DNA of 64,000 bases from Rhodococcus opacus. Lineage in GTDB: Bacteria; Actinomycetota; Actinomycetes; Mycobacteriales; Mycobacteriaceae. This document shows positions 1 through 64,000 of this stretch, piece by piece. Location of the stretch: contig NZ_JAAXPA010000004.1 of NCBI RefSeq assembly GCF_012396235.1, positions 124,001 through 188,000 on the forward strand. The letters run 5' to 3'. A program made the translations under genes and the position numbers. The notes under the pieces were generated by a model, which was not told the DNA's origin, did not search any database, and saw nothing but the letters and a program-made list of their open reading frames with translations. Positions within the stretch are counted from its first letter, which is position 1; each line of letters starts with the position of its first letter.

Positions 1-2
1 CG

Positions 3-404
3 CGGGGCAACGTCTTCCACCTCGTCGGCCTGGGGGAGAAGGCCGCGATGATGAGCGGCGTCCGAACCCGGATCGTCCGGATCGGCGCATTCGCCCTGTC
101 CGGATTCTTCGCAGGCGCGGCGGGTGTCGTACTGTCGGCCCAGCAGCAGAGCGCCGCACCGCAACTCGCGGATTCGCTGCTCCTGCCCGCCATCGCGGCC
201 GTGCTGGTCGGTGGCTGCGCCATCACCGGTGGAATCGGCGGAGCGTGGCGGGTGCTCGTCGGCGCCCTGGTGGTCACCGTTCTCCGGGTCGGCGGCTCGG
301 TGGCCGGCATCGACCCCAGTTTCCAGCAGATCGTGTACGGCGCGGTCGTCATCGTCGCGGTCGCCGTGACCCTCGACCGCGGCCGGCTCTCGATCATCAA
401 GTAA
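3..404 (+). CDS. ABC transporter permease, RbsC-like, C-terminal part (5' end outside window)
   Basis: The reading frame is open from the left edge, so only about 133 C-terminal residues are seen. They are strongly hydrophobic, with about three to four membrane segments rich in Gly, Ala, Val and Leu, and end in a short charged tail. The pattern (an ITGGIGG turn, then GALVVTVLRVGG, then a last helix) resembles the BPD_transp_2 family of sugar-type ABC permeases such as RbsC. The role would be the inner-membrane channel of an importer. It lies 34 bases before an alcohol-oxidation operon on the same strand, so the transported substrate may be the alcohol or sugar those genes oxidise; that link is inferred. 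Confidence 0.75.
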   Translation, partial: RGNVFHLVGLGEKAAMMSGVRTRIVRIGAFALSGFFAGAAGVVLSAQQQSAAPQLADSLLLPAIAAVLVGGCAITGGIGGAWRVLVGALVVTVLRVGGSVAGIDPSFQQIVYGAVVIVAVAVTLDRGRLSIIK

Positions 405-438
405 GACTCTGTGTCAGTGTGAGATTCGAAGGAGAACG

Positions 439-1557
439 ATGAGTACGACGGCACGCGGTGCGGTGATTCACGAAGTTGGCGGCAAGTGGGAGGTCGACGA
501 CCTCGTCCTCGCGGAGCCCGGTCCCGGCGAGGTGCGGATCAAGGTGATGGCGTCCGGACTGTGTCACTCCGACGATCACCTCGTCACCGGTGACATTCCC
601 AATACTCTGCCGCTGGTCGGCGGACACGAGGGTGCCGGTGTGATCGACGCGGTCGGGCCCGGTGTCACCCGGCTCGCCGTCGGCGATCACGTCGCCACCG
701 CCTACCTCCCGGCTTGCGGAACTTGCGCCTGGTGCGCGCAGGGGATGCAATATGTCTGCGACACGGGGGCCGGTATGGAGGCTGGTTTCATGCTCGACGG
801 AACGGCGCGGTTCGCCACGCAGTCAGGGCGGCCGATCGGCGCCATGCAGCGCCTCGGCACGTTCGCGAACTACCTCGTCACCTCGCAGGCCCAGGCCGTC
901 AAGATCGACGACGACATCCCGTTCGACGTGGCCTGCCTCGTCTCGTGCGGGGTCGCCACCGGGTGGGGCTCCGCCGTGAACGGCGCGGGCGTCCGTCCCC
1001 GGGACACGACGCTGGTCGTCGGGGTCGGCGGTGTGGGGATCAACGCGGTGCAGGGCGCCCACCACGCGGGTGCCGCGCACGTCGTCGCGGTCGACCCGGT
1101 CCCGTTCAAACGCGAACGAGCACTCGAACTCGGCGCCACCCAGGCGTACGCGTCGATCGACGAGGCTATGCCGTTCGTCCGCTCGGTCACCAACGGGCAG
1201 GGCGCCGACAGCGCCGTCGTCACCGTCGGCGTGGTGGACGGACAGCTGATCGCCGACGCGTTCGGCGGCGTCCGCAAGGAGGGAACCGTCGCCGTCGTGT
1301 CGATCGGCCAGAACGAACCCGGGATCCCGATCAGCCCGCTCGAACTGGTGGTCTACGCCAAGCATCTGCGAGGGGTGCTGTTCGGCAACTGCAACCCCAC
1401 CCGGGACATCCCGGCCCTGCTGGACTACTACAAGTCGGGACGACTGAAGCTGGACGAACTGATCACCCGGCGCTACAGCCTGGACCAGGTCAACGACGCA
1501 TACGTGGACATGCACGCGGGGCTCAACCTGCGTGGTGTCCTGATCCACGAACACTGA
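439..1557 (+). CDS. Zinc-dependent (NDMA-type) alcohol dehydrogenase
   Basis: 372 residues, the usual length for medium-chain Zn alcohol dehydrogenases. Visible motifs are the catalytic zinc region GLCHSD and GGHEGAG, the four-Cys structural zinc lobe beginning CGTCAWC, and the nucleotide-binding GVGGVGINAVQG. It resembles the actinobacterial NDMA-dependent class (mycobacterial AdhD-like), whose cofactor is tightly bound NAD(H). It would oxidise an alcohol to an aldehyde, which the aldehyde dehydrogenase just downstream can take on. An AAGGAG ribosome site lies 7 bases before the ATG. Gene order suggests co-transcription with the next four genes. The substrate cannot be told from sequence. 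Confidence 0.9.
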   Translation: MSTTARGAVIHEVGGKWEVDDLVLAEPGPGEVRIKVMASGLCHSDDHLVTGDIPNTLPLVGGHEGAGVIDAVGPGVTRLAVGDHVATAYLPACGTCAWCAQGMQYVCDTGAGMEAGFMLDGTARFATQSGRPIGAMQRLGTFANYLVTSQAQAVKIDDDIPFDVACLVSCGVATGWGSAVNGAGVRPRDTTLVVGVGGVGINAVQGAHHAGAAHVVAVDPVPFKRERALELGATQAYASIDEAMPFVRSVTNGQGADSAVVTVGVVDGQLIADAFGGVRKEGTVAVVSIGQNEPGIPISPLELVVYAKHLRGVLFGNCNPTRDIPALLDYYKSGRLKLDELITRRYSLDQVNDAYVDMHAGLNLRGVLIHEH

Positions 1558-1573
1558 CGAGGAACTGCCAAAG

Positions 1574-3085
1574 ATGTCGACAGTCGAAGCAACACAGATC
1601 CGCAGCTACGGACACTTCATCGGCGGGCGCAGCGTGCCCCCGTCCGAGAACATCATCGAACGGGTCAGCCCGGCCGACGGCCGCGTCGTCGCCACGTTCA
1701 CCGCGGGCACCCGCGCCGACGCGGCCCTGGCCGTCGCGGTCGCACGGGAGGCCTTCGACGAGGGCGAGTGGCCGCACTGGACCGCGATGGACCGCGGCCG
1801 GGCACTGCTGCGGTGCGCGGGGCTGATGCGCGAGCACGAGGAACGACTCGCCCGGATCGACGCGGAGGAGTCGGGCAAACCGATCACTCTGGCCCGCGGC
1901 GACGTCGGGGCGAGCATCGAGTTGTTCGAGTACGCCGCGGCGCTGGCCATGACGATGCACGGTGAGGCACACACGGCGCTCGGGGACGACTGCACCGCCA
2001 TGGTGGTCCGGGAGCCCGCCGGCGTGGTCGGCATGGTCATCCCGTGGAACTTCCCGCTCCTCCTGCTCGCGCAGAAGTTGCCGTTCGCGCTCGGCGCGGG
2101 CTGCACGGCGGTGGTGAAGCCATCCGAGTTCACGTCCGGCACCGCCGTCGAGCTGGCCCGGTTGCTCACCGAGGCGGGGATCCCCGACGGGGTGGTGAAC
2201 GTGGTGACGGGCGCGGGGACCGAGGTCGGTGCCCCGCTCGCGGAGAGCAGCCTGGTCGACATCCTGTCGTTCACCGGGAGCACCGCCACCGGCAAGCGCA
2301 TCGTGGAGGCCTCGGCGGGCAGCGTCAAGCGACTGTCGATGGAACTGGGTGGCAAGGCCGCCAGCGTCGTGTTCGACGACGCCGACCTCGACGACGCACT
2401 CGACGGCGTCCTGTTCGGTGTGTTCTTCAATCAGGGTGAGTGCTGCGTGTCGGGTGCCCGGCTCCTGGTCCAGGACTCGATCGCGGACGCCTTCCTCGCC
2501 GGCCTCGTCGAGGCCGCCGGCCGTATCAGGGTGGGCGGACCGCTCGACGACGCCAGCGAACTGGGTCCGATGATCGACGCCGGCCACCTCGAGAAGGTGC
2601 TCGGGCACATCGACGCGGCACGGCGGGACGGTGCGACCGTCCTGACCGGCGGTGACCGGCTGTGCGGAGAGAACTGGGGGAGCGGGCATTTCGTCGCTCC
2701 CACGATCCTCGACGGCGTGGCCGAGGAGTCCGCCGCCTTCCAGGAGGAGATCTTCGGACCCGTGCTCACCGTCACCCGGTTCAGCGACGTCGACCACGCC
2801 ATCCGGCTCGCCAACGCCACGGAATACGGACTCGCCGGCTCGATCTGGACCAAGAACATCGACAAGGCGCTGCGGGTGGCGAAGGAGATGCGCAGCGGCC
2901 GCGTGTGGGTGAACACCACCATCGACGGCGCCCCGCAGCTGCCTGCCGGCGGCATGAAGCAGAGCGGGTTCGGCCGCGAGATGGGGCAGGCCGGCTTCGA
3001 CGAGTTCACCGACGTCAAGACCATTCAGATCCGCACCGGACCACGTCAGCGCGTGTTCCCGAACTGGACCGGAGGCAACCGATGA
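1574..3085 (+). CDS. Aldehyde dehydrogenase family protein
   Basis: 503 residues, a full-length NAD(P)-dependent aldehyde dehydrogenase that oxidises aldehydes to acids in the cytoplasm. Key elements are the oxyanion/cofactor motif PWNFPL, the FTGSTATGK loop, the general-base Glu in ELGGK (about residue 257) and the catalytic Cys in NQGECC (about residue 291). It starts 16 bases after the alcohol dehydrogenase stop and ends in a 4-base ATGA overlap with the GMC oxidoreductase, so the three are probably translated from one message. The family resembles betaine-aldehyde-type enzymes, but the substrate is not determined by sequence alone. Confidence 0.92.
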   Translation: MSTVEATQIRSYGHFIGGRSVPPSENIIERVSPADGRVVATFTAGTRADAALAVAVAREAFDEGEWPHWTAMDRGRALLRCAGLMREHEERLARIDAEESGKPITLARGDVGASIELFEYAAALAMTMHGEAHTALGDDCTAMVVREPAGVVGMVIPWNFPLLLLAQKLPFALGAGCTAVVKPSEFTSGTAVELARLLTEAGIPDGVVNVVTGAGTEVGAPLAESSLVDILSFTGSTATGKRIVEASAGSVKRLSMELGGKAASVVFDDADLDDALDGVLFGVFFNQGECCVSGARLLVQDSIADAFLAGLVEAAGRIRVGGPLDDASELGPMIDAGHLEKVLGHIDAARRDGATVLTGGDRLCGENWGSGHFVAPTILDGVAEESAAFQEEIFGPVLTVTRFSDVDHAIRLANATEYGLAGSIWTKNIDKALRVAKEMRSGRVWVNTTIDGAPQLPAGGMKQSGFGREMGQAGFDEFTDVKTIQIRTGPRQRVFPNWTGGNR

Positions 3086-4683
3086 GTGCCACCTACGACT
3101 ACGTCATCGCGGGCGGCGGCACCGCGGGCTGCGTGCTGGCCGGACGGCTGACCGAGGATCCGACGGTCCGGGTCCTCCTGCTCGAGGCCGGCGGCAACGA
3201 CCGGCATCCGTTCATCCACGTGCCGGCGGGCTTCGCGAAACTCACTGCGAGCAAGTACGACTGGGGATTCTCGAGCGTCCCGCAGAAACACTGCAACGAC
3301 CGGGTCATCCCCCTCGCCCAGGGCAAGGTCATCGGCGGTGGCGGCTCGATCAACGCTCAGGTGTTCACCCGTGGCGCGCACGAGGACTACGACGAGTGGG
3401 CGCTGAAATACGGCTGCGCGGGATGGTCGTTCGAGGAGATCCAGAAGTACTTCCTCCGGTCCGAGGACAACGAACGGCTGTCGGCGCCGTACCACGGCAC
3501 CGACGGGCCGCTCGGCGTCTCCGATCCCGTCAACCCTCATCCGCTGTCGAAGTCGTTCGTCCAGGCGGGTCAGGAATTCGGGCTGCCGTTCAACGGCGAC
3601 TTCAACGGCGAGCACCAGTACGGTGTCGGCCTCTATCAGACGACCACGAAGAACGCCCGCCGGTGCAGCGCCGCGGTCGCGTACCTCGCACCCGCCAGGA
3701 AGCGGCCCAACCTGACGGTCCGGGAGAACGTCGCCGTGTCGCGGGTGCTGCTCGACGGCGGACGCGCCACCGGGATCGAGGTGCTCACCCCGCACGGTGT
3801 GGAGACGTTCCGCGCGTCCCGCGAGGTGCTGGTCGCGGCGGGCGCGTTCGGTTCGCCCAAGATCCTGCAGCTGTCGGGGATCGGTCATCCCGACGACCTT
3901 CGCGACGCGAATGTCGAGGTGGCCCATGCCCTTCCCGGTGTCGGCCGGAACCTGCACGACCACTGCGATCTCGACGTCATCTACGAACTCCGTGAATACC
4001 AGAGCCTCGACCGACTGAACCTGATGCGTCCGGCCACGGCGAAGGCGGGACTCGAGTACGCGGCCTTCCGGCGCGGCCCGCTGGCGTCGACCGTCGTCGA
4101 GGCCGGTGGGTTCAGTTTCGGGCACGCGGCGGAGTCGATTCCGGATCTGCAGTTCCACTTCCTGCCCGCCGCCGGCGTCGAGGCCGGTGTCGCCGCGGTC
4201 CGTCCCGGCTACGGCTGCACCCTGAACTCGTACTCACTGAGGCCGGAGAGCCGCGGCTCGGTGAAGATCAGGTCGAACGATCCCACCGCCCAGCCGCTGA
4301 TCGACCCGAACTTCCTCGCCACCGACTTCGACCTGGAGTCGAGCATCGAGGGGCTCCGGCAGAGCCGCGAGATCATGGCGCAGTCGTCGATGGCGCGGCA
4401 CATCAAGGCGGAACATCTGGCCGGTGGTCTGTCGGTGAACACGAAGGACGACTACGTGAAGTTCGTTCGCGCGTACGGCCGCACCTCGTATCACCCGGTC
4501 GGCACGTGCGCGATGGGTGTCGGCGACGACGCCGTCGTCTCGCCGGAACTGAAGGTGATGGGCATCGAGGGTTTGCGGGTGGTCGACTCGTCCGTCATGC
4601 CGCGCATCGTCAGTTCCAACACCCAGGCTCCCACGGTGATGATCGCCGAGAAGGCGATCGATCTGATCCGTGGGGAAGGATGA
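3082..4683 (+). CDS. GMC-family FAD oxidoreductase (choline/alcohol dehydrogenase-like)
   Basis: 533 residues from an ATG that overlaps the preceding stop codon. The N-terminus has the FAD-binding GGGTAGCVLAGRL fold and LLLEAGG. GMC signature regions are GGGGSINAQVFTRG and GAFGSPKILQLSGIG, and the C-terminal catalytic part has YHPVGTCAMG and SSNTQAPTVMIAEKA, supplying the expected His and Asn. It would oxidise a primary alcohol with FAD. Having a Zn alcohol dehydrogenase, a GMC enzyme and an aldehyde dehydrogenase in one operon suggests a substrate with more than one hydroxyl group, or two alternative first steps. A longer in-frame reading upstream is antisense noise inside the aldehyde dehydrogenase gene. 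Confidence 0.9.
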   Translation: MSATYDYVIAGGGTAGCVLAGRLTEDPTVRVLLLEAGGNDRHPFIHVPAGFAKLTASKYDWGFSSVPQKHCNDRVIPLAQGKVIGGGGSINAQVFTRGAHEDYDEWALKYGCAGWSFEEIQKYFLRSEDNERLSAPYHGTDGPLGVSDPVNPHPLSKSFVQAGQEFGLPFNGDFNGEHQYGVGLYQTTTKNARRCSAAVAYLAPARKRPNLTVRENVAVSRVLLDGGRATGIEVLTPHGVETFRASREVLVAAGAFGSPKILQLSGIGHPDDLRDANVEVAHALPGVGRNLHDHCDLDVIYELREYQSLDRLNLMRPATAKAGLEYAAFRRGPLASTVVEAGGFSFGHAAESIPDLQFHFLPAAGVEAGVAAVRPGYGCTLNSYSLRPESRGSVKIRSNDPTAQPLIDPNFLATDFDLESSIEGLRQSREIMAQSSMARHIKAEHLAGGLSVNTKDDYVKFVRAYGRTSYHPVGTCAMGVGDDAVVSPELKVMGIEGLRVVDSSVMPRIVSSNTQAPTVMIAEKAIDLIRGEG

Positions 4684-4687
4684 CCGG

Positions 4688-5179
4688 ATGACCAATTTTT
4701 CCGGACTGACCGAGGACGTGGCTCGGGAGGCCGTCGAGCTGGCGCGGCCGTCGATCGAGAACCTCTCCCACGGATCTCCGGGGCATCTCGTCGTGCTCCG
4801 GCCAGGCGTCGCCCCAACCGCCGACGCGGAGTTGCCCGTCGTCTTCCGCTGTAGCTGGGGTGAGAAGAAGGACTGGGCCGGGCCGTACGACGTGATTGCC
4901 GAGTCGAAGGCTCGGATCAGCTGGACCACCGGCCTGCCGTCGCACGCCGTTCAGCAGCTGCATCCCTACCTGTACCAGCACGGTTGGACCAAGTGGGGTG
5001 GCAGCGCGGTGGGCGAGGGCGGGCTGGTCGTGGCGTACAGCGGCGACAAGTGGTTCCACGACCAGTTCTATTCGGAGCTGGTCGTGGCGGCGATCAAGGT
5101 CGTGTGCCTTCGCGAGATGGACGCCGTGATGCGCGACCCGAGCGCCCTGTTCCTCGGCAACGGAAGCGAGAATCCATGA
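4688..5179 (+). CDS. Unrecognised conserved-looking protein of the alcohol operon
   Basis: 163 residues; I do not recognise a family. It starts at an ATG 4 bases after the GMC oxidoreductase stop and ends in an ATGA overlap with the aldo/keto reductase, so it is embedded in the operon. It has no signal peptide or membrane segment. The sequence is rich in Trp and Tyr in its middle (WGEKKDWAGPYDVI, HPYLYQHGWTKWGGSAVGEGG), suggesting a compact alpha/beta fold that may bind a small molecule. No catalytic motif stands out. Location suggests an accessory role in the same catabolic pathway. An in-frame ATG 18 bases upstream would add six residues but lies inside the previous gene. Confidence 0.75.
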   Translation: MTNFSGLTEDVAREAVELARPSIENLSHGSPGHLVVLRPGVAPTADAELPVVFRCSWGEKKDWAGPYDVIAESKARISWTTGLPSHAVQQLHPYLYQHGWTKWGGSAVGEGGLVVAYSGDKWFHDQFYSELVVAAIKVVCLREMDAVMRDPSALFLGNGSENP

Positions 5180-6192
5180 AGGTGAACGATACTCGGACGT
5201 TCGGGCGCGCAGGGTTCGACGTGACCCTGCTCGGGTACGGCGGTGCGCCCATCGGCAACATCTTCCGGCCGGTCCCCGAGGCGGAGGCGCAGGCGCAGAT
5301 CGCCGAGGCGTGGGACATGGGGGTGCGTTCGTTCGACACCGCACCCATGTACGGGCACGGGCTGTCCGAGCACCGGGTGGGCCATGCACTGCTGACGAGG
5401 GACCGCGACGACTACGTGTTGTCCACGAAGGTGGGGCGCACGTTGACGCCCGCGCGCCGTGGGTCGTTCGACACCGGAATCTGGGTGGACACCCCGCCGT
5501 TCCGGGCCGACTTCGACTACTCGTACGACGCGGTCCTGCGGCAGGTGGACGACAGCCTGCAGCGCATGTGCCAGGACAGATTCGACATCCTCTACGTGCA
5601 CGACGTCGACCGGTACACGCATGGCGACGCCCAGCCCGCGCGGTTCGCGGAAGCGCTCGAGGGTGCGTTCCCCGCGCTGATCCGGTTGCGGGAGGAGGGC
5701 GTGGTCCGGGCGATCGGAGTCGGGGTCAACGAGGCCGACGTCGTCGTCGACGCCCTCGAACGCGTCGATCTCGACTGCGTCCTCCTCGCGGGAAGATACA
5801 CCCTGCTCGAGCAGGATCCGGTGAAGGACCTGCTGCCGCTCGCGGTGGAGCGCGACGTTGCGATCGTCCTCGGCGGTGTGTTCAATTCGGGCATCCTGGC
5901 CACCGGCGCGGTGCCCGGCGCCAAGTTCAACTATCAGCCCGCACCCGACGAGGTGCTGAGCCGGGTGCGCGACATCGAGAAGCACTGCGAGCGTCATCGG
6001 GTTCCGTTGGCGGCCGCCTCGATTCAGTTCGCGGCCGCGCATCCGGCGGTGCGGGAACTTCTGCTGGGCGCACGGAACTGCGCGCAGTTGCGGCAGAACG
6101 CGGCCTGGCTCGAACACCCGATCCCGGCCGAATTCTGGGATGACCTGCGCGCCGCGGGACTGATCCTGGAGGAGGCGCCCACTCCGTCCTGA
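5176..6192 (+). CDS. Aldo/keto reductase
   Basis: 338 residues, start overlapping the previous stop. The TIM-barrel aldo/keto reductase pattern is visible: GRAGFDVTLLGYGGAPIG at the N-terminus, SFDTAPMYGHGLSEHRVG with the catalytic Asp and Tyr, STKVGR with the Lys, and ILYVHDVDR with the His. The C-terminal part (LLGARNCAQLRQNAAWLE) is the usual NADP-binding region. It resembles the D-threo-aldose/L-fucose dehydrogenase and pyridoxal dehydrogenase branch, which oxidises sugar lactols. That agrees with the sugar-type ABC permease upstream and hints at a sugar or polyol substrate. It is the last gene of the operon and ends 7 bases from the convergent pknK. Confidence 0.88.
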   Translation: MKVNDTRTFGRAGFDVTLLGYGGAPIGNIFRPVPEAEAQAQIAEAWDMGVRSFDTAPMYGHGLSEHRVGHALLTRDRDDYVLSTKVGRTLTPARRGSFDTGIWVDTPPFRADFDYSYDAVLRQVDDSLQRMCQDRFDILYVHDVDRYTHGDAQPARFAEALEGAFPALIRLREEGVVRAIGVGVNEADVVVDALERVDLDCVLLAGRYTLLEQDPVKDLLPLAVERDVAIVLGGVFNSGILATGAVPGAKFNYQPAPDEVLSRVRDIEKHCERHRVPLAAASIQFAAAHPAVRELLLGARNCAQLRQNAAWLEHPIPAEFWDDLRAAGLILEEAPTPS

Positions 6193-6199
6193 CCGCCGG

Positions 6200-9100
6200 T
6201 CACATCGTGTACGGAGCGGTCGCGTTCTGTAGCTCCTCGAGAAAGTCGGCGGGCACCGTCGGCCACTCCGGCCGCCAGTTGCCGGCCAACTGATCTGCCC
6301 GGAGATCCGCGACCAGGGCGACGACGAGGGGTCCGCCGTCGGGAAGCACGCGGTGGAGTCCGCGTGCCGCGCAGATCGAGGCGATGGAGGCGAGGGTCTG
6401 CTTCGCCTCGTCGTCGCGGCCCGCGGCGGCGAGGCACGCCACCCGGAGGCGCTCGGCCAGCAGGTAGGCGCGGTTGCGGCCGGTGCCGGCCAGTCGATCG
6501 GTCCACTCCTGCGCCCAGGTGCACGCCAGCTCGATGTTCTCGCGCGCCCCTGTGGCGAGCAGCATCCGGATCGCGGTGGTCTCCTCGACCTGCGCGACGA
6601 TCTCGTCGATGCCCGACACGGGGCGTCGCCGGTCCTCGTATCGAACCGGTTCGGGGACGTGCAGGGTGGGGTGTGGGGCAATGCCGAGCCGGCGACGTTC
6701 GTTCTCGATGCGGGCGCGCAGCCGGGCGAGGGAGTAGGTCTCGGCCACCTCGAGTCCGGCGTGCAGGCGTGTCGTCGCCTCCTCGCGGTCACCCCGCAGC
6801 GCCTTGACGTGAGCGCCGGTCACGAAGCGGGCGACCTTGAAGTCCACCCCACCGGTCTCGACGGCGAGGGTGTATCCGTCGTCGAGGAGACGTTCGGCTT
6901 CTTCGACGTCCCCGCGTTCGTAGAGCACCTCCCCGAGCAGCGACCCTGCCAGCCGGGCGGACGGCGCTCGCGGCCCGCCCAGTTTCCGTCCGGCTCGCCG
7001 GGCCCGCCGGAACCGGTCGACGGCGTCGTCGATGTCGAGCTGCTCGTACGACGCGACACCTAGATAGCTCTGGCCGTGAACGACGTTGTGCGGACCCTTG
7101 TTCCGTTCGTAGAAGGGTCGCGCGACCTCCTGGATCCGGCGCACCTCCGCGAAGTCGAAGCGGTACACGGCGGCGAACGTCGTGACGTTGAACGCGGCGC
7201 ACACCACCCACGGGGACATGGACTCCGGCCGCGCCAGGCAGTCGGCGGCGAGTTCGTCGATCCGGCCGCTGCGGTCGTTGCGCAGTTCCGCCACCGCACG
7301 GACGACGCCCGCCTCCGCCCGCAGATCCGCCGTGTCGCTCGCGCTCGCGCCGCTGTGGTCGAGTGCCCATTCGGCTCGCTCGAGCGCGCGTTCGGCGGCC
7401 ATGGTCCGGTTCGCCATCGCGTGCGCCCACGCCGTCGTGACCTGCAGCCGGGCGCTCGTGGCGACCAGAGCCGGCGGCAGCTTGTCGACCACCGCCGACA
7501 ACGTCGCCGCCTGGGACTGCTCGAGCAGTATCAGTCCGTCCGCTTCGACGAGTTCCACGGCGCGTTGCTCTTCGCCGCCGGCGATGGCGTGGTCGACGGC
7601 CTCGCGGAGCAGGCTGTGGTCGCAGAACCAGCGGGACGCGACGCGGTGCAGTTCCCGGATCCGGTCGGGTTGGTCGCGTTCGAGCCGTCGGCGCAGGAAC
7701 TCGGCGAACAGGGTGTGGTAGCGGAACCACGTTCGCTCGTCGTCGATATGGCGCAGGAACAGGTCCCGGTCCTCGGCGGCCTCGAGCATCGCCTGCCCAC
7801 GCGCGGTGTGTGCGAGGGCGCCGGCGAGACTGCCGCACGTGCGTTCAGTGATCGAGGTGGCCAGCAGGAAGTCGAGCATCTCGGGTTCGAGGGTGTCGAG
7901 GACGTTCTCGGCGAGAAATTCGCCGATCGCGTGGTGGCGGCCGGACAGTCCGGCGATCAGCTCGGAGGGATCCGCTCGCCCGCGCAGCGACAACGACGCC
8001 AGTTGGAGAGCCGCCACCCACCCGTCGGTGGAGTCGCGGAGCTCGGTGACGTCCTCGCTGTCGAGGGGCAGGCCACCGAGGTCGACGAGGAACGACCGGG
8101 CCTCGGAATCGTCGAAACGCAGTTCGGAGTAGTCGATTTCGACGAGTTCGTCCTTGACGCGCATGCGGCTCATCGGCAGCCCGGCCCTGGTCCGGCTCGT
8201 CACCACGACCTGCAGGTGGTGACACCCGTTGTCGAGGAGGAACTCCAGCGCGGCGATCGTCGCGGGCTCGGACACGCGCTGCCAGTCGTCGATGATCAGG
8301 GCGATCCGTTCGCCGCTCTCGTGGATCTGGTTGACGAGCGAGGTGAGTACGTAGCGTTCGGCTTCGTCGTCGTGCTCTTCGAGGACCTGGCCGAGTTCCT
8401 TGGCCAGGTTGGGACGCACGTGCCGGATCGCCTCGATGAGGTGCGCGACGAACCAGACCACGTTGTCGTCGTCGCTGTCGACGGTGAGCCACGCGACGGC
8501 CACGCCCTCGTCGGCGAGGACGTTCCGCCACTGGGCGGCCAGGGTGCTCTTGCCGAATCCAGTGGGGCCGTGGATCACGGTCAGCAGGCGTCGGCGTCCG
8601 GCCCGCAGCAGGTCGATCAGCCGGTTCCGCTCGACGAGCTGACGGGTCGCGGCGGGCGGCCGGAACCGGGTGGCCGGTGCGGGCGGCGGCGTCGACGCAT
8701 ATCGGGCCCGTCCCGTCGTGGAGGTCCGGAACGGACCGGAGACGGTCGAGACGGCCCCGGGCGAGGCGTCCTCGACGTGGTGGACCCCGGCGTCGACGGG
8801 CATCGCCATCTCGTCCACGGCCAGTCCGTGGTGGCGTTCGACCTCCCGCAGTTCGTCCCCGAACGCGGCGGCGGACGCGGGGCGATCCTGCGGTTTACCG
8901 GACATCGCCCGCTGGATCACGGCGCTGAGGTCCTCGGGGAAACCCTCCGTCCGCAGGTCCGGGACAGGCTGGGTGGTGATCCGCAGGAACTGCGCGATCA
9001 CCTCCTCGCCGTTGTGCCGTTCGAAGGCCGCGTGCCCGGTGATCGCGCTGAACAGGGTCGCACCGAGGCTGTACACGTCGGAGGCGGCGGTCGGGGTCCG

Positions 9101-9697
9101 CCCCGACAGCACCTCGGGAGCGGTAAATGCGGGGGAGCCGGTGACGGTGCCCGCCGTCGTCTCGAACGCCCCCGACATCCGCGCGATCCCGAAATCGGTG
9201 AGCTGCGGTTCGCCGTACTCCGTCAGCAGGATGTTTCCCGGTTTGACGTCTCGGTGCAGGATGCCCACCCGGTGCGCGGTTTCGAGTGCACCGGCAAGTT
9301 TCACCCCGATACGCAGGGCGTCGCTCCAGGGGATGGGCCCGCGCCTGCGGATCTGCGCGTCCAGCGAGTCGTGGGGATGGAACTGCATCACGATGTACGG
9401 CCGGCCGGCGTCGGTCGTCCCGACCTGCATGATGTTGACGATGTGCGGGTGGCCGCTCAGCCGGCCCATGGCGCGCTGCTCCCGCAGGAACCGTTCGAGG
9501 TTCTCGGCATCGAGCGCCGCGGTGAGGACCTTGACCGCCACGGTTCGATCGAGTTCCGGTTGGGCACACCGATAGACCACCCCGAACCCACCGTGCCCGA
9601 TCTCCCTGGCATCCTCGAGACCGACCGCGGACAGCTCGGTTGCGAGTGTTTTCGACACCGACTCACGCTGGGTGGCGAGCGGGTCAATATCGGTCAT
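6200..9697 (-). CDS. pknK: PknK-like Ser/Thr protein kinase fused to a MalT-type ATPase regulator
   Basis: 1165 residues. The N-terminal kinase (about 28-290) has the Gly loop GHGGFG, the Lys in VAVKVL, the HRDVKPGN catalytic loop, DFG and an APE-like TAPEVL. It is followed by a linker and an NTPase of MalT type with Walker A GPTGFGKST and Walker B ALIIDDW, then a long helical repeat region to the end. There is no LuxR helix-turn-helix. The whole closely resembles M. tuberculosis PknK, a sensor kinase that phosphorylates transcriptional regulators. The start is the ATG giving MTDIDP, which matches my memory of PknK and has a GAGGTGG ribosome site; a longer upstream reading is unlikely. It is divergent from the cyclase-family gene. 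Confidence 0.9.
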   Translation of the reverse strand: MTDIDPLATQRESVSKTLATELSAVGLEDAREIGHGGFGVVYRCAQPELDRTVAVKVLTAALDAENLERFLREQRAMGRLSGHPHIVNIMQVGTTDAGRPYIVMQFHPHDSLDAQIRRRGPIPWSDALRIGVKLAGALETAHRVGILHRDVKPGNILLTEYGEPQLTDFGIARMSGAFETTAGTVTGSPAFTAPEVLSGRTPTAASDVYSLGATLFSAITGHAAFERHNGEEVIAQFLRITTQPVPDLRTEGFPEDLSAVIQRAMSGKPQDRPASAAAFGDELREVERHHGLAVDEMAMPVDAGVHHVEDASPGAVSTVSGPFRTSTTGRARYASTPPPAPATRFRPPAATRQLVERNRLIDLLRAGRRRLLTVIHGPTGFGKSTLAAQWRNVLADEGVAVAWLTVDSDDDNVVWFVAHLIEAIRHVRPNLAKELGQVLEEHDDEAERYVLTSLVNQIHESGERIALIIDDWQRVSEPATIAALEFLLDNGCHHLQVVVTSRTRAGLPMSRMRVKDELVEIDYSELRFDDSEARSFLVDLGGLPLDSEDVTELRDSTDGWVAALQLASLSLRGRADPSELIAGLSGRHHAIGEFLAENVLDTLEPEMLDFLLATSITERTCGSLAGALAHTARGQAMLEAAEDRDLFLRHIDDERTWFRYHTLFAEFLRRRLERDQPDRIRELHRVASRWFCDHSLLREAVDHAIAGGEEQRAVELVEADGLILLEQSQAATLSAVVDKLPPALVATSARLQVTTAWAHAMANRTMAAERALERAEWALDHSGASASDTADLRAEAGVVRAVAELRNDRSGRIDELAADCLARPESMSPWVVCAAFNVTTFAAVYRFDFAEVRRIQEVARPFYERNKGPHNVVHGQSYLGVASYEQLDIDDAVDRFRRARRAGRKLGGPRAPSARLAGSLLGEVLYERGDVEEAERLLDDGYTLAVETGGVDFKVARFVTGAHVKALRGDREEATTRLHAGLEVAETYSLARLRARIENERRRLGIAPHPTLHVPEPVRYEDRRRPVSGIDEIVAQVEETTAIRMLLATGARENIELACTWAQEWTDRLAGTGRNRAYLLAERLRVACLAAAGRDDEAKQTLASIASICAARGLHRVLPDGGPLVVALVADLRADQLAGNWRPEWPTVPADFLEELQNATAPYTM

Positions 9698-9766
9698 TCC
9701 ACCACCTCTTCGCTCGTCATCGAGCATATCGCGGTACGCGTGACCCCGAGGCCGGACAATCGAGCG

Positions 9767-10438
9767 ATGCCACACGTGCGGAAAATCGTGGATCTGTCAC
9801 ACACCATCGGTCCGGGGATGCAGGTGTATCCCGGCGACCCGGTGCCGACGCTGATCCGGCACTGCACCCTCGAACGCGACGGCTACAACGTGCTGGACGT
9901 CAGGATCGGTTCGCAGTCCGGGACGCACGTCGACGCCCCGGCGCATCTGAAGGCGGGGGCCGCGACCGTCGACCGGCTGGCGCCGGAGCTGTTCGTCGGA
10001 CGTGGCGTCGTGTTCGACCTGCGCGAGCTCGTTGCGCGGCAGCGGATTACCCGCGACCTGATCATGTCCCGGGCGGAGGACGCCGGCCCGGGCGACATCG
10101 CCGTGTTCCATACCGGGTGGTCTCGCCACTACGGAACGGATGCCTACTACACACATCCGTTCCTCGACCCCGCGGCAGGCGCGCTGCTGCTCGACCGGGG
10201 AGTGCGGACGTTCTGCCTCGATGCCCCGAGCATCGACGAGACGCCGGACGGGGAGCACGCCGACGCCGGATACCCGGTTCACCACCTGATCGCCGACGCA
10301 GGCGGAGTGATCGGCGAGAATCTGTGCCGGCTCGACCGGATCGACTTCCCCGACCCGCTCCTCAGCCTCCTGCCGATCGCTCTGGAGGCCGGCGACGGAG
10401 CTCCCACCCGGGCAGTGGCGATGGAGCTGGCCGAGTAG
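9767..10438 (+). CDS. Cyclase-family (kynurenine formamidase-like) metal hydrolase
   Basis: 223 residues. The family's metal-binding motif is clear: SQSGTHVDAPAHL (H-x-D-x3-H) near residue 45, preceded by an LSHTIGPGMQVYPGDP opening and followed by HTGWSRHYG and CLDAPSID. Proteins of this PF04199 family hydrolyse amide or cyclic substrates, for example N-formylkynurenine. The true substrate is unknown. It is transcribed away from pknK, with only 69 bases between the start codons, so the two may share control. Its stop is 6 bases from the convergent MoaD-like gene. A much longer plus-strand reading that runs through pknK antisense should be ignored. Confidence 0.85.
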   Translation: MPHVRKIVDLSHTIGPGMQVYPGDPVPTLIRHCTLERDGYNVLDVRIGSQSGTHVDAPAHLKAGAATVDRLAPELFVGRGVVFDLRELVARQRITRDLIMSRAEDAGPGDIAVFHTGWSRHYGTDAYYTHPFLDPAAGALLLDRGVRTFCLDAPSIDETPDGEHADAGYPVHHLIADAGGVIGENLCRLDRIDFPDPLLSLLPIALEAGDGAPTRAVAMELAE

Positions 10439-10444
10439 TCGCGC

Positions 10445-10735
10445 TCAGCCGCCGGCCACGGACTGCAGGATCTGCAGTTCCTGCCCGGGCGTCACCTCGG
10501 TGCCGACACCGCCGAGGAGCCGGACGTCCTCGCCGTCCACGTAGACGTTGACGTACCGCCGCAGGGCGCCGGTCTCGTCGCGAATCCGGCGGCCGAGAAT
10601 CGGGAACTCGCCCGCGAGAACGTCGAGCACGTGGGACAGCGGCGAGGCGGTGTCGAGGGGCACGTGTACGGACCGTTCACCGCCGACGATCGACGCCAGC
10701 GCCCGCGGAACCCGCACGGTGACGCCCTCACTCAT
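10445..10735 (-). CDS. MoaD/ThiS-family ubiquitin-like small protein
   Basis: 96 residues with the beta-grasp pattern of MoaD/ThiS and a C-terminal Gly-Gly (QSVAGG), the site that an E1-like enzyme adenylates so the protein can carry sulfur or be conjugated. The middle has VNVYVDGEDVRLLGGVGTEVTPGQELQIL, typical of MoaD. The start ATG overlaps the stop of the upstream beta-propeller gene (ATGA), so translation is coupled. No MoaE, MoeB or other molybdopterin gene lies nearby, so a molybdopterin role is doubtful. It may act as a sulfur carrier or protein modifier for its partner. Confidence 0.85.
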   Translation of the reverse strand: MSEGVTVRVPRALASIVGGERSVHVPLDTASPLSHVLDVLAGEFPILGRRIRDETGALRRYVNVYVDGEDVRLLGGVGTEVTPGQELQILQSVAGG

Positions 10736-11829
10736 GACGCGATCACTGCGGCCCGCACGCACAGGATGTCGGGCAGATGCGCCGCGACCGTGCCGAACGT
10801 GGCGCCCTCGTCGGCGCTCCCGTACACCTCGCCGCCGCGCGTGCCGAAATACACGCCGACCGGGTCGCCGGTGTCCACTGCGGCGGCGTCGCGGAGCACC
10901 ACGTTGTAGTCGCGTTCCGGTAGCCCGCTGTCGAGGCGGGTCCAGCTGTTCCCGGCGTCCTCGCTCCGGTAGACGGCCAGCCGGCCGTCGGGTGGGATTC
11001 GTTCACGGTCCGCCTCGATCGGAACGACCCAGATGGTTCCCTCGCGGCGCGGGTGGGTGAGCATCACGAATCCGAAGTCCGTCGGCAGCCCGTCCGCGAT
11101 CGACTTCCACGTGTCACCGCTGTCGTCGGTGCGGTAGACGCCGTGATGGTTCTGGGCGTACAGCCGGTCGGGGGCGACGGCGTCGCGGGCGATCTTGTGG
11201 ACGCACTGACCGAACTCCGGGTTCGGGTCCGGCAGGAAGTAGGCCGTGATCCCGGTGTTGCGCGGCTCCCAGGACGCACCCCCGTCCGTGGTGCGGTAGA
11301 CCCCTCCGGTGCTCATCGCGACATGCACCGTGTTCTCGTCCTGTGGATGTGGTACGACGGAATGCGCTGCGGCGCCGCCGTATCCGGCTCCCCACTCCGG
11401 TCGGTGCGGATGGTCCCACAGCCCGCGTTCGAGGTCGAAATGCTCGCCGCCGTCGACCGACCGCCACACCGAGATGGGTTCGCACCCCGCCCACACGACG
11501 CCCGGACGGTCGTCCGTGTCGGGCCGGAGCTGCCACACCCGCTCGAGCGCGGCGCCGTCTCCGTCGCCGAAGCGGATGGCGCCGTGATCCGGTTCGGTCC
11601 AGGTGGAACCCAGATCGTCGGAGTGCGCGACGGTGGGACCCCAGTGCTCGGACCGGACCCCGACCAGAATGCGGGTGCGCCCACCCCGCGTGTCGATCCC
11701 GATACTCGGAATCTCGTTCATCAGGAAGTGTGGGCCGGACAGCGACCAGGTGGCGCGGTCGCGGCTGGTGGCCAGCCACAGGCCCTTCTTCGTTCCGATC
11801 GCGACCAGGACGGTGTCGGGTGCGCTCAT
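10732..11829 (-). CDS. Asp-box (BNR/sialidase-like) beta-propeller protein
   Basis: 365 residues with at least six Asp-box repeats of the form S/T-x-D-x-G-x-x-W/F: SDDLGSTW, SVDGGEHF, TTDGGASW, TDDSGDTW, SEDAGNSW and SADEGATF, evenly spaced along the chain. This predicts a six-bladed propeller as in sialidases and photosystem-assembly YCF48-like proteins. The sialidase Arg triad and catalytic Tyr were not identified, and there is no signal peptide, so a cytoplasmic non-sialidase role is likely. It is upstream of and translationally coupled to the MoaD-like gene. A protein of this type may also neighbour pknK in mycobacteria; that is from memory and not checked. Confidence 0.8.
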   Translation of the reverse strand: MSAPDTVLVAIGTKKGLWLATSRDRATWSLSGPHFLMNEIPSIGIDTRGGRTRILVGVRSEHWGPTVAHSDDLGSTWTEPDHGAIRFGDGDGAALERVWQLRPDTDDRPGVVWAGCEPISVWRSVDGGEHFDLERGLWDHPHRPEWGAGYGGAAAHSVVPHPQDENTVHVAMSTGGVYRTTDGGASWEPRNTGITAYFLPDPNPEFGQCVHKIARDAVAPDRLYAQNHHGVYRTDDSGDTWKSIADGLPTDFGFVMLTHPRREGTIWVVPIEADRERIPPDGRLAVYRSEDAGNSWTRLDSGLPERDYNVVLRDAAAVDTGDPVGVYFGTRGGEVYGSADEGATFGTVAAHLPDILCVRAAVIAS

Positions 11830-11881
11830 GAATCCATCGGACCACTCGGCCCGGCAGTTGGCAACGACGGAGCGGGAACTC

Positions 11882-12469
11882 TCAGCGGGCGGGCCCGTGC
11901 CCGATCCGCGCCCGCAGGTGGCTCAGTGCCCGGTGCTGGGCGACGCGGACGGCGCCCGGTGTGGTGTCCAAGACCCGTGCGGTCTGCTCGGCCGACATTC
12001 CCACGATGACGCGCATGAAGAGGATCTGCTGGTGCCGGACCGGAAGGGTCTCGACGAGGTGGCCCATCTCGCCGCGCAGTTCACCGCGCAGGATGTGATG
12101 CTCGGGGCCGTCCTCGACGTCCACCACGTGGTGTGCGGCGGCGGCGCGCGCGGTCTGCGGCACGGACAACCGGGTGGCGCGGCGCCGCGCGTCGGACACC
12201 TTGTGCGCGGCGATGCCGAAGATGAACGACAGCAACGATTTTCCCTGGTTCTCGTACGTCCGCAGGGCGCTCATCAACGCGAGGCACACGTCCTGGGTGA
12301 CATCGTCGGCGGTGGTGTGCGGGTGATCCACCGACTCGAGCCGGCTCGTGCAGTAGCGGTGCACGAGGGGGTGCGCAATGCGGAGAACCTCTTCGACGGC
12401 GTCCTCGTCGCCCTTCGCTGCGTGCGGCGCGAGGCGTTCCAACTCGGCTCTGGCGTCCAACTCGATCAT
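11882..12469 (-). CDS. Sigma-70 family (SigD/ShbA-type) RNA polymerase sigma factor
   Basis: 195 residues with a sigma region 2 (ADDVTQDVCLALMSALRTYENQGKSLLSFIFGIAAHKV, cited in part: DDVTQDVCLA and FGIAAHKVSDARR) and a region 4 helix-turn-helix near the C-terminus (MSAEQTARVLDTTPGAVRV). The wording is close to mycobacterial SigD and streptomycete ShbA. It would direct RNA polymerase to a stress or housekeeping-linked promoter set. No anti-sigma gene is adjacent. A GGGAG ribosome site lies 7 bases before the ATG. It is divergent from the AAA ATPase gene across about 170 bases. Confidence 0.88.
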   Translation of the reverse strand: MIELDARAELERLAPHAAKGDEDAVEEVLRIAHPLVHRYCTSRLESVDHPHTTADDVTQDVCLALMSALRTYENQGKSLLSFIFGIAAHKVSDARRRATRLSVPQTARAAAAHHVVDVEDGPEHHILRGELRGEMGHLVETLPVRHQQILFMRVIVGMSAEQTARVLDTTPGAVRVAQHRALSHLRARIGHGPAR

Positions 12470-12638
12470 GGTGTTCTCCCTGTTCCTGGTGCTGCATCCA
12501 GCCTCGGGGGAACGCGCGATAGTCGATAGGCACCGAAGGGTGCGGAAGTCCCCACCCCGGCTAGGACTCCATAGCGGGATCTAGGACACGCGCTAGATGA
12601 GCGCAGATTCGGCAACAGAGGTTGTTACCTTCGTGGCC

Positions 12639-13826
12639 ATGGACCCTGTCCGTAACCCCTATGCGCCCGGCGCGGGACAGCGCCCGCCGGAGCTCGCGGG
12701 CCGAACCAGGCAGCTCGACGCGTTCGACGTGGTGCTCGAGCGGATCGCGCGCGGTCGCCCGGAACGCAGCGTGATGCTCACGGGTCTGCGTGGCGTCGGG
12801 AAGACGGTCCTGCTGAACCACCTGCGGTCGGCCGCCATCTCGCGGCGGTGGGGAACGGGGAAGATCGAGGCCCGACCGGATCAGGATCTGCGGCGGCCGC
12901 TGTCGTCGGCGTTGCACATGGCGGTTCGGGAGATCGCGGGCTCGCACCGCGACCCCGACCGGGTGGAGGAGTTCCTCGGCGTCCTGAAGTCGTTCGCCCT
13001 GCGGGCGACGGCCGACAAGGGCATGCGGGAGCGGTGGCAGCCGGGCATCGACGCCCCCGCGGTGAAGGGGCGCGCCGATTCCGGGGACATCGAGATCGAC
13101 CTGGTGGAACTGCTGCTCGACGCGTCGTCCCTGGCCCGCGACGTCGGGGTCGGGATCGCACTGTTCATCGACGAGATGCAGGACCTCGGCGCCGCGGACG
13201 TCTCGGCGGTGTGCGGGGCCTGCCACGAGCTCAGCCAGGACGCGGCGCCGCTGATCGTGGTCGGAGCCGGATTGCCGCACCTGCCCGCGGTGCTGTCGGC
13301 GTCCAAGAGTTACTCGGAGCGGCTGTTCAGCTACCACCGCATCGACCGGCTGGACCGGGTGTCGGCCGACCGGGCGTTGATCGCGCCCGCCGAGCGGGAG
13401 GACGTGAAGTTCACGGACGAGGCGCTCGACGCGTTGTACGCCGCGGCCGACGGCTACCCCTATTTCGTTCAGGCCTACGGCAAGGCGACGTGGGACGTGG
13501 CCGCGGCCAGCCCGATCACCGAGGAGGACGTGCGGGTGGCCGCGCCGACCGCGGAGGAGGAACTCGCGGTCGGGTTCTTCGGGTCACGGTACGAGCGCGC
13601 GACGCCTGCCGAGCGGGAGTACATGCGGGCGATGGCCGACCTCTCCGGGGACGACGGACCGGTCGCCACGTCGGCGATCGCCTCCGAGCTCGGCCGCAAA
13701 CCCGCGTCGCTGTCACCGGCGCGGGACGGGCTGATCAAGAAGGGCCTGATTTATTCGGCCGAGCGCGGGTCGATCGGATTCACCGTGCCGCACTTCGGCA
13801 AGTACCTGCGGGCGCAGCACGACTAG
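12639..13826 (+). CDS. AAA (Orc1/MalT-like) ATP-binding protein with C-terminal winged helix
   Basis: 395 residues from the ATG that gives MDPVRNPY. Walker A is LTGLRGVGKT, Walker B LFIDEMQDL, and a sensor-type arginine region follows. The last 70 residues look like a winged-helix domain (IASELGRKPASLSPARDGLIKKGLI). Such proteins are widespread in Actinobacteria and are presumed to be ATP-driven DNA-associated switches; the function of this one is not known. No good ribosome site precedes either candidate start; an in-frame ATG at 12597 would add 14 residues. I prefer 12639 because the conserved N-terminal phrase starts there. It could be leaderless. Confidence 0.8.
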   Translation: MDPVRNPYAPGAGQRPPELAGRTRQLDAFDVVLERIARGRPERSVMLTGLRGVGKTVLLNHLRSAAISRRWGTGKIEARPDQDLRRPLSSALHMAVREIAGSHRDPDRVEEFLGVLKSFALRATADKGMRERWQPGIDAPAVKGRADSGDIEIDLVELLLDASSLARDVGVGIALFIDEMQDLGAADVSAVCGACHELSQDAAPLIVVGAGLPHLPAVLSASKSYSERLFSYHRIDRLDRVSADRALIAPAEREDVKFTDEALDALYAAADGYPYFVQAYGKATWDVAAASPITEEDVRVAAPTAEEELAVGFFGSRYERATPAEREYMRAMADLSGDDGPVATSAIASELGRKPASLSPARDGLIKKGLIYSAERGSIGFTVPHFGKYLRAQHD

Positions 13827-13841
13827 CGGAATCTAGCTCTC

Positions 13842-13859
13842 TCTACGAATTTGCGTAGA
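13842..13859. promoter_or_regulatory. Inverted repeat between AAA gene and aconitase gene
   Basis: TCTACG and CGTAGA form perfect 6-base arms around the 6-base spacer AATTTG, 16 bases after the AAA gene stop and about 98 bases before the aconitase ATG. It is AT-rich compared with its surroundings. It could be an operator for the aconitase gene or a weak stem-loop ending the upstream message. There is no run of T after it, which makes the operator reading slightly better. Function is inferred only. Confidence 0.3.
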
Positions 13860-13956
13860 AAGCCGAAGATTGTCCTGTCGAGTGCGGAACGTGTTCCGGG
13901 CGCTGGCCCTCGCCGTGGCTCCGGCGCATCCTGGAGGTACGACGAAGGGATCAGCG

Positions 13957-15912
13957 ATGTCGGACACTGTCGCCCGCAAGGTCATCGGTGCACACCTCCT
14001 CGATGGCCGGATGGAACCGGGCGAGGAGATCTCGATCCGGATCGACCAGACGCTCACCCAGGACGCCACCGGAACCCTGGTGATGCAGGAACTCGAGGCG
14101 CTCCACCTCGATCGCGTCAAGACCGAGTTGAGCGCGCAATACGTCGACCACAATCTGCTGCAGGCCGACGAGAAGAACGCCGAGGACCACGAGTTCCTTC
14201 GCACCGCCGCCCTGCGGTACGGGTTGTGGTTCTCGAAGCCGGGCAACGGGGTCTCTCATCCCACCCACATGCAGCGCTTCGGCGTCCCCGGCAAGACCAT
14301 GGTCGGGTCCGACTCGCACACACCGGCGGCGGGCTCGCTGGGCATGCTCGCGATCGGCGTCGGTGGGCTCGAGGTCGCCATGGCGATCGCGGGTCAGCCC
14401 CTGCACCTGCGGATGCCTCAGATCTGGGGGGTGGAGTTGACCGGCAGGCTCCCCGACTGGAGTTCGGCGAAGGACGTCATCCTCGAGATGCTCCGCCGCC
14501 ACGGGGTCAAGGGCGGGCTCAACAGAATCATCGAATATCACGGTGAGGGGCTCGCGACGTTGACGGCGATGGATCGTCACGTGATCGCGAACATGGGCGC
14601 CGAACTGGGCGCCACGACGTCCATCTTTCCCGCCGACGACGCCGTCCGCGATTTCCTGCGCGCCGAGGGCAGGGAAGGCGACTTCGTGGAACTGCTCGCC
14701 GATGCGGGCGCGGAATACGACGTGCACGAACACCTCGACCTGTCGACGATCGAGCCGCTGATCGCGAAACCGTCTTCGCCGGGAAACGTGGTGCCGGTCC
14801 GGGAGGTCGCCGGTGAGGACGTGAGCCAGGTGGTGATCGGGTCGTCCGCCAATCCCGGGCTGCGCGACTTCGCGATCGCTGCGGCCATGGTGTCGGGGAG
14901 GCAGACCGACCCGAGCGTGAGTTTCGACGTCAATCCGAGTTCGCGGGAGATCCTTTCCGATCTGACCAAGATGGGCGCCACGCTCGCACTCGTCGTGGCA
15001 GGCGCGCGAATTCATCAATCCGGGTGCATGGGCTGCATCGGCATGGGCCAGGCGCCGGCGACCGGCCGGAATTCCCTCCGGACGATGCCCCGCAATTTCC
15101 CGGGTCGTTCGGGCACCCGTGAGGATTCCGTGTGGCTGTGTTCACCCGAGACGGCGGCCGCGTCGGCTCTCACCGGGGTGATCACCGACCCGCGGGACTG
15201 GGCGGAGAAAGCGGGGATGCCGTACCCGGAGATCACGCTTCCGGACGAGGCCACCGTCAACACGGCCATGCTGGTGGCTCCGCTGCCGGAAGAGGAAGCG
15301 CGGCACGTCGAACTCGTGAAGGGGCCCAACATCTCGTCCCTGCCCGAATTTCCGCCCCTGCCCGACCGCATCGAGGCACCGGTACTTCTCAAGGTCGGTG
15401 ACAACATCTCCACCGACGAGATCTCTCCGGCCGGGGCGCGGGCCCTGCCGTTCCGTTCCAACATTCCCAAGCTGTCCCGGTTCACGTTCACCCAGGTGGA
15501 CGAGACCTATCCGGCGCGCGCGGAGGAGACGGCGAAGACCACCGGGCATTTCATCGTCGGCGGTGACAACTACGGGCAGGGGTCCTCGCGTGAGCACGCC
15601 GCGATCACCCCGCGCTACCTCGGGTTGCATGCGGTGATCGCCACCTCGTTCGCCCGTATCCACTGGCAGAATCTCGCCAACTTCGGTGTACTCGCGCTCG
15701 AATTCGAGAACCCGGACGACTACGACACGATCCGGCAGGACGACGTGCTGGTCCTCGACGGAGTTCGGGACGCCATTCGTTCCGGCCCCCGCCTGACCCT
15801 GTTCGACTCGACCCGTGACGTGGAGATCCCGGTGCGTCACCGGCTGTCCCCACGTCAGGTCGACGACGTGCTCGCGGGCGGATTGATTCCACAGCTGGCA
15901 CGCAGGGAGTGA
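13957..15912 (+). CDS. Aconitate hydratase (aconitase-like Fe-S hydro-lyase)
   Basis: 651 residues, matching the shorter mitochondrial-type aconitases rather than the roughly 900-residue AcnA. The [4Fe-4S] Cys motif SGCMGCIGMGQ is present and a further cluster Cys is in the WLCSPETAAAS segment. The swivel domain carries the substrate-binding GQGSSREHAA motif. The reaction would be citrate to isocitrate via cis-aconitate; a homoaconitase or methyl-aconitase role for this second-type enzyme cannot be excluded. The start is the ATG giving MSDTVARK; a longer in-frame reading upstream looks non-coding. The next gene follows after 28 bases. Confidence 0.88.
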   Translation: MSDTVARKVIGAHLLDGRMEPGEEISIRIDQTLTQDATGTLVMQELEALHLDRVKTELSAQYVDHNLLQADEKNAEDHEFLRTAALRYGLWFSKPGNGVSHPTHMQRFGVPGKTMVGSDSHTPAAGSLGMLAIGVGGLEVAMAIAGQPLHLRMPQIWGVELTGRLPDWSSAKDVILEMLRRHGVKGGLNRIIEYHGEGLATLTAMDRHVIANMGAELGATTSIFPADDAVRDFLRAEGREGDFVELLADAGAEYDVHEHLDLSTIEPLIAKPSSPGNVVPVREVAGEDVSQVVIGSSANPGLRDFAIAAAMVSGRQTDPSVSFDVNPSSREILSDLTKMGATLALVVAGARIHQSGCMGCIGMGQAPATGRNSLRTMPRNFPGRSGTREDSVWLCSPETAAASALTGVITDPRDWAEKAGMPYPEITLPDEATVNTAMLVAPLPEEEARHVELVKGPNISSLPEFPPLPDRIEAPVLLKVGDNISTDEISPAGARALPFRSNIPKLSRFTFTQVDETYPARAEETAKTTGHFIVGGDNYGQGSSREHAAITPRYLGLHAVIATSFARIHWQNLANFGVLALEFENPDDYDTIRQDDVLVLDGVRDAIRSGPRLTLFDSTRDVEIPVRHRLSPRQVDDVLAGGLIPQLARRE

Positions 15913-15940
15913 TCAGCCGGTCGCCGTACACTCGGCGCCG

Positions 15941-16657
15941 ATGAATGGAATTGAATCGCTGTGGGAGCGCATGAGCGCCGTCAGCCCCGCGCCGGCTCCC
16001 TGGATCGTTCAGGTCACGGCGGTGGTGGCGGTGATACTCGTCCTCGAACCGCACGCCTGGCGAGTCACCCGCAACGTGGTGACCATCGTGCACGAGGGCG
16101 CACATCTGGTGGTCGCCCTGCTGTTCGGTCGAACGCTGAAGGGGGTGCGGCTGCACTCGGACACATCGGGTGTGGCGATCTCGTCCGGTAAACCGACCGG
16201 GCTCGGTGTGGTCCTCATGACGTTCGCCGGATACGTGGGTCCTGCCGTTCTGGGGCTCGGCGCGGCCCGGGTGCTGGGTACCCAGCACGCGGTCGCGGTG
16301 CTGTGGATCGGTGTCGTCGCTCTCGCGGCCATGCTGATCCTCGTCCGGAACCTGTACGGGTTGTTCTCCCTCACGGTGGTCGGGGCGCTGCTGTTCGGAC
16401 TCGTGTGGTTCGGGACGCAGGACCAGCAGGTGGCCGCGGCGTATCTGATCACCCTGTTCATGCTCGTCGCCGCGCCGCGCCCGGTCCTCGAACTGCAGCG
16501 GCAACGGGCCCGCGGCGCGGCCCCGGAGTCGGATGCGGATCAGCTGGCGCGACTCACCCGCGTGCCCGGCATCGTCTGGGTGGGTCTGTCCCTACTCGTG
16601 ACGCTGGGCTGTCTCGCGCTGGGTGGCTGGTGGATTCTCCGTCCCGTCGGTGGCTGA
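15941..16657 (+). CDS. M50-like membrane metalloprotease-related protein
   Basis: 238 residues, mostly membrane segments: about six hydrophobic stretches. Near residue 50 is VTIVHEGAHLVVALLFGR, containing HEGAH, the zinc-binding HExxH motif of site-2-type M50 proteases inside the expected hydrophobic helix. The usual second zinc ligand motif (an NPDG-like segment) is not seen; a short-chain M50B-like branch lacking it is common in Actinobacteria. Substrates are unknown. The last 66 bases overlap the 3' end of the convergent NRPS gene, so both C-terminal tails are coded by the same DNA on opposite strands. Confidence 0.78.
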   Translation: MNGIESLWERMSAVSPAPAPWIVQVTAVVAVILVLEPHAWRVTRNVVTIVHEGAHLVVALLFGRTLKGVRLHSDTSGVAISSGKPTGLGVVLMTFAGYVGPAVLGLGAARVLGTQHAVAVLWIGVVALAAMLILVRNLYGLFSLTVVGALLFGLVWFGTQDQQVAAAYLITLFMLVAAPRPVLELQRQRARGAAPESDADQLARLTRVPGIVWVGLSLLVTLGCLALGGWWILRPVGG

Positions 16658-19600
16658 CGCGCCCGCGAGGTATTCGGCCAGGATCGGTCCGATGACGGCC
16701 AGCGCTTCCGGGTCGGTCATCCGCGCGTGAGGGCGGTCGACTGTGTGCGCGATGACGTCCCCGTCGATCCACGGCCGCCACGTCGTACTCGCCGGCACGG
16801 GCTGGGATCCGTCCCCGGCCGCGCCGAAGAACACCAGGCTCCCGTCGAAGTGTCCAGGAACGAAGTCGGCGGCAGCGTCGACGACGTCGACGTAGTCCTC
16901 GTACAACCGGGTCAGCTGCTCCGGCCCGAGCTGCTCCGACGCCCCACCGCCGAATTCCGTAAGCAGTTCCGGCAGTGTCGGCGCCGGGGTGTCCCGCTCC
17001 GCCGACGCGTAGCTGTCGATCATCGCGAGCACACGCACCTCCTCGCCGAGCGACCGCAGCTCGACGGCCATCGCGTGCGCGATCACGCCACCCACCGAGT
17101 ACCCGAGCAGGTGGTACGGCCCCCGCGGTTGAACACGGCGAATCTCCTCCACATATCGATGGGCCCGCTCTGTGATCGACGAAAACCGTTCGCCGGGCAC
17201 GGTCACGGCGGGGGACTGCACACCCCAGACGGGGCGGTCGGGGCCGAGATGCGCACTCAATCCCGCATAACACCAGGCCAACCCGACGGCCGGATGGATG
17301 CAGAACAGCGGCTCGCGTCCGCCGTCAGGATGCAGCGGCAGCAGCACCTCGAGCCCGGTGGAGGTGTCGGAGGCCGCGGCGAAACTCGACGAGATTCGCG
17401 CGGCGATGCTCTCCGCGGTCGCGTCGGCGAAGAACCATTCGAGCCGGACCTCGACCCGAGTCGTGGCGTGCAGTCGTGACGCAGCCCTGGTCGCGGACAG
17501 TGAGTTGCCGCCCAGTTCGAAGAAATTGTCGTCCAGCCCCACCAGACCTGTGCCGAGAATGTCCGCGAACACCGCGGTGACCAGTTTCTCGGTGCGGGTC
17601 GTCGGGGGGCGGAACCGCTGCGCCCGTGGCACACCCGGATCCGGAAGCGCCCGTCGATCCAGCTTGCCGTGGGGTGTGGACGGTAGCGCCCCCAGCACCA
17701 CGATCTGGTTGGGCACCATGTACCGGGGCAGTCGCTGCGCCAGTTCCGCCGACACGGCGCGGGTATCCACCACCATGTCCGGCCGCGGCACGACGTAGCC
17801 GACCAGCCGGACGCCGGTGCCGGCTGATTCGTACACGGCCGCCGCGGACTGCGCGACGGCGGCATCGCGTCGCAGTGCCGTCTCGATCTCCTCCAGTTCG
17901 ACGCGCTGACCGCGGATCTTCACCTGGAGATCGCGCCGGCCGAGGTAGTCGATCGTGCCGTCTCGGCGACGACTCACCACGTCGCCGGTCCGGTACATCC
18001 GTTGACCGGGCGGTCCCCACGGATTGGCCGGGAATCGGGAGGCCGTCACCCCCGGTTGTCCGAGATAGCCGCGCGCCAACTGGGCACCCGCCAGGTAGAG
18101 CTCGCCCGGAACGCCGACGGGCACCGGATGCAGCCGCGAATCCAGCACGAGCACGCCGACGCCGTTCTGCGGCACACCGATCGGAACGGTCGCGTCCACG
18201 TTGCCGACGACCGTGCGGGTCACGGCGACCGCCGTCTCGGTCGGGCCGTACTCGTTGTACAGCGTCGCGTCCGGGCACCGCGCGTGGAAACTGTGTGCCG
18301 TGCCGGGCGGCAGGACCTCGCCACCACACGACACCTGCCGCAGTGACGTCAGGTCCGCGTCGGGGATCGCCAGGATCTCGGCCAGCATGAGGGGAAGGAA
18401 GTATGCTGCGGTCACCCGGTGCCGTCCGACCAGCTCGGCGAGATGCCGCGGGTCGCGGTGGCCGTCCGGTCGAGCGATCACCAGCCGCGCACCGGCGATC
18501 AGCGGCCACCAGAATTCGCGGACCGAGGCGTCGAACGTGTACTGCAACTTGAGCATCACCGTGTCGTCCGCGCCGAGCGGATCGGTGTCCTGACGCCAAC
18601 TCAGGAAGCTCACGACGGCCGCATGGGTCACGACGACACCCTTGGGGGTACCCGTCGATCCCGACGTGTGGATCACGTACGCGGGGTTCTGCGCTCGCAG
18701 GGGCGCGATCCGGTCCAGATCGGAGATCGGCGACGGATCGATACCGGAGAGGTCCAGTCGGTCGACGACGACCAGTTGTGTCTCCGTGGGCAGCACGTCG
18801 GAGAGGTCGAACCGGTCGCGCTCGGTGGTGAGGACGACGCGTGTGTCCGAGGACCGGATGATCTGGGCATTGCGCTGTGCGGGCTGATCGGGGTCGATCG
18901 GCACGTACGCCCCTCCTGTTTTCGATACGGCATACATTCCGACGAGGAGGTCGACCGAGCGGCGAATCGCCAGTCCCACCATGGACTCCGGGCCGACGCC
19001 GGCGCCGATCAGGTGGCGGGCCAGTCGATTCACGTGCTCGTCGAGTTCACGGTAGGTGAGCGCACGATCTCCGGAGACGACGGCGATCGCGTCCGGCGAA
19101 CTGGCGACCTGCCGCGCGAACAGATCGACGAGGGTCTCCCCGGAGGACGGCACAGCGGTGGGGACATCCGGGTCCGGATCGAGAAGGGCGAGGTCGCCGA
19201 CGGCCGTATCCGGTTGTGCGACGGCCTCGCTCAACGTCCGGATGAAGCGTTCGCCGATGTTCGCGACGGTGTGGTGGTCGAACAGATCGGTGGCGTACGT
19301 GAACACCGCCGCACGCCGGGTGCGTTCCGTCGACGGGTCCGGATCGGCGGTCACGGTGAGTTGCAGGTCGAATCGGGCCGACCGGGTAGGGGGAGTCATC
19401 GCCGACACCCGCAGTCCGGGGAGGGTGAGCGCGGTGTGGTCGAGGTTCTGGAACGCCAGGGCCACCTGGAACAGCGGATTGCGTGCGCGTGACCGGGCGG
19501 GATCGAGGACCTCGACCACGGTCTCGAACGGAACGGTGGAGTGCGCGAACGCGTCCAGGTCGTCCTCCCGCACGCGGCCGAGCAGTTCCGCGAAGCTTTC

Positions 19601-22600
19601 CGCGGGGATCACCTCGGTGCGCAGGACCAGGTTGTTGACGAACATGCCCACCAGGTCGTCGAGGGCCTGGTCCCCGCGTCCCGCGACGGGGGTGCCGATC
19701 ACGATGTCGGTGGATCCGCCGAGCCTCGCGAGGAGCACCGCGAATACCGCGTGCACGACCATGAACGGGGTGACGGCTAGGGCTGAAGCGGTGTGCTCGA
19801 CCGCACGGTAGAGCACGTCGTCGAGCGCGAACTCGACTGTGCCGCCGCGGTGCGACGCGATCGCGGGATGTGGCCGGTCGGCGGGGAGGGACAGCTGTTC
19901 CGGCGCACCCGACAACGTGTCCTTCCAGTACGACAGTTGCTGCGCGGCAACGGATTGTGGATCGTCGCGGTCGCCCAGTAGTTCGTGCTGCCACAGGGTG
20001 TAGTCCGTGTACTGGACGGGAAGTTCGGCCCACCGCGGCGCCTCGCCCGAAACCCGCGCCTCGTAGGCGGTCATCACGTCGCGGACGAGCAGCGGCACCG
20101 AGAACCCGTCCGCGCTGATGTGATGGACCATGACGGCGAGCACCCACTCGTCGGGGGCGAGGGCGAACAGCCGGGCACGGATCGGCGGTTCGGCGCCCAG
20201 GGCGAAACCCTTCGACGCGAACGTCGCAACCCGCGCGGCGACGTCACCGCGGGACACGGGTGTCGGACTGAGAGTGGGAGCGGCCCGCGACACCGGGACC
20301 ACCTGCTGGTACGCGACACCGTCACTGTCGGGGTAGAGGGTGCGCAGCGGTTCGTGACGGCCCATCACGTCCGCGACGGCCGCGGTGAGGGCGGCGACGT
20401 CGAGTGTTCCGGTGAGCCGCAACGCCATCGGGATGTTGTATTCGGGGGAGCCGGGGGCGAGGCGGGCGAGGAACCACAATCGTTGCTGCGCCGGCGACAG
20501 CGGCACGCGGGCCGGGCGCGGACGCACGGTCAGGGCGACGCGCGTCGCGCCGCCGGTCTGCTCGTTGACGGCCACAGCGAGCGCGGAGACGGTCGGCGAG
20601 TCGAACACTGCACGTACCGGCACCGTCGTCTCCAGTGCGGCACCGATCCGGGACGCAACGCGCGTGGCGGACAGGGAACTGCCGCCCAGGGCGAAGAAGT
20701 TTTCGTCCCGCCCCACGAGGTCGAGTCCGAGCACCTCGGCGAACGCTGTCGCCACCACCCGTTCGGCGGGCGTGTGCGGGGCCTCGAACTCGGTTGCCGC
20801 GGGAACGGGGTCGGGCAGCGCCGAGCGGTCCAGTTTCCCGTTGACGGTGAGCGGGACGGCGTCCACCACGACCACGATCGCGGGCACCAGCGGGGTCGGC
20901 AGGCGCGTCGCCGCGTAGCGGATCAGCTGATCCGGATCGACCGTCTCGTTCCGAGCCGGCAGCACGTACGACACGAGAACCTCGACGCCGTCCCGGAGTT
21001 CACGCACATCCGTCGCCGCGAATCTCACGGCCTGATGGGTGAGGAGGGTGGCGTCGATCTCGCCGAGTTCGATTCGGACGCCGCGTAGTTCGATCTGCGA
21101 GTCGTTGCGGTACAGATACTCGATCGACCCGTCGCGACGCCGACGACCCACATCGCCCGTCCGGTACATCCGCTCCCCGGCTGTGCCGAACGGGGAGGCG
21201 ACGAAGCGTGCGGCGGTCAGCGCGGGCCTGCGATGGTAGCCGCGGGCGACACCCGGCCCGCAGATGTAGAGTTCGCCGGCCACTCCCGTCGGAACCGGGT
21301 GCAGCCGCGAATCCAGCAGGAGTACGGCGGCGCCGCGGACCGGGCGGCCGATGGTGACCGGCCCGCCGGCCGCCAAGGGATCACTGATACTCGTCATGAC
21401 CGTCGTCTCGGTCGGACCGTATCCGTTGAACATCTGCGCCTGCTCGGCCCACACCGCCGCGAGTTCCGGCGGGCAGGGTTCGCCGCCCACCACGACGACC
21501 CGCAGGTCGTGCAGGCCGCGCGGGTCGACCGTCGCCAGAACCGTCGGTGTGGTGAACACGTGGCTGACCCGCTCGCGGGCCAGCAGGTCCGTGAGTTGGT
21601 TCTCGCCCTGGACCATCGGTGGTGCGAGCACCATGCAGGCGCCCGCACCGAGCGCGAGCAGTATCTCCAGCACCGCGCCGTCGAAGCTGGGAGACGAAGC
21701 GTGCAGCGTGCGGGACGACGCCGTCACCGAATACCGATCCCGCTGTTCCGCGGTGAAGTCGGCGAGACCGGTGTGGGTCACCACCACCCCCTTGGGGTTT
21801 CCCGTCGAACCGGACGTGTAGATCACGTACGCAGGATGGCGCGCATCCAGCGGCCGAGCACGGTCGGCATCGGTGACCGGGTCCGAAGACCAACCGCGAC
21901 ATTCGGTTCGGAAGCCCGGGTCGTCGAGCACCAACCAGTCCGTACCGTCCGGCAGGGCCTCGCGGTCCGCAACGGTGGTCAGCCCGAGGGCGGCGCCGGA
22001 GTCGTCCATCAGATACCGGACCCGCGCGGCGGGGTAGCGCGGGTCGACGGGCACGAACGCGGCACCCGTCTTCGCGACGGCCCACACGGAGACGACGGAC
22101 AGGACGGACCGCGGCAGACCGAGCGCCACGAGTGCCTCGGGGCCCACCCCGCGCCGCATCAGGGCGCGGGCGAGCCGATTCGACTCAGCGTCGAGTTCTC
22201 GATACGTCATCGACCGGCCGTCCGCCGTCAGCGCCGACCCTCCCGGATTCTGCCGGACGGCGGCGGACATCAGGTCGGGCAGTGTGCGTTGCGGCAACGA
22301 CGGCGGTCCGTCGTGCCGCGCCTGCTGCTCCGCGGGGTCCCGCACGTCGATGTCGCCGACCACGATGGACGGGTGTGCGAGCGCCGCCCGCAGAATGCGC
22401 CGGAACCGGTCCGCGAATCCCGCGACCGTGGCGTCGTCGAACAGATCGGTGGCGTACGTGAAGACGCACGACAGTGGTCCCGGGCCGCCTGCGTCGTCGA
22501 CCGATTCGGTGACGGTGAGCTGGAGGTCGAATTTCGCGGTGTGCGTCGCGATCTCGACGATCTCGGCGGACACCTCCGGCAGGTCGATCACGACCGGCGC

Positions 22601-25600
22601 CGTGTTGTGATAGGCGAGCGCAAGCTGGAACAGCGGATTGCGACTGCGGGACCGAGCGGGTGCGACCGCCTCCACGACCTCCTCGAACGAGACGTCCGCG
22701 TGGGCGTACGCGGCGAGATCGACGTTCCGCACGTGGGTGAGTGTGTCGGCGAACGTGGTGTGCAGCGGGACATCTGTCCGTAGCACCAGTGTGTTGACGA
22801 ACATTCCGACGAGGTCGTCGAGTGCGCGGGGCCCGCGTCCCGCGATCGGCGCGCCGACGACGATGTCCGACGTGTCGCCGAGCCTGGCCGCGAGGACGGC
22901 CAGCGCCGCGTGCACCACCATGAACGGAGTGGCGTCGTGCGTCCGCGCGAGAGCACGAATCCGCAGATGAATCTCGGCGTCGATGGTGAACTCGGCGTTC
23001 GCGCCGCGGTGCGTCGCGACGGGCGGGCGGGCACGGTCGAACGGCAGGGGGAGTAACTCGGGCAGTCCGGACAGTGTCTGCGTCCAATACGCCAGGCCCC
23101 GCTGCCCGTCCTGCAGTTCACGCTGCCAGGTGGCGTAGTCGGCGTAGCGGACGGGCAGTGGCGTCCAGCCCGGGGAGTCGCCCTCCGCCCGGGCGCGATA
23201 CGCCGCCATCACATCCCGGGCGAGTGGTCCCAGCGAGAACCCGTCCGCACTGATGTGATGGACGACGAGAGTCAGCACCCACTCGTCGGCGTTCACCGCG
23301 AGAAGCTCGGTGCGAACCGGGGGTTCGGCGGTGAGGTCGAACCCCGCCGACAGCAGGTCGCGGACCCGGGCGATCGGGTCCGTCGTCCTCCGGACCGTGC
23401 ACGCCGGCACGGCGGAGGCGGGGAGAACGTGCTGGCAGGGGATCCCGTCGTGTTCGGGATACACGGTGCGCAGGGGTTCGTGTCGTTCGATCACGTCACC
23501 CACCGCCGCACACAGAGCCGATTCGTCGAGCGTGCCGGTGAGGCGGAGCACGACGGGAATGCTGTCGGTGGCCGAGCGTCCGTCGAGCCGGTTCAGGAAC
23601 CACACACGCTGTTGCGCGAGGGACAGCGGAACGTGGGCGGTCGGGGCGCGGCGGACCAGGGGCGTCCGCTCGACCGCGTGCGTTCGTTTCGGGAGATACT
23701 CCGACAGTTCCGCGACCGTCGGGTGGTCGAACAGTTCGCGGATGCCGACGGAGGTTCCCAGCGCCGCTCCGACGCGGGCGACGGCCTGCGCCGCGGTCAG
23801 CGAGTTTCCGCCCGCCGCAAAGAAGTTGTCGTTCCGGCCCACCCGGCCGGTGCCGGTGACCTCCGCGAACACGAACGCGACCACGTCCTCGGTGGGGGTG
23901 GCGGGCGGATCGGAGGCAGACTGCGCGGGCGCCGGTTCCGGTAGGGCGGCGCGATCCAGCTTCCCACTGGTGGTGAGGGGCAGCGCCGGGAGCGGGACGA
24001 CGGCGGAGGGAATCATGTAGGCCGGGAGCAGACCGGTGAGACGGTCGACGATCCGGCCTTCGTCCGGCGGCACACCGTCCGCGGGCACGACGTAGGCGAT
24101 CAGCCGGTCTCCCGCTTCCGGGTCGCGGTGCACCGTGACCGCCGCGTGTGTCACCGCCGGGTCGGACGTGAGTGCGGACTCGATCTCGCCGGGTTCGATG
24201 CGTTGGCCGCGGAGTTTGATCTGGAAGTCGCTGCGGCCGAGATACTCGAGCCGGCCCGACTCGTTCCACCGCACCACGTCGCCGGTGCGGTACATCCGGC
24301 CGCCCGTTCCGCCGACGGGATCGGCGACGAAGCGTTCGGCGGTCAGATCGGGGCGTCCGGCATACCCCCGCGCCAAGTACCCACCGGCAAGGTACAACTC
24401 GCCCCTCGTCCCGACCGGCACCGGTCGGAGCCGGCTGTCGAGTACATACGTACGTATGTTGTGAATGGGGCGGCCGATGGCGACCGCGGTGCCGAACTCG
24501 TTGCCGTCGACCGACTCCGAGGTCGCCGCCGCCGCCTCGCACGGGCCGTACCAGTTGTACAGCGCGGCGGCGCCGCGTTCCCTGAATCGTGATGCCGTCG
24601 CCGCGGACAGGGGCTCTCCGGCCGAGTACACGCGGCGCAGCGTCGAGGGCGCCCGCGGCCCGCACTGCTCCAGGAAGGCATCGAGCATCGACGGTACGAC
24701 GTGGAGAGTGGTGATCGACTCCTGCTCGATGATGCGCGCGAGGTAGCGGGGGTCGCGGTGTCCGTCGGGTGCGGCGATCACCACCCGCGCACCGGTGTGC
24801 AAGGGCCACAGCAGCTCCCACGCGGAAATGTCGAAGGTGAGCGGGGTCTTGTGCAGTACCGCATCGGAACCGTCGAGCGGCGTCAGTGTCTGCGCCCAGC
24901 GGAACTGGTTCACCATCATCTCGTGGGTCACCGTCACGCCCTTGGGCCGGCCGGTGGAACCGGACGTGTAGACGACGTATGCGGCGTTCGCCGGATGCAG
25001 TGCTGCGCGTCGTTCGGAATCCGTGATCGGTCGGGGGTTGTATCCAGTGACGTCGAGCACGTCGAGATCCACGACGGCGACTCCGTCGGGGACCGTGCGA
25101 TTCCGGCAACCGGACGTGAGGACCAGTGTTGGTGCGGCCGAGTCGATGACGAGTGCGGTGCGTTCGAGCGGCTGCTCGGGGTCGACGGGCACGTAGGCGC
25201 CGCCGGCCTTCAGCACCGCGTGCAGCGCGACGAGAAGCTCGATCGAGCGGGGAGCCGCGACACCGACGACGGCTTCCGGTCCGACTCCCTTCGCTACGAG
25301 ATACCGGGCGAGCCGGTTCGCCCGTGCGTCGAACTCCGCGTACGTCAGTCGATCCCGGCCGAAGACCACCGCCACGCCGCCGGGGGAGCGCTCGACCTGT
25401 GCGTCGAACACGTCCACCAGGGTCTGCGAGGGCACCGGGGCGTCCGTCGCGTTCCAGGTGCGCAGAACCCGCTCGCGCTCCTGCTCGCCGAGGAGATCGA
25501 GCCTGCCGAGGACGACGTGCGGATCCCTGCCGATGCACTCGAGGACGCGGCCGGCCCGCGCGAGCATGGCCGCCCCGTCGTACCGGCGTGACCGGCACTT

Positions 25601-28600
25601 CACTGTCAGCCGCAGGGTCCGGGACACCGTCGCCGCCAGCGTCACGGCGTAGTGCGAGGCATCGTGTGCGCGGACCCCGTCCAGGGTGAGTCCGTCGACG
25701 GGTTCCGGCAGCGCGCTGCGGTCCACGGGGTACGACTCGAACGCGACCAGCGTGTCGAACAGCGGCGCCACGCCGACTGCCTGCTGGATGTCCGCCAGGC
25801 CCAGATGGTGATGGTCCAGGAGGCGCACGTGGTCGGCCTGCAGGCGGGTGAGCAGCATGGCGGTGTCGGTATCGGGGTCCAGCGGGATCCGCACGGGCAC
25901 GGTGTTGACGAACAATCCCACCGCACTCTCCACCCCGGCGACGTCCGCGGGCCTGCCGGAGACGGTCGCGCCGATCACGACGTCGTCCCGGGTGGTCGCC
26001 TGCCCGAGGACAATTCCCCAGGCCGCCTGCACGATCGCGCTCAGCGTGACGCCGAGCTCGGTCGCGCGGGCCGTCAGCTTTCGGGTGTCCTCCTCGCTCA
26101 GCTCCAGCACCGTCTCCGACGTGGTGGGGGTGGGTTCGGCCGGCGCGGCGGGCTCGGTGATGCCGTCGAGAGCCACGGCCCACGCCCGCGCCGAGGCCTC
26201 GGTGTCCCTCGCTGCCAGCCATTCCAGGAAGTCGCGGTATGGGCTCGAATCCGGCGGCTCGGTGCGGACGTCGCCGCGTTGGTAGGCGGTGAAGATCTCG
26301 CGCACCAGCAACGGCATCGACCAGCCGTCCAGCACGATGTGGTGAGCGGTGATCGCCAGTTCGGCGCGGTTCGGCCCTCGCGACAGCAGGGTGAACCGAA
26401 TCAGCGGCGGGGCGGACATGTCGAAGCGAGCGGTGCGGTCGCCCTGCAGGATCTCCTCGGCAACCTCGCCCGTGTCGCCGTCCGTGAGCTCGACCTGCCG
26501 CCACCGCAACGGCACGTCGTCGAGCACGAGTTGCACCGGGACACCGCGACTGTCGCGCACGAACGCGGTGCGCAGGTTCGCGTGCCCCGCGAGGACGGCG
26601 ATGCATGCGCGCCGGAGTCGATCCTGATCGAGGTGTCCGGACAGGGTCAGGACCACCTGCATCGCATACGGGTCGGCGTCCGCGCCCGCGAGAGCCGCGT
26701 GGAACAGCAGGCCCGACTGCAACGGCGTCAGCGGCCACACGTCGAGCAGACCCGGCCGGTCCCGCTCCCACTCGACGATGTCGTTCGGGTCCACGGCGAC
26801 GAGCGGCAGATCGGACGGGGTGAGCCCACCGGCGTGCGGAGAACGCGCCACCGCGGCGAGGGCTGTCAACGCCTGCTCCCACAAATCGGCCAGCGCCTGC
26901 ACATCCTCGGACGCGATCGCGCCTGTCGGGTATGCGAAGGTGGCGTCGAGGACGCCGTGGGTGGTGAACGCGGTGATCTCGATCAGCGCGGTGACCGGCA
27001 TCGACGGTTCCGCCGACGAGAACACGGCGGTGCCCTCCCGCACCGGGCGCCACTCGCGTTCGGTATCCGCGGTATCGAGACGACCGAGGTAGTTGAAGGC
27101 GACCTGGCCGATGCCGTCTCCCGGAAGCCGCAGCAGCCCGTAGCCGATGCCCTTGTCGGGCACCGCACGCAATTGTTCCTTGACGGACTTGATCACAGTG
27201 CTCGCGGAGCGCCCGCCCGCGAACGCCTCGTCCAGATCGACGTCCCCGAGGTCGAGGCGGATCGGGAAGATGCTGGTGAACCACCCGACTGTGCGGGAGA
27301 GATCGGCGCCGTGGAGCACCGCTTCCTCGCGGCCGTGCCCCTCGAGCCGGATCACCGGCGCGGTGGCCGGTCGTCCCCGCCGGCGCTGCCACTGCGCGAG
27401 GGCGAGGGAGAGCGCGGTGAGCAGTGCGTCGTTGACCTCGCACCGGAAGGCGGCCGTGAGGTCGGTCAGCAACGAGTGCGTGACGGCTGCAGTTACTTCC
27501 GTGTGGACCCGATCCACGGTGGAATTCACGTCACGCCGCGCGTCGAGTGGGCGGGTGCCGAGCGGCGGATCCTCGCCGGCAGTCATGGTGCGCCAGAACG
27601 ACAGCTCGGACAACCGGCCCGGCCGCTGCGCCTCCTCGATCAGGCCGTGCGACCACCGGCGCAGGGAGGTGCCGATCGGTGCGAGAGTGGGCGGTACCCC
27701 CGCCGTTACCTGCGCCCACGCTGCGGCGAGATCACCGATCAGGATTCGCCACGAGACCCCGTCGATCACCAGGTGATGGGCGACGAGGAGGAGCCGCCCG
27801 CGGCGGGTGGTGTCGCCTGGTCCGGGGTCGAGCCACACGCATTGCATCATCACGCCCGCAGTAGGATTCAACCGGCGGATCGCGGCTTCGTGTTCGTCCC
27901 TCGTTCGCTGCGCCGGGTCGGCGTCGGCGGGCAGCGGAACCCGCAGGATCGTGTCCTCCGGCAGCGGTGCGCCTGCCGGGCTTACGGTGAGAAACGCCGT
28001 CCCGTCCGAACCGCGCACGAGGTGCGCCCGCAGTGCGTCGTGCCGATCGATGACGGCACCGATCACCGTGCGCAACCTCTCCGCGTCCATGCCCCGTGGC
28101 AGTTCCACCACCACGGCCTGTGCGTACCGGTCGACGACGCCGGCCCGGTCGAACAGGAATCGGGCGGCCGGGGTGAGCGGCATGTCGCCGACCCCGCCGT
28201 CGGGGAGTTCCTCGAGCACCGATCTGCCGACGTCGTTTCCGGCGACTTGGCCGAGACGGGCGATCGTTCGCTGCTCGAACACGTCACGCGGAGTGAACGA
28301 GATTCCCGCACTCCGTGCCCGGGAGGCCAAAAGGATCGCCATGATGCTGTCGCCGCCGAGCGCGAAGAACGACTCGTCCACACCGAAATCGGACGTCCCG
28401 AGGATGTCGGCGTAGAGGGTGTGGAGTGTGCGTTCGCGCTCACTGCCGGGGGCGGTCCGGGAACGTGACCGGAGGCCGTGCTCGGGGAGAGCAGTGCGGT
28501 CCAGCTTGCCAGACGGGGTCAGCGGAATGTGGGAGAGCACGACGACGGCGGCCGGCACGAGATGCGGGGGCAGTGCGGCGGCGAGGAACGACAGCAGCTC

Positions 28601-31312
28601 CTGCTCGGTCGCGGTGTCGGCGCCCACCACGTACGACACGAGCTGATCGCCGGCCGCCTGCGAGCGAATCACGGTGACGGCGAATCGCACCGCCGGATGC
28701 CGGAGGAGTGTCGCGTCGATCTCGCCCGGCTCGACGCGCAGGCCCCGGATGTTCACCTGTTCGTCGCTGCGTCCGAAATATTCGAGATCGTGGTCGCGGG
28801 TCCAGCGGACCGTATCGCCGGTGCGGTACACGCGGGTGCCCGGTGGTCCGTACGGGTCGGCGACGAACCGTTCCGACGTCTGCCGGGCGTTGCGGTGGTA
28901 CCCGCGGGCCAGGGCGGTCCCCGCGACGTACAGTTCGCCGACCACACCGACGGGGACCGGACGGAGCCGTTGGTCGAGGACCACGGCCCTCGTGCCGTGG
29001 ATCGGCCGGCCGATGGTGACCGGTCCGGACTCGGCGAGAGGCTCGCTGACGGTCGCCATGACGGTGGTCTCGGCCGGACCGTACGCGTCGATCATCCGGC
29101 ATCGGGACGCCCACCGAGACAACAGTTCCGGTGGACACGTCTCACCGGCGACGACGAGTGTGCGCAGCAGCAGACCTCCGACCTCGCCGGGTTCCATCGA
29201 CGCCAGGACCGACGGGGTGATCACCGCGTGGGTGACGTGTTCGGTGGTCATCAGCTGCGCCAATGGGGATCCAGCGAACACCGCGGGCGGGGCGATGACG
29301 AGAGCAGCGCCGGAGCCGAACGCCATCAGCATCTCGAAGACGGAGGCGTCGAAGCTCGGCGACGCGACATGCAGAACCCTCGCCGCACTGTCGAGGTCGA
29401 GTCGGGTGCGTTGCGCGGAGACCAGATTGGCGAGCCCGCGGTGCGTGACCACGACTCCCTTGGGGACGCCGGTCGATCCGGACGTGTAGACGAGGTAGGC
29501 GGCGTCGTCGAGTCGTATTGCCGGCGTGGGGAAATCGTGGACGTTCGAGCTGCCTGCCTCGTCGAGCAGTAGCCACTCGATGCTGCCCGGCAATGTGGTT
29601 GCGTACTCCGCGGACGTCAACCCGACTGCCGCGTGGGAGTCGTCGAGCATGTGCCGAACACGGGGGACCGGGTAGTTCGGATCCACCGGAAGGAAGGCGG
29701 CCCCCGTTTTGGCGACGGCCCAGACCGCGCAAACGTAGTCGGAGGACCGGGGCAGAGCCACCGCGACGATGTCGCCGGACCCGACGCCGGACCGTGCCAG
29801 CGTCGCAGCGATCCGATCCGATCGCCCGTCGAGTTCGCGGTAGCTGATCGTGCGGCCGGCGCTGACGACGGCAGGCGCGTCCGGATGCTGTGCGGCGGCG
29901 CGGAACACGTCGGCGAGCGTGACCGGGACGCTGTCGGGCGGTCCGGGGAAGGGGACCAACGCCGCGGTTTCGTTCTCCGTGAGGACCGGGAGTTCCCCGA
30001 TCGGGTGGGCGGCATCGGCGTCGAGGAAGTGCCGGAAGTACCGCAGGAATCTCGTGTGGTGCCCCTCGAGTTCGTCCTGCGAATACAGTCGCGGGTTCGC
30101 CTTGAAGTCGAGGTGCACACGTCCGCGGGGACCGTACCGGTACAGGTTCACCAGGAGGTCTTCGATCGGACCCGAAGACAGCACATGCAGTTGGCTCCGC
30201 AGCGAACCGAGTTCCAACTCCTCGGGGAACAGCATGATGTTGACGGCGGGGCCGAACAGTCGCGGCCCGGACAGCGCGCTTTCCCGGTCTGCGCGGATGT
30301 CCTCGTGCCGGTACCGCTGATGCCGCAGGGCACCCGACATCACGAGGCGCGTGCGGGACACCAGATCGCCGATGGTCGCCGTCCCCGCGGACGTGATGCG
30401 CAGCGGCACCACGTTGGACACCATGCCGCCGGACCGGCGCAGCGCCGCCGTCGTGCGGGCCGACACCGGGAGACTGAGCGTGACGTCGTCCTCGCCGGTC
30501 ATTCGCGCCAGATAGCCCGCGACCGCGCAGACGGTAAGCGTCGCAGGATTGACTCCGTGCGCTGCCGCGCACTTCTCGAGCTGGTCGACGACCTCGGTGG
30601 TCAACGTTCCGTCGACGTCCCGGGAACCGGCGGTCGCAGGCGCGGAGCCGCGCGCGAGGGTGCTCGCGCGGGTGACACCGCGCATCGTCTCGGTCCAGTA
30701 CTCCCGGTCGGACTCCCGGCGGGCGGAGTTGCGGTAGTCGGTCTCGAGTTCGTGGATGCGCCGAAGACCGACGGGCTTGCTCGCGGGTGGTGGCAGTCCG
30801 TGCACCGCGGCGGTGTAGAGCGCGGCGATCCGGTAGAGCATCGTGACGGACCCGAAACCGTCCATCGCGATGTGGTGGGCGCGCGAATACCAGAAGTAGT
30901 GGTCGTGTCCGACGTGGAGAAGGAACGAGACGGTCAGGCGGTCACGCTGGACGTCGATCGGATCGGCGGTCTCGGTGCGCATCCACGCGTGCGCCGCCGC
31001 CTCGGGGTCCGGCGTGTCCCGGAAGTCGAGGTAGCCAACGGGAGCGTCCAGGCTCGGTTCCACCCATTGCAGCGGTTGCCCGTCGACCTCGGAGATCTGC
31101 AGGAAGAACGACTCGAACTCGGCGGCGGCTCGGACACACGCAGAAGTCAGGACGCTCCGGTCGAGATCGCCGTGGATGTCGACGTACTGGGCGACCGACA
31201 CCGGAACCGTGGGGTCGACGTGCTGCGCGAGCCACATCCCCGTTTGCGCGGGTGACAGGGGGAACGCGCGCGCCGACGAGTCTCCGGGACCAACCGAGGT
31301 CGGTGAACTCAT
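16592..31312 (-). CDS. Four-module nonribosomal peptide synthetase (C-A-T-E-C-A-T-C-A-T-C-A-T-TE)
   Basis: 4906 residues. Condensation His motifs lie near residues 146 (HHIAMDG), 1657 (HHIVLDG), 2685 and 3731 (HHISADG); an epimerase-type HHLVIDGVSW near 1179 follows the first carrier. Adenylation cores (TSGSTG) are near 611, 2115, 3167 and 4216, each with a GKLDR Lys. Carrier Ser sites are near 986 (GGDSI, as expected before an E domain), 2502, 3545 and 4604. A thioesterase GYSVGG Ser is near 4739. The product should be a tetrapeptide with a D residue first, joined to an acyl or aryl group because module 1 begins with a C domain resembling the EntF one. Aligning by eye to GrsA gives specificity residues DAFVVAAVM, DIWHYAWAA, DGLFVGGVM and DARYSGEVA; none matches a code I know. 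A lipopeptide or siderophore is possible. Confidence 0.95.
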   Translation of the reverse strand: MSSPTSVGPGDSSARAFPLSPAQTGMWLAQHVDPTVPVSVAQYVDIHGDLDRSVLTSACVRAAAEFESFFLQISEVDGQPLQWVEPSLDAPVGYLDFRDTPDPEAAAHAWMRTETADPIDVQRDRLTVSFLLHVGHDHYFWYSRAHHIAMDGFGSVTMLYRIAALYTAAVHGLPPPASKPVGLRRIHELETDYRNSARRESDREYWTETMRGVTRASTLARGSAPATAGSRDVDGTLTTEVVDQLEKCAAAHGVNPATLTVCAVAGYLARMTGEDDVTLSLPVSARTTAALRRSGGMVSNVVPLRITSAGTATIGDLVSRTRLVMSGALRHQRYRHEDIRADRESALSGPRLFGPAVNIMLFPEELELGSLRSQLHVLSSGPIEDLLVNLYRYGPRGRVHLDFKANPRLYSQDELEGHHTRFLRYFRHFLDADAAHPIGELPVLTENETAALVPFPGPPDSVPVTLADVFRAAAQHPDAPAVVSAGRTISYRELDGRSDRIAATLARSGVGSGDIVAVALPRSSDYVCAVWAVAKTGAAFLPVDPNYPVPRVRHMLDDSHAAVGLTSAEYATTLPGSIEWLLLDEAGSSNVHDFPTPAIRLDDAAYLVYTSGSTGVPKGVVVTHRGLANLVSAQRTRLDLDSAARVLHVASPSFDASVFEMLMAFGSGAALVIAPPAVFAGSPLAQLMTTEHVTHAVITPSVLASMEPGEVGGLLLRTLVVAGETCPPELLSRWASRCRMIDAYGPAETTVMATVSEPLAESGPVTIGRPIHGTRAVVLDQRLRPVPVGVVGELYVAGTALARGYHRNARQTSERFVADPYGPPGTRVYRTGDTVRWTRDHDLEYFGRSDEQVNIRGLRVEPGEIDATLLRHPAVRFAVTVIRSQAAGDQLVSYVVGADTATEQELLSFLAAALPPHLVPAAVVVLSHIPLTPSGKLDRTALPEHGLRSRSRTAPGSERERTLHTLYADILGTSDFGVDESFFALGGDSIMAILLASRARSAGISFTPRDVFEQRTIARLGQVAGNDVGRSVLEELPDGGVGDMPLTPAARFLFDRAGVVDRYAQAVVVELPRGMDAERLRTVIGAVIDRHDALRAHLVRGSDGTAFLTVSPAGAPLPEDTILRVPLPADADPAQRTRDEHEAAIRRLNPTAGVMMQCVWLDPGPGDTTRRGRLLLVAHHLVIDGVSWRILIGDLAAAWAQVTAGVPPTLAPIGTSLRRWSHGLIEEAQRPGRLSELSFWRTMTAGEDPPLGTRPLDARRDVNSTVDRVHTEVTAAVTHSLLTDLTAAFRCEVNDALLTALSLALAQWQRRRGRPATAPVIRLEGHGREEAVLHGADLSRTVGWFTSIFPIRLDLGDVDLDEAFAGGRSASTVIKSVKEQLRAVPDKGIGYGLLRLPGDGIGQVAFNYLGRLDTADTEREWRPVREGTAVFSSAEPSMPVTALIEITAFTTHGVLDATFAYPTGAIASEDVQALADLWEQALTALAAVARSPHAGGLTPSDLPLVAVDPNDIVEWERDRPGLLDVWPLTPLQSGLLFHAALAGADADPYAMQVVLTLSGHLDQDRLRRACIAVLAGHANLRTAFVRDSRGVPVQLVLDDVPLRWRQVELTDGDTGEVAEEILQGDRTARFDMSAPPLIRFTLLSRGPNRAELAITAHHIVLDGWSMPLLVREIFTAYQRGDVRTEPPDSSPYRDFLEWLAARDTEASARAWAVALDGITEPAAPAEPTPTTSETVLELSEEDTRKLTARATELGVTLSAIVQAAWGIVLGQATTRDDVVIGATVSGRPADVAGVESAVGLFVNTVPVRIPLDPDTDTAMLLTRLQADHVRLLDHHHLGLADIQQAVGVAPLFDTLVAFESYPVDRSALPEPVDGLTLDGVRAHDASHYAVTLAATVSRTLRLTVKCRSRRYDGAAMLARAGRVLECIGRDPHVVLGRLDLLGEQERERVLRTWNATDAPVPSQTLVDVFDAQVERSPGGVAVVFGRDRLTYAEFDARANRLARYLVAKGVGPEAVVGVAAPRSIELLVALHAVLKAGGAYVPVDPEQPLERTALVIDSAAPTLVLTSGCRNRTVPDGVAVVDLDVLDVTGYNPRPITDSERRAALHPANAAYVVYTSGSTGRPKGVTVTHEMMVNQFRWAQTLTPLDGSDAVLHKTPLTFDISAWELLWPLHTGARVVIAAPDGHRDPRYLARIIEQESITTLHVVPSMLDAFLEQCGPRAPSTLRRVYSAGEPLSAATASRFRERGAAALYNWYGPCEAAAATSESVDGNEFGTAVAIGRPIHNIRTYVLDSRLRPVPVGTRGELYLAGGYLARGYAGRPDLTAERFVADPVGGTGGRMYRTGDVVRWNESGRLEYLGRSDFQIKLRGQRIEPGEIESALTSDPAVTHAAVTVHRDPEAGDRLIAYVVPADGVPPDEGRIVDRLTGLLPAYMIPSAVVPLPALPLTTSGKLDRAALPEPAPAQSASDPPATPTEDVVAFVFAEVTGTGRVGRNDNFFAAGGNSLTAAQAVARVGAALGTSVGIRELFDHPTVAELSEYLPKRTHAVERTPLVRRAPTAHVPLSLAQQRVWFLNRLDGRSATDSIPVVLRLTGTLDESALCAAVGDVIERHEPLRTVYPEHDGIPCQHVLPASAVPACTVRRTTDPIARVRDLLSAGFDLTAEPPVRTELLAVNADEWVLTLVVHHISADGFSLGPLARDVMAAYRARAEGDSPGWTPLPVRYADYATWQRELQDGQRGLAYWTQTLSGLPELLPLPFDRARPPVATHRGANAEFTIDAEIHLRIRALARTHDATPFMVVHAALAVLAARLGDTSDIVVGAPIAGRGPRALDDLVGMFVNTLVLRTDVPLHTTFADTLTHVRNVDLAAYAHADVSFEEVVEAVAPARSRSRNPLFQLALAYHNTAPVVIDLPEVSAEIVEIATHTAKFDLQLTVTESVDDAGGPGPLSCVFTYATDLFDDATVAGFADRFRRILRAALAHPSIVVGDIDVRDPAEQQARHDGPPSLPQRTLPDLMSAAVRQNPGGSALTADGRSMTYRELDAESNRLARALMRRGVGPEALVALGLPRSVLSVVSVWAVAKTGAAFVPVDPRYPAARVRYLMDDSGAALGLTTVADREALPDGTDWLVLDDPGFRTECRGWSSDPVTDADRARPLDARHPAYVIYTSGSTGNPKGVVVTHTGLADFTAEQRDRYSVTASSRTLHASSPSFDGAVLEILLALGAGACMVLAPPMVQGENQLTDLLARERVSHVFTTPTVLATVDPRGLHDLRVVVVGGEPCPPELAAVWAEQAQMFNGYGPTETTVMTSISDPLAAGGPVTIGRPVRGAAVLLLDSRLHPVPTGVAGELYICGPGVARGYHRRPALTAARFVASPFGTAGERMYRTGDVGRRRRDGSIEYLYRNDSQIELRGVRIELGEIDATLLTHQAVRFAATDVRELRDGVEVLVSYVLPARNETVDPDQLIRYAATRLPTPLVPAIVVVVDAVPLTVNGKLDRSALPDPVPAATEFEAPHTPAERVVATAFAEVLGLDLVGRDENFFALGGSSLSATRVASRIGAALETTVPVRAVFDSPTVSALAVAVNEQTGGATRVALTVRPRPARVPLSPAQQRLWFLARLAPGSPEYNIPMALRLTGTLDVAALTAAVADVMGRHEPLRTLYPDSDGVAYQQVVPVSRAAPTLSPTPVSRGDVAARVATFASKGFALGAEPPIRARLFALAPDEWVLAVMVHHISADGFSVPLLVRDVMTAYEARVSGEAPRWAELPVQYTDYTLWQHELLGDRDDPQSVAAQQLSYWKDTLSGAPEQLSLPADRPHPAIASHRGGTVEFALDDVLYRAVEHTASALAVTPFMVVHAVFAVLLARLGGSTDIVIGTPVAGRGDQALDDLVGMFVNNLVLRTEVIPAESFAELLGRVREDDLDAFAHSTVPFETVVEVLDPARSRARNPLFQVALAFQNLDHTALTLPGLRVSAMTPPTRSARFDLQLTVTADPDPSTERTRRAAVFTYATDLFDHHTVANIGERFIRTLSEAVAQPDTAVGDLALLDPDPDVPTAVPSSGETLVDLFARQVASSPDAIAVVSGDRALTYRELDEHVNRLARHLIGAGVGPESMVGLAIRRSVDLLVGMYAVSKTGGAYVPIDPDQPAQRNAQIIRSSDTRVVLTTERDRFDLSDVLPTETQLVVVDRLDLSGIDPSPISDLDRIAPLRAQNPAYVIHTSGSTGTPKGVVVTHAAVVSFLSWRQDTDPLGADDTVMLKLQYTFDASVREFWWPLIAGARLVIARPDGHRDPRHLAELVGRHRVTAAYFLPLMLAEILAIPDADLTSLRQVSCGGEVLPPGTAHSFHARCPDATLYNEYGPTETAVAVTRTVVGNVDATVPIGVPQNGVGVLVLDSRLHPVPVGVPGELYLAGAQLARGYLGQPGVTASRFPANPWGPPGQRMYRTGDVVSRRRDGTIDYLGRRDLQVKIRGQRVELEEIETALRRDAAVAQSAAAVYESAGTGVRLVGYVVPRPDMVVDTRAVSAELAQRLPRYMVPNQIVVLGALPSTPHGKLDRRALPDPGVPRAQRFRPPTTRTEKLVTAVFADILGTGLVGLDDNFFELGGNSLSATRAASRLHATTRVEVRLEWFFADATAESIAARISSSFAAASDTSTGLEVLLPLHPDGGREPLFCIHPAVGLAWCYAGLSAHLGPDRPVWGVQSPAVTVPGERFSSITERAHRYVEEIRRVQPRGPYHLLGYSVGGVIAHAMAVELRSLGEEVRVLAMIDSYASAERDTPAPTLPELLTEFGGGASEQLGPEQLTRLYEDYVDVVDAAADFVPGHFDGSLVFFGAAGDGSQPVPASTTWRPWIDGDVIAHTVDRPHARMTDPEALAVIGPILAEYLAGASATDGTENPPATQRETAQRHE

Positions 31313-31387
31313 CGCTGACTTCTCTCACGCATACGTCCCCGCACGACGCTGCTTGCTGGGGTGCCTCCATTCAGGAGTCTGCCCCAG

Positions 31388-31411
31388 TTTTCTAGGAGAT
31401 TGCTTAGAAAC
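31388..31411. promoter_or_regulatory. Candidate operator upstream of the NRPS gene
   Basis: TTTCTAGG and CTTAGAAA form 8-base arms with one mismatch around AGATTG, about 80 bases before the NRPS start codon and inside an AT-rich patch. The 135-base gap between gpsA and the NRPS gene is the natural place for the NRPS promoter. A TCTAGA palindrome follows directly. Size and symmetry suit a TetR- or IdeR-like dimer, but no known consensus is matched. Confidence 0.35.
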
Positions 31412-31447
31412 GTCTAGATAGTGCTACTGCCGGTTGCAGTTGTGCGG

Positions 31448-32455
31448 TCACGCCACCTCATCCTCTCCGCCGGCAGCGACTTTCCGCAGGCCGCGGTAGG
31501 CGCCCTCCGGCGTCTGCCGTCCCGCGACCACTGCCTCGACCTCGGCGGCGATGGGCATGTCCACGTTGAAGTCGCGGGCCAGTTCCATCACGGTGGGGGC
31601 GGTCTTCACACCCTCGGCCACCTGCCCCAGCTTGGCGACGGCCTCGTCGACCGTCATGCCGCGGGCAATGAACTCGCCCACCCGCCGGTTGCGCGAACTC
31701 GGGCTCATACAGGTGGCGATCAGATCTCCGACCCCGGTGAGTCCCGCGAACGTCCGCGGGTTCGCGCCCATCGCCTCACCCAGCCGGGTCATCTCGGCCA
31801 ACCCGCGCGCCAGGACCATCGCGCGCGTGTTGTCGCCGACGTCCAGTCCGTCGGCCATGCCCGAAGCGATGGCCACGATGTTCTTCAGCACACCGCCGAG
31901 TTCGCAGCCCAGCACATCGGTGTTCCGGTACACACGGAACACGGCGGACGCGAACAACGGCTGCAACGCCGTGGCCACCCGGACGTCCTGAGTGGCGACG
32001 ACCGACGCCGCGGCGAGCCCGTCGACGATCTCCCGCGCAATGTTCGGGCCCGCCAGAAGCCCGACCGGATGCCCGGGCAGGCACTCGGCGATCACCTCGG
32101 TGGGTCGTAGCCGCGTTCCCGGCTCCAGCCCCTTCGCCAGCGACAACACCGGCACCCACGCCCGCACCTCGTTGGCGATCTGAGCAAGAGTGCTGCGGAC
32201 CGCGTGCGACGGCACCCCGACCACGAGAACGTCGGCTTCCTGCGCCGCCTCCACCAGGTCGGCTGTGGAGCGCATGGAGTCGGGGAGTGGGCGGTCGCCG
32301 AGATACCGAGAGTTGCGGTGCTCGTTGTTGATCTCGTCGGCCGTGTCCGAGTTTCGCGCCCACAGCAGGGTCGGTGTGTTGTGGGCGGCGAGACCTGCCA
32401 CCGTCGTTCCCCACGACCCGGCGCCGAGCACGACGACGCGTACCGGGCGGGCCAT
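31448..32455 (-). CDS. gpsA: NAD(P)-dependent glycerol-3-phosphate dehydrogenase
   Basis: 335 residues, full length. The N-terminal Rossmann motif is GAGSWGTT. Family motifs [31 protein letters not shown] (catalytic Lys) and [12 protein letters not shown] are intact. It reduces dihydroxyacetone phosphate to sn-glycerol-3-phosphate for phospholipid synthesis. It lies upstream of the NRPS gene on the same strand with a 135-base gap, so read-through is possible, but a functional link is not obvious. Rhodococci often carry more than one copy, and whether this is the housekeeping one cannot be told here. Confidence 0.93.
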
Positions 32456-32561
32456 TACCGATCACCCATCGTGTTGATGCTGTCCATGACATCCAGCCTG
32501 GCACTTGCCGGGCGTTCACGAAGCTGATTCGGCAAGTCCCTGCGGCCGCTAGCATCCATTC

Positions 32562-33233
32562 ATGCGTGGACGAATTGCGGGACTTGCAGCGTGTGTCGGT
32601 GTGCTCGCCTCCATGGCAGTCGGTGAAGCGCACGCTGCGCCTCCGACGCCGCTCGGCGACATGGCGGCAGTGCGAGCCGCCCTCCAGTCGGCCGCCATGC
32701 CGATCAGCACCCGCACCGCGCAGTCGATCACGACCACCATCGAGCGCATCGCCGCCGGTACACCGCGATACAACTACTTCCCCCGATCGGTTCATCTCGT
32801 CGAGGGCACAGCTCAGCCGTTCCTGTACGACACCACCGCTGCGGACTGCCTCCCTGCCGGTTTCGGAGAGCAAAACGATTCGGTCGGTATCGCGCGAGCG
32901 ATAGCCGGCCCCGCCGTCGACGAGAACCTGCCTGTCCCTGTCATTCCGCCGGGGAAGGTCAACGTCTTCTTCAGCGGGATGAACACGGCAATGTCGTCGC
33001 CGCTGCAGGCCGACCTCGTCGAGGTCGCCTGGCTGAACCTCACCACCATGCAGTCGGGGCGAGCGCCGCTGTATCAGGAGCGACCGGCCGATTACATCGT
33101 CACGCTGTCCAACACCCTCGAGACAGGCAGGGGCACAATCGTGTTCGTCGTCTTCGGGAGCATCCTCGACAACACCAGCCGAGCATTGCCGCCGTGTGAT
33201 TACGCCCCGGTGGTCGGCGTCGTCCAGGCTTGA
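32562..33233 (+). CDS. Secreted protein of unknown function
   Basis: 223 residues. The N-terminus MRGRIAGLAACVGVLASMAV with a following AHA-A site is a clear Sec signal peptide, cut near residue 26. The mature part has two Cys residues (about 87 and 212) that could form a disulfide, and no enzyme motif I recognise. Style resembles the many small exported proteins of Mycobacteriales whose role is unknown. It is divergent from gpsA by about 106 bases and ends 8 bases from the convergent nuclease gene. Confidence 0.75.
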   Translation: MRGRIAGLAACVGVLASMAVGEAHAAPPTPLGDMAAVRAALQSAAMPISTRTAQSITTTIERIAAGTPRYNYFPRSVHLVEGTAQPFLYDTTAADCLPAGFGEQNDSVGIARAIAGPAVDENLPVPVIPPGKVNVFFSGMNTAMSSPLQADLVEVAWLNLTTMQSGRAPLYQERPADYIVTLSNTLETGRGTIVFVVFGSILDNTSRALPPCDYAPVVGVVQA

Positions 33234-33241
33234 TCGCGCTG

Positions 33242-34558
33242 TCATGACGCTCGGAGGTGTGCGATCAGCACGGCTTCGACCTCCGACTGTCGTGCCGCGG
33301 TCGGGAGCGGCGGGGCCGCCGACCGGTAGTGGTGCCCGGTCGGGGTGCCGAGGTCGATGAGGTGGGTGCGGCCGGGGTTGTGCACCGGTCGGGCCGTCCA
33401 GCCTGGTGCTTCCTTCGCGTAGTTGCAGGCCTCGCACAGCCCGGACCCGTTTCGCGCGGTGGTCTTACCCAATTTCCTGCGGGAGCGGATGTGATCGTGG
33501 TGCCGGATCGGCGCATCGCACCACGGCGTACGACACGTCCGATCCCGCAGGTCGATCAGCTTCCGCAGGCTTTTCGGGAACGTGCGGGACTGCGACTCCA
33601 TCGCCGTCAGCGCCCCCGAGTGCGGACAGGAGTACACCCGCCGTAGCGATGTCTCGGTGTCACGATCGACGGCGTCGGCCACCAGTTGCCGAGCGATACC
33701 GGCCGGCACCGGCCCGAACCCGTGGAGCTGCGCGGCCTCGTGCCCGCCGGCCGGCAACGTCTCGTCCGAGAGCACCAGATTCACCGCCACCGGCACACCC
33801 GACGCCACTGACGCTCCGGTGCCGCGCTCGAACAACAGATCCACCATCAGCTGATTGCGGGTGCGACCACCACTGTCCCCGGTCGCGATGAGACTGTTCG
33901 CATCCCGGCCCAGGGTCGCCTGCAGACACACGGCCTGCTCCACGGGCATCAGCACGCTCAGATAGGCCATCGAATCCGGCGCTGGGCGGGTCGTGACCCG
34001 ACGCTCGGACACTGCCTTGCGATGCCGCCGCACCACGGACGCGGCGTCGAGTTCCACCGCCAACGCCTTCGCCCGTGCGATCAGCCCGCGGTCACCGACT
34101 CCGTCGAGAATGGCTGGATCCGAGCACAACCGGCGGTCCACGATGCCCCGATCGGCAGCCGACAGGCACGCTGTTTCCCGCACCAACAGGGTGGCCCGCC
34201 ATTCGTTCAACCGCCCGGTCTGCAACATGGCCAGGGTGTGCGGCATCTCGTGCACCAGAGCCTGCGCGAACCCCAGATGTCGCCCGCCGCGGTTCGGGGA
34301 TTCCCGGCGCGCCAACGCAATCTGCGACGCGATACCCCGGTCCCACTCCGCCCGTGGCAACTCTCGAGCCCTGCGGTCCGCACGGATACTCGTCGCGACG
34401 TCGTCGGTGATCACCGCCTGCACCGCACACCCGACCGATTTCAAAGTCTCGATCGCATCGAGCAGATCTATGCCCAGTCCCGGATCTCCACTTGCCGCCT
34501 CGGCGCATTGCAGTCGCGCCGTGAATGTGCGCAATTCCTCGAGAAGTACTGCCCCCAC
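33242..34558 (-). CDS. DUF222 / HNH endonuclease domain protein (13E12 family)
   Basis: 438 residues. The long N-terminal helical part matches the DUF222 layout of mycobacterial 13E12-repeat proteins. The C-terminal part has a Cys-rich HNH nuclease core: CRTPWCDAPIRHHDHI, then SGLCEACNYAKE. Family members occur in many near-copies per genome and sometimes within mobile regions; the biological role is unsettled. I choose the GTG at 34558 because GGGAGG lies 6 bases upstream; a TTG two codons earlier has the ribosome site touching it. Confidence 0.85.
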   Translation of the reverse strand: MGAVLLEELRTFTARLQCAEAASGDPGLGIDLLDAIETLKSVGCAVQAVITDDVATSIRADRRARELPRAEWDRGIASQIALARRESPNRGGRHLGFAQALVHEMPHTLAMLQTGRLNEWRATLLVRETACLSAADRGIVDRRLCSDPAILDGVGDRGLIARAKALAVELDAASVVRRHRKAVSERRVTTRPAPDSMAYLSVLMPVEQAVCLQATLGRDANSLIATGDSGGRTRNQLMVDLLFERGTGASVASGVPVAVNLVLSDETLPAGGHEAAQLHGFGPVPAGIARQLVADAVDRDTETSLRRVYSCPHSGALTAMESQSRTFPKSLRKLIDLRDRTCRTPWCDAPIRHHDHIRSRRKLGKTTARNGSGLCEACNYAKEAPGWTARPVHNPGRTHLIDLGTPTGHHYRSAAPPLPTAARQSEVEAVLIAHLRAS

Positions 34559-34564
34559 AACCAA

Positions 34565-35170
34565 CCTCCCCCAAGGTCAATCGAATACATGTTCGACTCT
34601 AGCAGCGAAGTCCCGACCGGGCAATGCCCGAATCGCAGGCTGGGTACCGGTGCCGCTCAGCGAAGGCCGACATGTCCCGCCAGCCGTCCCCGCGGGCCGG
34701 TGCAGTCGAACCGGAGCCAACGGTCGGGCTCGGCCTCCACGTCGACGGCGGCGTCCTCCCCGACCATCATCCCGAGGTCGACCGGCACCACCCGCCCCGT
34801 CAGCGGCTCGCGGCGGACACGCGAGCAGGTCCTCGGCCAGCACCTCGTCACCCGGGCCTGCGCGCCACGTCAGCGGTTGACGACCGACAGGTGCCAGCAG
34901 CCGAGCGACCTTGGACGACTCGATGTCCACCGGCTCCGCTATGGGCCCACCGATCGACCCCGCCATCTCGGCCCCGTCTCCGTGGCGGTGACCACCTGTC
35001 CATCGGCAAGGGTGATTCCCCGAAGATGGCGTGCGGGCCGCGGCGCTGTCAGGTTGCAGCCTCAGAGTACGGCTCGAGGGAATACGATTTTCAACGTTCT
35101 GCGATGAGTTCGGCCATCTCTTCAGGTCTGTCTATTTGTATCCCGCACCCGGTTATTGGAGGAATCGCCC
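34565..35170. other. 606-base stretch without an intact gene
   Basis: This lies between the nuclease and the RibD-like gene, which are divergent. It holds the frameshifted remnant described separately (34657-34966, minus strand) and otherwise no convincing frame. The last 30 bases carry the GGAGG ribosome site (about 35157-35161) of the next gene and an AT-rich leader, so a plus-strand promoter probably lies near 35100-35150. No repeats or integrase site were seen. Confidence 0.5.
34657..34966 (-). pseudogene. Frameshifted remnant of a small gene, family not recognised
   Basis: Two minus-strand frames join into one sensible sequence. The first (from 34966) reads MAGSIGGPIAEPVDIESSK through DEVLAEDLLA; the second continues from RVRREPLTGRVVPVDLGM and ends GRLAGHVGLR at a stop at 34657. 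The switch is near 34825, where the first frame turns into low-complexity Arg/Gly text while the second becomes a normal acidic and hydrophobic mix. One base gained or lost would explain it. The joined product would be about 100 residues. I do not recognise the family. A sequencing error is the main alternative. Confidence 0.45.
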
Positions 35171-35815
35171 ATGCCCCGCACCCGGATCCACAATATGAAT
35201 ATCTCCCTCGACGGCTACGCCGCCGGCGAGCACGTGACGTTCGACGCCCCGATCGGCGGTGCCGAACGGCTATTCGATTGGTTCGATGGACGCGTCATCC
35301 ACGGGGTCGACCGGGTAGACGCCCCAATCACCCTGGACCGCGCCGTGATCAGCCTGTGGAGCCAGGGCATCGGCGCGGAGATCATGGGCCGTCGCAAGTT
35401 CGGCCCCCAAACCGGCGAGTGGCCCGACGACGGGTGGCGGGGCTGGTGGGGCGACGAACCGCCATTTCACACACCGGTGTTCGTCATGAGCCACTACCCA
35501 TACCCCAGCATCGACTTTCCCAACGGAACCAGCTTCCACTTCGTGGACGCGCCACCCCATGAGGTTCTGCGCATGGCCCAGGAAGCTGCCGACGGTCGGG
35601 ACGTCCGTATAGGCGGAGGACCCTCGACCGTGCGGCAGTTTCTGCAGGCCGACTTGATCGACTTCATGCACCTGGTGATCGTGCCCATCACCCTCGGGCG
35701 CGGTGTCTCCCTCTGGGAGGGCTTGGCCGGCATCGAAGACCGCTTCACAGTCGAGACCGTCACCTCCCCCAGTGGGCTTACCCACCAGTTCTGGAACAAG
35801 AACGGCCACGACTGA
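35171..35815 (+). CDS. RibD C-terminal / dihydrofolate-reductase-like protein
   Basis: 214 residues. The start ATG has GGAGG 9 bases upstream, which decides it over an earlier in-frame start. The sequence has the RibD_C / DHFR-like fold markers: NMNISLDGYAAG at the N-terminus, MGRRKFGP, and the later DVRIGGGPSTVRQFL nucleotide-binding stretch, then LVIVPITLGRGVSLWEG. Such stand-alone reductases probably bind NADPH; their substrates are mostly unknown. It lies in an accessory stretch with a methyltransferase on the opposite strand. Confidence 0.85.
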   Translation: MPRTRIHNMNISLDGYAAGEHVTFDAPIGGAERLFDWFDGRVIHGVDRVDAPITLDRAVISLWSQGIGAEIMGRRKFGPQTGEWPDDGWRGWWGDEPPFHTPVFVMSHYPYPSIDFPNGTSFHFVDAPPHEVLRMAQEAADGRDVRIGGGPSTVRQFLQADLIDFMHLVIVPITLGRGVSLWEGLAGIEDRFTVETVTSPSGLTHQFWNKNGHD

Positions 35816-35846
35816 TCCCGGTGGCTGTTGCGACCTCCGTCCGCAA

Positions 35847-36683
35847 TTACCACTTCCGCGCGGTGAGTAGGAGGTATTCCCAGTTCATCACGGTGCTGCC
35901 GGTGCCGTGGTCGAAACGACGTGCGAGATCGGCGAGTTCGTGATCCAGTGCGGCGACCCGGGCGGGGTCGTCGGCGATGTTCCGGTACACCGCGATGGTT
36001 GGACCGTAGCGGGTCTTGAAGTAGTCGCGGAAGTCCTCCGGCGACCGGAATTGATCGATGCGCACGGTGTGCCGGGTTGCCACGATGTCGGTGATGCGGT
36101 GGCCGAACAGCGCCCGGACGTGTTCCTCGCGACCCCACAGTGGCGGGGGCTGTGCGCCCGGAGGGGGCGGGGGTGCATACGGTTTCATCGTTGCGAACAT
36201 CTGGCCGATGAAACCCTCAGGGGTCCAGCTGAGTAGACCGATCGTCCCTCCCGGCCGGCAGACGCGGACGAGTTCGTCGGCGCTGGCCTGATGGTGCGGC
36301 GCGAACATGACACCGACGCAGGACATCACGGTGTCGAACTCGTTGTCGGCGAACGGCATCGCCTCGGCGTCGGCCTCGCGCCACTCCACCTCGGCTCCGA
36401 GTTCGGCGGCCCGGCGGCGGCCGGCGTCGAACAGTTCGGGGGTGAGGTCACCGGCCACGACGCTCGCACCGGACATCGCCGCAGGGATGGCGGCGTTGCC
36501 GGAGCCTGCCGCGACGTCGAGAACACGGTCACCGGGCCTGACCCGGCTCGCCCGGACCAGGGCGGGGCCGAGGCCGGCGATGATGTCGGTGGCCAGGGTG
36601 GGGTAGTCGCCGAGAGCCCACATGGCGCGGTGTTTGTTCTTCAGGTCGCGGTCGGCTCGCACTGCGTCGATCGTGTCATCCAT
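35847..36683 (-). CDS. Class I SAM-dependent methyltransferase
   Basis: 278 residues. Motif I is VLDVAAGSGNAA, followed by an acidic residue at the expected place, a MPFADNEFDTVMSCVGVMF motif for the UbiE-like (Methyltransf_11/25) group, and VCRPGGTIGLLSW as motif III. It would transfer a methyl group to a small molecule; substrate unknown. The chosen ATG (MDDTIDAV) has CCGGAG 7 bases upstream, while an earlier in-frame start lacks a ribosome site. It is convergent with the RibD-like gene (31 bases between stops). Confidence 0.85.
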   Translation of the reverse strand: MDDTIDAVRADRDLKNKHRAMWALGDYPTLATDIIAGLGPALVRASRVRPGDRVLDVAAGSGNAAIPAAMSGASVVAGDLTPELFDAGRRRAAELGAEVEWREADAEAMPFADNEFDTVMSCVGVMFAPHHQASADELVRVCRPGGTIGLLSWTPEGFIGQMFATMKPYAPPPPPGAQPPPLWGREEHVRALFGHRITDIVATRHTVRIDQFRSPEDFRDYFKTRYGPTIAVYRNIADDPARVAALDHELADLARRFDHGTGSTVMNWEYLLLTARKW

Positions 36684-36786
36684 CTCGGTACTCCGGTGGG
36701 TCGGCTGCATCGGTCGAGATCCAGCCTGGCCGGATGGTGCTGCCCGGAACAGGCACCCTCGGGGTAGGTTCCCGCCACCCCGAACG

Positions 36787-39498
36787 TCACTCCTGGTCGC
36801 GGAACTGCGCCGCGAGTTCGCTGCGCGAGCGGATGCCGAGCTTCGCGTAGACCCGGGTCAGGTGGTACTGCACGGTCTTGACGGACAGGAACAGCTCGCC
36901 CGCCGCCTCCTTGTTGCTGGCTCCGCCGGCGACGAGTTCGGTCACGGCCCGTTCCTGCGGAGTCAGTTCCTCGAGCGTGAACCGGCTGCGTTTGAGGTTG
37001 AGGCCGCCGGCCTTGAGTTCGCGGTCGCACCGCTGCACGTAGGAGGTGGCTCCGAGCGCGAAATATCCCTCCCGGGCGGCCTGCATGACGGCGTCCGCTT
37101 CGCGCCGCTTACCTGCCCGGCGCAGGGTCTGGCCGTACGCGAAGTTCACGCGGGCGCGGTCGTAGGGGAGGGGAAGGGTGTCGAGGTGCGTCAAGGCCGT
37201 CTCGAACACGTCCCGGGCGGCATCGATGTCGCCACGCGCGCCTGCGACTCGACCGCGGGCGTAACCGAGACGAGCCATCGCCGATCGGTGCCCGCGCTCG
37301 GCGGCGCGTTCCTCGTGCGGGGTGAGGAAGGTGTCCGCGTCGTCGACGCGACCGGCCATCACGAGAGCGTTCGCGTAGACGTCGGGCCACTGCCAGAAGC
37401 CCGGCTCGTCGATGCCCTCGCGGGGCTGCAGGCGGGTGAGAGGCTCGAGCGCCCTGATCACTGCGGCGTAGTCGGCCTGCACCTCGGCGCATTGGGCGCG
37501 TGCCAGTGAGGACGGAATGAACATCATCGGGTAGTCGTGCGAACTCGCCGCCGCGAGACGGAGGTGCTCGTGCGCAGCGGGCCAGTTTCCGCGCAGCGCG
37601 TGTGTCTGCGCGCCGGTCCAGTGCACCAGGGGCCGGACGAGGTCGAGCGCGGCGTCCTCGAGTTGGTGTGCCGCACGGTCGACAGTTGCGATCGCGCCGC
37701 TCCAGTCGCCGAGGGCGAATTGCGTTCGCGCCAGCCAGGCCTGCGCCCACAGCGAGATGCGGGTCGAGCCCATCCGGAAGGCCGTGGGGACTGCGCTCTC
37801 CAGTTCCTGACGCGCCGATTCGGGATCGTCCAGCGCCAGGTCGAGCCAACCCCTGGCCATGTCGAAGCGCTGGGACTGGGCACCGAGAGCGATCTTTGCG
37901 GACAGCGTGTCGTAGGCGGCCCGTGCCTCCACGATCTGACCCGTGGCAGCGAGTCCGAGTCCCATGATCGCCGCGGATTCGACGGCCGACGGATCCCCCG
38001 GATCGACGAGAGCCACGGCCCGGCTGGCCCATTCGACGAGGTCCGGTCCGTGCCAGCGCACGAGCGAGTCCAGGACGCGGCGCTGGCAGATCAGCGCGGC
38101 GGTCGCCGGATCGGTGTCCGGGTCGCATGCGGTCCACGACTGGGTGAGCAGCAGATCGGCCTCCGCGGGTCGTCCCCGGAGGATTGCGAGGTAGCCGAGT
38201 ACGGCGTCGCGTAACGGACTTTCGGGGAAGCTCTCGATCTCCGGCGCGAACGCCAAAGCCTGGGGAAGGTTGCTGGCACCGACGAGAGCGTCGACGGCCC
38301 GGATGAGGCGTTGTTCGCGTTCGCCGCGGTCCACGGTGAGGCGGCTCGACTTGATCAATGCGTCCGCGACGGCCGACCACGCCCCGACGGTCGCCCGCTG
38401 CGCAGAATAGGTGTCCAGTTCGTCCGCGAGCGCGGGGTCGGCGAACGGCGCGGCCGCGGCGCGATGGTCCAGTCGCCTGCCCTCGTCCTCGACGATCTGC
38501 GCGGCATGATCGTGCAGGTCACGGAGCCGGATCGGCCCGAGGCTGCGGTAGACGGCGGCCCGGGTCAGCGGCGACGGGAAGGTCAGCACGGTGACGCCGC
38601 GATGCTCACCGACGGTGAGGAGGCCCGCCCGATGGATTTCGTCGAGCGCTTCCACCGGGTGCTCGATGCCCGCGAGCGCGGCGGCGTCGGCGAATCGGGG
38701 ATCCCCGGCGAGTACGGCCGCCGATTCGACGAGTGCCCGGGCAGGCGCTGAGCACGCGGACAGTTGTGACTGCACTTTCGCGGCGAACGTGCGGGGTACC
38801 GGGAGCACTGGCTGCCACTGGCTCCACGCGCTCGGGTCGACTTCCTGCAGAAGTTGCGTGAGGTGCCGTGGATTCCCTGCCGTGTGCTGAACGAGCTGGT
38901 GCGCCACCGGGGCCGGAAGGTCGAGGTGCGCAAGGGTATTCGCAAGTCTGCGGGTGTCGGACGCATCGAGCGGACGGACCTGGATTCGATGCCGGCGATG
39001 CCGGTCGAGGAGGTCGAGGACGTCCGCGGGAACACCCTCAGGAGGTTCCGAGTTCGTGACGAAGACGATCATTGCCGGTCGGTCCAGCAGATGCACGGCG
39101 GAGGTCAGAGCCTGCAATGAGGTGAGGTCTGCCCACTGCGCATCGTCGAGCACGAAGACGAACGGAACGTCACCGGCAGGCGGATCCACTGCAGCGACGA
39201 GTTCGCGGGCGACGTCGAGGGGGTCTTCCGACGTCACGGCCGCCCCGAGGAGCTGTTCGGCGACGCCGAAGGGATGGCCCGACGCCCACGGGGCGCAGAC
39301 GGCGGAGAACGCGGGCAGGTCGGGATGCGCCGCGAGGAAGTGTTCCACCAAGGTGGTCTTGCCGATGCCCGGCACGCCTTCGACGACCACGACGACGGGC
39401 GCGTTCTCGCCCGCCTCACGCAGGATCGACTCTAGTTCGGCGAGTTCGCGGGAACGCCCGACGAGCTCGATGTTCCCTGGATCCCTCACACCACTCAC
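36787..39498 (-). CDS. LAL-type LuxR regulator (large ATP-binding transcription factor)
   Basis: 903 residues. An N-terminal NTPase has Walker A GVPGIGKTT and Walker B FVFVLDDAQWADL. A long helical TPR-like middle follows, and the last 65 residues form a LuxR helix-turn-helix: LTPQERAVTELVAGGASNKE and LFLSVKTVQYHLTRVYAKLG. This is a complete LAL/MalT-style activator that would bind DNA in response to a ligand and ATP. It is divergent from korA with about 113 bases between, so it may control korAB or itself; it could equally act on the nearby methyltransferase gene. Confidence 0.92.
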   Translation of the reverse strand: MSGVRDPGNIELVGRSRELAELESILREAGENAPVVVVVEGVPGIGKTTLVEHFLAAHPDLPAFSAVCAPWASGHPFGVAEQLLGAAVTSEDPLDVARELVAAVDPPAGDVPFVFVLDDAQWADLTSLQALTSAVHLLDRPAMIVFVTNSEPPEGVPADVLDLLDRHRRHRIQVRPLDASDTRRLANTLAHLDLPAPVAHQLVQHTAGNPRHLTQLLQEVDPSAWSQWQPVLPVPRTFAAKVQSQLSACSAPARALVESAAVLAGDPRFADAAALAGIEHPVEALDEIHRAGLLTVGEHRGVTVLTFPSPLTRAAVYRSLGPIRLRDLHDHAAQIVEDEGRRLDHRAAAAPFADPALADELDTYSAQRATVGAWSAVADALIKSSRLTVDRGEREQRLIRAVDALVGASNLPQALAFAPEIESFPESPLRDAVLGYLAILRGRPAEADLLLTQSWTACDPDTDPATAALICQRRVLDSLVRWHGPDLVEWASRAVALVDPGDPSAVESAAIMGLGLAATGQIVEARAAYDTLSAKIALGAQSQRFDMARGWLDLALDDPESARQELESAVPTAFRMGSTRISLWAQAWLARTQFALGDWSGAIATVDRAAHQLEDAALDLVRPLVHWTGAQTHALRGNWPAAHEHLRLAAASSHDYPMMFIPSSLARAQCAEVQADYAAVIRALEPLTRLQPREGIDEPGFWQWPDVYANALVMAGRVDDADTFLTPHEERAAERGHRSAMARLGYARGRVAGARGDIDAARDVFETALTHLDTLPLPYDRARVNFAYGQTLRRAGKRREADAVMQAAREGYFALGATSYVQRCDRELKAGGLNLKRSRFTLEELTPQERAVTELVAGGASNKEAAGELFLSVKTVQYHLTRVYAKLGIRSRSELAAQFRDQE

Positions 39499-39611
39499 CG
39501 TATCGCGACGCCTGATTTCGGCGTGTTCCTGGCGAAAACTGGGAACGCTTGTACCGTGAGGTTAGAAGCTGCTGGTCAGAACGACTACGAGTCGAGGGAT
39601 TCGGTGCATCC

Positions 39612-41546
39612 ATGACGACGGAGGCGAACTCCACGAAGTTGGAGCGAGTGGCGATCCGCTTTGCCGGAGACTCCGGCGACGGTATGCAGTTGACCGGCGA
39701 CCGGTTCACGTCCGAGGCGGCGGCGTTCGGCAACGACCTCGCCACCCAGCCCAACTTTCCCGCCGAGATCCGGGCGCCTCAGGGCACGCTACCCGGTGTG
39801 TCGTCGTTCCAGATCCAGATCGCGGACTACGACATCCTCACAGCCGGCGACCGCCCGGACGTCCTGGTCGCCATGAACCCGGCGGCGTTGAAGGCGAACC
39901 TGGCCGATCTGCCGCGCGGCGGCATGATCATCGTGAACACGGACGAGTTCACCAAGCGGAATCTTGCGAAGGTCGGATACGCCACGAGCCCCCTCGACGA
40001 CGACTCCCTCGAGGACTACGTGGTGCATCCGGTGGCGATGTCGACGTTGACGGTCGGCGCGGTCGAACCCGCCGGACTGAGTCGGAAGGACGGCGAGCGG
40101 GCGAAGAACATGTTCGCGCTCGGACTGCTGTCGTGGATGTACAACCGCCCCACCCACAGCATCGAGCGGTTCCTGGAGACCAAGTTCGCAGCGAAACCGC
40201 AGATCGCGGAGGGCAATCTGCTCGCGTTCAAGGCCGGGTGGAATTACGGGGAGACGACGGAGAGTTTCGCGACCACCTACGAGGTGTCCGCGGCGACGCT
40301 CCCACCGGCCACGTACCGCCAGGTCACCGGGAACACGGCCCTGGCCTACGGGGTGGTGACCGCGGGACGGCTGGCGTCGCGGGACGTCTTCCTCGGCACC
40401 TATCCGATTACGCCGGCGTCGGACATCCTGCACGAGCTGAGCAAGCACCGGAATCTCGGCGTCACCACGTTCCAGGCCGAGGACGAGATCGCCGGAATCG
40501 GCGCGGCGCTGGGCGCGTCGATCGGGGGTGCGCTCGGCGTGACGAGCACGTCCGGACCCGGACTGGCGCTGAAGAGCGAAGCCATCGGGCTGGCGGTGAT
40601 GACGGAGGTCCCGCTGCTCGTCATCGACGTCCAGCGCGGTGGCCCGTCCACCGGGCTCCCGACGAAGACCGAGCAGTCGGACCTGTTGCAGGCGATGTAC
40701 GGACGAAACGGCGAGTCGCCGGTCGCGGTGATCGCACCGCGCTCACCCGCGGACTGCTTCGATGCCGCGGTCGAGGCCGCCCGGATCGCGTTCACATACC
40801 GCACACCGGTGTTGTTGCTGTCGGACGGCGCCATCGCGAACGGCAGCGAACCGTGGGCCATCCCGGACGTGTCCGAACTGGACCGGATCGACCCCGGCTG
40901 CGACACGGCGCCACCGGTGGACGGCGAATTCGCGCCGTACGCCCGCGACCGGGAGACGCTCGCCCGTGCCATGGCGATACCGGGAACGCGGGGGCTCGAA
41001 CACCGCATCGGCGGACTCGAGAAGGCCGACGGCAGCGGCGACATCTCCTACGATCCCGCCAACCACGACCTCATGGTGCGGTTGCGCCAGGCCAAGATCG
41101 ACGGAATCGCCGTTCCCGACGCGGTCGTCGACGACCCCTCGGGTGAGGCCGACCTGCTGCTGGTCGGGTGGGGCAGCTCGTACGGACCCATCGGTGAGGC
41201 CTGCCGACGTGCTCGCCGTGAGGGCAAGAAGGTGGCCCACGTGCACGTGCGCAACATCAACCCACTGCCCGCCAATCTCGGTGCGGTGCTGCGCAGCTAC
41301 GGGACCGTCGTCGCACCGGAGATGAACCTGGGCCAGCTCGCGATGATCCTCCGTTCGAGGTTCCTCGTCGACGTGCAATCGGTGACCAAGGTGCGGGGGC
41401 TCGCCTTCCTCGGCGACGAACTGCACGAGGTGATCGACTCCGCGCTGGCCGGAACGTTGCGTGAGCACGAGCTCGCGAAGACCTCCGACGCGCTCGCGTC
41501 GGCGACCTACCGATCGACCGGACCCCGGCAGGAGGAATCGGCGTGA
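39612..41546 (+). CDS. korA: 2-oxoacid:ferredoxin oxidoreductase, alpha (fused gamma-alpha) subunit
   Basis: 644 residues. The N-terminal gamma-like domain starts at AIRFAGDSGDGMQLTGDRF; the alpha domain follows from about residue 200 (GNTALAYGVVTAGRLASRDVFLGTYPITPASDILHELS, cited in parts: TYPITPASDI). Conserved STSGPGLALKSEAIGLAVM and QRGGPSTGLPTKTEQSDL are intact. With KorB it would convert 2-oxoglutarate (or another 2-oxoacid) plus CoA to the acyl-CoA with ferredoxin as acceptor. Mycobacterial KorAB is an oxygen-tolerant TCA-cycle enzyme of this type. The start ATG (MTTEANST) fits the conserved N-terminus; an earlier in-frame start is less likely. Confidence 0.92.
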   Translation: MTTEANSTKLERVAIRFAGDSGDGMQLTGDRFTSEAAAFGNDLATQPNFPAEIRAPQGTLPGVSSFQIQIADYDILTAGDRPDVLVAMNPAALKANLADLPRGGMIIVNTDEFTKRNLAKVGYATSPLDDDSLEDYVVHPVAMSTLTVGAVEPAGLSRKDGERAKNMFALGLLSWMYNRPTHSIERFLETKFAAKPQIAEGNLLAFKAGWNYGETTESFATTYEVSAATLPPATYRQVTGNTALAYGVVTAGRLASRDVFLGTYPITPASDILHELSKHRNLGVTTFQAEDEIAGIGAALGASIGGALGVTSTSGPGLALKSEAIGLAVMTEVPLLVIDVQRGGPSTGLPTKTEQSDLLQAMYGRNGESPVAVIAPRSPADCFDAAVEAARIAFTYRTPVLLLSDGAIANGSEPWAIPDVSELDRIDPGCDTAPPVDGEFAPYARDRETLARAMAIPGTRGLEHRIGGLEKADGSGDISYDPANHDLMVRLRQAKIDGIAVPDAVVDDPSGEADLLLVGWGSSYGPIGEACRRARREGKKVAHVHVRNINPLPANLGAVLRSYGTVVAPEMNLGQLAMILRSRFLVDVQSVTKVRGLAFLGDELHEVIDSALAGTLREHELAKTSDALASATYRSTGPRQEESA

Positions 41547-42619
41547 CACGGATGATCAGTCGTGTCGGTGCGGACCTGGGGCTGAGCGCCACCGCGCACG
41601 TGCCCCAGACCGACGAACCGCAGAAGGCCAAGGACTTCACGTCGGACCAGGAGGTCCGGTGGTGTCCGGGCTGCGGAGACTACGTCATCCTCGCCACGAT
41701 CCGAAGTTTCCTGCCGGAGTTGGGACTCCGACGCGAGAACCTGATGTTCGTCTCCGGCATCGGTTGCTCGAGCCGGTTCCCGTACTACCTGGACACGTAC
41801 GGCCTGCACTCGATCCACGGTCGTGCGCCCGCCATCGCGACGGGTCTCGCGGTGACGCGCCCCGACCTGTCGGTGTGGGTGGTGACCGGTGACGGCGACG
41901 CGCTGTCGATCGGGGGCAACCATCTCATCCACGCCCTGCGGAGAAACGTCAACATGACGATCCTGCTGTTCAACAACAGGATCTACGGGCTGACCAAGGG
42001 GCAGTACTCGCCTACCTCGGAGGTCGGCAAGGTCACCAAGTCGACACCGCTGGGGTCGGTGGACCACCCGTTCAACACGCTGTCCCTCGTGCTGGGAGCC
42101 GAGGCCACGTTCGCGGCCCGCGCCCTGGACTCGGACCGCAAGGGGCTGACAGAGGTGCTGCGGCAGGCGGCGGCCCACCGCGGCACGTCGTTCGTGGAGA
42201 TCTACCAGGACTGCCCGATCTTCAACGACGGCTCGTTCGACGTACTACGCAAGGACGGTTCGGAGCAGCGCCTCATCCCGCTGACCCACGGCGATCCGAT
42301 CGTGTTCGGCGGAGCAGGCGAATACTGCGTCGTCCGATCGGGTTTCGGTCTGAAGGTGGTCGCGACCGCCGACGTCGACCGGGCCGAGATCGTCGTGCAC
42401 GACGCCCACACCGACGACCCCGACTACGCGTCCGCCCTGTCGAGACTTTCCGACCAGGACCTCACCCACACCGTGACCGGTGTGTTCCGCAGTGTCGTGC
42501 GGGACACGTACGACGACATGGTGCGTCTGCAGAACGAGATCGCGCGGGAGAAGGACCCCGTCGACGACGGCTCGCTGCAGCGCCTGCTGACCGGTCACGA
42601 CACCTGGACGGTGGAGTAG
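41543..42619 (+). CDS. korB: 2-oxoacid:ferredoxin oxidoreductase, beta subunit
   Basis: 358 residues from a GTG overlapping the korA stop (GTGA), with GGAGG upstream. Thiamine-diphosphate motifs are clear: CPGCGDYVIL, GIGCSSRFPYY, HGRAPAIATG, GDGDALSIGGNH and NNRIYGLTKGQYSPTS. The Cys in the CPGCG motif and others could bind the [4Fe-4S] cluster. It forms the catalytic half of KorAB. Its final 25 bases overlap the 3' end of the convergent benK. An ATG three codons later is an alternative start. Confidence 0.93.
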   Translation: MTRMISRVGADLGLSATAHVPQTDEPQKAKDFTSDQEVRWCPGCGDYVILATIRSFLPELGLRRENLMFVSGIGCSSRFPYYLDTYGLHSIHGRAPAIATGLAVTRPDLSVWVVTGDGDALSIGGNHLIHALRRNVNMTILLFNNRIYGLTKGQYSPTSEVGKVTKSTPLGSVDHPFNTLSLVLGAEATFAARALDSDRKGLTEVLRQAAAHRGTSFVEIYQDCPIFNDGSFDVLRKDGSEQRLIPLTHGDPIVFGGAGEYCVVRSGFGLKVVATADVDRAEIVVHDAHTDDPDYASALSRLSDQDLTHTVTGVFRSVVRDTYDDMVRLQNEIAREKDPVDDGSLQRLLTGHDTWTVE

Positions 42620-43959
42620 GCGGCTTCGCGGGTGCCCGCCACCTCGGCGCGGGTGACCCGTGCACGCGGAACGAAGAACGTCACGATCCCGCCCAGGACG
42701 GCGATGCCCGCGAAGACGTAGAACGCCACCTGGCTGCTGATGCCCGCGCTGATCAGTGCTCCGCCGATCAGTGGGCCGAAGATGCCGCCCAGCCGGCCGA
42801 ATCCGGCGCACCACGCCACCCCGGCGCCGCGCGCGGACGTCGAGTAGTAGTTGGAGACGAAGCCGTAGATCAGGACCTGGGTGCCGATGGTGCCGACTCC
42901 GGCGACCGCGACGGACGCGAGCAGCACCGGCAGCGGGAAGCCGAGCGTCAGGAGTATCAGGGCGAGTGCGGCGAGACCGAACGTCGTGGCGACGACGCGT
43001 TGCGGTCCGATGCCGTCGGCGACCTTGGAGGCGATCAGGCCGCCGAGGATCGCGCCGCCGTTGAGGACGAGCAGGAACGACAGCGAACCTTTCGCGTTGA
43101 AACCGGCGTCCTCCATGATCTTCGGAAGCCACGTGTTGAGTCCGTACGTGAGCAGCAGGCCGGAGAAGCTCATCATGCCGAGAAGTGCAGTGCCCCAAAC
43201 GTAACGGCGCGTCGTGAGTGCGGCGAAGCCGACCTTCTCGGCCGAGGCCCGTTCCGTGGCGATCTCGTCGGCGCCGGGCATCGGGATGCCCGTGCGTTCG
43301 GAGATGCGGCGGGCCTTGTCCTCGTGGCCGCGGGCGACGAGCCACTTCGGCGACTCGGGCAGTTTCACGAGCGCCAGCGGCAGCAGGATCACGATGGGCA
43401 GTGCGCCGATCCAGAAGAGGCCGCGCCAGCCGATCGTGTCGCGCAGGACGATCGCGAGGAGGGACGCGAGCACCCCGCCGGCGGGGACGCCGCTGTAGAC
43501 GATGGCGTTGTACAGGTTCCGCTTTCCGGGAGGGGCGAACTCCGCCACCATCGCACCGGCGGTGGCGACGAGGCCACCGACCCCGATACCGGTGAAGAAT
43601 CGCAGCAGGCCGAACATGGTGACGTTGGTGGCCAACGCGGCGAGCCCCATTCCGATGGAGAACCACGCGATGTTGACGAGCATCATCCGCCGCCGGCCCA
43701 GGTAGTCGCCCACGGCGCCGGCGGTGAGCGCGCCCACCATGACACCGATGAGCGCGTACGAGCCCAATGCACCGGCCTGCTGCGCGGAGATCTCGCCGAG
43801 CTGGCCGGGATCGTTCATCAACGTCGGGAGGATGGTGCCGTACACGACGAGGTCGTAGCCGTCGAAGATGATCGCGATCGTGGCGATCGCGACGACCCAC
43901 GTGACGGCACTGCGGTGTCTCGGACTCGCCCAGGTATCGGGGGTGGTGGATGGGTTCAT
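42595..43959 (-). CDS. benK: Aromatic-acid MFS transporter (benzoate uptake)
   Basis: 454 residues, about 12 membrane segments. The first helix holds the DGYDLVVYG motif of the aromatic acid:H+ symporter (AAHS) family, and the loop between helices 2 and 3 has GDYLGRRRMM, the MFS signature. It lies 146 bases downstream of benD on the same strand, so the substrate is most likely benzoate, taken up with protons. The ATG chosen (MNPSTTPD) has GGAG 8 bases upstream. A longer reading adds an improbable hydrophilic leader. Confidence 0.9.
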   Translation of the reverse strand: MNPSTTPDTWASPRHRSAVTWVVAIATIAIIFDGYDLVVYGTILPTLMNDPGQLGEISAQQAGALGSYALIGVMVGALTAGAVGDYLGRRRMMLVNIAWFSIGMGLAALATNVTMFGLLRFFTGIGVGGLVATAGAMVAEFAPPGKRNLYNAIVYSGVPAGGVLASLLAIVLRDTIGWRGLFWIGALPIVILLPLALVKLPESPKWLVARGHEDKARRISERTGIPMPGADEIATERASAEKVGFAALTTRRYVWGTALLGMMSFSGLLLTYGLNTWLPKIMEDAGFNAKGSLSFLLVLNGGAILGGLIASKVADGIGPQRVVATTFGLAALALILLTLGFPLPVLLASVAVAGVGTIGTQVLIYGFVSNYYSTSARGAGVAWCAGFGRLGGIFGPLIGGALISAGISSQVAFYVFAGIAVLGGIVTFFVPRARVTRAEVAGTREAAYSTVQVS

Positions 43960-44105
43960 GGTGATCTCCGCTCGGTGGGTGTGACGGGGAACCGGGCCGA
44001 ACTCGTAAGTGTGCTGTGTCACAATCGAATTCGGCTAAAGAAATGCCCCATCGGCGAGACGATGCAATGCGCCCCGCCGATGAGGCGGTCGAGATCTGTG
44101 GGCAG

Positions 44106-44900
44106 CTAGCCGAGGTCGCCACCGGCGACGGGCAGTACCGTCCCGGTGATGTAAGTGGCCTCGTCGGAGGCCAGGAAGACGATGGCCGCGGCCTGCTCGT
44201 CCAGCGTTCCGTACCGCTTCAGCAGGGACGAGTCGACGGTCTGGTCGACGATCTGCTGGTACCAGGCCTTCTCCTGATCGGTCTCCGCGCCGGGGCCGCG
44301 GGGAACGCGGCGAGCGGGCGCCTCGGTGCCGCCGGGTGCGGTGGCCACCACGCGGATTCCGTACTGTGCGGCTTCCAGAGCGAGTGACGCGGTCAGGGCG
44401 TTGACCCCGCCCTTCGACGCCGCGTAGGGCACGCGGTTGACACCCCGCGTGGCCACCGAGGACACGTTGACGATGGTGCCCGACTGCTGCGCGATGAGGT
44501 GGGGGAGGACGGCGCGGCACGTCCACAGGGTCGGGAACAGCGACCGCTGCACCTCCGCCTGGATCTGCTCGGCGGTGTAGTGCTCGTACGGCTTGGCCCA
44601 GATGGTGCCGCCGACGTTGTTGATCAGCACGTCGAGTCGGCCGTGCTGCTGCCGCGCCTCGTCGATCGCCGCCTCGGCGTCGGCGAACTGTTCCAGATCG
44701 GCGGTGATGCTGTGCGCGTCGGTGCCGTTCTCGCGCAACCCCTTCGCGACGTCGTGGACGAGTTCGGCGCGGTCGATCAGGATCAGCGACGCACCCTCGG
44801 CCGCGAGTCGGGTCGCGACCGTCAGGCCGATGCCCTGCGCTGCGCCGGTGACCACGACGACCTTGCCGTCGAAACGGTGCGGAGTGACGAGTCCACTCAT
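44106..44900 (-). CDS. benD: cis-1,2-dihydroxybenzoate-diol dehydrogenase
   Basis: 264 residues, a short-chain dehydrogenase. The cofactor motif is VTGAAQGIG, then NNVGG, the catalytic Ser in VNVSSVATRG and the YAASKGG Tyr-Lys pair. In the ben pathway BenD oxidises the non-aromatic cis-diol acid made by BenABC to catechol with loss of CO2, using NAD. The ATG overlaps the benC stop (ATGA), so translation is coupled to the unusual benC-FCD gene. Confidence 0.92.
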   Translation of the reverse strand: MSGLVTPHRFDGKVVVVTGAAQGIGLTVATRLAAEGASLILIDRAELVHDVAKGLRENGTDAHSITADLEQFADAEAAIDEARQQHGRLDVLINNVGGTIWAKPYEHYTAEQIQAEVQRSLFPTLWTCRAVLPHLIAQQSGTIVNVSSVATRGVNRVPYAASKGGVNALTASLALEAAQYGIRVVATAPGGTEAPARRVPRGPGAETDQEKAWYQQIVDQTVDSSLLKRYGTLDEQAAAIVFLASDEATYITGTVLPVAGGDLG

Positions 44901-46435
44901 GCGACGGCACTCCTCTCGATGGCGCGGCACATGGTGGCCTTGGCGTGCGCGCTGTGGCTGACGATCAGGTCGTGGGCGGCGGCCCGGTCACCCTTCTCGA
45001 AGGCGGCGACGATGTCGAGGTGGTCGTGCTGGATGTGCTCGTCCACCCAGTCCGCGGTGCGGAGCACCTTCGTCATGAGCTGCGTGACCTCCAGGCGGTT
45101 GTACGCCTCGAGGAGCACGTCGTTTGCGGTGCACCGGAACAGGAATTCGTGGAATGCGGCGTTGGTGTCGGTAAAGGCGCCTGCGTCCGTGAAGTGGTCG
45201 TTCTCGATCGATTCGCACGAGGTCTCGGCGAGGATCCGGTACTCGGACAGCTGTTCCTTCGTCATCCGGCCGATGGTCAGTTCCATCGCCCCGAGTTCGA
45301 GCGCCATGCGGGCGTCGAACTGCGCGTCCGACTCGGACAGCGGCTGGTGTTCCTCGCCGATCTCGTACTCGGGGGCCGCCTCGACGGCGTTGGCCGCCGA
45401 CGGTGCGGACGCCTCGGACCCACTCGGTGTCGCCGCGTTGTTGAACTTCTCGAAGTAGAAGTTCGCCGGCGTGATGCCCTCCGACTTCAGGTGGTCGCGC
45501 ACCGCCTCGACCATGGGAGGCGGACCGCACAGGTACACGTCCACGTCGCCGTCGTTCAGGTGTGCGGGCTCGAACAGGCCGGTGACGTATCCCTTGTTCG
45601 GTGCACTGCTCGCCGGGTCGGACACGCAGTAGTCGAACGTGAACCGGGGCAGGGACTTCGTGTACTCCTCGAGCTTGTCCAGTTCCACCAGGTCCGCGTC
45701 GGACGAGACTCCGTAGACCAGGTGCACGGGGTGGTCGGCGGCGTCGGTGCGCATCTTGTCGAGGATCGACAGCAGCGGGGCCAGCCCGGTGCCGCCGGCC
45801 AGCAGCAGGGCGCGACGCTTCTGCTCGCGGAGGAAGAAGCTTCCCATCGGGCCGGTGAACTCGAGCGTGTCGCCGACCTGTGCGCGGCTACGCAGGTACT
45901 CCGACATCAGGCCGCCGTCGGTGATCTTGACCAGGAACGACAGTTCCTTCGACGTGGGTCCGGTGCTGAACGAGTACGAGCGCGTCGCTTCGGTCCCGGG
46001 AACGGTGATGTTCACGTACTGGCCGGGGAGGAAAACCAGGTCGTCCCGGTTCGCGATCTCGATCGTGAACCCGATGGTCGTGTCGGAGAACTTACGGATC
46101 TCCGTGACCGTCGACGAGAACGTGCCTGCGGCGGTCTTCGCGACGTCGGACGTCGTCGGGATCTGCAGTACCAAATCGCTTTCCGGCATCATCTGGCACG
46201 GAAGGCAGTAACCCTGCTCCGCCTCTTCGTCGGTGAGCGCTTCCTCGATGTAGTCGCCGCCGTCGTACGTGCCGGATTCGCAGAGCGACTTGCAGGTGCC
46301 GCACGCCCCGTCTCGACAGTCGAGAGGAATGTTGATGCGCGCGCGGTAGGACGCGTCGGCGACCGTCTCGTCGCCGTCACACTTGATGAAGCGGGTGATC
46401 CCGTCCTCGAAACTCAGTGCAACTTGGAAAGTCAT
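44897..46435 (-). CDS. benC: Benzoate dioxygenase reductase fused to an FCD effector domain
   Basis: 512 residues; ordinary BenC proteins are about 340. Residues 1-95 are a plant-type [2Fe-2S] ferredoxin with Cys40, Cys45, Cys48 and Cys80; 105-205 an FAD domain with RSYSFST; 210-331 an NAD domain with GGTGLAPLLS and CGPPPMVEAV. This part passes electrons from NADH to BenAB. After a flexible Ala/Ser/Pro/Glu linker (about 332-363) comes a second module, about 372-505, that matches the FCD domain of GntR/FadR regulators: FHEF (His429), TANDVLLEAY, DHLDIVAAFEKGD (His472) and SHSAH (His494). Three metal-ligand His are kept; the usual Asp is Asn425. The winged helix that precedes FCD in regulators is absent. 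Confidence 0.93.
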   Translation of the reverse strand: MTFQVALSFEDGITRFIKCDGDETVADASYRARINIPLDCRDGACGTCKSLCESGTYDGGDYIEEALTDEEAEQGYCLPCQMMPESDLVLQIPTTSDVAKTAAGTFSSTVTEIRKFSDTTIGFTIEIANRDDLVFLPGQYVNITVPGTEATRSYSFSTGPTSKELSFLVKITDGGLMSEYLRSRAQVGDTLEFTGPMGSFFLREQKRRALLLAGGTGLAPLLSILDKMRTDAADHPVHLVYGVSSDADLVELDKLEEYTKSLPRFTFDYCVSDPASSAPNKGYVTGLFEPAHLNDGDVDVYLCGPPPMVEAVRDHLKSEGITPANFYFEKFNNAATPSGSEASAPSAANAVEAAPEYEIGEEHQPLSESDAQFDARMALELGAMELTIGRMTKEQLSEYRILAETSCESIENDHFTDAGAFTDTNAAFHEFLFRCTANDVLLEAYNRLEVTQLMTKVLRTADWVDEHIQHDHLDIVAAFEKGDRAAAHDLIVSHSAHAKATMCRAIERSAVA

Positions 46436-46471
46436 GGAAAACAGCTCGATTCGCGAAGAATGGGGAAGAAA

Positions 46472-46981
46472 TCAGATGTGGTAGATGTCGACCACGTGGT
46501 GGATGTAGTCGTTCTTGAGCACGACCTTCTTCTTCAGGATCAGAGGCTGCTCACCAGAGAAGTCGATGGTGTAGAACGAATTCCCGAAGTACGTGTCGAC
46601 CGTGTTGTACCGGAAGTAGAGCGTGAACCAGTTGAACCGGACATCTACGACTTCGCCGCGACGGTCGGTGACCTCGACGTTCGAGATGTTGTGACCGGTG
46701 CGGGGTTCCGGAAGGCTCGTCGCGCTCGACCGGTCGGTCTTGATGCGGAAGACCCGGTCCTCGATGCCACCACGGTTGGCGTAGTAGATCAGGGAGATCT
46801 CGGTCATCGGGTCGGTGGTCAGGTCACCGTCGTCGGCCCACGCCGGCATCCAGAACTCGGAGTCGGGGTGATAGCACTCGATCCACTTCTCGAAATCGCG
46901 GTCGTCGAGGTAGCGGGCCTCACGGTAGAGGAACTGCTCGATGGCGTGCTGGGTGACAGTGCTTTCGGCTACTGCGGTCAT
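46472..46981 (-). CDS. benB: Benzoate 1,2-dioxygenase, small (beta) subunit
   Basis: 169 residues, usual length for ring-hydroxylating dioxygenase beta subunits (SnoaL-like cone fold). Family phrases are QFLYREARYLDDRDFEKW near the start, and RTGHNISNVEV with NWFTLYFRYNTVDTYFG later. It has no cofactor and stabilises the BenA trimer. It sits 14 bases after benA and 36 bases before benC. Function follows from context and strong resemblance to BenB/XylY. Confidence 0.93.
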   Translation of the reverse strand: MTAVAESTVTQHAIEQFLYREARYLDDRDFEKWIECYHPDSEFWMPAWADDGDLTTDPMTEISLIYYANRGGIEDRVFRIKTDRSSATSLPEPRTGHNISNVEVTDRRGEVVDVRFNWFTLYFRYNTVDTYFGNSFYTIDFSGEQPLILKKKVVLKNDYIHHVVDIYHI

Positions 46982-46995
46982 GTTCGTCGTCTCCC

Positions 46996-48372
46996 TCAGC
47001 GGTTGTTCGCGGCAGCGTCGGCGTCGAGCGCCTTGGTGAGCGCTTGCACCCAGTAGCCGTGCTGGATCGGGTAGAGGCCCTCGTCCTCGGTCTTCACACC
47101 ACTGGAGATGGGATTGATGCCGATCTTCTTCGCACCCTCGTCGGGGCCCTGGAGTTGGTGGGTGACACCGCGGCTGAGGTCGTTGAACGGTGCGGCGCCG
47201 GCCTGGTACGTCTTCTGGCAGGAGCGGAACTCCTCGAGATCGTCCGGGGTGGCCATGCCGGTGGCGTTGAAGAAGTCCTCGTACTGGCGGATGCGGGCGG
47301 CGCGTGCCGTGCGGCTCTCACCCTTGGGGGCGATGCAGTAGATGGTGACCTCGGTCTTGTCGACGGAGATCGGACGGAAATGCCGGATCTGCGAACCGAA
47401 CTGGTCCATCAGGTACACGTTCGGGTACAGGCACAGGTTGCGGGACACACCGATCATCCAGTCGGCGCGGTCCTCTCCGTACTCGGCGACGAGTTCGTCG
47501 CGACGCTCGTTGAGGGGACGGTTGGCGGGGTCCGCCCACTTGGTCCACAGCAGCAGGTGACCGTTGTCGAACGAGTAGTACCCGCCCTGCTGCTTCGACC
47601 ACTTGCCGGCGTCCATCGCCTTCGTGGCGTTGGTGGACTCGCCCGACTCCCGGCGCGACGTGGTCGCGGCGTAGTTCCAGTGGGTGGCGGACACGTGGTA
47701 GCCGTCGGCGCCGTTCTCGGTCTGCAGCTTCCAGTTGCCGTCATAGGTGTAGGTGGACGCACCACGCAGGACCTCGAGGCCGTCGGGCGACTGGTCGACG
47801 ATCATGTCGATGATCTTCGTGGTGTCACCGAGGTGCTCCTCGAGCGGTGGGACGTCGGCGTTGAGGCTGCCGAACAGGAAACCGCGGTAGTTCTCGAACC
47901 GCGCGACCTTGGTGAGGTCGTGGGAGCCGTCCTTGTTGAACTGCTCCGGGTAGCCGGCCTCACGCGGGTCCTTGACCTTGAGGAGCTTGCCCGAATTGTT
48001 GAACGTCCAGCCGTGGAACGGGCAGGTGAACGTGGTCCGGTTGTCCGTCTTGCGCCTGCACAGCATGGCGCCGCGGTGGCTGCACGCGTTCACCAGGGCG
48101 TTGAGTTCGCCCTCCTTGTTGCGGGAGATCACGATCGGCTGGCGGCCCATGTACGTGGTGAAGTAGTCGCCGACGTTCGGGATCTGGCTTTCGTGGGCCA
48201 GGTAGATCCAGTTGCCCTCGAAGATGTGCTTCATCTCGAGTTCGAACAGGTCCTCGTCGGTGAAAACGCTACGTCGCACCTGGTAGCGGCCGGTTTCCGC
48301 GTCCTCGATGAGCGCGTCGGCCAGCTTGGCGCGCACGTCGTCGGACGGCGCTGTGTACAGGGTTTCAGTCAT
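46996..48372 (-). CDS. benA: Benzoate 1,2-dioxygenase, large (alpha) subunit
   Basis: 458 residues. The Rieske [2Fe-2S] site is CSHRGAMLC and then CPFHGW. The mononuclear iron site is in the [14 protein letters not shown] region, with the expected Asp and two His. The enzyme adds both atoms of O2 to benzoate, giving the cis-diol acid. GGAGG lies 7 bases before the ATG chosen; a reading that starts 31 codons earlier runs through the promoter region. It is first in the order benA-B-C-D-K. No dedicated regulator gene lies next to it; a CRP-like site is upstream. Confidence 0.95.
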
Positions 48373-48450
48373 GGGATCCTCCAAGATCTCCGGGGGGCTT
48401 GCGCCCTGCGAGGGCGCCCGGGTCCGGCAATGGATTCCACTCTTGCAGCC

Positions 48451-48466
48451 TGTGCGCTGCATCACA
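48451..48466. promoter_or_regulatory. CRP-like site upstream of benA
   Basis: TGTGCGCTGCATCACA agrees with the CRP/GlxR pattern TGTGA-N6-TCACA at 9 of 10 positions and is centred about 86 bases before the benA start codon. Immediately further upstream is a small palindrome, GGTATTTACC (48470-48479). Sites of the same kind occur at four other promoters of the cluster. Binding is inferred. Confidence 0.4.
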
Positions 48467-48504
48467 CTAGGTATTTACCGAGTACTGACTAGGACGTGTT
48501 CGGC

Positions 48505-48543
48505 ATGCGTACGCCGAGGCTCGGAGGGCCTCGGCGTACGCAT
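48505..48543. terminator. Perfect 16-bp-arm stem-loop after gcoB
   Basis: ATGCGTACGCCGAGGC (48505-48520) and its exact reverse complement (48528-48543) flank a 7-base loop. It starts 14 bases after the gcoB stop codon on the minus strand and separates the gco operon from the benA promoter region. No T-run follows, which is usual for actinobacterial hairpin terminators. The stem shares GCGTACGC with the CatR-like boxes near catA; this may be chance. Confidence 0.75.
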
Positions 48544-48556
48544 CGGGATGCCGTAA

Positions 48557-49552
48557 TCACGCGGCGGGCGTGAACTTCTCCCGGAAGATGCGTCGCGGAG
48601 CAATGCGCCGGCGCTTGAACGCCTTGACGCCGGCGTCGACCATCGCCGGCGGCCCGCACAGGTACCCGGAGTATCCGCGACAGGTGTCGAAGTCCTCCAC
48701 GAACGCGTCCGTGACGTAACCGGACCGCCCGGACCACGACTGGTCGCTCAGACACGGCACGTACCGGAAGCCCGGGTGCGCTCGCTCCCACTCCTGGAAC
48801 AGGTCGACATCGTAGAGGTCGGACTCCTCGCGCACGCCGTGATACAGGTGGATCGCGCGGTCCGGAGCGACGGTGAGTGCTTGGTGGACGATCGATTTCA
48901 GCGGGGCGAGGCCCGTTCCGCCGCCCAGCAGGATCATCGGACCCTCGTCCTCCGGATCGAGACGGAAGTCCCCGAGCGGCCCCACCATGTCGACGCGCTC
49001 GCCGACGGACAACGAGCCGAACACCCAACCGTCCGTCGCGATTCCACCCGGTTGCCTGCGGATGTGGAACTCGAGTTGTTTCGACTCGCCCGGCGTATTC
49101 GCCATCGAGTACTGGCGGCGGTGGTCGGTGCCGGGTACTCGCAGTTCGACGTACTGCCCCGCGGAGAATTCGAGCGGGCTGTCGAGCGTGACGAGAACCC
49201 GCCGCGTGTCACGGGCAACGTCCTCGATCGCGCTCACGGTGCCGACGAGGTCCCGCAGGGTGTGGACGGTGCCCGCGGGCGCCGCGTCGAGGCGTTCCAC
49301 CACCGTGTCACTGCACGGGGTCGCCTGGCAGGCCAGCGCAAACCCCTGCTCGCGTTCGGCCCGGGTCAGCGTGTGTTCGGGCGACAGGCCGTGATCGACC
49401 TCCCCCGATACGACCCGCAGCTTGCACGTTCCGCACGTGCCCTGGTTGCAGGAGTTCGGCATCCACACGCTGCCCCGGAGGAAAGCGTCGAGTATCGGCT
49501 GGTCGGGGCGGCATTCCACCCTGTCGGCGGCGACGGAGACGGTGAAGGTCAC
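48557..49552 (-). CDS. gcoB: Guaiacol O-demethylase reductase (ferredoxin-FAD-NAD)
   Basis: 331 residues: N-terminal [2Fe-2S] ferredoxin (CNQGTCGTC, later LACQ), FAD domain with RRQYSMA, NAD domain with GGGTGLAPLKS and CGPPAMVDAG. This order is that of GcoB, the single-protein reductase of the GcoA P450. The start GTG lies only 2 bases after the gcoA stop and has GGAGGT 6 bases upstream, inside gcoA, so the two are coupled. It is a paralogue of the BenC core but has no FCD extension. Confidence 0.9.
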   Translation of the reverse strand: MTFTVSVAADRVECRPDQPILDAFLRGSVWMPNSCNQGTCGTCKLRVVSGEVDHGLSPEHTLTRAEREQGFALACQATPCSDTVVERLDAAPAGTVHTLRDLVGTVSAIEDVARDTRRVLVTLDSPLEFSAGQYVELRVPGTDHRRQYSMANTPGESKQLEFHIRRQPGGIATDGWVFGSLSVGERVDMVGPLGDFRLDPEDEGPMILLGGGTGLAPLKSIVHQALTVAPDRAIHLYHGVREESDLYDVDLFQEWERAHPGFRYVPCLSDQSWSGRSGYVTDAFVEDFDTCRGYSGYLCGPPAMVDAGVKAFKRRRIAPRRIFREKFTPAA

Positions 49553-49554
49553 GG

Positions 49555-50766
49555 CTACACCTCCCACGTGGCCCGGAGGGCGGTCGGGCCGCGGAAACCC
49601 CAGCCCCAGAACTCGACGTCCGCGCCGGAGTCACGTTCGAGGTTCGGGATCGCCTCGAACAACTCCTCGAGGCCGATGCGGCAGACGTGGTTCGCGAAGT
49701 AGATACCCGCGCACGCGTGGTTGCCGGAACCGAACGCCAGGTGGGGGAGCGGGGGGCGCGTCATGTCGTAGTCGGAGGGGGCGTCGTAGACAGCGGTGTC
49801 GTGGTTGGCCGAACCGTAGGACAACAGGACCACGGATCCCTCGGGAAGGAACACGTCCCCGAGCGTGACGTCCTTGGTGCTGATGCGGGCCGTGGCCGAC
49901 CAGATCGGCGAGGTCCAGCGCATTCCCTCGGAAATTGCCCGCGGAATCAGCGCGGGCTCGTCGATGACGGCCTCCAGTTGCTCGGGGCGGGTGAACAGGC
50001 CCACGAGTGTCGATGCCATTCCGTGCCCGGGTTCCTGCATCGCGCCCAGCAGGTAGACGAAGAGCGTGGGGTAGATGTAGTCGCGGTCGCGGACTTGTCC
50101 TTCGGGCATGCCGTCGTGCAACCAGTGCGAGATGGCGCTGTCATCGGGGTTGACGATCCAGTTGTCGATGAGCGGATCGACGACGGCCCGGATCTCTGCC
50201 TTGGCCTCGTCGCCCTGCACGAATCCCTCCGGGTTCGTGAATTCGCCGTCCGCGTCCACTCCGGCATTGGTAAAGGAGTTCGACAGCCGGTGGAACCAGT
50301 CACGCAATGTGTCCGAGCTGACGTCGTTCAACCCCAGCAGGTCACCGAGTGCGCGCACGCTGACGGGTTCGCAGTACTGCGAGACCAGATCGGCCTTGCC
50401 GTCGTTCTCGAACTGCTCCACGTAGCGCCGCGCGATGGGGCGGACGAGTCCGTCGACCCAACGGTCCACCTCCGACGGTTGCAGTGCGGGGTCGACCATC
50501 GAGCGGAGGTCGCGGTGGATCTCGCCGTTGACGCCGATCACCGCAGGGTGACCGAACGTGCGGCCGCCGGCCTTGGTGATGATCCCCTCGAAGTCGGGGC
50601 TGTTGGCGATGGTGCGGCACAGGTCGGCGGTGGTCGCGACGAACGAGCCGAGGACCGGGACGTAGGCCAGCGGCGCCTCGGCGCGCAGCCGCTCGTAGAC
50701 GGGGTACGGGTTGCGCTCGAGTTCCGTCATCGTGATCTCGTCGATCCAAGAGAGGGTGGCGGTCAT
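49555..50766 (-). CDS. gcoA: Cytochrome P450 aromatic O-demethylase (CYP255A, GcoA-type)
   Basis: 403 residues. The haem Cys is Cys352 in [10 protein letters not shown]. The protein closely follows Amycolatopsis GcoA as I remember it, and residues that cage guaiacol there (Phe75, Phe169, Phe395, and Thr296 near the haem) are present with a constant offset of four: Phe71 in RTFGHPA, Phe165 in SNSFTNA, Phe391 in GWGFRG and Thr292 in IWSATARI. It would demethylate guaiacol to catechol and formaldehyde. The related alkylguaiacol enzyme AgcA of rhodococci is the main alternative; the catechol genes nearby favour guaiacol. GAGGAG lies 6 bases before the chosen ATG. Confidence 0.9.
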
Positions 50767-50848
50767 CTGAATCTCCTCATTCAAAGCAACTGCTCGGAAA
50801 CAACTTTCGTTGTGTGAGCGGGTGAGGAAGAAGGTAGGCCGTCGCAGG

Positions 50849-50867
50849 AGGGTGGTCTAGCCACCCT
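50849..50867. promoter_or_regulatory. Perfect inverted repeat in the gcoA-gcoR intergenic region
   Basis: AGGGTGG and CCACCCT flank TCTAG, about 83 bases before the gcoA start codon. It directly adjoins the first GCGCG direct repeat. It could be an operator half of the gcoA promoter, or fold in the gcoA leader RNA. Nothing similar was seen at phe. Confidence 0.35.
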
Positions 50868-50900
50868 GCGCGGTCTCTGGACCATCTGCGCGACTACTTG
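50868..50900 (+). promoter_or_regulatory. AraC-type direct repeats, gcoA-gcoR
   Basis: GCGCGGTC at 50868 and GCGCGACT at 50888 are spaced exactly 20 bases apart, about two helical turns. The second is followed by ACTTG (50896-50900). The same arrangement, including GCGCG-N3-ACTTG, is found between pheA2 and its AraC regulator, in the same orientation to the genes. This is the expected form of an AraC-family operator and is the best candidate site for GcoR. Confidence 0.5.
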
Positions 50901-50914
50901 TGATTGCGGTCTCA
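50899..50914. promoter_or_regulatory. CRP-like site, gcoA-gcoR
   Basis: TGTGATTGCGGTCTCA matches TGTGA-N6-TCACA at 9 of 10 positions and abuts the second GCGCG repeat, overlapping its ACTTG tail by two bases. It is 70 bases before the gcoR start. Overlap would let a CRP/GlxR-type protein and the AraC protein compete or cooperate. Inferred. Confidence 0.35.
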
Positions 50915-50983
50915 GTTATCCTCGACTGGGCGTGACGACACGGTTTCAATGAGGTCGGAACGATTCTTCAGTGAGGCAGGTGC

Positions 50984-51931
50984 ATGACGATGGCATCGAC
51001 GATCACCGAAACCCAGGACTGGGATGCGGCGTCGAGGGCGGTGGCCGGTGCGTACTTTCCCCACACGTTGACCGACTTGTCGCCGAACGGAGCGATGAAG
51101 CTGTCGATGCGGACCGTTGACCTCGGCCCCGTCACTCTCGGGAGGCTGGGCTGGGGTGCCGACGTGTCGATCGAGTGCGACTATCCGGATGCGTACGAGA
51201 TCAACATTCCGCTGTCCGGTTCGCTGGAGTCCTGTTCGCAGGGCGACACGGTGCTGTCTCGGCCCGGTCAGGCCACGGTCTTCCGGGCGGACGAGCCGAC
51301 CCTGATCACCCGGTGGAGCGGCGACTGCTCGGTGCTCGGCGTCAAATTCGACAGCGCCTACCTCGAGCAGGAGGCTGACCGGATCCTCGGCTCCGACCTG
51401 CGGCCCGGGCTGCACCTGCCCTCGCAGATCGATCTCACCGAGGCCCCGGGACACAGCTGGTTTCGTCTGGTGCGCTCATTGACCGCGCAACTGCGGGAGC
51501 CGGCCGACCTCCTGGCCAACCCGGTGGTCGGCCCACAGCTCGCCGGCGCGATCACCTCGGCGTTCGTCCTGGCCGTCACGCCCGACGAGGAGGTGCGCGG
51601 GGGCGCACCCCGACCGCGAATCGTCAAGCGAGTGCTCGACGGACTCAACGACGACCCAGCCCGCGCCTGGACGGCAGCCGACATGGCCGAGTTGGCGGGT
51701 ACCAGCGTCCGCCGGTTGCAGGAAGGGTTTCGCGAGTACGTCGGGCGCAGTCCGTCGGAATGCCTCCTCGACATCCGCCTGAGTCGCGCCGACGCCGACC
51801 TGAGGGCACTGGAACCCGGTGTCACGGTCTCCGAGGTCGCTGCCCGGTGGGGGTTCACCCATGCGGGCCGGTTCTCCGCCGCGTACCGACGGCGGTACGG
51901 CAAATCCCCGTCAGAGCTGATTCGCTTCTGA
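50984..51931 (+). CDS. gcoR: AraC-family regulator of the gco genes
   Basis: 315 residues. The N-terminal part is an AraC-binding-like ligand domain (GWGADVSIECDYPDAYEINIPLSG, cited in part: GWGADVSIE); the C-terminal 100 residues hold two helix-turn-helices (MAELAGTSVRRLQEGFREYVG and VSEVAARWGFTHAGRFSAAYR, cited in part). It is divergent from gcoAB and a clear paralogue of the regulator beside pheA2. It would activate gcoAB when guaiacol or a related phenol is bound. GAGG lies 8 bases before the ATG. Name is by position. Confidence 0.85.
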   Translation: MTMASTITETQDWDAASRAVAGAYFPHTLTDLSPNGAMKLSMRTVDLGPVTLGRLGWGADVSIECDYPDAYEINIPLSGSLESCSQGDTVLSRPGQATVFRADEPTLITRWSGDCSVLGVKFDSAYLEQEADRILGSDLRPGLHLPSQIDLTEAPGHSWFRLVRSLTAQLREPADLLANPVVGPQLAGAITSAFVLAVTPDEEVRGGAPRPRIVKRVLDGLNDDPARAWTAADMAELAGTSVRRLQEGFREYVGRSPSECLLDIRLSRADADLRALEPGVTVSEVAARWGFTHAGRFSAAYRRRYGKSPSELIRF

Positions 51932-51953
51932 CGGGGATTGCGTGGGTGTGCGG

Positions 51954-53570
51954 TTACTTGTTGCCGAAGTACGAGACGTCGTCGTTGCCGATGAGGTCGG
52001 GGACCGTCCAGCCGTCGAGGTCGTATTCGGACAGGCACTGCTCGGCGAAGCCCTTCATGGAGGCGACGTCGCCACGGTTCTCGGCGGCGAACAGCAGTTC
52101 CGCCTTGACGTTTTCGTGGTTGCCGGAGTAGTTGCGCTCGTAGAGTTCGTGCCGGCCGCCGAACTCACTGCCGATCGAATCCCACAGTGCCTTCATGATC
52201 TTGACGCGTTCGACGGCGGTCATGCCGTCGGAGCCGCGGACGTACTTGTCGAGGTACGGGCGGACGTCGGGGCTCTTGAAGTCGCGGGCGCTCGAGGGCA
52301 GGTAGATCAGCCCGGACGCGACGTCCTGTTCGATGATCTCCTTGATCCGCGGGTAGCCCTGGATCATGAACATGCGGTACGTGAGGCCGTACTCGAGCTT
52401 CGGGATGACGGTGTCGCCGATCCACGGCTCGGGGTTGCGTGCCATCGATTCGGTGAGTGACCAGAACAGGTTTCGCCAGCCGATGACCTCACCGACGCGG
52501 GTCTGCACGCCACGGAAACCGCCTGCGCCGGTGGCGTCGAGTGCCTTCATCAGCATGCCGGCGATGAAGTCGAGCTTCACGGCGAGACGGGTGCAGCCCT
52601 GGAAGGTGAAGCGGGGCAGGAATCCGGATTGCGGGAAGAAGCCGTTGATCTTGTCGACGTCGCCGTACATGAAGACGTTCTCCCACGGCACGAGCACCTT
52701 GTCGAAGATGAAGATGGTGTCGTTCTCGTCCATGCGGCTCGACAGCGGGTAGTCGAACGGGGTGCCCATCACGGCCGCGTTCTGGGTGAACGAGGACCGG
52801 CAGATCAGCTTCACGCCCGGTGCGTCCATCGGGACGGTGCAGATGAGGGCGAATTCCTTCTTCTTGATCGGCAGACCGTAGTGCGCGATGAAGTTGTAGT
52901 TGGTGATGGCCGAGCCGGTGGCCACGACCTTGGCGCCACTGACGATGAGTCCGGCGTCGGTTTCCTTCTCGACCTTCATGAACACGTCACCGACCTCGTC
53001 GGGCGGGAGCTGCCGGTCGACGGGCGGGTTGATGATCGCGTGGTTCCAGTAGAGAACCTTTTCCTGCGATTCCTTGTACCAGCGCTCGGCGTTGTCCTGG
53101 AACGGCGAGTACAGCTCCTTGTTGGCATGCAGGGTGCCGAGGAACGACGCCTTGTAATCGGGGGACCGGCCCATCCAGCCGTACGTCATGCGCGCCCAGG
53201 TGGCGATGGCGTCGCGTTCCTTCAGCAGGTCGTCCGAGGAGCTGGGTGCCTTGAAGAACGGCATCGTGACGCCGCCGTTGCCGGTGTCGGTGGGGGTGGT
53301 GACCTTGTCGACGTGTTCACCGGTGTGCATCGAGTCGTAGAGGCGTGCGGTCATCCGGATGGGGTTGCGGAACGCCGGATGCGTGGTGACGTCCTCGACG
53401 CGCTCGCCGTGTAACCAGATCTCGCGGTCGTCGCGCAACGACTCGATGTACTCGTCACCGGTCATCGGGCGCGACGCGAAGTTGGCGGTGCGGTTGGCTT
53501 CGCAGTCTGCGGCCGGGTTGACCTTCGTCGGGTCGAGCGCGGTCTCGGGAGCGCTTTCGGTGGTGGTCAT
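51954..53570 (-). CDS. pheA1: Phenol 2-hydroxylase, FADH2-using oxygenase component
   Basis: 538 residues, HpaB/PheA1 family, with the N-terminal and C-terminal HpaB domains throughout (for example [40 protein letters not shown] and [19 protein letters not shown]). It uses reduced flavin from a partner reductase and O2 to ortho-hydroxylate phenol to catechol. Resemblance to rhodococcal PheA1 is strong, from memory. A 4-hydroxyphenylacetate 3-hydroxylase is the main alternative, but the catechol context and the PheA2 partner favour phenol. It starts 24 bases after pheA2, with AAGGA before the ATG. Confidence 0.88.
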
Positions 53571-53594
53571 GGAATGTCCTTTCGGATTGAGCGG

Positions 53595-54155
53595 TCAGTT
53601 GACGGGCTGAAGATGGAACGGGGTGAAGGAGGTGGTGGAGTCGAACCAGCCGTTGTTCGGATCGTCCATCGATCCGTTCCACGCGGCCGACGCGGACGGT
53701 GAGCCGAGATCGTGGAAGGTGCTCCGGTAGAACAGCAGCGGGTCCTTGCCGCTGGATTCGGCCGCGACGATCTCACCGATGAAGATGATGTGATCGCCGC
53801 CGTCGTACTCGGCCCACGGCCGGCACGACAGCGTGGCGGCGGCACCGCAGATGATGGGGGCGGTCGGCCCGTCGGCCCATACGGGTTCGGGGTTCTGCGG
53901 GCGCCCGGCGAAATGCATCGCGGTGTCCACCTGGTCGGCGGCGAGAATGTTGACGGCGAACGGTGCCTTGCTCAAATAGTTGCAGGCCTTGGACTTTCGG
54001 GTCAGGGTGATCTGGCACAGTCTCGGCTCGATCGAGACGGCGGTGAAGGCGGTGACCGTCGCTCCGTGCGGCAGGCCCTCGGAGTTGGCGCACGTGATGA
54101 CCGTGACTCCGCTGGCAAACTGCCCGAAAATGTTCCGGAGTTCGCGTTGCTCCAT
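53595..54155 (-). CDS. pheA2: Flavin reductase partner of phenol hydroxylase
   Basis: 186 residues, flavin-reductase-like (HpaC/PheA2) fold: FGQFASGVTVITC at the N-terminus, then ATVTAFTAVSIEPRLCQITL and KAPFAVNILAADQ, and a GDHIIFIGEIV strand near the end. It reduces FAD with NADH and hands it to PheA1. GGGAGG lies 9 bases before the ATG chosen; a much longer minus-strand reading upstream is antisense to the regulator and not real. It is the first gene of the pheA2-pheA1 operon. Confidence 0.9.
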   Translation of the reverse strand: MEQRELRNIFGQFASGVTVITCANSEGLPHGATVTAFTAVSIEPRLCQITLTRKSKACNYLSKAPFAVNILAADQVDTAMHFAGRPQNPEPVWADGPTAPIICGAAATLSCRPWAEYDGGDHIIFIGEIVAAESSGKDPLLFYRSTFHDLGSPSASAAWNGSMDDPNNGWFDSTTSFTPFHLQPVN

Positions 54156-54238
54156 GGTCGGAGCCTCCCTTCCTGTCCGGGGCGCTGATGAGGTACCGAC
54201 GAAAGTACGACCGTGGGAACGGTGCGTCGATCCGCTGA

Positions 54239-54271
54239 GCGCGGAGGTGATCCGGTTTGCGCGGTGACTTG
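54239..54271 (+). promoter_or_regulatory. AraC-type direct repeats, pheA2-pheR
   Basis: GCGCGGAG at 54239 and GCGCGGTG at 54259 are exactly 20 bases apart, and the second continues into ACTTG (54267-54271). Spacing, sequence and orientation copy the gcoA-gcoR site. A GTGATCC ... GGATCAC inverted pair (54247-54253, 54271-54277) overlaps it. Best candidate binding site for the adjacent AraC regulator. Confidence 0.5.
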
Positions 54272-54278
54272 GATCACG
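54263..54278. promoter_or_regulatory. CRP-like site, pheA2-pheR
   Basis: GGTGACTTGGATCACG contains the perfectly symmetric core GTGA-N6-TCAC of CRP/GlxR sites (8 of 10 against the full consensus). It overlaps the second GCGCG repeat, 43 bases before the regulator start and about 108 before pheA2. Confidence 0.4.
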
Positions 54279-54320
54279 CCGGAAATTGCAATCGAAGGTG
54301 TCCGTAGTCACACTGGTGCC

Positions 54321-55259
54321 ATGCAGCCCGCGTCCAAGCTGATTCGCCCCGAAGATTGGGACGAAGCGTCGCATGTGGTGTCGGACGTGTACTTCCCGCA
54401 CCGGCTGACCCCGCTGAACAGCTCGAACGCGGGCAACACCGTCGCGGAGGCGGTCGAACTCGGGCCCGTGAAGATCACTCATATCGGCTGGGGCGCCGAC
54501 GTGTCGATCCAGTCCGACCACCCCGGCGCGTATGCGATCAATGTGCCGCTGTCGGGGCATCTGGAATCGGTGACCGGCAAGAACGAGGTGTCGTCCGTGC
54601 CCGGGGCGGGAACGATCTGCCCGCCCGACACGACGACGCTCATCACCGACTGGAGCAAGGACTGCTCCATCATCGGCGTGCGCGTCGACCGCGACCACCT
54701 GCACCGCGAGATGGCGCGGATCCTGGCGCGGCCGGGACTGCGTCTGCCCCCACAACTGGACCTGACCAGTGAGAACGGTGCCAGCTGGCTGGCGCTGGTG
54801 CGGTCGCTGCTCGACCAGATGCTGCGGTCGGACGGCATCTACACGAACCCCCTCGTCGCCGAGCAACTGTCGGGGGCGGTCACCACGGCGCTGGTCCTGG
54901 CAGCGATCCCGGACGACGAGACGGCCGGTGCCGGTACCCGGCCGCGCATCGTCAAGCGTGTCATCGACGAGATCCACGCCGACCCCGCGCGGGCGTGGAC
55001 TGCGGCCGAGATGGCCGGGATCGCGGGCGTCGGGATCCGTCGCCTGCAGGAGGGATTCCAGGAGTACGTCGGGGTGAGCCCCCGCGACTACCTGCTGGAC
55101 GTCCGGCTCGAACGTGTCCACGACGACCTGCTGCGCGCGGACGGTTCGTCGACAGTCGCCGAGGTCGCGATGCGCTGGGGTTTCACCCACACGGGCCGGT
55201 TCGCAGCGGCGTACCGCCGGAGGTACGGCGTGGCGCCCTCGGAAGCGCTCCGGGGCTGA
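54321..55259 (+). CDS. pheR: AraC-family regulator of the phenol hydroxylase genes
   Basis: 312 residues, paralogous to GcoR along its whole length (shared phrases include HIGWGADVSIQ, INVPLSGHLES, IVKRVIDEIHADPARAWTAAEMA in part, and MRWGFTHTGRFAAAYRRRYG). Ligand domain first, AraC double helix-turn-helix last. It is divergent from pheA2A1 and likely activates it on phenol. The ATG (MQPASKLI) aligns with the GcoR N-terminus; an upstream in-frame start would run through the predicted operator and is unlikely. Confidence 0.85.
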   Translation: MQPASKLIRPEDWDEASHVVSDVYFPHRLTPLNSSNAGNTVAEAVELGPVKITHIGWGADVSIQSDHPGAYAINVPLSGHLESVTGKNEVSSVPGAGTICPPDTTTLITDWSKDCSIIGVRVDRDHLHREMARILARPGLRLPPQLDLTSENGASWLALVRSLLDQMLRSDGIYTNPLVAEQLSGAVTTALVLAAIPDDETAGAGTRPRIVKRVIDEIHADPARAWTAAEMAGIAGVGIRRLQEGFQEYVGVSPRDYLLDVRLERVHDDLLRADGSSTVAEVAMRWGFTHTGRFAAAYRRRYGVAPSEALRG

Positions 55260-55269
55260 CGGTCCGGCG

Positions 55270-56754
55270 TCAGCTCACATAGGAGAAGATCGTCGCCATA
55301 CCGGCGGCAAGGTGATAGTCGTTGTGGCAGTGCGTGATCCATTGACCAGGGTTGGTCGTGTCGATGTCGGCGGCGACGGTCTGCCCGGGGAGCACGATCA
55401 CGGTGTCCTTCCGCGGTCCCGAACCGTCCGACCGGGCGACGGCGAACGTGTGCCCGTGCAGGTGCATGGGGTGGAACATCATCGTGGGGTTCGTATAGAC
55501 CAGCCGCACTCGGTGGTCCCGGTGGACGGTCAGCGGGGTGTGGTCGGGGTAGGCCTTGCCGTTCACCGTCCACACGTACTGCATCATGTGGCCGCCGAGC
55601 GACGCCTCCAGGGTGACACCCGGGTCGACGACGGGTAACCGGACGGCGTCGGTGGCCCGCAAGCCGACCACGGTGAGTGGGGGAGGGCCCACCTCGCGGG
55701 GCGCCACGGCGGGGTCGGGGGCCGCGCCGCCGCCGGTGCGCACCACCGCGAATGCCTGCGCGCCCTTCCCCTCGGCGACCGCGACCAGCGGGAACACCCC
55801 GTCCTGAAGGGTGACGACGGCGTCGTACCGCTCGCCCATGCCGATCAGCACCGAGTCGGTGTCGACCGGTTCGACGGGGAAACCGTCCGTGTCCGTGACG
55901 GTCAGCCGGTGGCCACCCAGCGCGACCCGGAACGCGGTGTCGTCGCCCGCGTTGATCAGCCGGATGCGGGCTCGCCGCCCCGGCCGTGCGGTGAAGACGG
56001 TCGGATCGCCGGGTGGTTTCCCGTTCAGCAGGTACACCGGGTACCGGACGTCGCCGGAGTCACCGCCGAGCACGCGCGACGTCATCTCGGGCATGGACCT
56101 CATGCGCCCGCCGCGGAGTTCGTCGAAGACCTGCGACGGCGTGCGGTCGGTCAACCAGTCGGAGAGCACGACGACGAACTCGGCGTCGTAGTTCGCGGGA
56201 GCCCCGGGATCGTCGATGATCAGAGCCCCGTACAGCCCTCGGCCGCGCTGGAGATCGCCGTGCGTGTGGTACCAGTACGTGCCCGGGTCGGGCGGGATGA
56301 AGTCGTAGACGAACTCTGTGTCCGCCGGTATCGGAGCCTGCGTGACATCCGGGACCCCGTCCATGTCGTTGCGGATGGCCAGCCCGTGCCAGTGCACGGT
56401 GGTGGAATCCGGCAGCTGGTTGCGAAACCGCACCTGGACCCTGTCCCCGACGTTCGCCCGCAGGATCGGGCCTGGCAGCTGCGCGTTGTACAGCCACGCG
56501 GCAGTGCGTTTGCCTGCGAGGTCGACGTCGGACTGCGTCGCGGAGAGCTCGTAGGCGACCGGCCTGCCGCCGGGAAATCGCCGGGACTCGGCCTCGGCGA
56601 ACGCGCGCACCTCCGGGGAGTCGGGTCCGATCGGGGCCTCGGTGTCGTCGGTACGGGCGCAGGCCCCGGTGAGCCCGAGGAGTGCAGCTCCGGCACCCCA
56701 CTGCAGCACACGCCGCCGGGACAACTGCACGTCGAGTGGACGGTTCCCAGGCAC
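55270..56754 (-). CDS. Tat-exported multicopper oxidase (laccase-like), probable lipoprotein
   Basis: 494 residues from a GTG with AAGGAG upstream. The N-terminus has a twin-arginine motif (SRRRVLQ), a hydrophobic stretch and a lipobox-like LTGAC, so the protein is probably exported folded and lipid-anchored. All four copper motifs are present: HWHG, WYHTHGD, FHPMHLHGH and HCHNDYHLAAGM, whose last Met is the likely axial ligand of the type 1 copper. It would oxidise phenols or metal ions (Cu(I), Mn(II)) outside the cell with O2. Sitting in a phenol/guaiacol cluster, it may act on lignin-derived phenols or protect from them; that is inference. Confidence 0.88.
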   Translation of the reverse strand: MPGNRPLDVQLSRRRVLQWGAGAALLGLTGACARTDDTEAPIGPDSPEVRAFAEAESRRFPGGRPVAYELSATQSDVDLAGKRTAAWLYNAQLPGPILRANVGDRVQVRFRNQLPDSTTVHWHGLAIRNDMDGVPDVTQAPIPADTEFVYDFIPPDPGTYWYHTHGDLQRGRGLYGALIIDDPGAPANYDAEFVVVLSDWLTDRTPSQVFDELRGGRMRSMPEMTSRVLGGDSGDVRYPVYLLNGKPPGDPTVFTARPGRRARIRLINAGDDTAFRVALGGHRLTVTDTDGFPVEPVDTDSVLIGMGERYDAVVTLQDGVFPLVAVAEGKGAQAFAVVRTGGGAAPDPAVAPREVGPPPLTVVGLRATDAVRLPVVDPGVTLEASLGGHMMQYVWTVNGKAYPDHTPLTVHRDHRVRLVYTNPTMMFHPMHLHGHTFAVARSDGSGPRKDTVIVLPGQTVAADIDTTNPGQWITHCHNDYHLAAGMATIFSYVS

Positions 56755-56806
56755 CCCCCGCTCCTTCCCGCGGGTAGACCGTTTCCCGTGACGCTACTCG
56801 GGCGGA

Positions 56807-57754
56807 TTACGCCAGGGCGCCGATTCGAGCCCGGTCGCGGAGGGCGATGAGTTCGCGGGCGTGCGCCTCCAGCTTGCGGTCCTCGTCGGACTGCGGCACC
56901 CACTGCTGCACTGCCGTTGCGGCGCCGTCCTCGTCGACGGCGGCGACGACGGTGAGGCAGTGGGTGGTGAGGTTCATTTCCCGGGTGCGCGGGTCGCCGG
57001 ATCGCACGTGCACCGAGATGTGCATGGTCTGCGCGCCGGTGTGCAGCAGGCGGGCGTCGACCTCGACGACGTGACCGATCTGGATCGGGCGGTAGAAGCG
57101 CACCCCGCCGGCGTACACGGACACGCACGGCGTGCCGTTCCACGACGTGCCGCACAGGTAGGCGGCCTCGTCGATCCAGCGCATCACGGTTCCACCGTGC
57201 GTCTTGCCGCCCCAGTTGACGTCGGTGGGCGCGGCGAGGAAGCGGGTGAGCGATTCCGGTGCGGTGCCCGCGTCGGTGTAGTTCTGCTTGCTCATCGCCT
57301 CTTCGATGTCGGCCCGCAGGCCGATGCGCATGACCGCCTCCTCGGACTCGGCGCGGTCGGTGGCGGTGACGGGCTGCCACGGCGGCACGCTCGTCGGCTT
57401 ACCGGAGTCGTCGACGGCGACGAAGATGATCAGGCAGTTGCTGGCCTCGGTGAACTGTCCGGTGCGCGGGTCGGCCGACGAAACGGTGCACTGGATGTGC
57501 ATGCTCGAGCGCCCGGTGTGGACGAGCCGGGCTTCGACTTCGACGAGGTGACCCGACTCGATGGACCGGGTGAACTTGATGTTTCCCACGTAGGCGGTGA
57601 CGCAGTAGCTCCCGCTCCAGCCGACCGCGCAGGCGTAGGCGGCCTTGTCGATCCATTCGAGGATCCGGCCGCCCTGGACGGCTCCTCCGAGCGTCGCCAC
57701 TTCGGTGGGTGCGGCCAGGAAGCGGAGGGTGATGCTGCGGGGAGGCGTGGTCAT
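56807..57754 (-). CDS. Acyl-CoA thioesterase with two hotdog domains
   Basis: 315 residues in two similar halves of about 150. Each has the BFIT-like hotdog pattern: GGRILEWIDKAAYACA / GGTVMRWIDEAAYLCG and HLVEVEARLVHTGRSSMHI / HVVEVDARLLHTGAQTMHI (quoted in part). It would hydrolyse acyl-CoA; the substrate is unknown. The chosen ATG (MTTPPRS) has CGAGG upstream; the longer reading passes through the divergent promoter region. It lies 52 bases upstream of the multicopper oxidase gene on the same strand. Confidence 0.85.
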   Translation of the reverse strand: MTTPPRSITLRFLAAPTEVATLGGAVQGGRILEWIDKAAYACAVGWSGSYCVTAYVGNIKFTRSIESGHLVEVEARLVHTGRSSMHIQCTVSSADPRTGQFTEASNCLIIFVAVDDSGKPTSVPPWQPVTATDRAESEEAVMRIGLRADIEEAMSKQNYTDAGTAPESLTRFLAAPTDVNWGGKTHGGTVMRWIDEAAYLCGTSWNGTPCVSVYAGGVRFYRPIQIGHVVEVDARLLHTGAQTMHISVHVRSGDPRTREMNLTTHCLTVVAAVDEDGAATAVQQWVPQSDEDRKLEAHARELIALRDRARIGALA

Positions 57755-57895
57755 CGATGTGATCCTCGGGGATTCGACGTGGCCGGCACGAGGGCGCGAA
57801 CCGGGGACGGCGAAACGTCGTTGTCCGCCGGTGGCGGGGAAATTATCCCACAGATGCACCGGACCGACCCGTCCGTGATGTGAACGGACCGGAGG

Positions 57896-57968
57896 TTGAC
57901 GAACGCATGTGACCACGCGCACACTCGACAACGACCGCACAGCGTTCTCAACGTACGCACAGCGTACG
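57896..57968 (+). promoter_or_regulatory. Catechol-type promoter module of the dioxygenase-like gene
   Basis: In order: TTGACG (57896-57901, a -35-like box), the CRP-like TGTGA-N6-GCACA (57908-57923), a degenerate box GACCGCACAGCGTTC (57933-57947), then the perfect inverted repeat CGTACGC-ACA-GCGTACG (57952-57968). Box centres are 20 bases apart. Every element recurs in the same order and almost the same spacing before catA. It ends 19 bases before the dioxygenase-like start codon. It is the best candidate site for the IclR protein encoded at 58538-59308. Confidence 0.6.
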
Positions 57969-57987
57969 AGAGTGATGGGATCAGGTG

Positions 57988-58524
57988 ATGACCTCGACGT
58001 CGACGACGACCGCACCTCACGTGGACCAGGCTTGCCTCGACCACGTCGACCGCGAGTTCTACCTTCCCGCGCAGCGAGTGCTGCCGTGGAAGGCGAACCT
58101 TGCGGCACTCCCCGGCGAACCGGGGCCTCCGCTCCGCATCGCGGGGGTCGTGCGCTCACGCGACGGCGCCCCTTTGTCGGGGGCGGAACTCGAGATCTGG
58201 CACGCGGACGCCGACGGCTGCTACTCCGGGTACTCCGTCGAGATTCTGCGCAACAACCTGCGCGGCATCGTCGTCACATGCGCCGGTGGCCGCTTCGACA
58301 TCTCGACCGTGCAGCCGGCGCCGTGCGAATTCTCGAGCGCCCGAGGCGAAGCCGATGTCGGGCACGTCAACGTCGTCGTGCATGCGCGTGGCTTCCGACC
58401 GCTCGAGACGCGCCTGGTGCCGACACCGGGCGCATCGCGAGAAGTGGACGCGTCCGCCGTCGAGTCGCTCGTCGGCCTGGTCGGCGGAGAGGTCTCCTGC
58501 GACTTCGTGCTCGACCCGATCTGA
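57988..58524 (+). CDS. Intradiol-dioxygenase-like protein with a damaged iron site
   Basis: 178 residues; CatA next door has 280. It lacks most of the N-terminal helical dimerisation part and keeps the beta-sandwich: GAELEIWHADADGCYSGYS, LRNNLRG and TVQPAPCEF line up with CatA. Of the four iron ligands in CatA (Tyr162, Tyr196, His220, His222), Tyr79 and His126 remain, but the second Tyr is Cys113 (PAPC) and the second His is Asn128 (GHVNV). Ordinary ring cleavage is therefore doubtful. It could bind catechol-like ligands, use another metal set, or be decaying. The codon use looks normal. It is convergent with the IclR gene (13 bases). Confidence 0.8.
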   Translation: MTSTSTTTAPHVDQACLDHVDREFYLPAQRVLPWKANLAALPGEPGPPLRIAGVVRSRDGAPLSGAELEIWHADADGCYSGYSVEILRNNLRGIVVTCAGGRFDISTVQPAPCEFSSARGEADVGHVNVVVHARGFRPLETRLVPTPGASREVDASAVESLVGLVGGEVSCDFVLDPI

Positions 58525-58537
58525 CCGAGTGATGCCG

Positions 58538-59308
58538 TCAGCCGGCGAAGCCCATGTCCGTGCTCAGGGCGGCCGCGGCGGCGAGGACGCACGGAACGGC
58601 CTGTTCCCGGAACTGTGCCGGAGTATTCCGCGCGGACGACGTGGAGCAGGCGATCACGCCGACCACTGTGCCGCCGGCGTCGCGGACGGGGGCGGCCAGC
58701 GAGATCAGCCCCTTCTCCAGCTCCTCGGACGTCAGGGCGAACCCCTGCTCGCGGACCTTGGTGAGTTCCTTGTCGAGTTCGGCTGCAGTGCTGATGGTTT
58801 CGGGCCCGAGTTTCTCGAACGTGGACTCGGCGACCACCTGCTCGACCACGTCGGCGGGGGCCCAGGCCAGGAGCGCGCGACCCATGGACGTGGCGTACGC
58901 GGGGACGCGGGTGCCGACAGAGACGTTGATGCTCATGATCCGCCGGACGGGAACGCGCGCCGCGTAGACCACGTCGGCGCCGTCGAGCACGCCGAGCGAC
59001 GCGGACTCCTGGGTCTTCTCGGCCACCTCCAGCAGTCGGGGCATCGCGGCCTCGATCAGTGCGTGCGACTCCGAGTAGTGCTGTCCGATGCTCAGCACGC
59101 GGGGGGTGAGCGACCATCGGCCACCCGAGCCGGCGACGTACCCCAGCTTCTGCAGGGTGAGCAGGATCCGGCGGACTGCGGGGCGCGACAGTCCCGCTTC
59201 TGTGGCGAGTTCGGCGAGCGTCGGGTTCGGACGCTGCGCGTCGAACGCGAGGAGCACTGCGAACCCGCGCTCGATGCTCTGGATGTAATCGCGATCGCTC
59301 TCGGTCAT
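58538..59308 (-). CDS. catR: IclR-family regulator of the catechol genes
   Basis: 256 residues. An N-terminal winged helix (LAELATEAGLSRPAVRRILLTL in part) is followed by the IclR effector domain (TSMGRALLAW, EELEKGLISLAAPVRD). It is divergent from catABC, the normal place for rhodococcal CatR, and its likely sites are the paired GTACGC-N3-GCGTAC boxes before catA and the dioxygenase-like gene. Muconate or a similar intermediate is the probable ligand. The ATG chosen has GGAGG 6 bases upstream. Whether it represses or activates cannot be read from sequence, though boxes near the expected start of transcription favour repression. Confidence 0.88.
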   Translation of the reverse strand: MTESDRDYIQSIERGFAVLLAFDAQRPNPTLAELATEAGLSRPAVRRILLTLQKLGYVAGSGGRWSLTPRVLSIGQHYSESHALIEAAMPRLLEVAEKTQESASLGVLDGADVVYAARVPVRRIMSINVSVGTRVPAYATSMGRALLAWAPADVVEQVVAESTFEKLGPETISTAAELDKELTKVREQGFALTSEELEKGLISLAAPVRDAGGTVVGVIACSTSSARNTPAQFREQAVPCVLAAAAALSTDMGFAG

Positions 59309-59351
59309 TGCGGCCTCCATCAGCGATTCGGGTGCGTATTCGGACTTGGGG

Positions 59352-59422
59352 TTGACATTTCAATGTGACTGCGCGCACAGTAGTGGTGTACGCACAGCGT
59401 GATGCTAGTACGCAGAGCGTAC
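59352..59422 (+). promoter_or_regulatory. catA promoter/operator module
   Basis: A consensus -35, TTGACA (59352-59357), is followed by the CRP-like TGTGACTGCGCGCACA (59364-59379) and two boxes: GTACGCACAGCGTGA (59388-59402) and GTACGCAGAGCGTAC (59408-59422), whose centres are 20 bases apart. The second is a perfect inverted repeat. No good -10 follows the -35 at 17 bases; CACAGT at 18 is the nearest. The boxes would lie near and after the start of transcription, fitting repression by CatR. The catA ATG is 94 bases after the last box. Confidence 0.65.
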
Positions 59423-59447
59423 AGAAGGCAAGACCCTCGGCGCGTGA

Positions 59448-60359
<912 letters not shown>

Positions 60360-60388
60360 CCCGTTCCACCCGTAGAGAAAGTGATCCG

Positions 60389-61510
60389 ATGACCGACCTG
60401 TCGATCGTTTCCGTCGAAACGACGATCCTCGATGTGCCGTTGGTGCGTCCCCACAAGTTCGCCACCACGTCGATGACGGCGCAGCCGCTGCTGCTCGTCG
60501 CCGTCACGACCGCGGGCGGCGTGACCGGTTACGGCGAGGGCGTCGTCCCCGGCGGCCCGTGGTGGGGCGGCGAATCGGTGGAGACGATGCAGGCGATCGT
60601 CGAGCGGTACATAGTCCCGGTCCTGCTGGGGCGTGGTGTCGACGAGATCACCGGCATCATGCCGGACATCGAACGAGTCGTCGCCAATGCACGTTTCGCG
60701 AAAGCCGCCGTCGACGTCGCGTTGCACGACGCCTGGGCTCGCAGCCTGGGTGTGCCCGTGCACACGCTGCTCGGCGGCGCCTTCCGAAAGAGTGTCGACG
60801 TCACGTGGGCCCTCGGCGCCGCACCCGCCGAGGAGATCATCGAGGAGGCCCTCGATCTCGTCGAGTCGAAGCGGCACTTCAGTTTCAAGTTGAAGATGGG
60901 TGCGCTCGATCCCGCCGTCGACACTGCCCGGGTGGTTCGGATCGCGCAGGCCCTGCAGGGCAAGGCCGGCGTCCGCATCGACGTCAACGCCCGCTGGGAC
61001 AGGCTCACCGCGCTGAAGTACGTGCCCCGCCTCGTCGACGGCGGCGTCGAACTGATCGAGCAGCCCACACCCGGTGAGCAACTCGAGGTCCTCGCCGAGC
61101 TCAACCGACTCGTCCCCGTCCCGGTGATGGCGGACGAGAGCGTGCAGACTCCGCACGACGCCCTCGAGGTCGCACGCCGCGGCGCCGCGGACGTCATCGC
61201 CCTCAAGACCACCAAATGTGGCGGCCTGCAGAAGAGCCGCGAGGTGGTCGCAATCGCCAAGGCAGCCGGAATCGCCTGCCACGGAGCCACGTCCATCGAA
61301 GGCCCGATCGGGACGGCGGCGTCCGTCCACTTCGCGTGCGCGGAACCCGGCATCGACTTCGGTACCGAACTGTTCGGACCGCTGCTGTTCAGCGAGGAGT
61401 TGCTGCAGGAACCGATCCGCTACGCCGACGGCCAGGTGTTCCTGCCCGAGGGGCCCGGACTCGGAGTCGAGCTCAACATGGACGCAGTCAAGACCTGGAC
61501 CAGGAACTAA
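60389..61510 (+). CDS. catB: Muconate cycloisomerase
   Basis: 373 residues, enolase superfamily. Visible are the KLKMG Lys motif, the metal-binding Asp/Glu positions (RIDVNARWD, ELIEQPT, ADES) and the KTTKCGG segment. It turns cis,cis-muconate into muconolactone using Mn2+. The ATG (MTDLSIVS) is preferred over one 11 codons earlier that overlaps the catA stop. It lies 29 bases after catA and 15 before catC. Confidence 0.94.
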   Translation: MTDLSIVSVETTILDVPLVRPHKFATTSMTAQPLLLVAVTTAGGVTGYGEGVVPGGPWWGGESVETMQAIVERYIVPVLLGRGVDEITGIMPDIERVVANARFAKAAVDVALHDAWARSLGVPVHTLLGGAFRKSVDVTWALGAAPAEEIIEEALDLVESKRHFSFKLKMGALDPAVDTARVVRIAQALQGKAGVRIDVNARWDRLTALKYVPRLVDGGVELIEQPTPGEQLEVLAELNRLVPVPVMADESVQTPHDALEVARRGAADVIALKTTKCGGLQKSREVVAIAKAAGIACHGATSIEGPIGTAASVHFACAEPGIDFGTELFGPLLFSEELLQEPIRYADGQVFLPEGPGLGVELNMDAVKTWTRN

Positions 61511-61525
61511 GGAGCACACCACCCG

Positions 61526-61807
61526 ATGGCACTCTTTCACGTCCGCATGGACGTCGCCATTCCCCGTGACCTCGACCCGAAGGTGCGGGACGAGACCATC
61601 GCCAAGGAGAAGGCGTACTCACAGGAGCTCCAACGCTCCGGCAAGTGGCCCGAGATCTGGCGCATCGTGGGGCAGTACAGCAACATCAGCATCTTCGACG
61701 TCGAGTCGGCCGACGAACTGCACGAGATCCTGTGGAACCTTCCACTGTTCCCGTACATGAACATCGAGATCATGCCGCTCACCAAGCACGGTTCCGACGT
61801 CAAATAG
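61526..61807 (+). CDS. catC: Muconolactone delta-isomerase
   Basis: 93 residues, the normal length of this small decameric enzyme. The N-terminus MALFHVRMDVAIPRDL and the late LWNLPLFPYMNIEIMPLTKH are typical of CatC. It converts muconolactone to 3-oxoadipate enol-lactone. It ends the cat operon; the pca genes for the following steps are not in the window. Confidence 0.95.
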   Translation: MALFHVRMDVAIPRDLDPKVRDETIAKEKAYSQELQRSGKWPEIWRIVGQYSNISIFDVESADELHEILWNLPLFPYMNIEIMPLTKHGSDVK

Positions 61808-61816
61808 GCCCTCCGG

Positions 61817-61864
61817 GCCCGTGCGCGGTCAGCGAGTCTCTGGACTCGTCAACCGCTCACGGGC
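61817..61864. terminator. Large imperfect stem-loop between catC and the ROK gene
   Basis: Arms of 22 bases (61817-61838 and 61843-61864) pair at 18 positions around the loop TCTG; it overlaps the last codons of the convergent ROK gene. A smaller GGCCC-TCC-GGGCC hairpin (61807-61819) precedes it. Position between two convergent genes suggests a bidirectional terminator. Confidence 0.55.
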
Positions 61865-63059
61865 GCGGAGCGCCTGCGAGCAGCTGGTCCACCGCGCGCA
61901 CGCTGAGGACGTGGTCGAGTGCCATGGTGGCGCTGCCGACGACGCCCGACAGTTCCCCGTGCGTCCAGGGGAGAATCTGAAGCTGTTGGGTGGCAACGGC
62001 GATGGCGTTGCCGTAGAGGGTTTCGCGTAGCCCCGCGACGAACGTGTCGTAGGCCTGCGCCATGTCGCCACCGACGATCACGACCTCCGGGTTGAGGAGG
62101 TTGATCGCGCCCGACAGGACCTCGCCGATCTGCCGCCCGCTCTCACGGATCATCCGCCGCGCCTCGGCGTCCCCGGCGAGGGCGAGCGTGATCACGTCGC
62201 GGATGTGGGTGACTTCGCGTCCCTGCTCCTGCAGATTGCGGACCAGCGCCCACCCGCCGGCCACGGCCTCGATACAACCCACATCACCGCAGCGGCACAC
62301 CACACCTTGTGCCGCTGCGGTTTTCGTGTGCCCGATTTCGCCCGCCGCGCCGAGGGCGCCCCGCTGGAGCACGCCACCGGACACGAGTCCGGCGCCCAGT
62401 CCGGTCGACGCCTTGATGAGCAGCATGTCGGCGAAGTCGCGGCGTTCTCCGCGCCGCTCCGCCAGCACCATGACGTTGGCGTCGTTGTCGACGAAGACGG
62501 GCGCGTCGGTGACGTCGGCGAGGAACGGCTGGAGGGGGACGCCGTCCCAGCCCGACATCATGGGGGAGTTCAGGCTGCACCCGCGTTCGGTGTCGACGGT
62601 CCCGGGGAGGCTGATCCCGATCCCGACCGTCCGTCCCGCGGTCTCGCCCAGACTCTCGCGCAGCGCGATGAGGCGTTGCGCGATGACGGGCATCAGCTCG
62701 GCCGGGCTGGTGCCGATCTCCTGCTCCACGTCCTCGGCGACGATGACGTCGCCGGCGAGGTCGCAGATGGCCAGCTGGGTGCGGCTCCGGCCGATGGCCG
62801 CCGACAGCACGACACCGGCCTGAACGTGAAACGAGAGCTTCACCGGCGGCCGACCACCGGTCGAGACGCCCTCCTCGCGTTCGACGACGAGCCCCGACGC
62901 CTGCAGCGAAGACACCCGGGCCGCGACAGCGGTGCGGGAGAGGCCGGTGAGGGTGCCGATCTCGGTGCGAGTCGTTGCTTGCCCTGCGCGAATGAGGGCG
63001 AAGACGTCGCCACCCGTCGCCGGGGAGGTCGTCGAGCGAGGCGTCCGCATGCAGGCCAT
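61857..63059 (-). CDS. ROK-family transcriptional regulator
   Basis: 400 residues. An N-terminal winged helix (TRTEIGTLTGLSRTAVAARVSSL in part) precedes a ROK sugar-kinase-like domain with GIGISLPGTVD, a GEIGH motif and the zinc-binding CRCGDVGCIEA. Such proteins (NagC/Mlc/XylR type) repress sugar genes until a sugar or sugar phosphate binds. It is divergent from zwf with 142 bases between, so zwf is the likely target. Two in-frame ATG starts (63059 and 63050) are possible; neither has a strong ribosome site. Confidence 0.88.
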   Translation of the reverse strand: MACMRTPRSTTSPATGGDVFALIRAGQATTRTEIGTLTGLSRTAVAARVSSLQASGLVVEREEGVSTGGRPPVKLSFHVQAGVVLSAAIGRSRTQLAICDLAGDVIVAEDVEQEIGTSPAELMPVIAQRLIALRESLGETAGRTVGIGISLPGTVDTERGCSLNSPMMSGWDGVPLQPFLADVTDAPVFVDNDANVMVLAERRGERRDFADMLLIKASTGLGAGLVSGGVLQRGALGAAGEIGHTKTAAAQGVVCRCGDVGCIEAVAGGWALVRNLQEQGREVTHIRDVITLALAGDAEARRMIRESGRQIGEVLSGAINLLNPEVVIVGGDMAQAYDTFVAGLRETLYGNAIAVATQQLQILPWTHGELSGVVGSATMALDHVLSVRAVDQLLAGAPRP

Positions 63060-63113
63060 TCAACCAACCGGACACGCGTCTGACAACGTAAGGCAGTGAT
63101 CTTTGTTCGCAAA

Positions 63114-63131
63114 AATACTTAAGTCTGTATT
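63114..63131. promoter_or_regulatory. AT-rich inverted repeat between ROK gene and zwf
   Basis: AATAC and GTATT flank TTAAGTCT in an AT-rich island of otherwise GC-rich DNA. It overlaps by two bases the start of the predicted zwf -35 box. An AT-rich inverted repeat is the expected shape of a ROK (Mlc/NagC) operator. Confidence 0.35.
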
Positions 63132-63158
63132 GATCGAAAGCCAAAGGTCGCCTACTGT
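63130..63158 (+). promoter_or_regulatory. Predicted zwf promoter
   Basis: TTGATC (63130-63135), a 17-base spacer and TACTGT (63153-63158) give a plausible housekeeping-sigma promoter ending 43 bases before the zwf ATG. Confidence 0.45.
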
Positions 63159-63201
63159 CGTCTGTGACGGCCCACACATCCGGCTTTCAGAGGGAGATGA
63201 C

Positions 63202-64000
63202 ATGTCACCAGCGACCACCGTGGAACCGTGCGATTTCGTCGTGTTCGGCGGAACCGGCGACCTGGCGGTTCGTAAGCTGCTTCCCGCGCTCTACCTGCGC
63301 GATCGGGACGGCCAGCTGCCCGCCGAAACCCGCGTGATCGGTGCCTCGCGAGCCGGTCTCGACACCGACGGCTACCGCGACAAGGTGCGGGGAGAACTCG
63401 CGCGGTTCGTCTCCAGCGATCAGCTGGATTCGGACACCTGTGAGCGATTTCTCAATCGCCTCGAATACGTCTCCGTCGACGCCGCGGATCCGGCGAACTG
63501 GGCGGGCCTGGCGGAGTGCCTCGCGGCGCGGGAAGGGGCGATCCGGGTCTTCTACCTGGCCTGCGCTCCCGGTCTGTTCGGGCCGATCTGTGAGAACCTC
63601 GCCGTGAACGGTCTCGCCGACGCGCAGTCCCGCGTCGTGCTGGAGAAGCCGATCGGACACGACCTCGCCTCGGCCCGCGCCGTCAACGACGCGGTCGGCG
63701 CCGTGTTCGAGGAATCGCAGATCTTCCGCATCGACCACTACCTCGGCAAGGAAAGCGTCCAGAACCTTCTGGTCACGCGATTCGCCAACACGTTCCTCGA
63801 GCCGCTGTGGAACTCCTCGTCCATCGACCACGTGCAGATCAACGTCGCCGAGTCGCTCGGAGTCGGCAGTCGCGGCGGTTACTACGAGTCGGCGGGTGCC
63901 CTGCGCGACATGCTGCAGAACCACCTCCTGCAGATGCTCTGCCTCGTTGCGATGGAACCGCCCACCTACGTCGACCGCGAGACCGTGCGAGACGAGAAGC
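63202..64000 (+). CDS. zwf: Glucose-6-phosphate 1-dehydrogenase (3' end outside window)
   Basis: The frame runs open from the ATG, with GGGAGATGA just upstream, to the right edge: 266 residues of an expected 480-510. The N-terminal Rossmann motif is FGGTGDLAVRKLLPALY, and the family's active-site signature RIDHYLGKE is present near residue 177, with the preceding EKPIGHD. The enzyme makes 6-phosphogluconolactone and NADPH. It is divergent from the ROK regulator. Confidence 0.93.
   Translation, partial: MSPATTVEPCDFVVFGGTGDLAVRKLLPALYLRDRDGQLPAETRVIGASRAGLDTDGYRDKVRGELARFVSSDQLDSDTCERFLNRLEYVSVDAADPANWAGLAECLAAREGAIRVFYLACAPGLFGPICENLAVNGLADAQSRVVLEKPIGHDLASARAVNDAVGAVFEESQIFRIDHYLGKESVQNLLVTRFANTFLEPLWNSSSIDHVQINVAESLGVGSRGGYYESAGALRDMLQNHLLQMLCLVAMEPPTYVDRETVRDEK

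Follow-up and report, generated by a model that had tools for sequence, protein, structure and literature searches.

By its gene content, the analysed window, a stretch of 64,000 nucleotides from Rhodococcus opacus, is an aromatic-degradation superlocus. It contains benA- and benC-type genes, a P450 with its reductase, two AraC-type regulators and an HpaB-type hydroxylase with a flavin reductase, followed by genes for a multicopper oxidase, a thioesterase, the ORF analyzed here (57988–58524, plus strand), catR, catABC and a ROK protein. The ORF is convergent with catR (58538–59320, minus strand), which encodes an IclR-type regulator; what its counterpart does in R. opacus PD630 is described in PMC9582017. 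Beyond catR, all on the plus strand, lie catA (59517–60359), encoding an active-type catechol 1,2-dioxygenase with all four iron ligands present, catB (60389–61510, muconate cycloisomerase) and catC (61526–61807, muconolactone isomerase). On its other side the ORF faces, across 233 bp, a divergent gene for a double-hotdog (4HBT) thioesterase (56807–57754, minus strand). The multicopper oxidase gene (55273–56754, minus strand), flanked by the AraC and thioesterase genes, was present in most relatives read and missing from genome G009 (locus L055). The gene order appears to match the PD630 loci catR (LPD06569), pheR2 (LPD06574) and pheB2 (LPD06575); guessed in the same way, the counterparts of the ORF are likely ro02371 and LPD06570, two tags of which no mention was found in open-licence papers.

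The ORF starts with ATG and encodes 178 amino acids. Its frame is open, as stated in the initial annotation, which had also placed its product alongside the catalytic half of CatA and noted the missing N-terminal dimer domain. Both statements are borne out by the Pfam search: the protein matches Dioxygenase_C (PF00775, E=9.8e-15), and Dioxygenase_N (PF04444, the N-terminal helical dimerisation domain) is absent from it, whereas the adjoining CatA has both domains. No DNA-binding or signalling domain was found by Pfam. The closest homologue within the genome is CatA itself, encoded 1 kb downstream (33% identity, E=2.7e-16). The best NCBIfam model is that of actinobacterial CatA (TIGR02438), which matches residues 20–117 only, with 72 bits against a cut-off of 404; the PcaG model (TIGR02423) gives 34 bits, with a cut-off of 126. 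A PF00775 search of the genome returned five loci, which we read as CatA, PcaH, PcaG, the ORF itself and, as the fifth, a protein without assigned identity that matches over a short stretch. The normal codon use claimed earlier for the ORF holds roughly: its GC3 is 0.85, but its codon adaptation to the neighbours (0.65) is the lowest of nine genes, with the AraC gene close to it (0.67).

The iron of R. opacus 1CP CatA is bound by Tyr162, Tyr196, His220 and His222, and intradiol enzymes have an axial and an equatorial residue of each type, Tyr and His (PMC3656225). The CatA of the window has Y162, Y196, R217, H220, H222 and Q236 at the expected numbering. Alignment of the ORF product to R. opacus CatA shows Tyr79 at the position of Tyr162 and His126 at that of His220, while Cys113 takes the place of Tyr196 and Asn128 that of His222, the same two substitutions that had been recognized in the initial annotation. 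We take Tyr196/His222 to be the axial pair of CatA, corresponding to Tyr447/His462 in PCD; with this assignment, which comes from family knowledge, the equatorial positions are the ones retained and both axial iron ligands would be replaced. The 2-Tyr 2-His ligand set is thus incomplete. The alignment further revealed two changes that the initial annotation had not mentioned: the loop bearing Arg217 of CatA is shorter by about 11–14 residues, Arg217 itself being gone, and Gln236 is replaced by Arg142. Loss of catechol cleavage is likely. A single ligand change need not kill the enzyme, since the CatA of Stenotrophomonas maltophilia, in which Gln is predicted at one of the His positions, is active (PMC3656225) and a PCD double mutant with swapped axial ligands retains intradiol chemistry, as indicated by PDB titles. 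Cysteines 78, 98, 113 and 171 are invariant across 11 orthologues, and the CatA of the window has Tyr where 78, 113 and 171 align; a metal or disulfide role of the four cysteines is possible.

A further point not raised in the initial annotation is that the altered site resembles that of PcaG; in protocatechuate 3,4-dioxygenase, PcaG is the alpha subunit and is non-catalytic. The combination of H-x-N/D and TR was observed in 13/13 PcaG sequences fetched, and the ORF product has H-x-N and TR, whereas CatA and PcaH have H-x-H and TQ or AQ at those positions; the short loop and the ARG motif are also common to the ORF product and the displayed PcaG rows. With PcaG (TIGR02423; PDB 2pcd_A, 1eo2_A) the ORF product furthermore shares the lack of the N-terminal domain, but it retains the first Tyr, which PcaG does not have, and no PcaH-like partner gene lies beside it. 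With CatA (R. opacus 1CP, PDB 3hgi/3hhy; TIGR02438) it shares the fold of the catalytic domain, the WHADADG.YS and PAP motifs, the first Tyr and the first His ligand, the promoter type and the genomic locus; it differs in the missing helical dimer domain, in the changes Tyr196 to Cys, His222 to Asn and Gln236 to Arg, and in the deleted Arg217 loop. Short single-domain intradiol dioxygenases (SACTE_2871, 4ilt; a phage enzyme, 9yh9), whose entries are titled dioxygenases, likewise consist of a lone beta-sandwich without the CatA helical domain, but are less like the ORF product in sequence and fold than CatA is.

Descent from PcaG was considered and rejected. In a maximum-likelihood tree of 82 domains the ORF clade (100/100) is nested within actinobacterial CatA, beside the CatA of other actinobacterial families (99/93), and PcaG and PcaH are set apart from CatA and the ORF at 100/100. 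Because the ORF clade sits on a long stem (1.91), which CatA is its nearest neighbour is uncertain. In the stretch of residues 118–145 the mean identity of the ORF product is 33% to PcaG vs 25% to CatA; because the tree excludes PcaG descent, we read this PcaG-like stretch as convergence, a short gene-conversion tract being possible as well. Two AlphaFold models (pTM 0.70 and 0.72) show a beta-sandwich, with pLDDT below 50 at residues 75–86 in the first model and at residues 81–89 and 117–120 in the second one. The best solved match is R. opacus CatA (Z 15.7, rmsd 3.9, 142 residues), followed by other CatA-type enzymes, while PcaG chains have Z of 10.8–12.1; Foldseek agrees with the CatA-type best match.

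Upstream of the ORF, two CatR-type boxes that the initial annotation had not mentioned (GACCGCACAGCGTTC, 57933–57947, and GTACGCACAGCGTAC, 57953–57967, plus strand) are conserved in all 11 orthologues; in locus L004 the second box is inside an alternative upstream start. Boxes of the GTACGCACAGCGTAC type, also 20 bp apart and in the same register, precede catA (59388–59402 and 59408–59422, plus strand). The tandem-box pattern has exactly two sites in the 8.1-Mb genome, before the ORF and before catA, whereas the reversed control pattern has zero sites in the whole genome. Among 28 Rhodococcus genomes, those carrying the ORF have two sites and those lacking it one or none, with three exceptions among the carriers: one site each in G016, which is a fragmented genome, and G024, where the catA box has a mismatch, and three in G004 (R. 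jostii NBRC 16295), the extra site lying by a second catA.

The similarity of the two promoters extends further upstream. A module TTGAC-N7-TGTGACCACGCGCACA before the ORF (57896–57923, plus strand) is matched by TTGAC-N7-TGTGACTGCGCGCACA before catA (59352–59379, plus strand), and the pattern occurs exactly twice in the genome. Written out as TTGAC-N7-TGTGAC-N2-CGCGCACA, this stretch upstream of the boxes matches the catA promoter to a degree equalled by 0/2000 mononucleotide shuffles. Hence, of the strong promoter claimed in the initial annotation, the presence of a catA-like promoter sequence is what stands. Both modules include TGTGA-N6-GCACA (57908–57923 and 59364–59379), which lies 24 vs 25 bp from box 1 of the respective promoter and suggests a second regulator common to both promoters; it presumably resembles a CRP/GlxR site. 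CatR represses PcatA in R. opacus PD630, with cis,cis-muconate as the likely effector (PMC9582017), and we assign the predicted boxes to CatR because the published account puts an IclR-type site in the catR–catA region. Judged from these sequence matches, co-regulation of the ORF with catA is well supported, and CatR probably acts on the boxes of the ORF promoter. Together with the tree, the shared promoter fits an origin of the ORF by duplication of a catA gene along with its promoter; alternatively, the promoter may have been captured by a foreign catA copy.

Intact orthologues of the ORF were found in 11 of the 28 Rhodococcus species genomes, large-genome species that carry it beside catechol-degrading genes, the other ten proteins being 81–94% identical to the one studied here. 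In all loci whose context was read, the orthologue is located between the thioesterase gene and catR. The thioesterase gene was present in 11/11 ORF-bearing species, and elsewhere only one was seen, a 64% homologue in G020. In four Rhodococcus genomes without the ORF, catR adjoins the AraC gene directly, whereas in ORF-bearing loci the thioesterase gene and the ORF, usually together with the multicopper oxidase gene, stand between them. Outside Rhodococcus, no orthologue was found by peptide patterns in 84,980 species, nor in the family, the order and the phylum, where an orthologue profile was run against about 400 genomes at each level; the weaker profile matches, where read, were CatA with intact ligands.

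The initial annotation would have been refuted by random substitutions at the changed ligand positions in homologues, and none was seen: Tyr79, Cys113, His126, Asn128 and Arg142 are invariant in 11/11 orthologues. The core (residues 17–117) is mostly invariant, so that invariance within it says little alone; in the region 118–145, 12 of 28 columns are invariant, H126, N128 and R142 among them. The codon of Cys113 varies synonymously between TGC and TGT and that of Arg142 between CGC, CGG and AGG, which points to selection on these residues, whereas Asn128 is encoded by AAC throughout and is uninformative in this respect. The overall dN/dS of the ORF is 0.19, compared with 0.07 for catA and 0.08 for catR; taken by region, the core stands at 0.10 and the C-terminal part (residues 146–178), which is shortened in one species, at 0.48. 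Since the 11 orthologues form a single clade of limited divergence, the independent evidence drawn from invariance is limited; nevertheless, purifying selection on the ORF is well supported by these substitution patterns. The earlier remark that simple decay is not obvious agrees with these ratios.

An appearance of genuine decay is provided by R. jostii NBRC 16295, whose second cat copy (contig C149, locus L088, 2688–4200) has an intact catA, 98.6% identical, along with catR and the ORF as broken fragments; the main copy is unlike it. This comparison bears on the possibility that the ORF is a relic of catA duplication that is passively kept. Its dN/dS above those of catA and catR and its loose, in one species shortened, C-terminal part would suit a relic, but the ORF and its operator are intact in 11 species, the core is constrained, and the true relic is a shattered fragment. 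We rejected a pseudogene as the main reading on the grounds of intactness, core dN/dS and the retained operator, and we consider a passive relic very unlikely.

Conserved, deprived of half of the iron ligands and placed behind the same type of switch, the ORF probably encodes a helper or binding protein rather than being a dead gene or encoding a normal enzyme. The sequences indicate its origin, the sharing of the promoter, the ligand changes and the selection; the partner or binding role is our interpretation of them. The explanation we favour, at roughly even chances, is that the ORF encodes a CatA-derived, CatR-regulated pseudoenzyme, most likely a non-cleaving accessory of the catechol branch, either a PcaG-like partner or a ligand binder. 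In this scheme a catechol 1,2-dioxygenase gene would have given rise to the ORF with its catA-type promoter and CatR boxes, and in the protein the N-terminal dimer domain would have disappeared, as would the Arg loop that grips the substrate and both axial ligands, leaving the beta-sandwich and a pocket with conserved Tyr79, Cys113, His126, Asn128 and Arg142. Build-up of cis,cis-muconate would derepress the ORF along with catABC, and the protein would then dock on CatA as PcaG does on PcaH, or hold catechol or muconate in its vestigial pocket, modulating flux or stability. A non-catalytic partner is preferred mainly because of the PcaG-like site pattern. To our knowledge, R. opacus CatA was crystallised without any partner protein, which counts against a partner. 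The more specific proposal that CatA gave rise independently to a counterpart of PcaG, with the ORF product as a dead paralogue joining CatA in a heteromeric catechol 1,2-dioxygenase, so that the subunit split would have arisen twice, is tentative and rather unlikely.

The initial annotation had offered a catechol sensor, a CatA partner and an enzyme with altered metal chemistry; all three keep some probability, with a role as partner or binder favoured by the operator of CatR type and by the likeness of the site to that of PcaG. An enzyme that holds Fe, Cu or Zn through Tyr79, His126, Cys113 and maybe Asn128, and that acts on catechol, one of its derivatives or a product of the muconate type, would account for the retained equatorial positions, the purifying selection on Cys113 seen in its synonymous codons and the four invariant cysteines, and the intradiol chemistry of the axial-ligand-swapped PCD mutants shows a precedent. 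However, the loop with Arg217 is gone and Gln236 has become Arg, the H-x-N/D and TR state also marks the non-catalytic PcaG, and the model is least certain at residues 81–89 and 117–120, so that the site geometry is not judgeable; we regard such an enzyme as unlikely. The protein might also bind or buffer catechol, muconate or a metal on its own, protecting the cell or tuning CatR signalling without touching CatA, but this seems similarly improbable: the conserved vestigial pocket, the CatR-type operator and a locus that brings catechol genes together with genes of the benzoate, phenol and guaiacol type speak for it, while the lack of a recognizable DNA-binding or signalling domain speaks against it.

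Pseudoenzymes and non-catalytic intradiol domains are already known kinds; in the open-licence literature we found no CatA-derived non-catalytic intradiol protein behind a CatR-type operator, and no expression, binding or activity data for the ORF. What is new here is the copy of the catA promoter before the ORF, the PcaG-like site state within the CatA lineage and the co-occurrence with the divergent thioesterase gene. Rhodococcus CatA serves as a model in work on muconic acid production and on lignin conversion, and next to its gene lies that of a conserved protein with the same fold, apparently under CatR control, of which open-licence papers made no mention that we could find. Should this protein modulate CatA or be a binder of catechol or muconate, a pathway regarded as complete would turn out to lack a part; a heteromer with CatA would be a second origin of the division into catalytic and non-catalytic subunits known from protocatechuate 3,4-dioxygenase. 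The CatA3 of R. opacus 1CP (PMC13101518) looks like the product of a different locus. Elsewhere in the superlocus, the benC-type frame (44900–46471, minus strand) is unusual in its domain combination, since residues 385–506 of the open frame, at the C-terminal end, also make up an FCD (GntR-type ligand-binding) domain.
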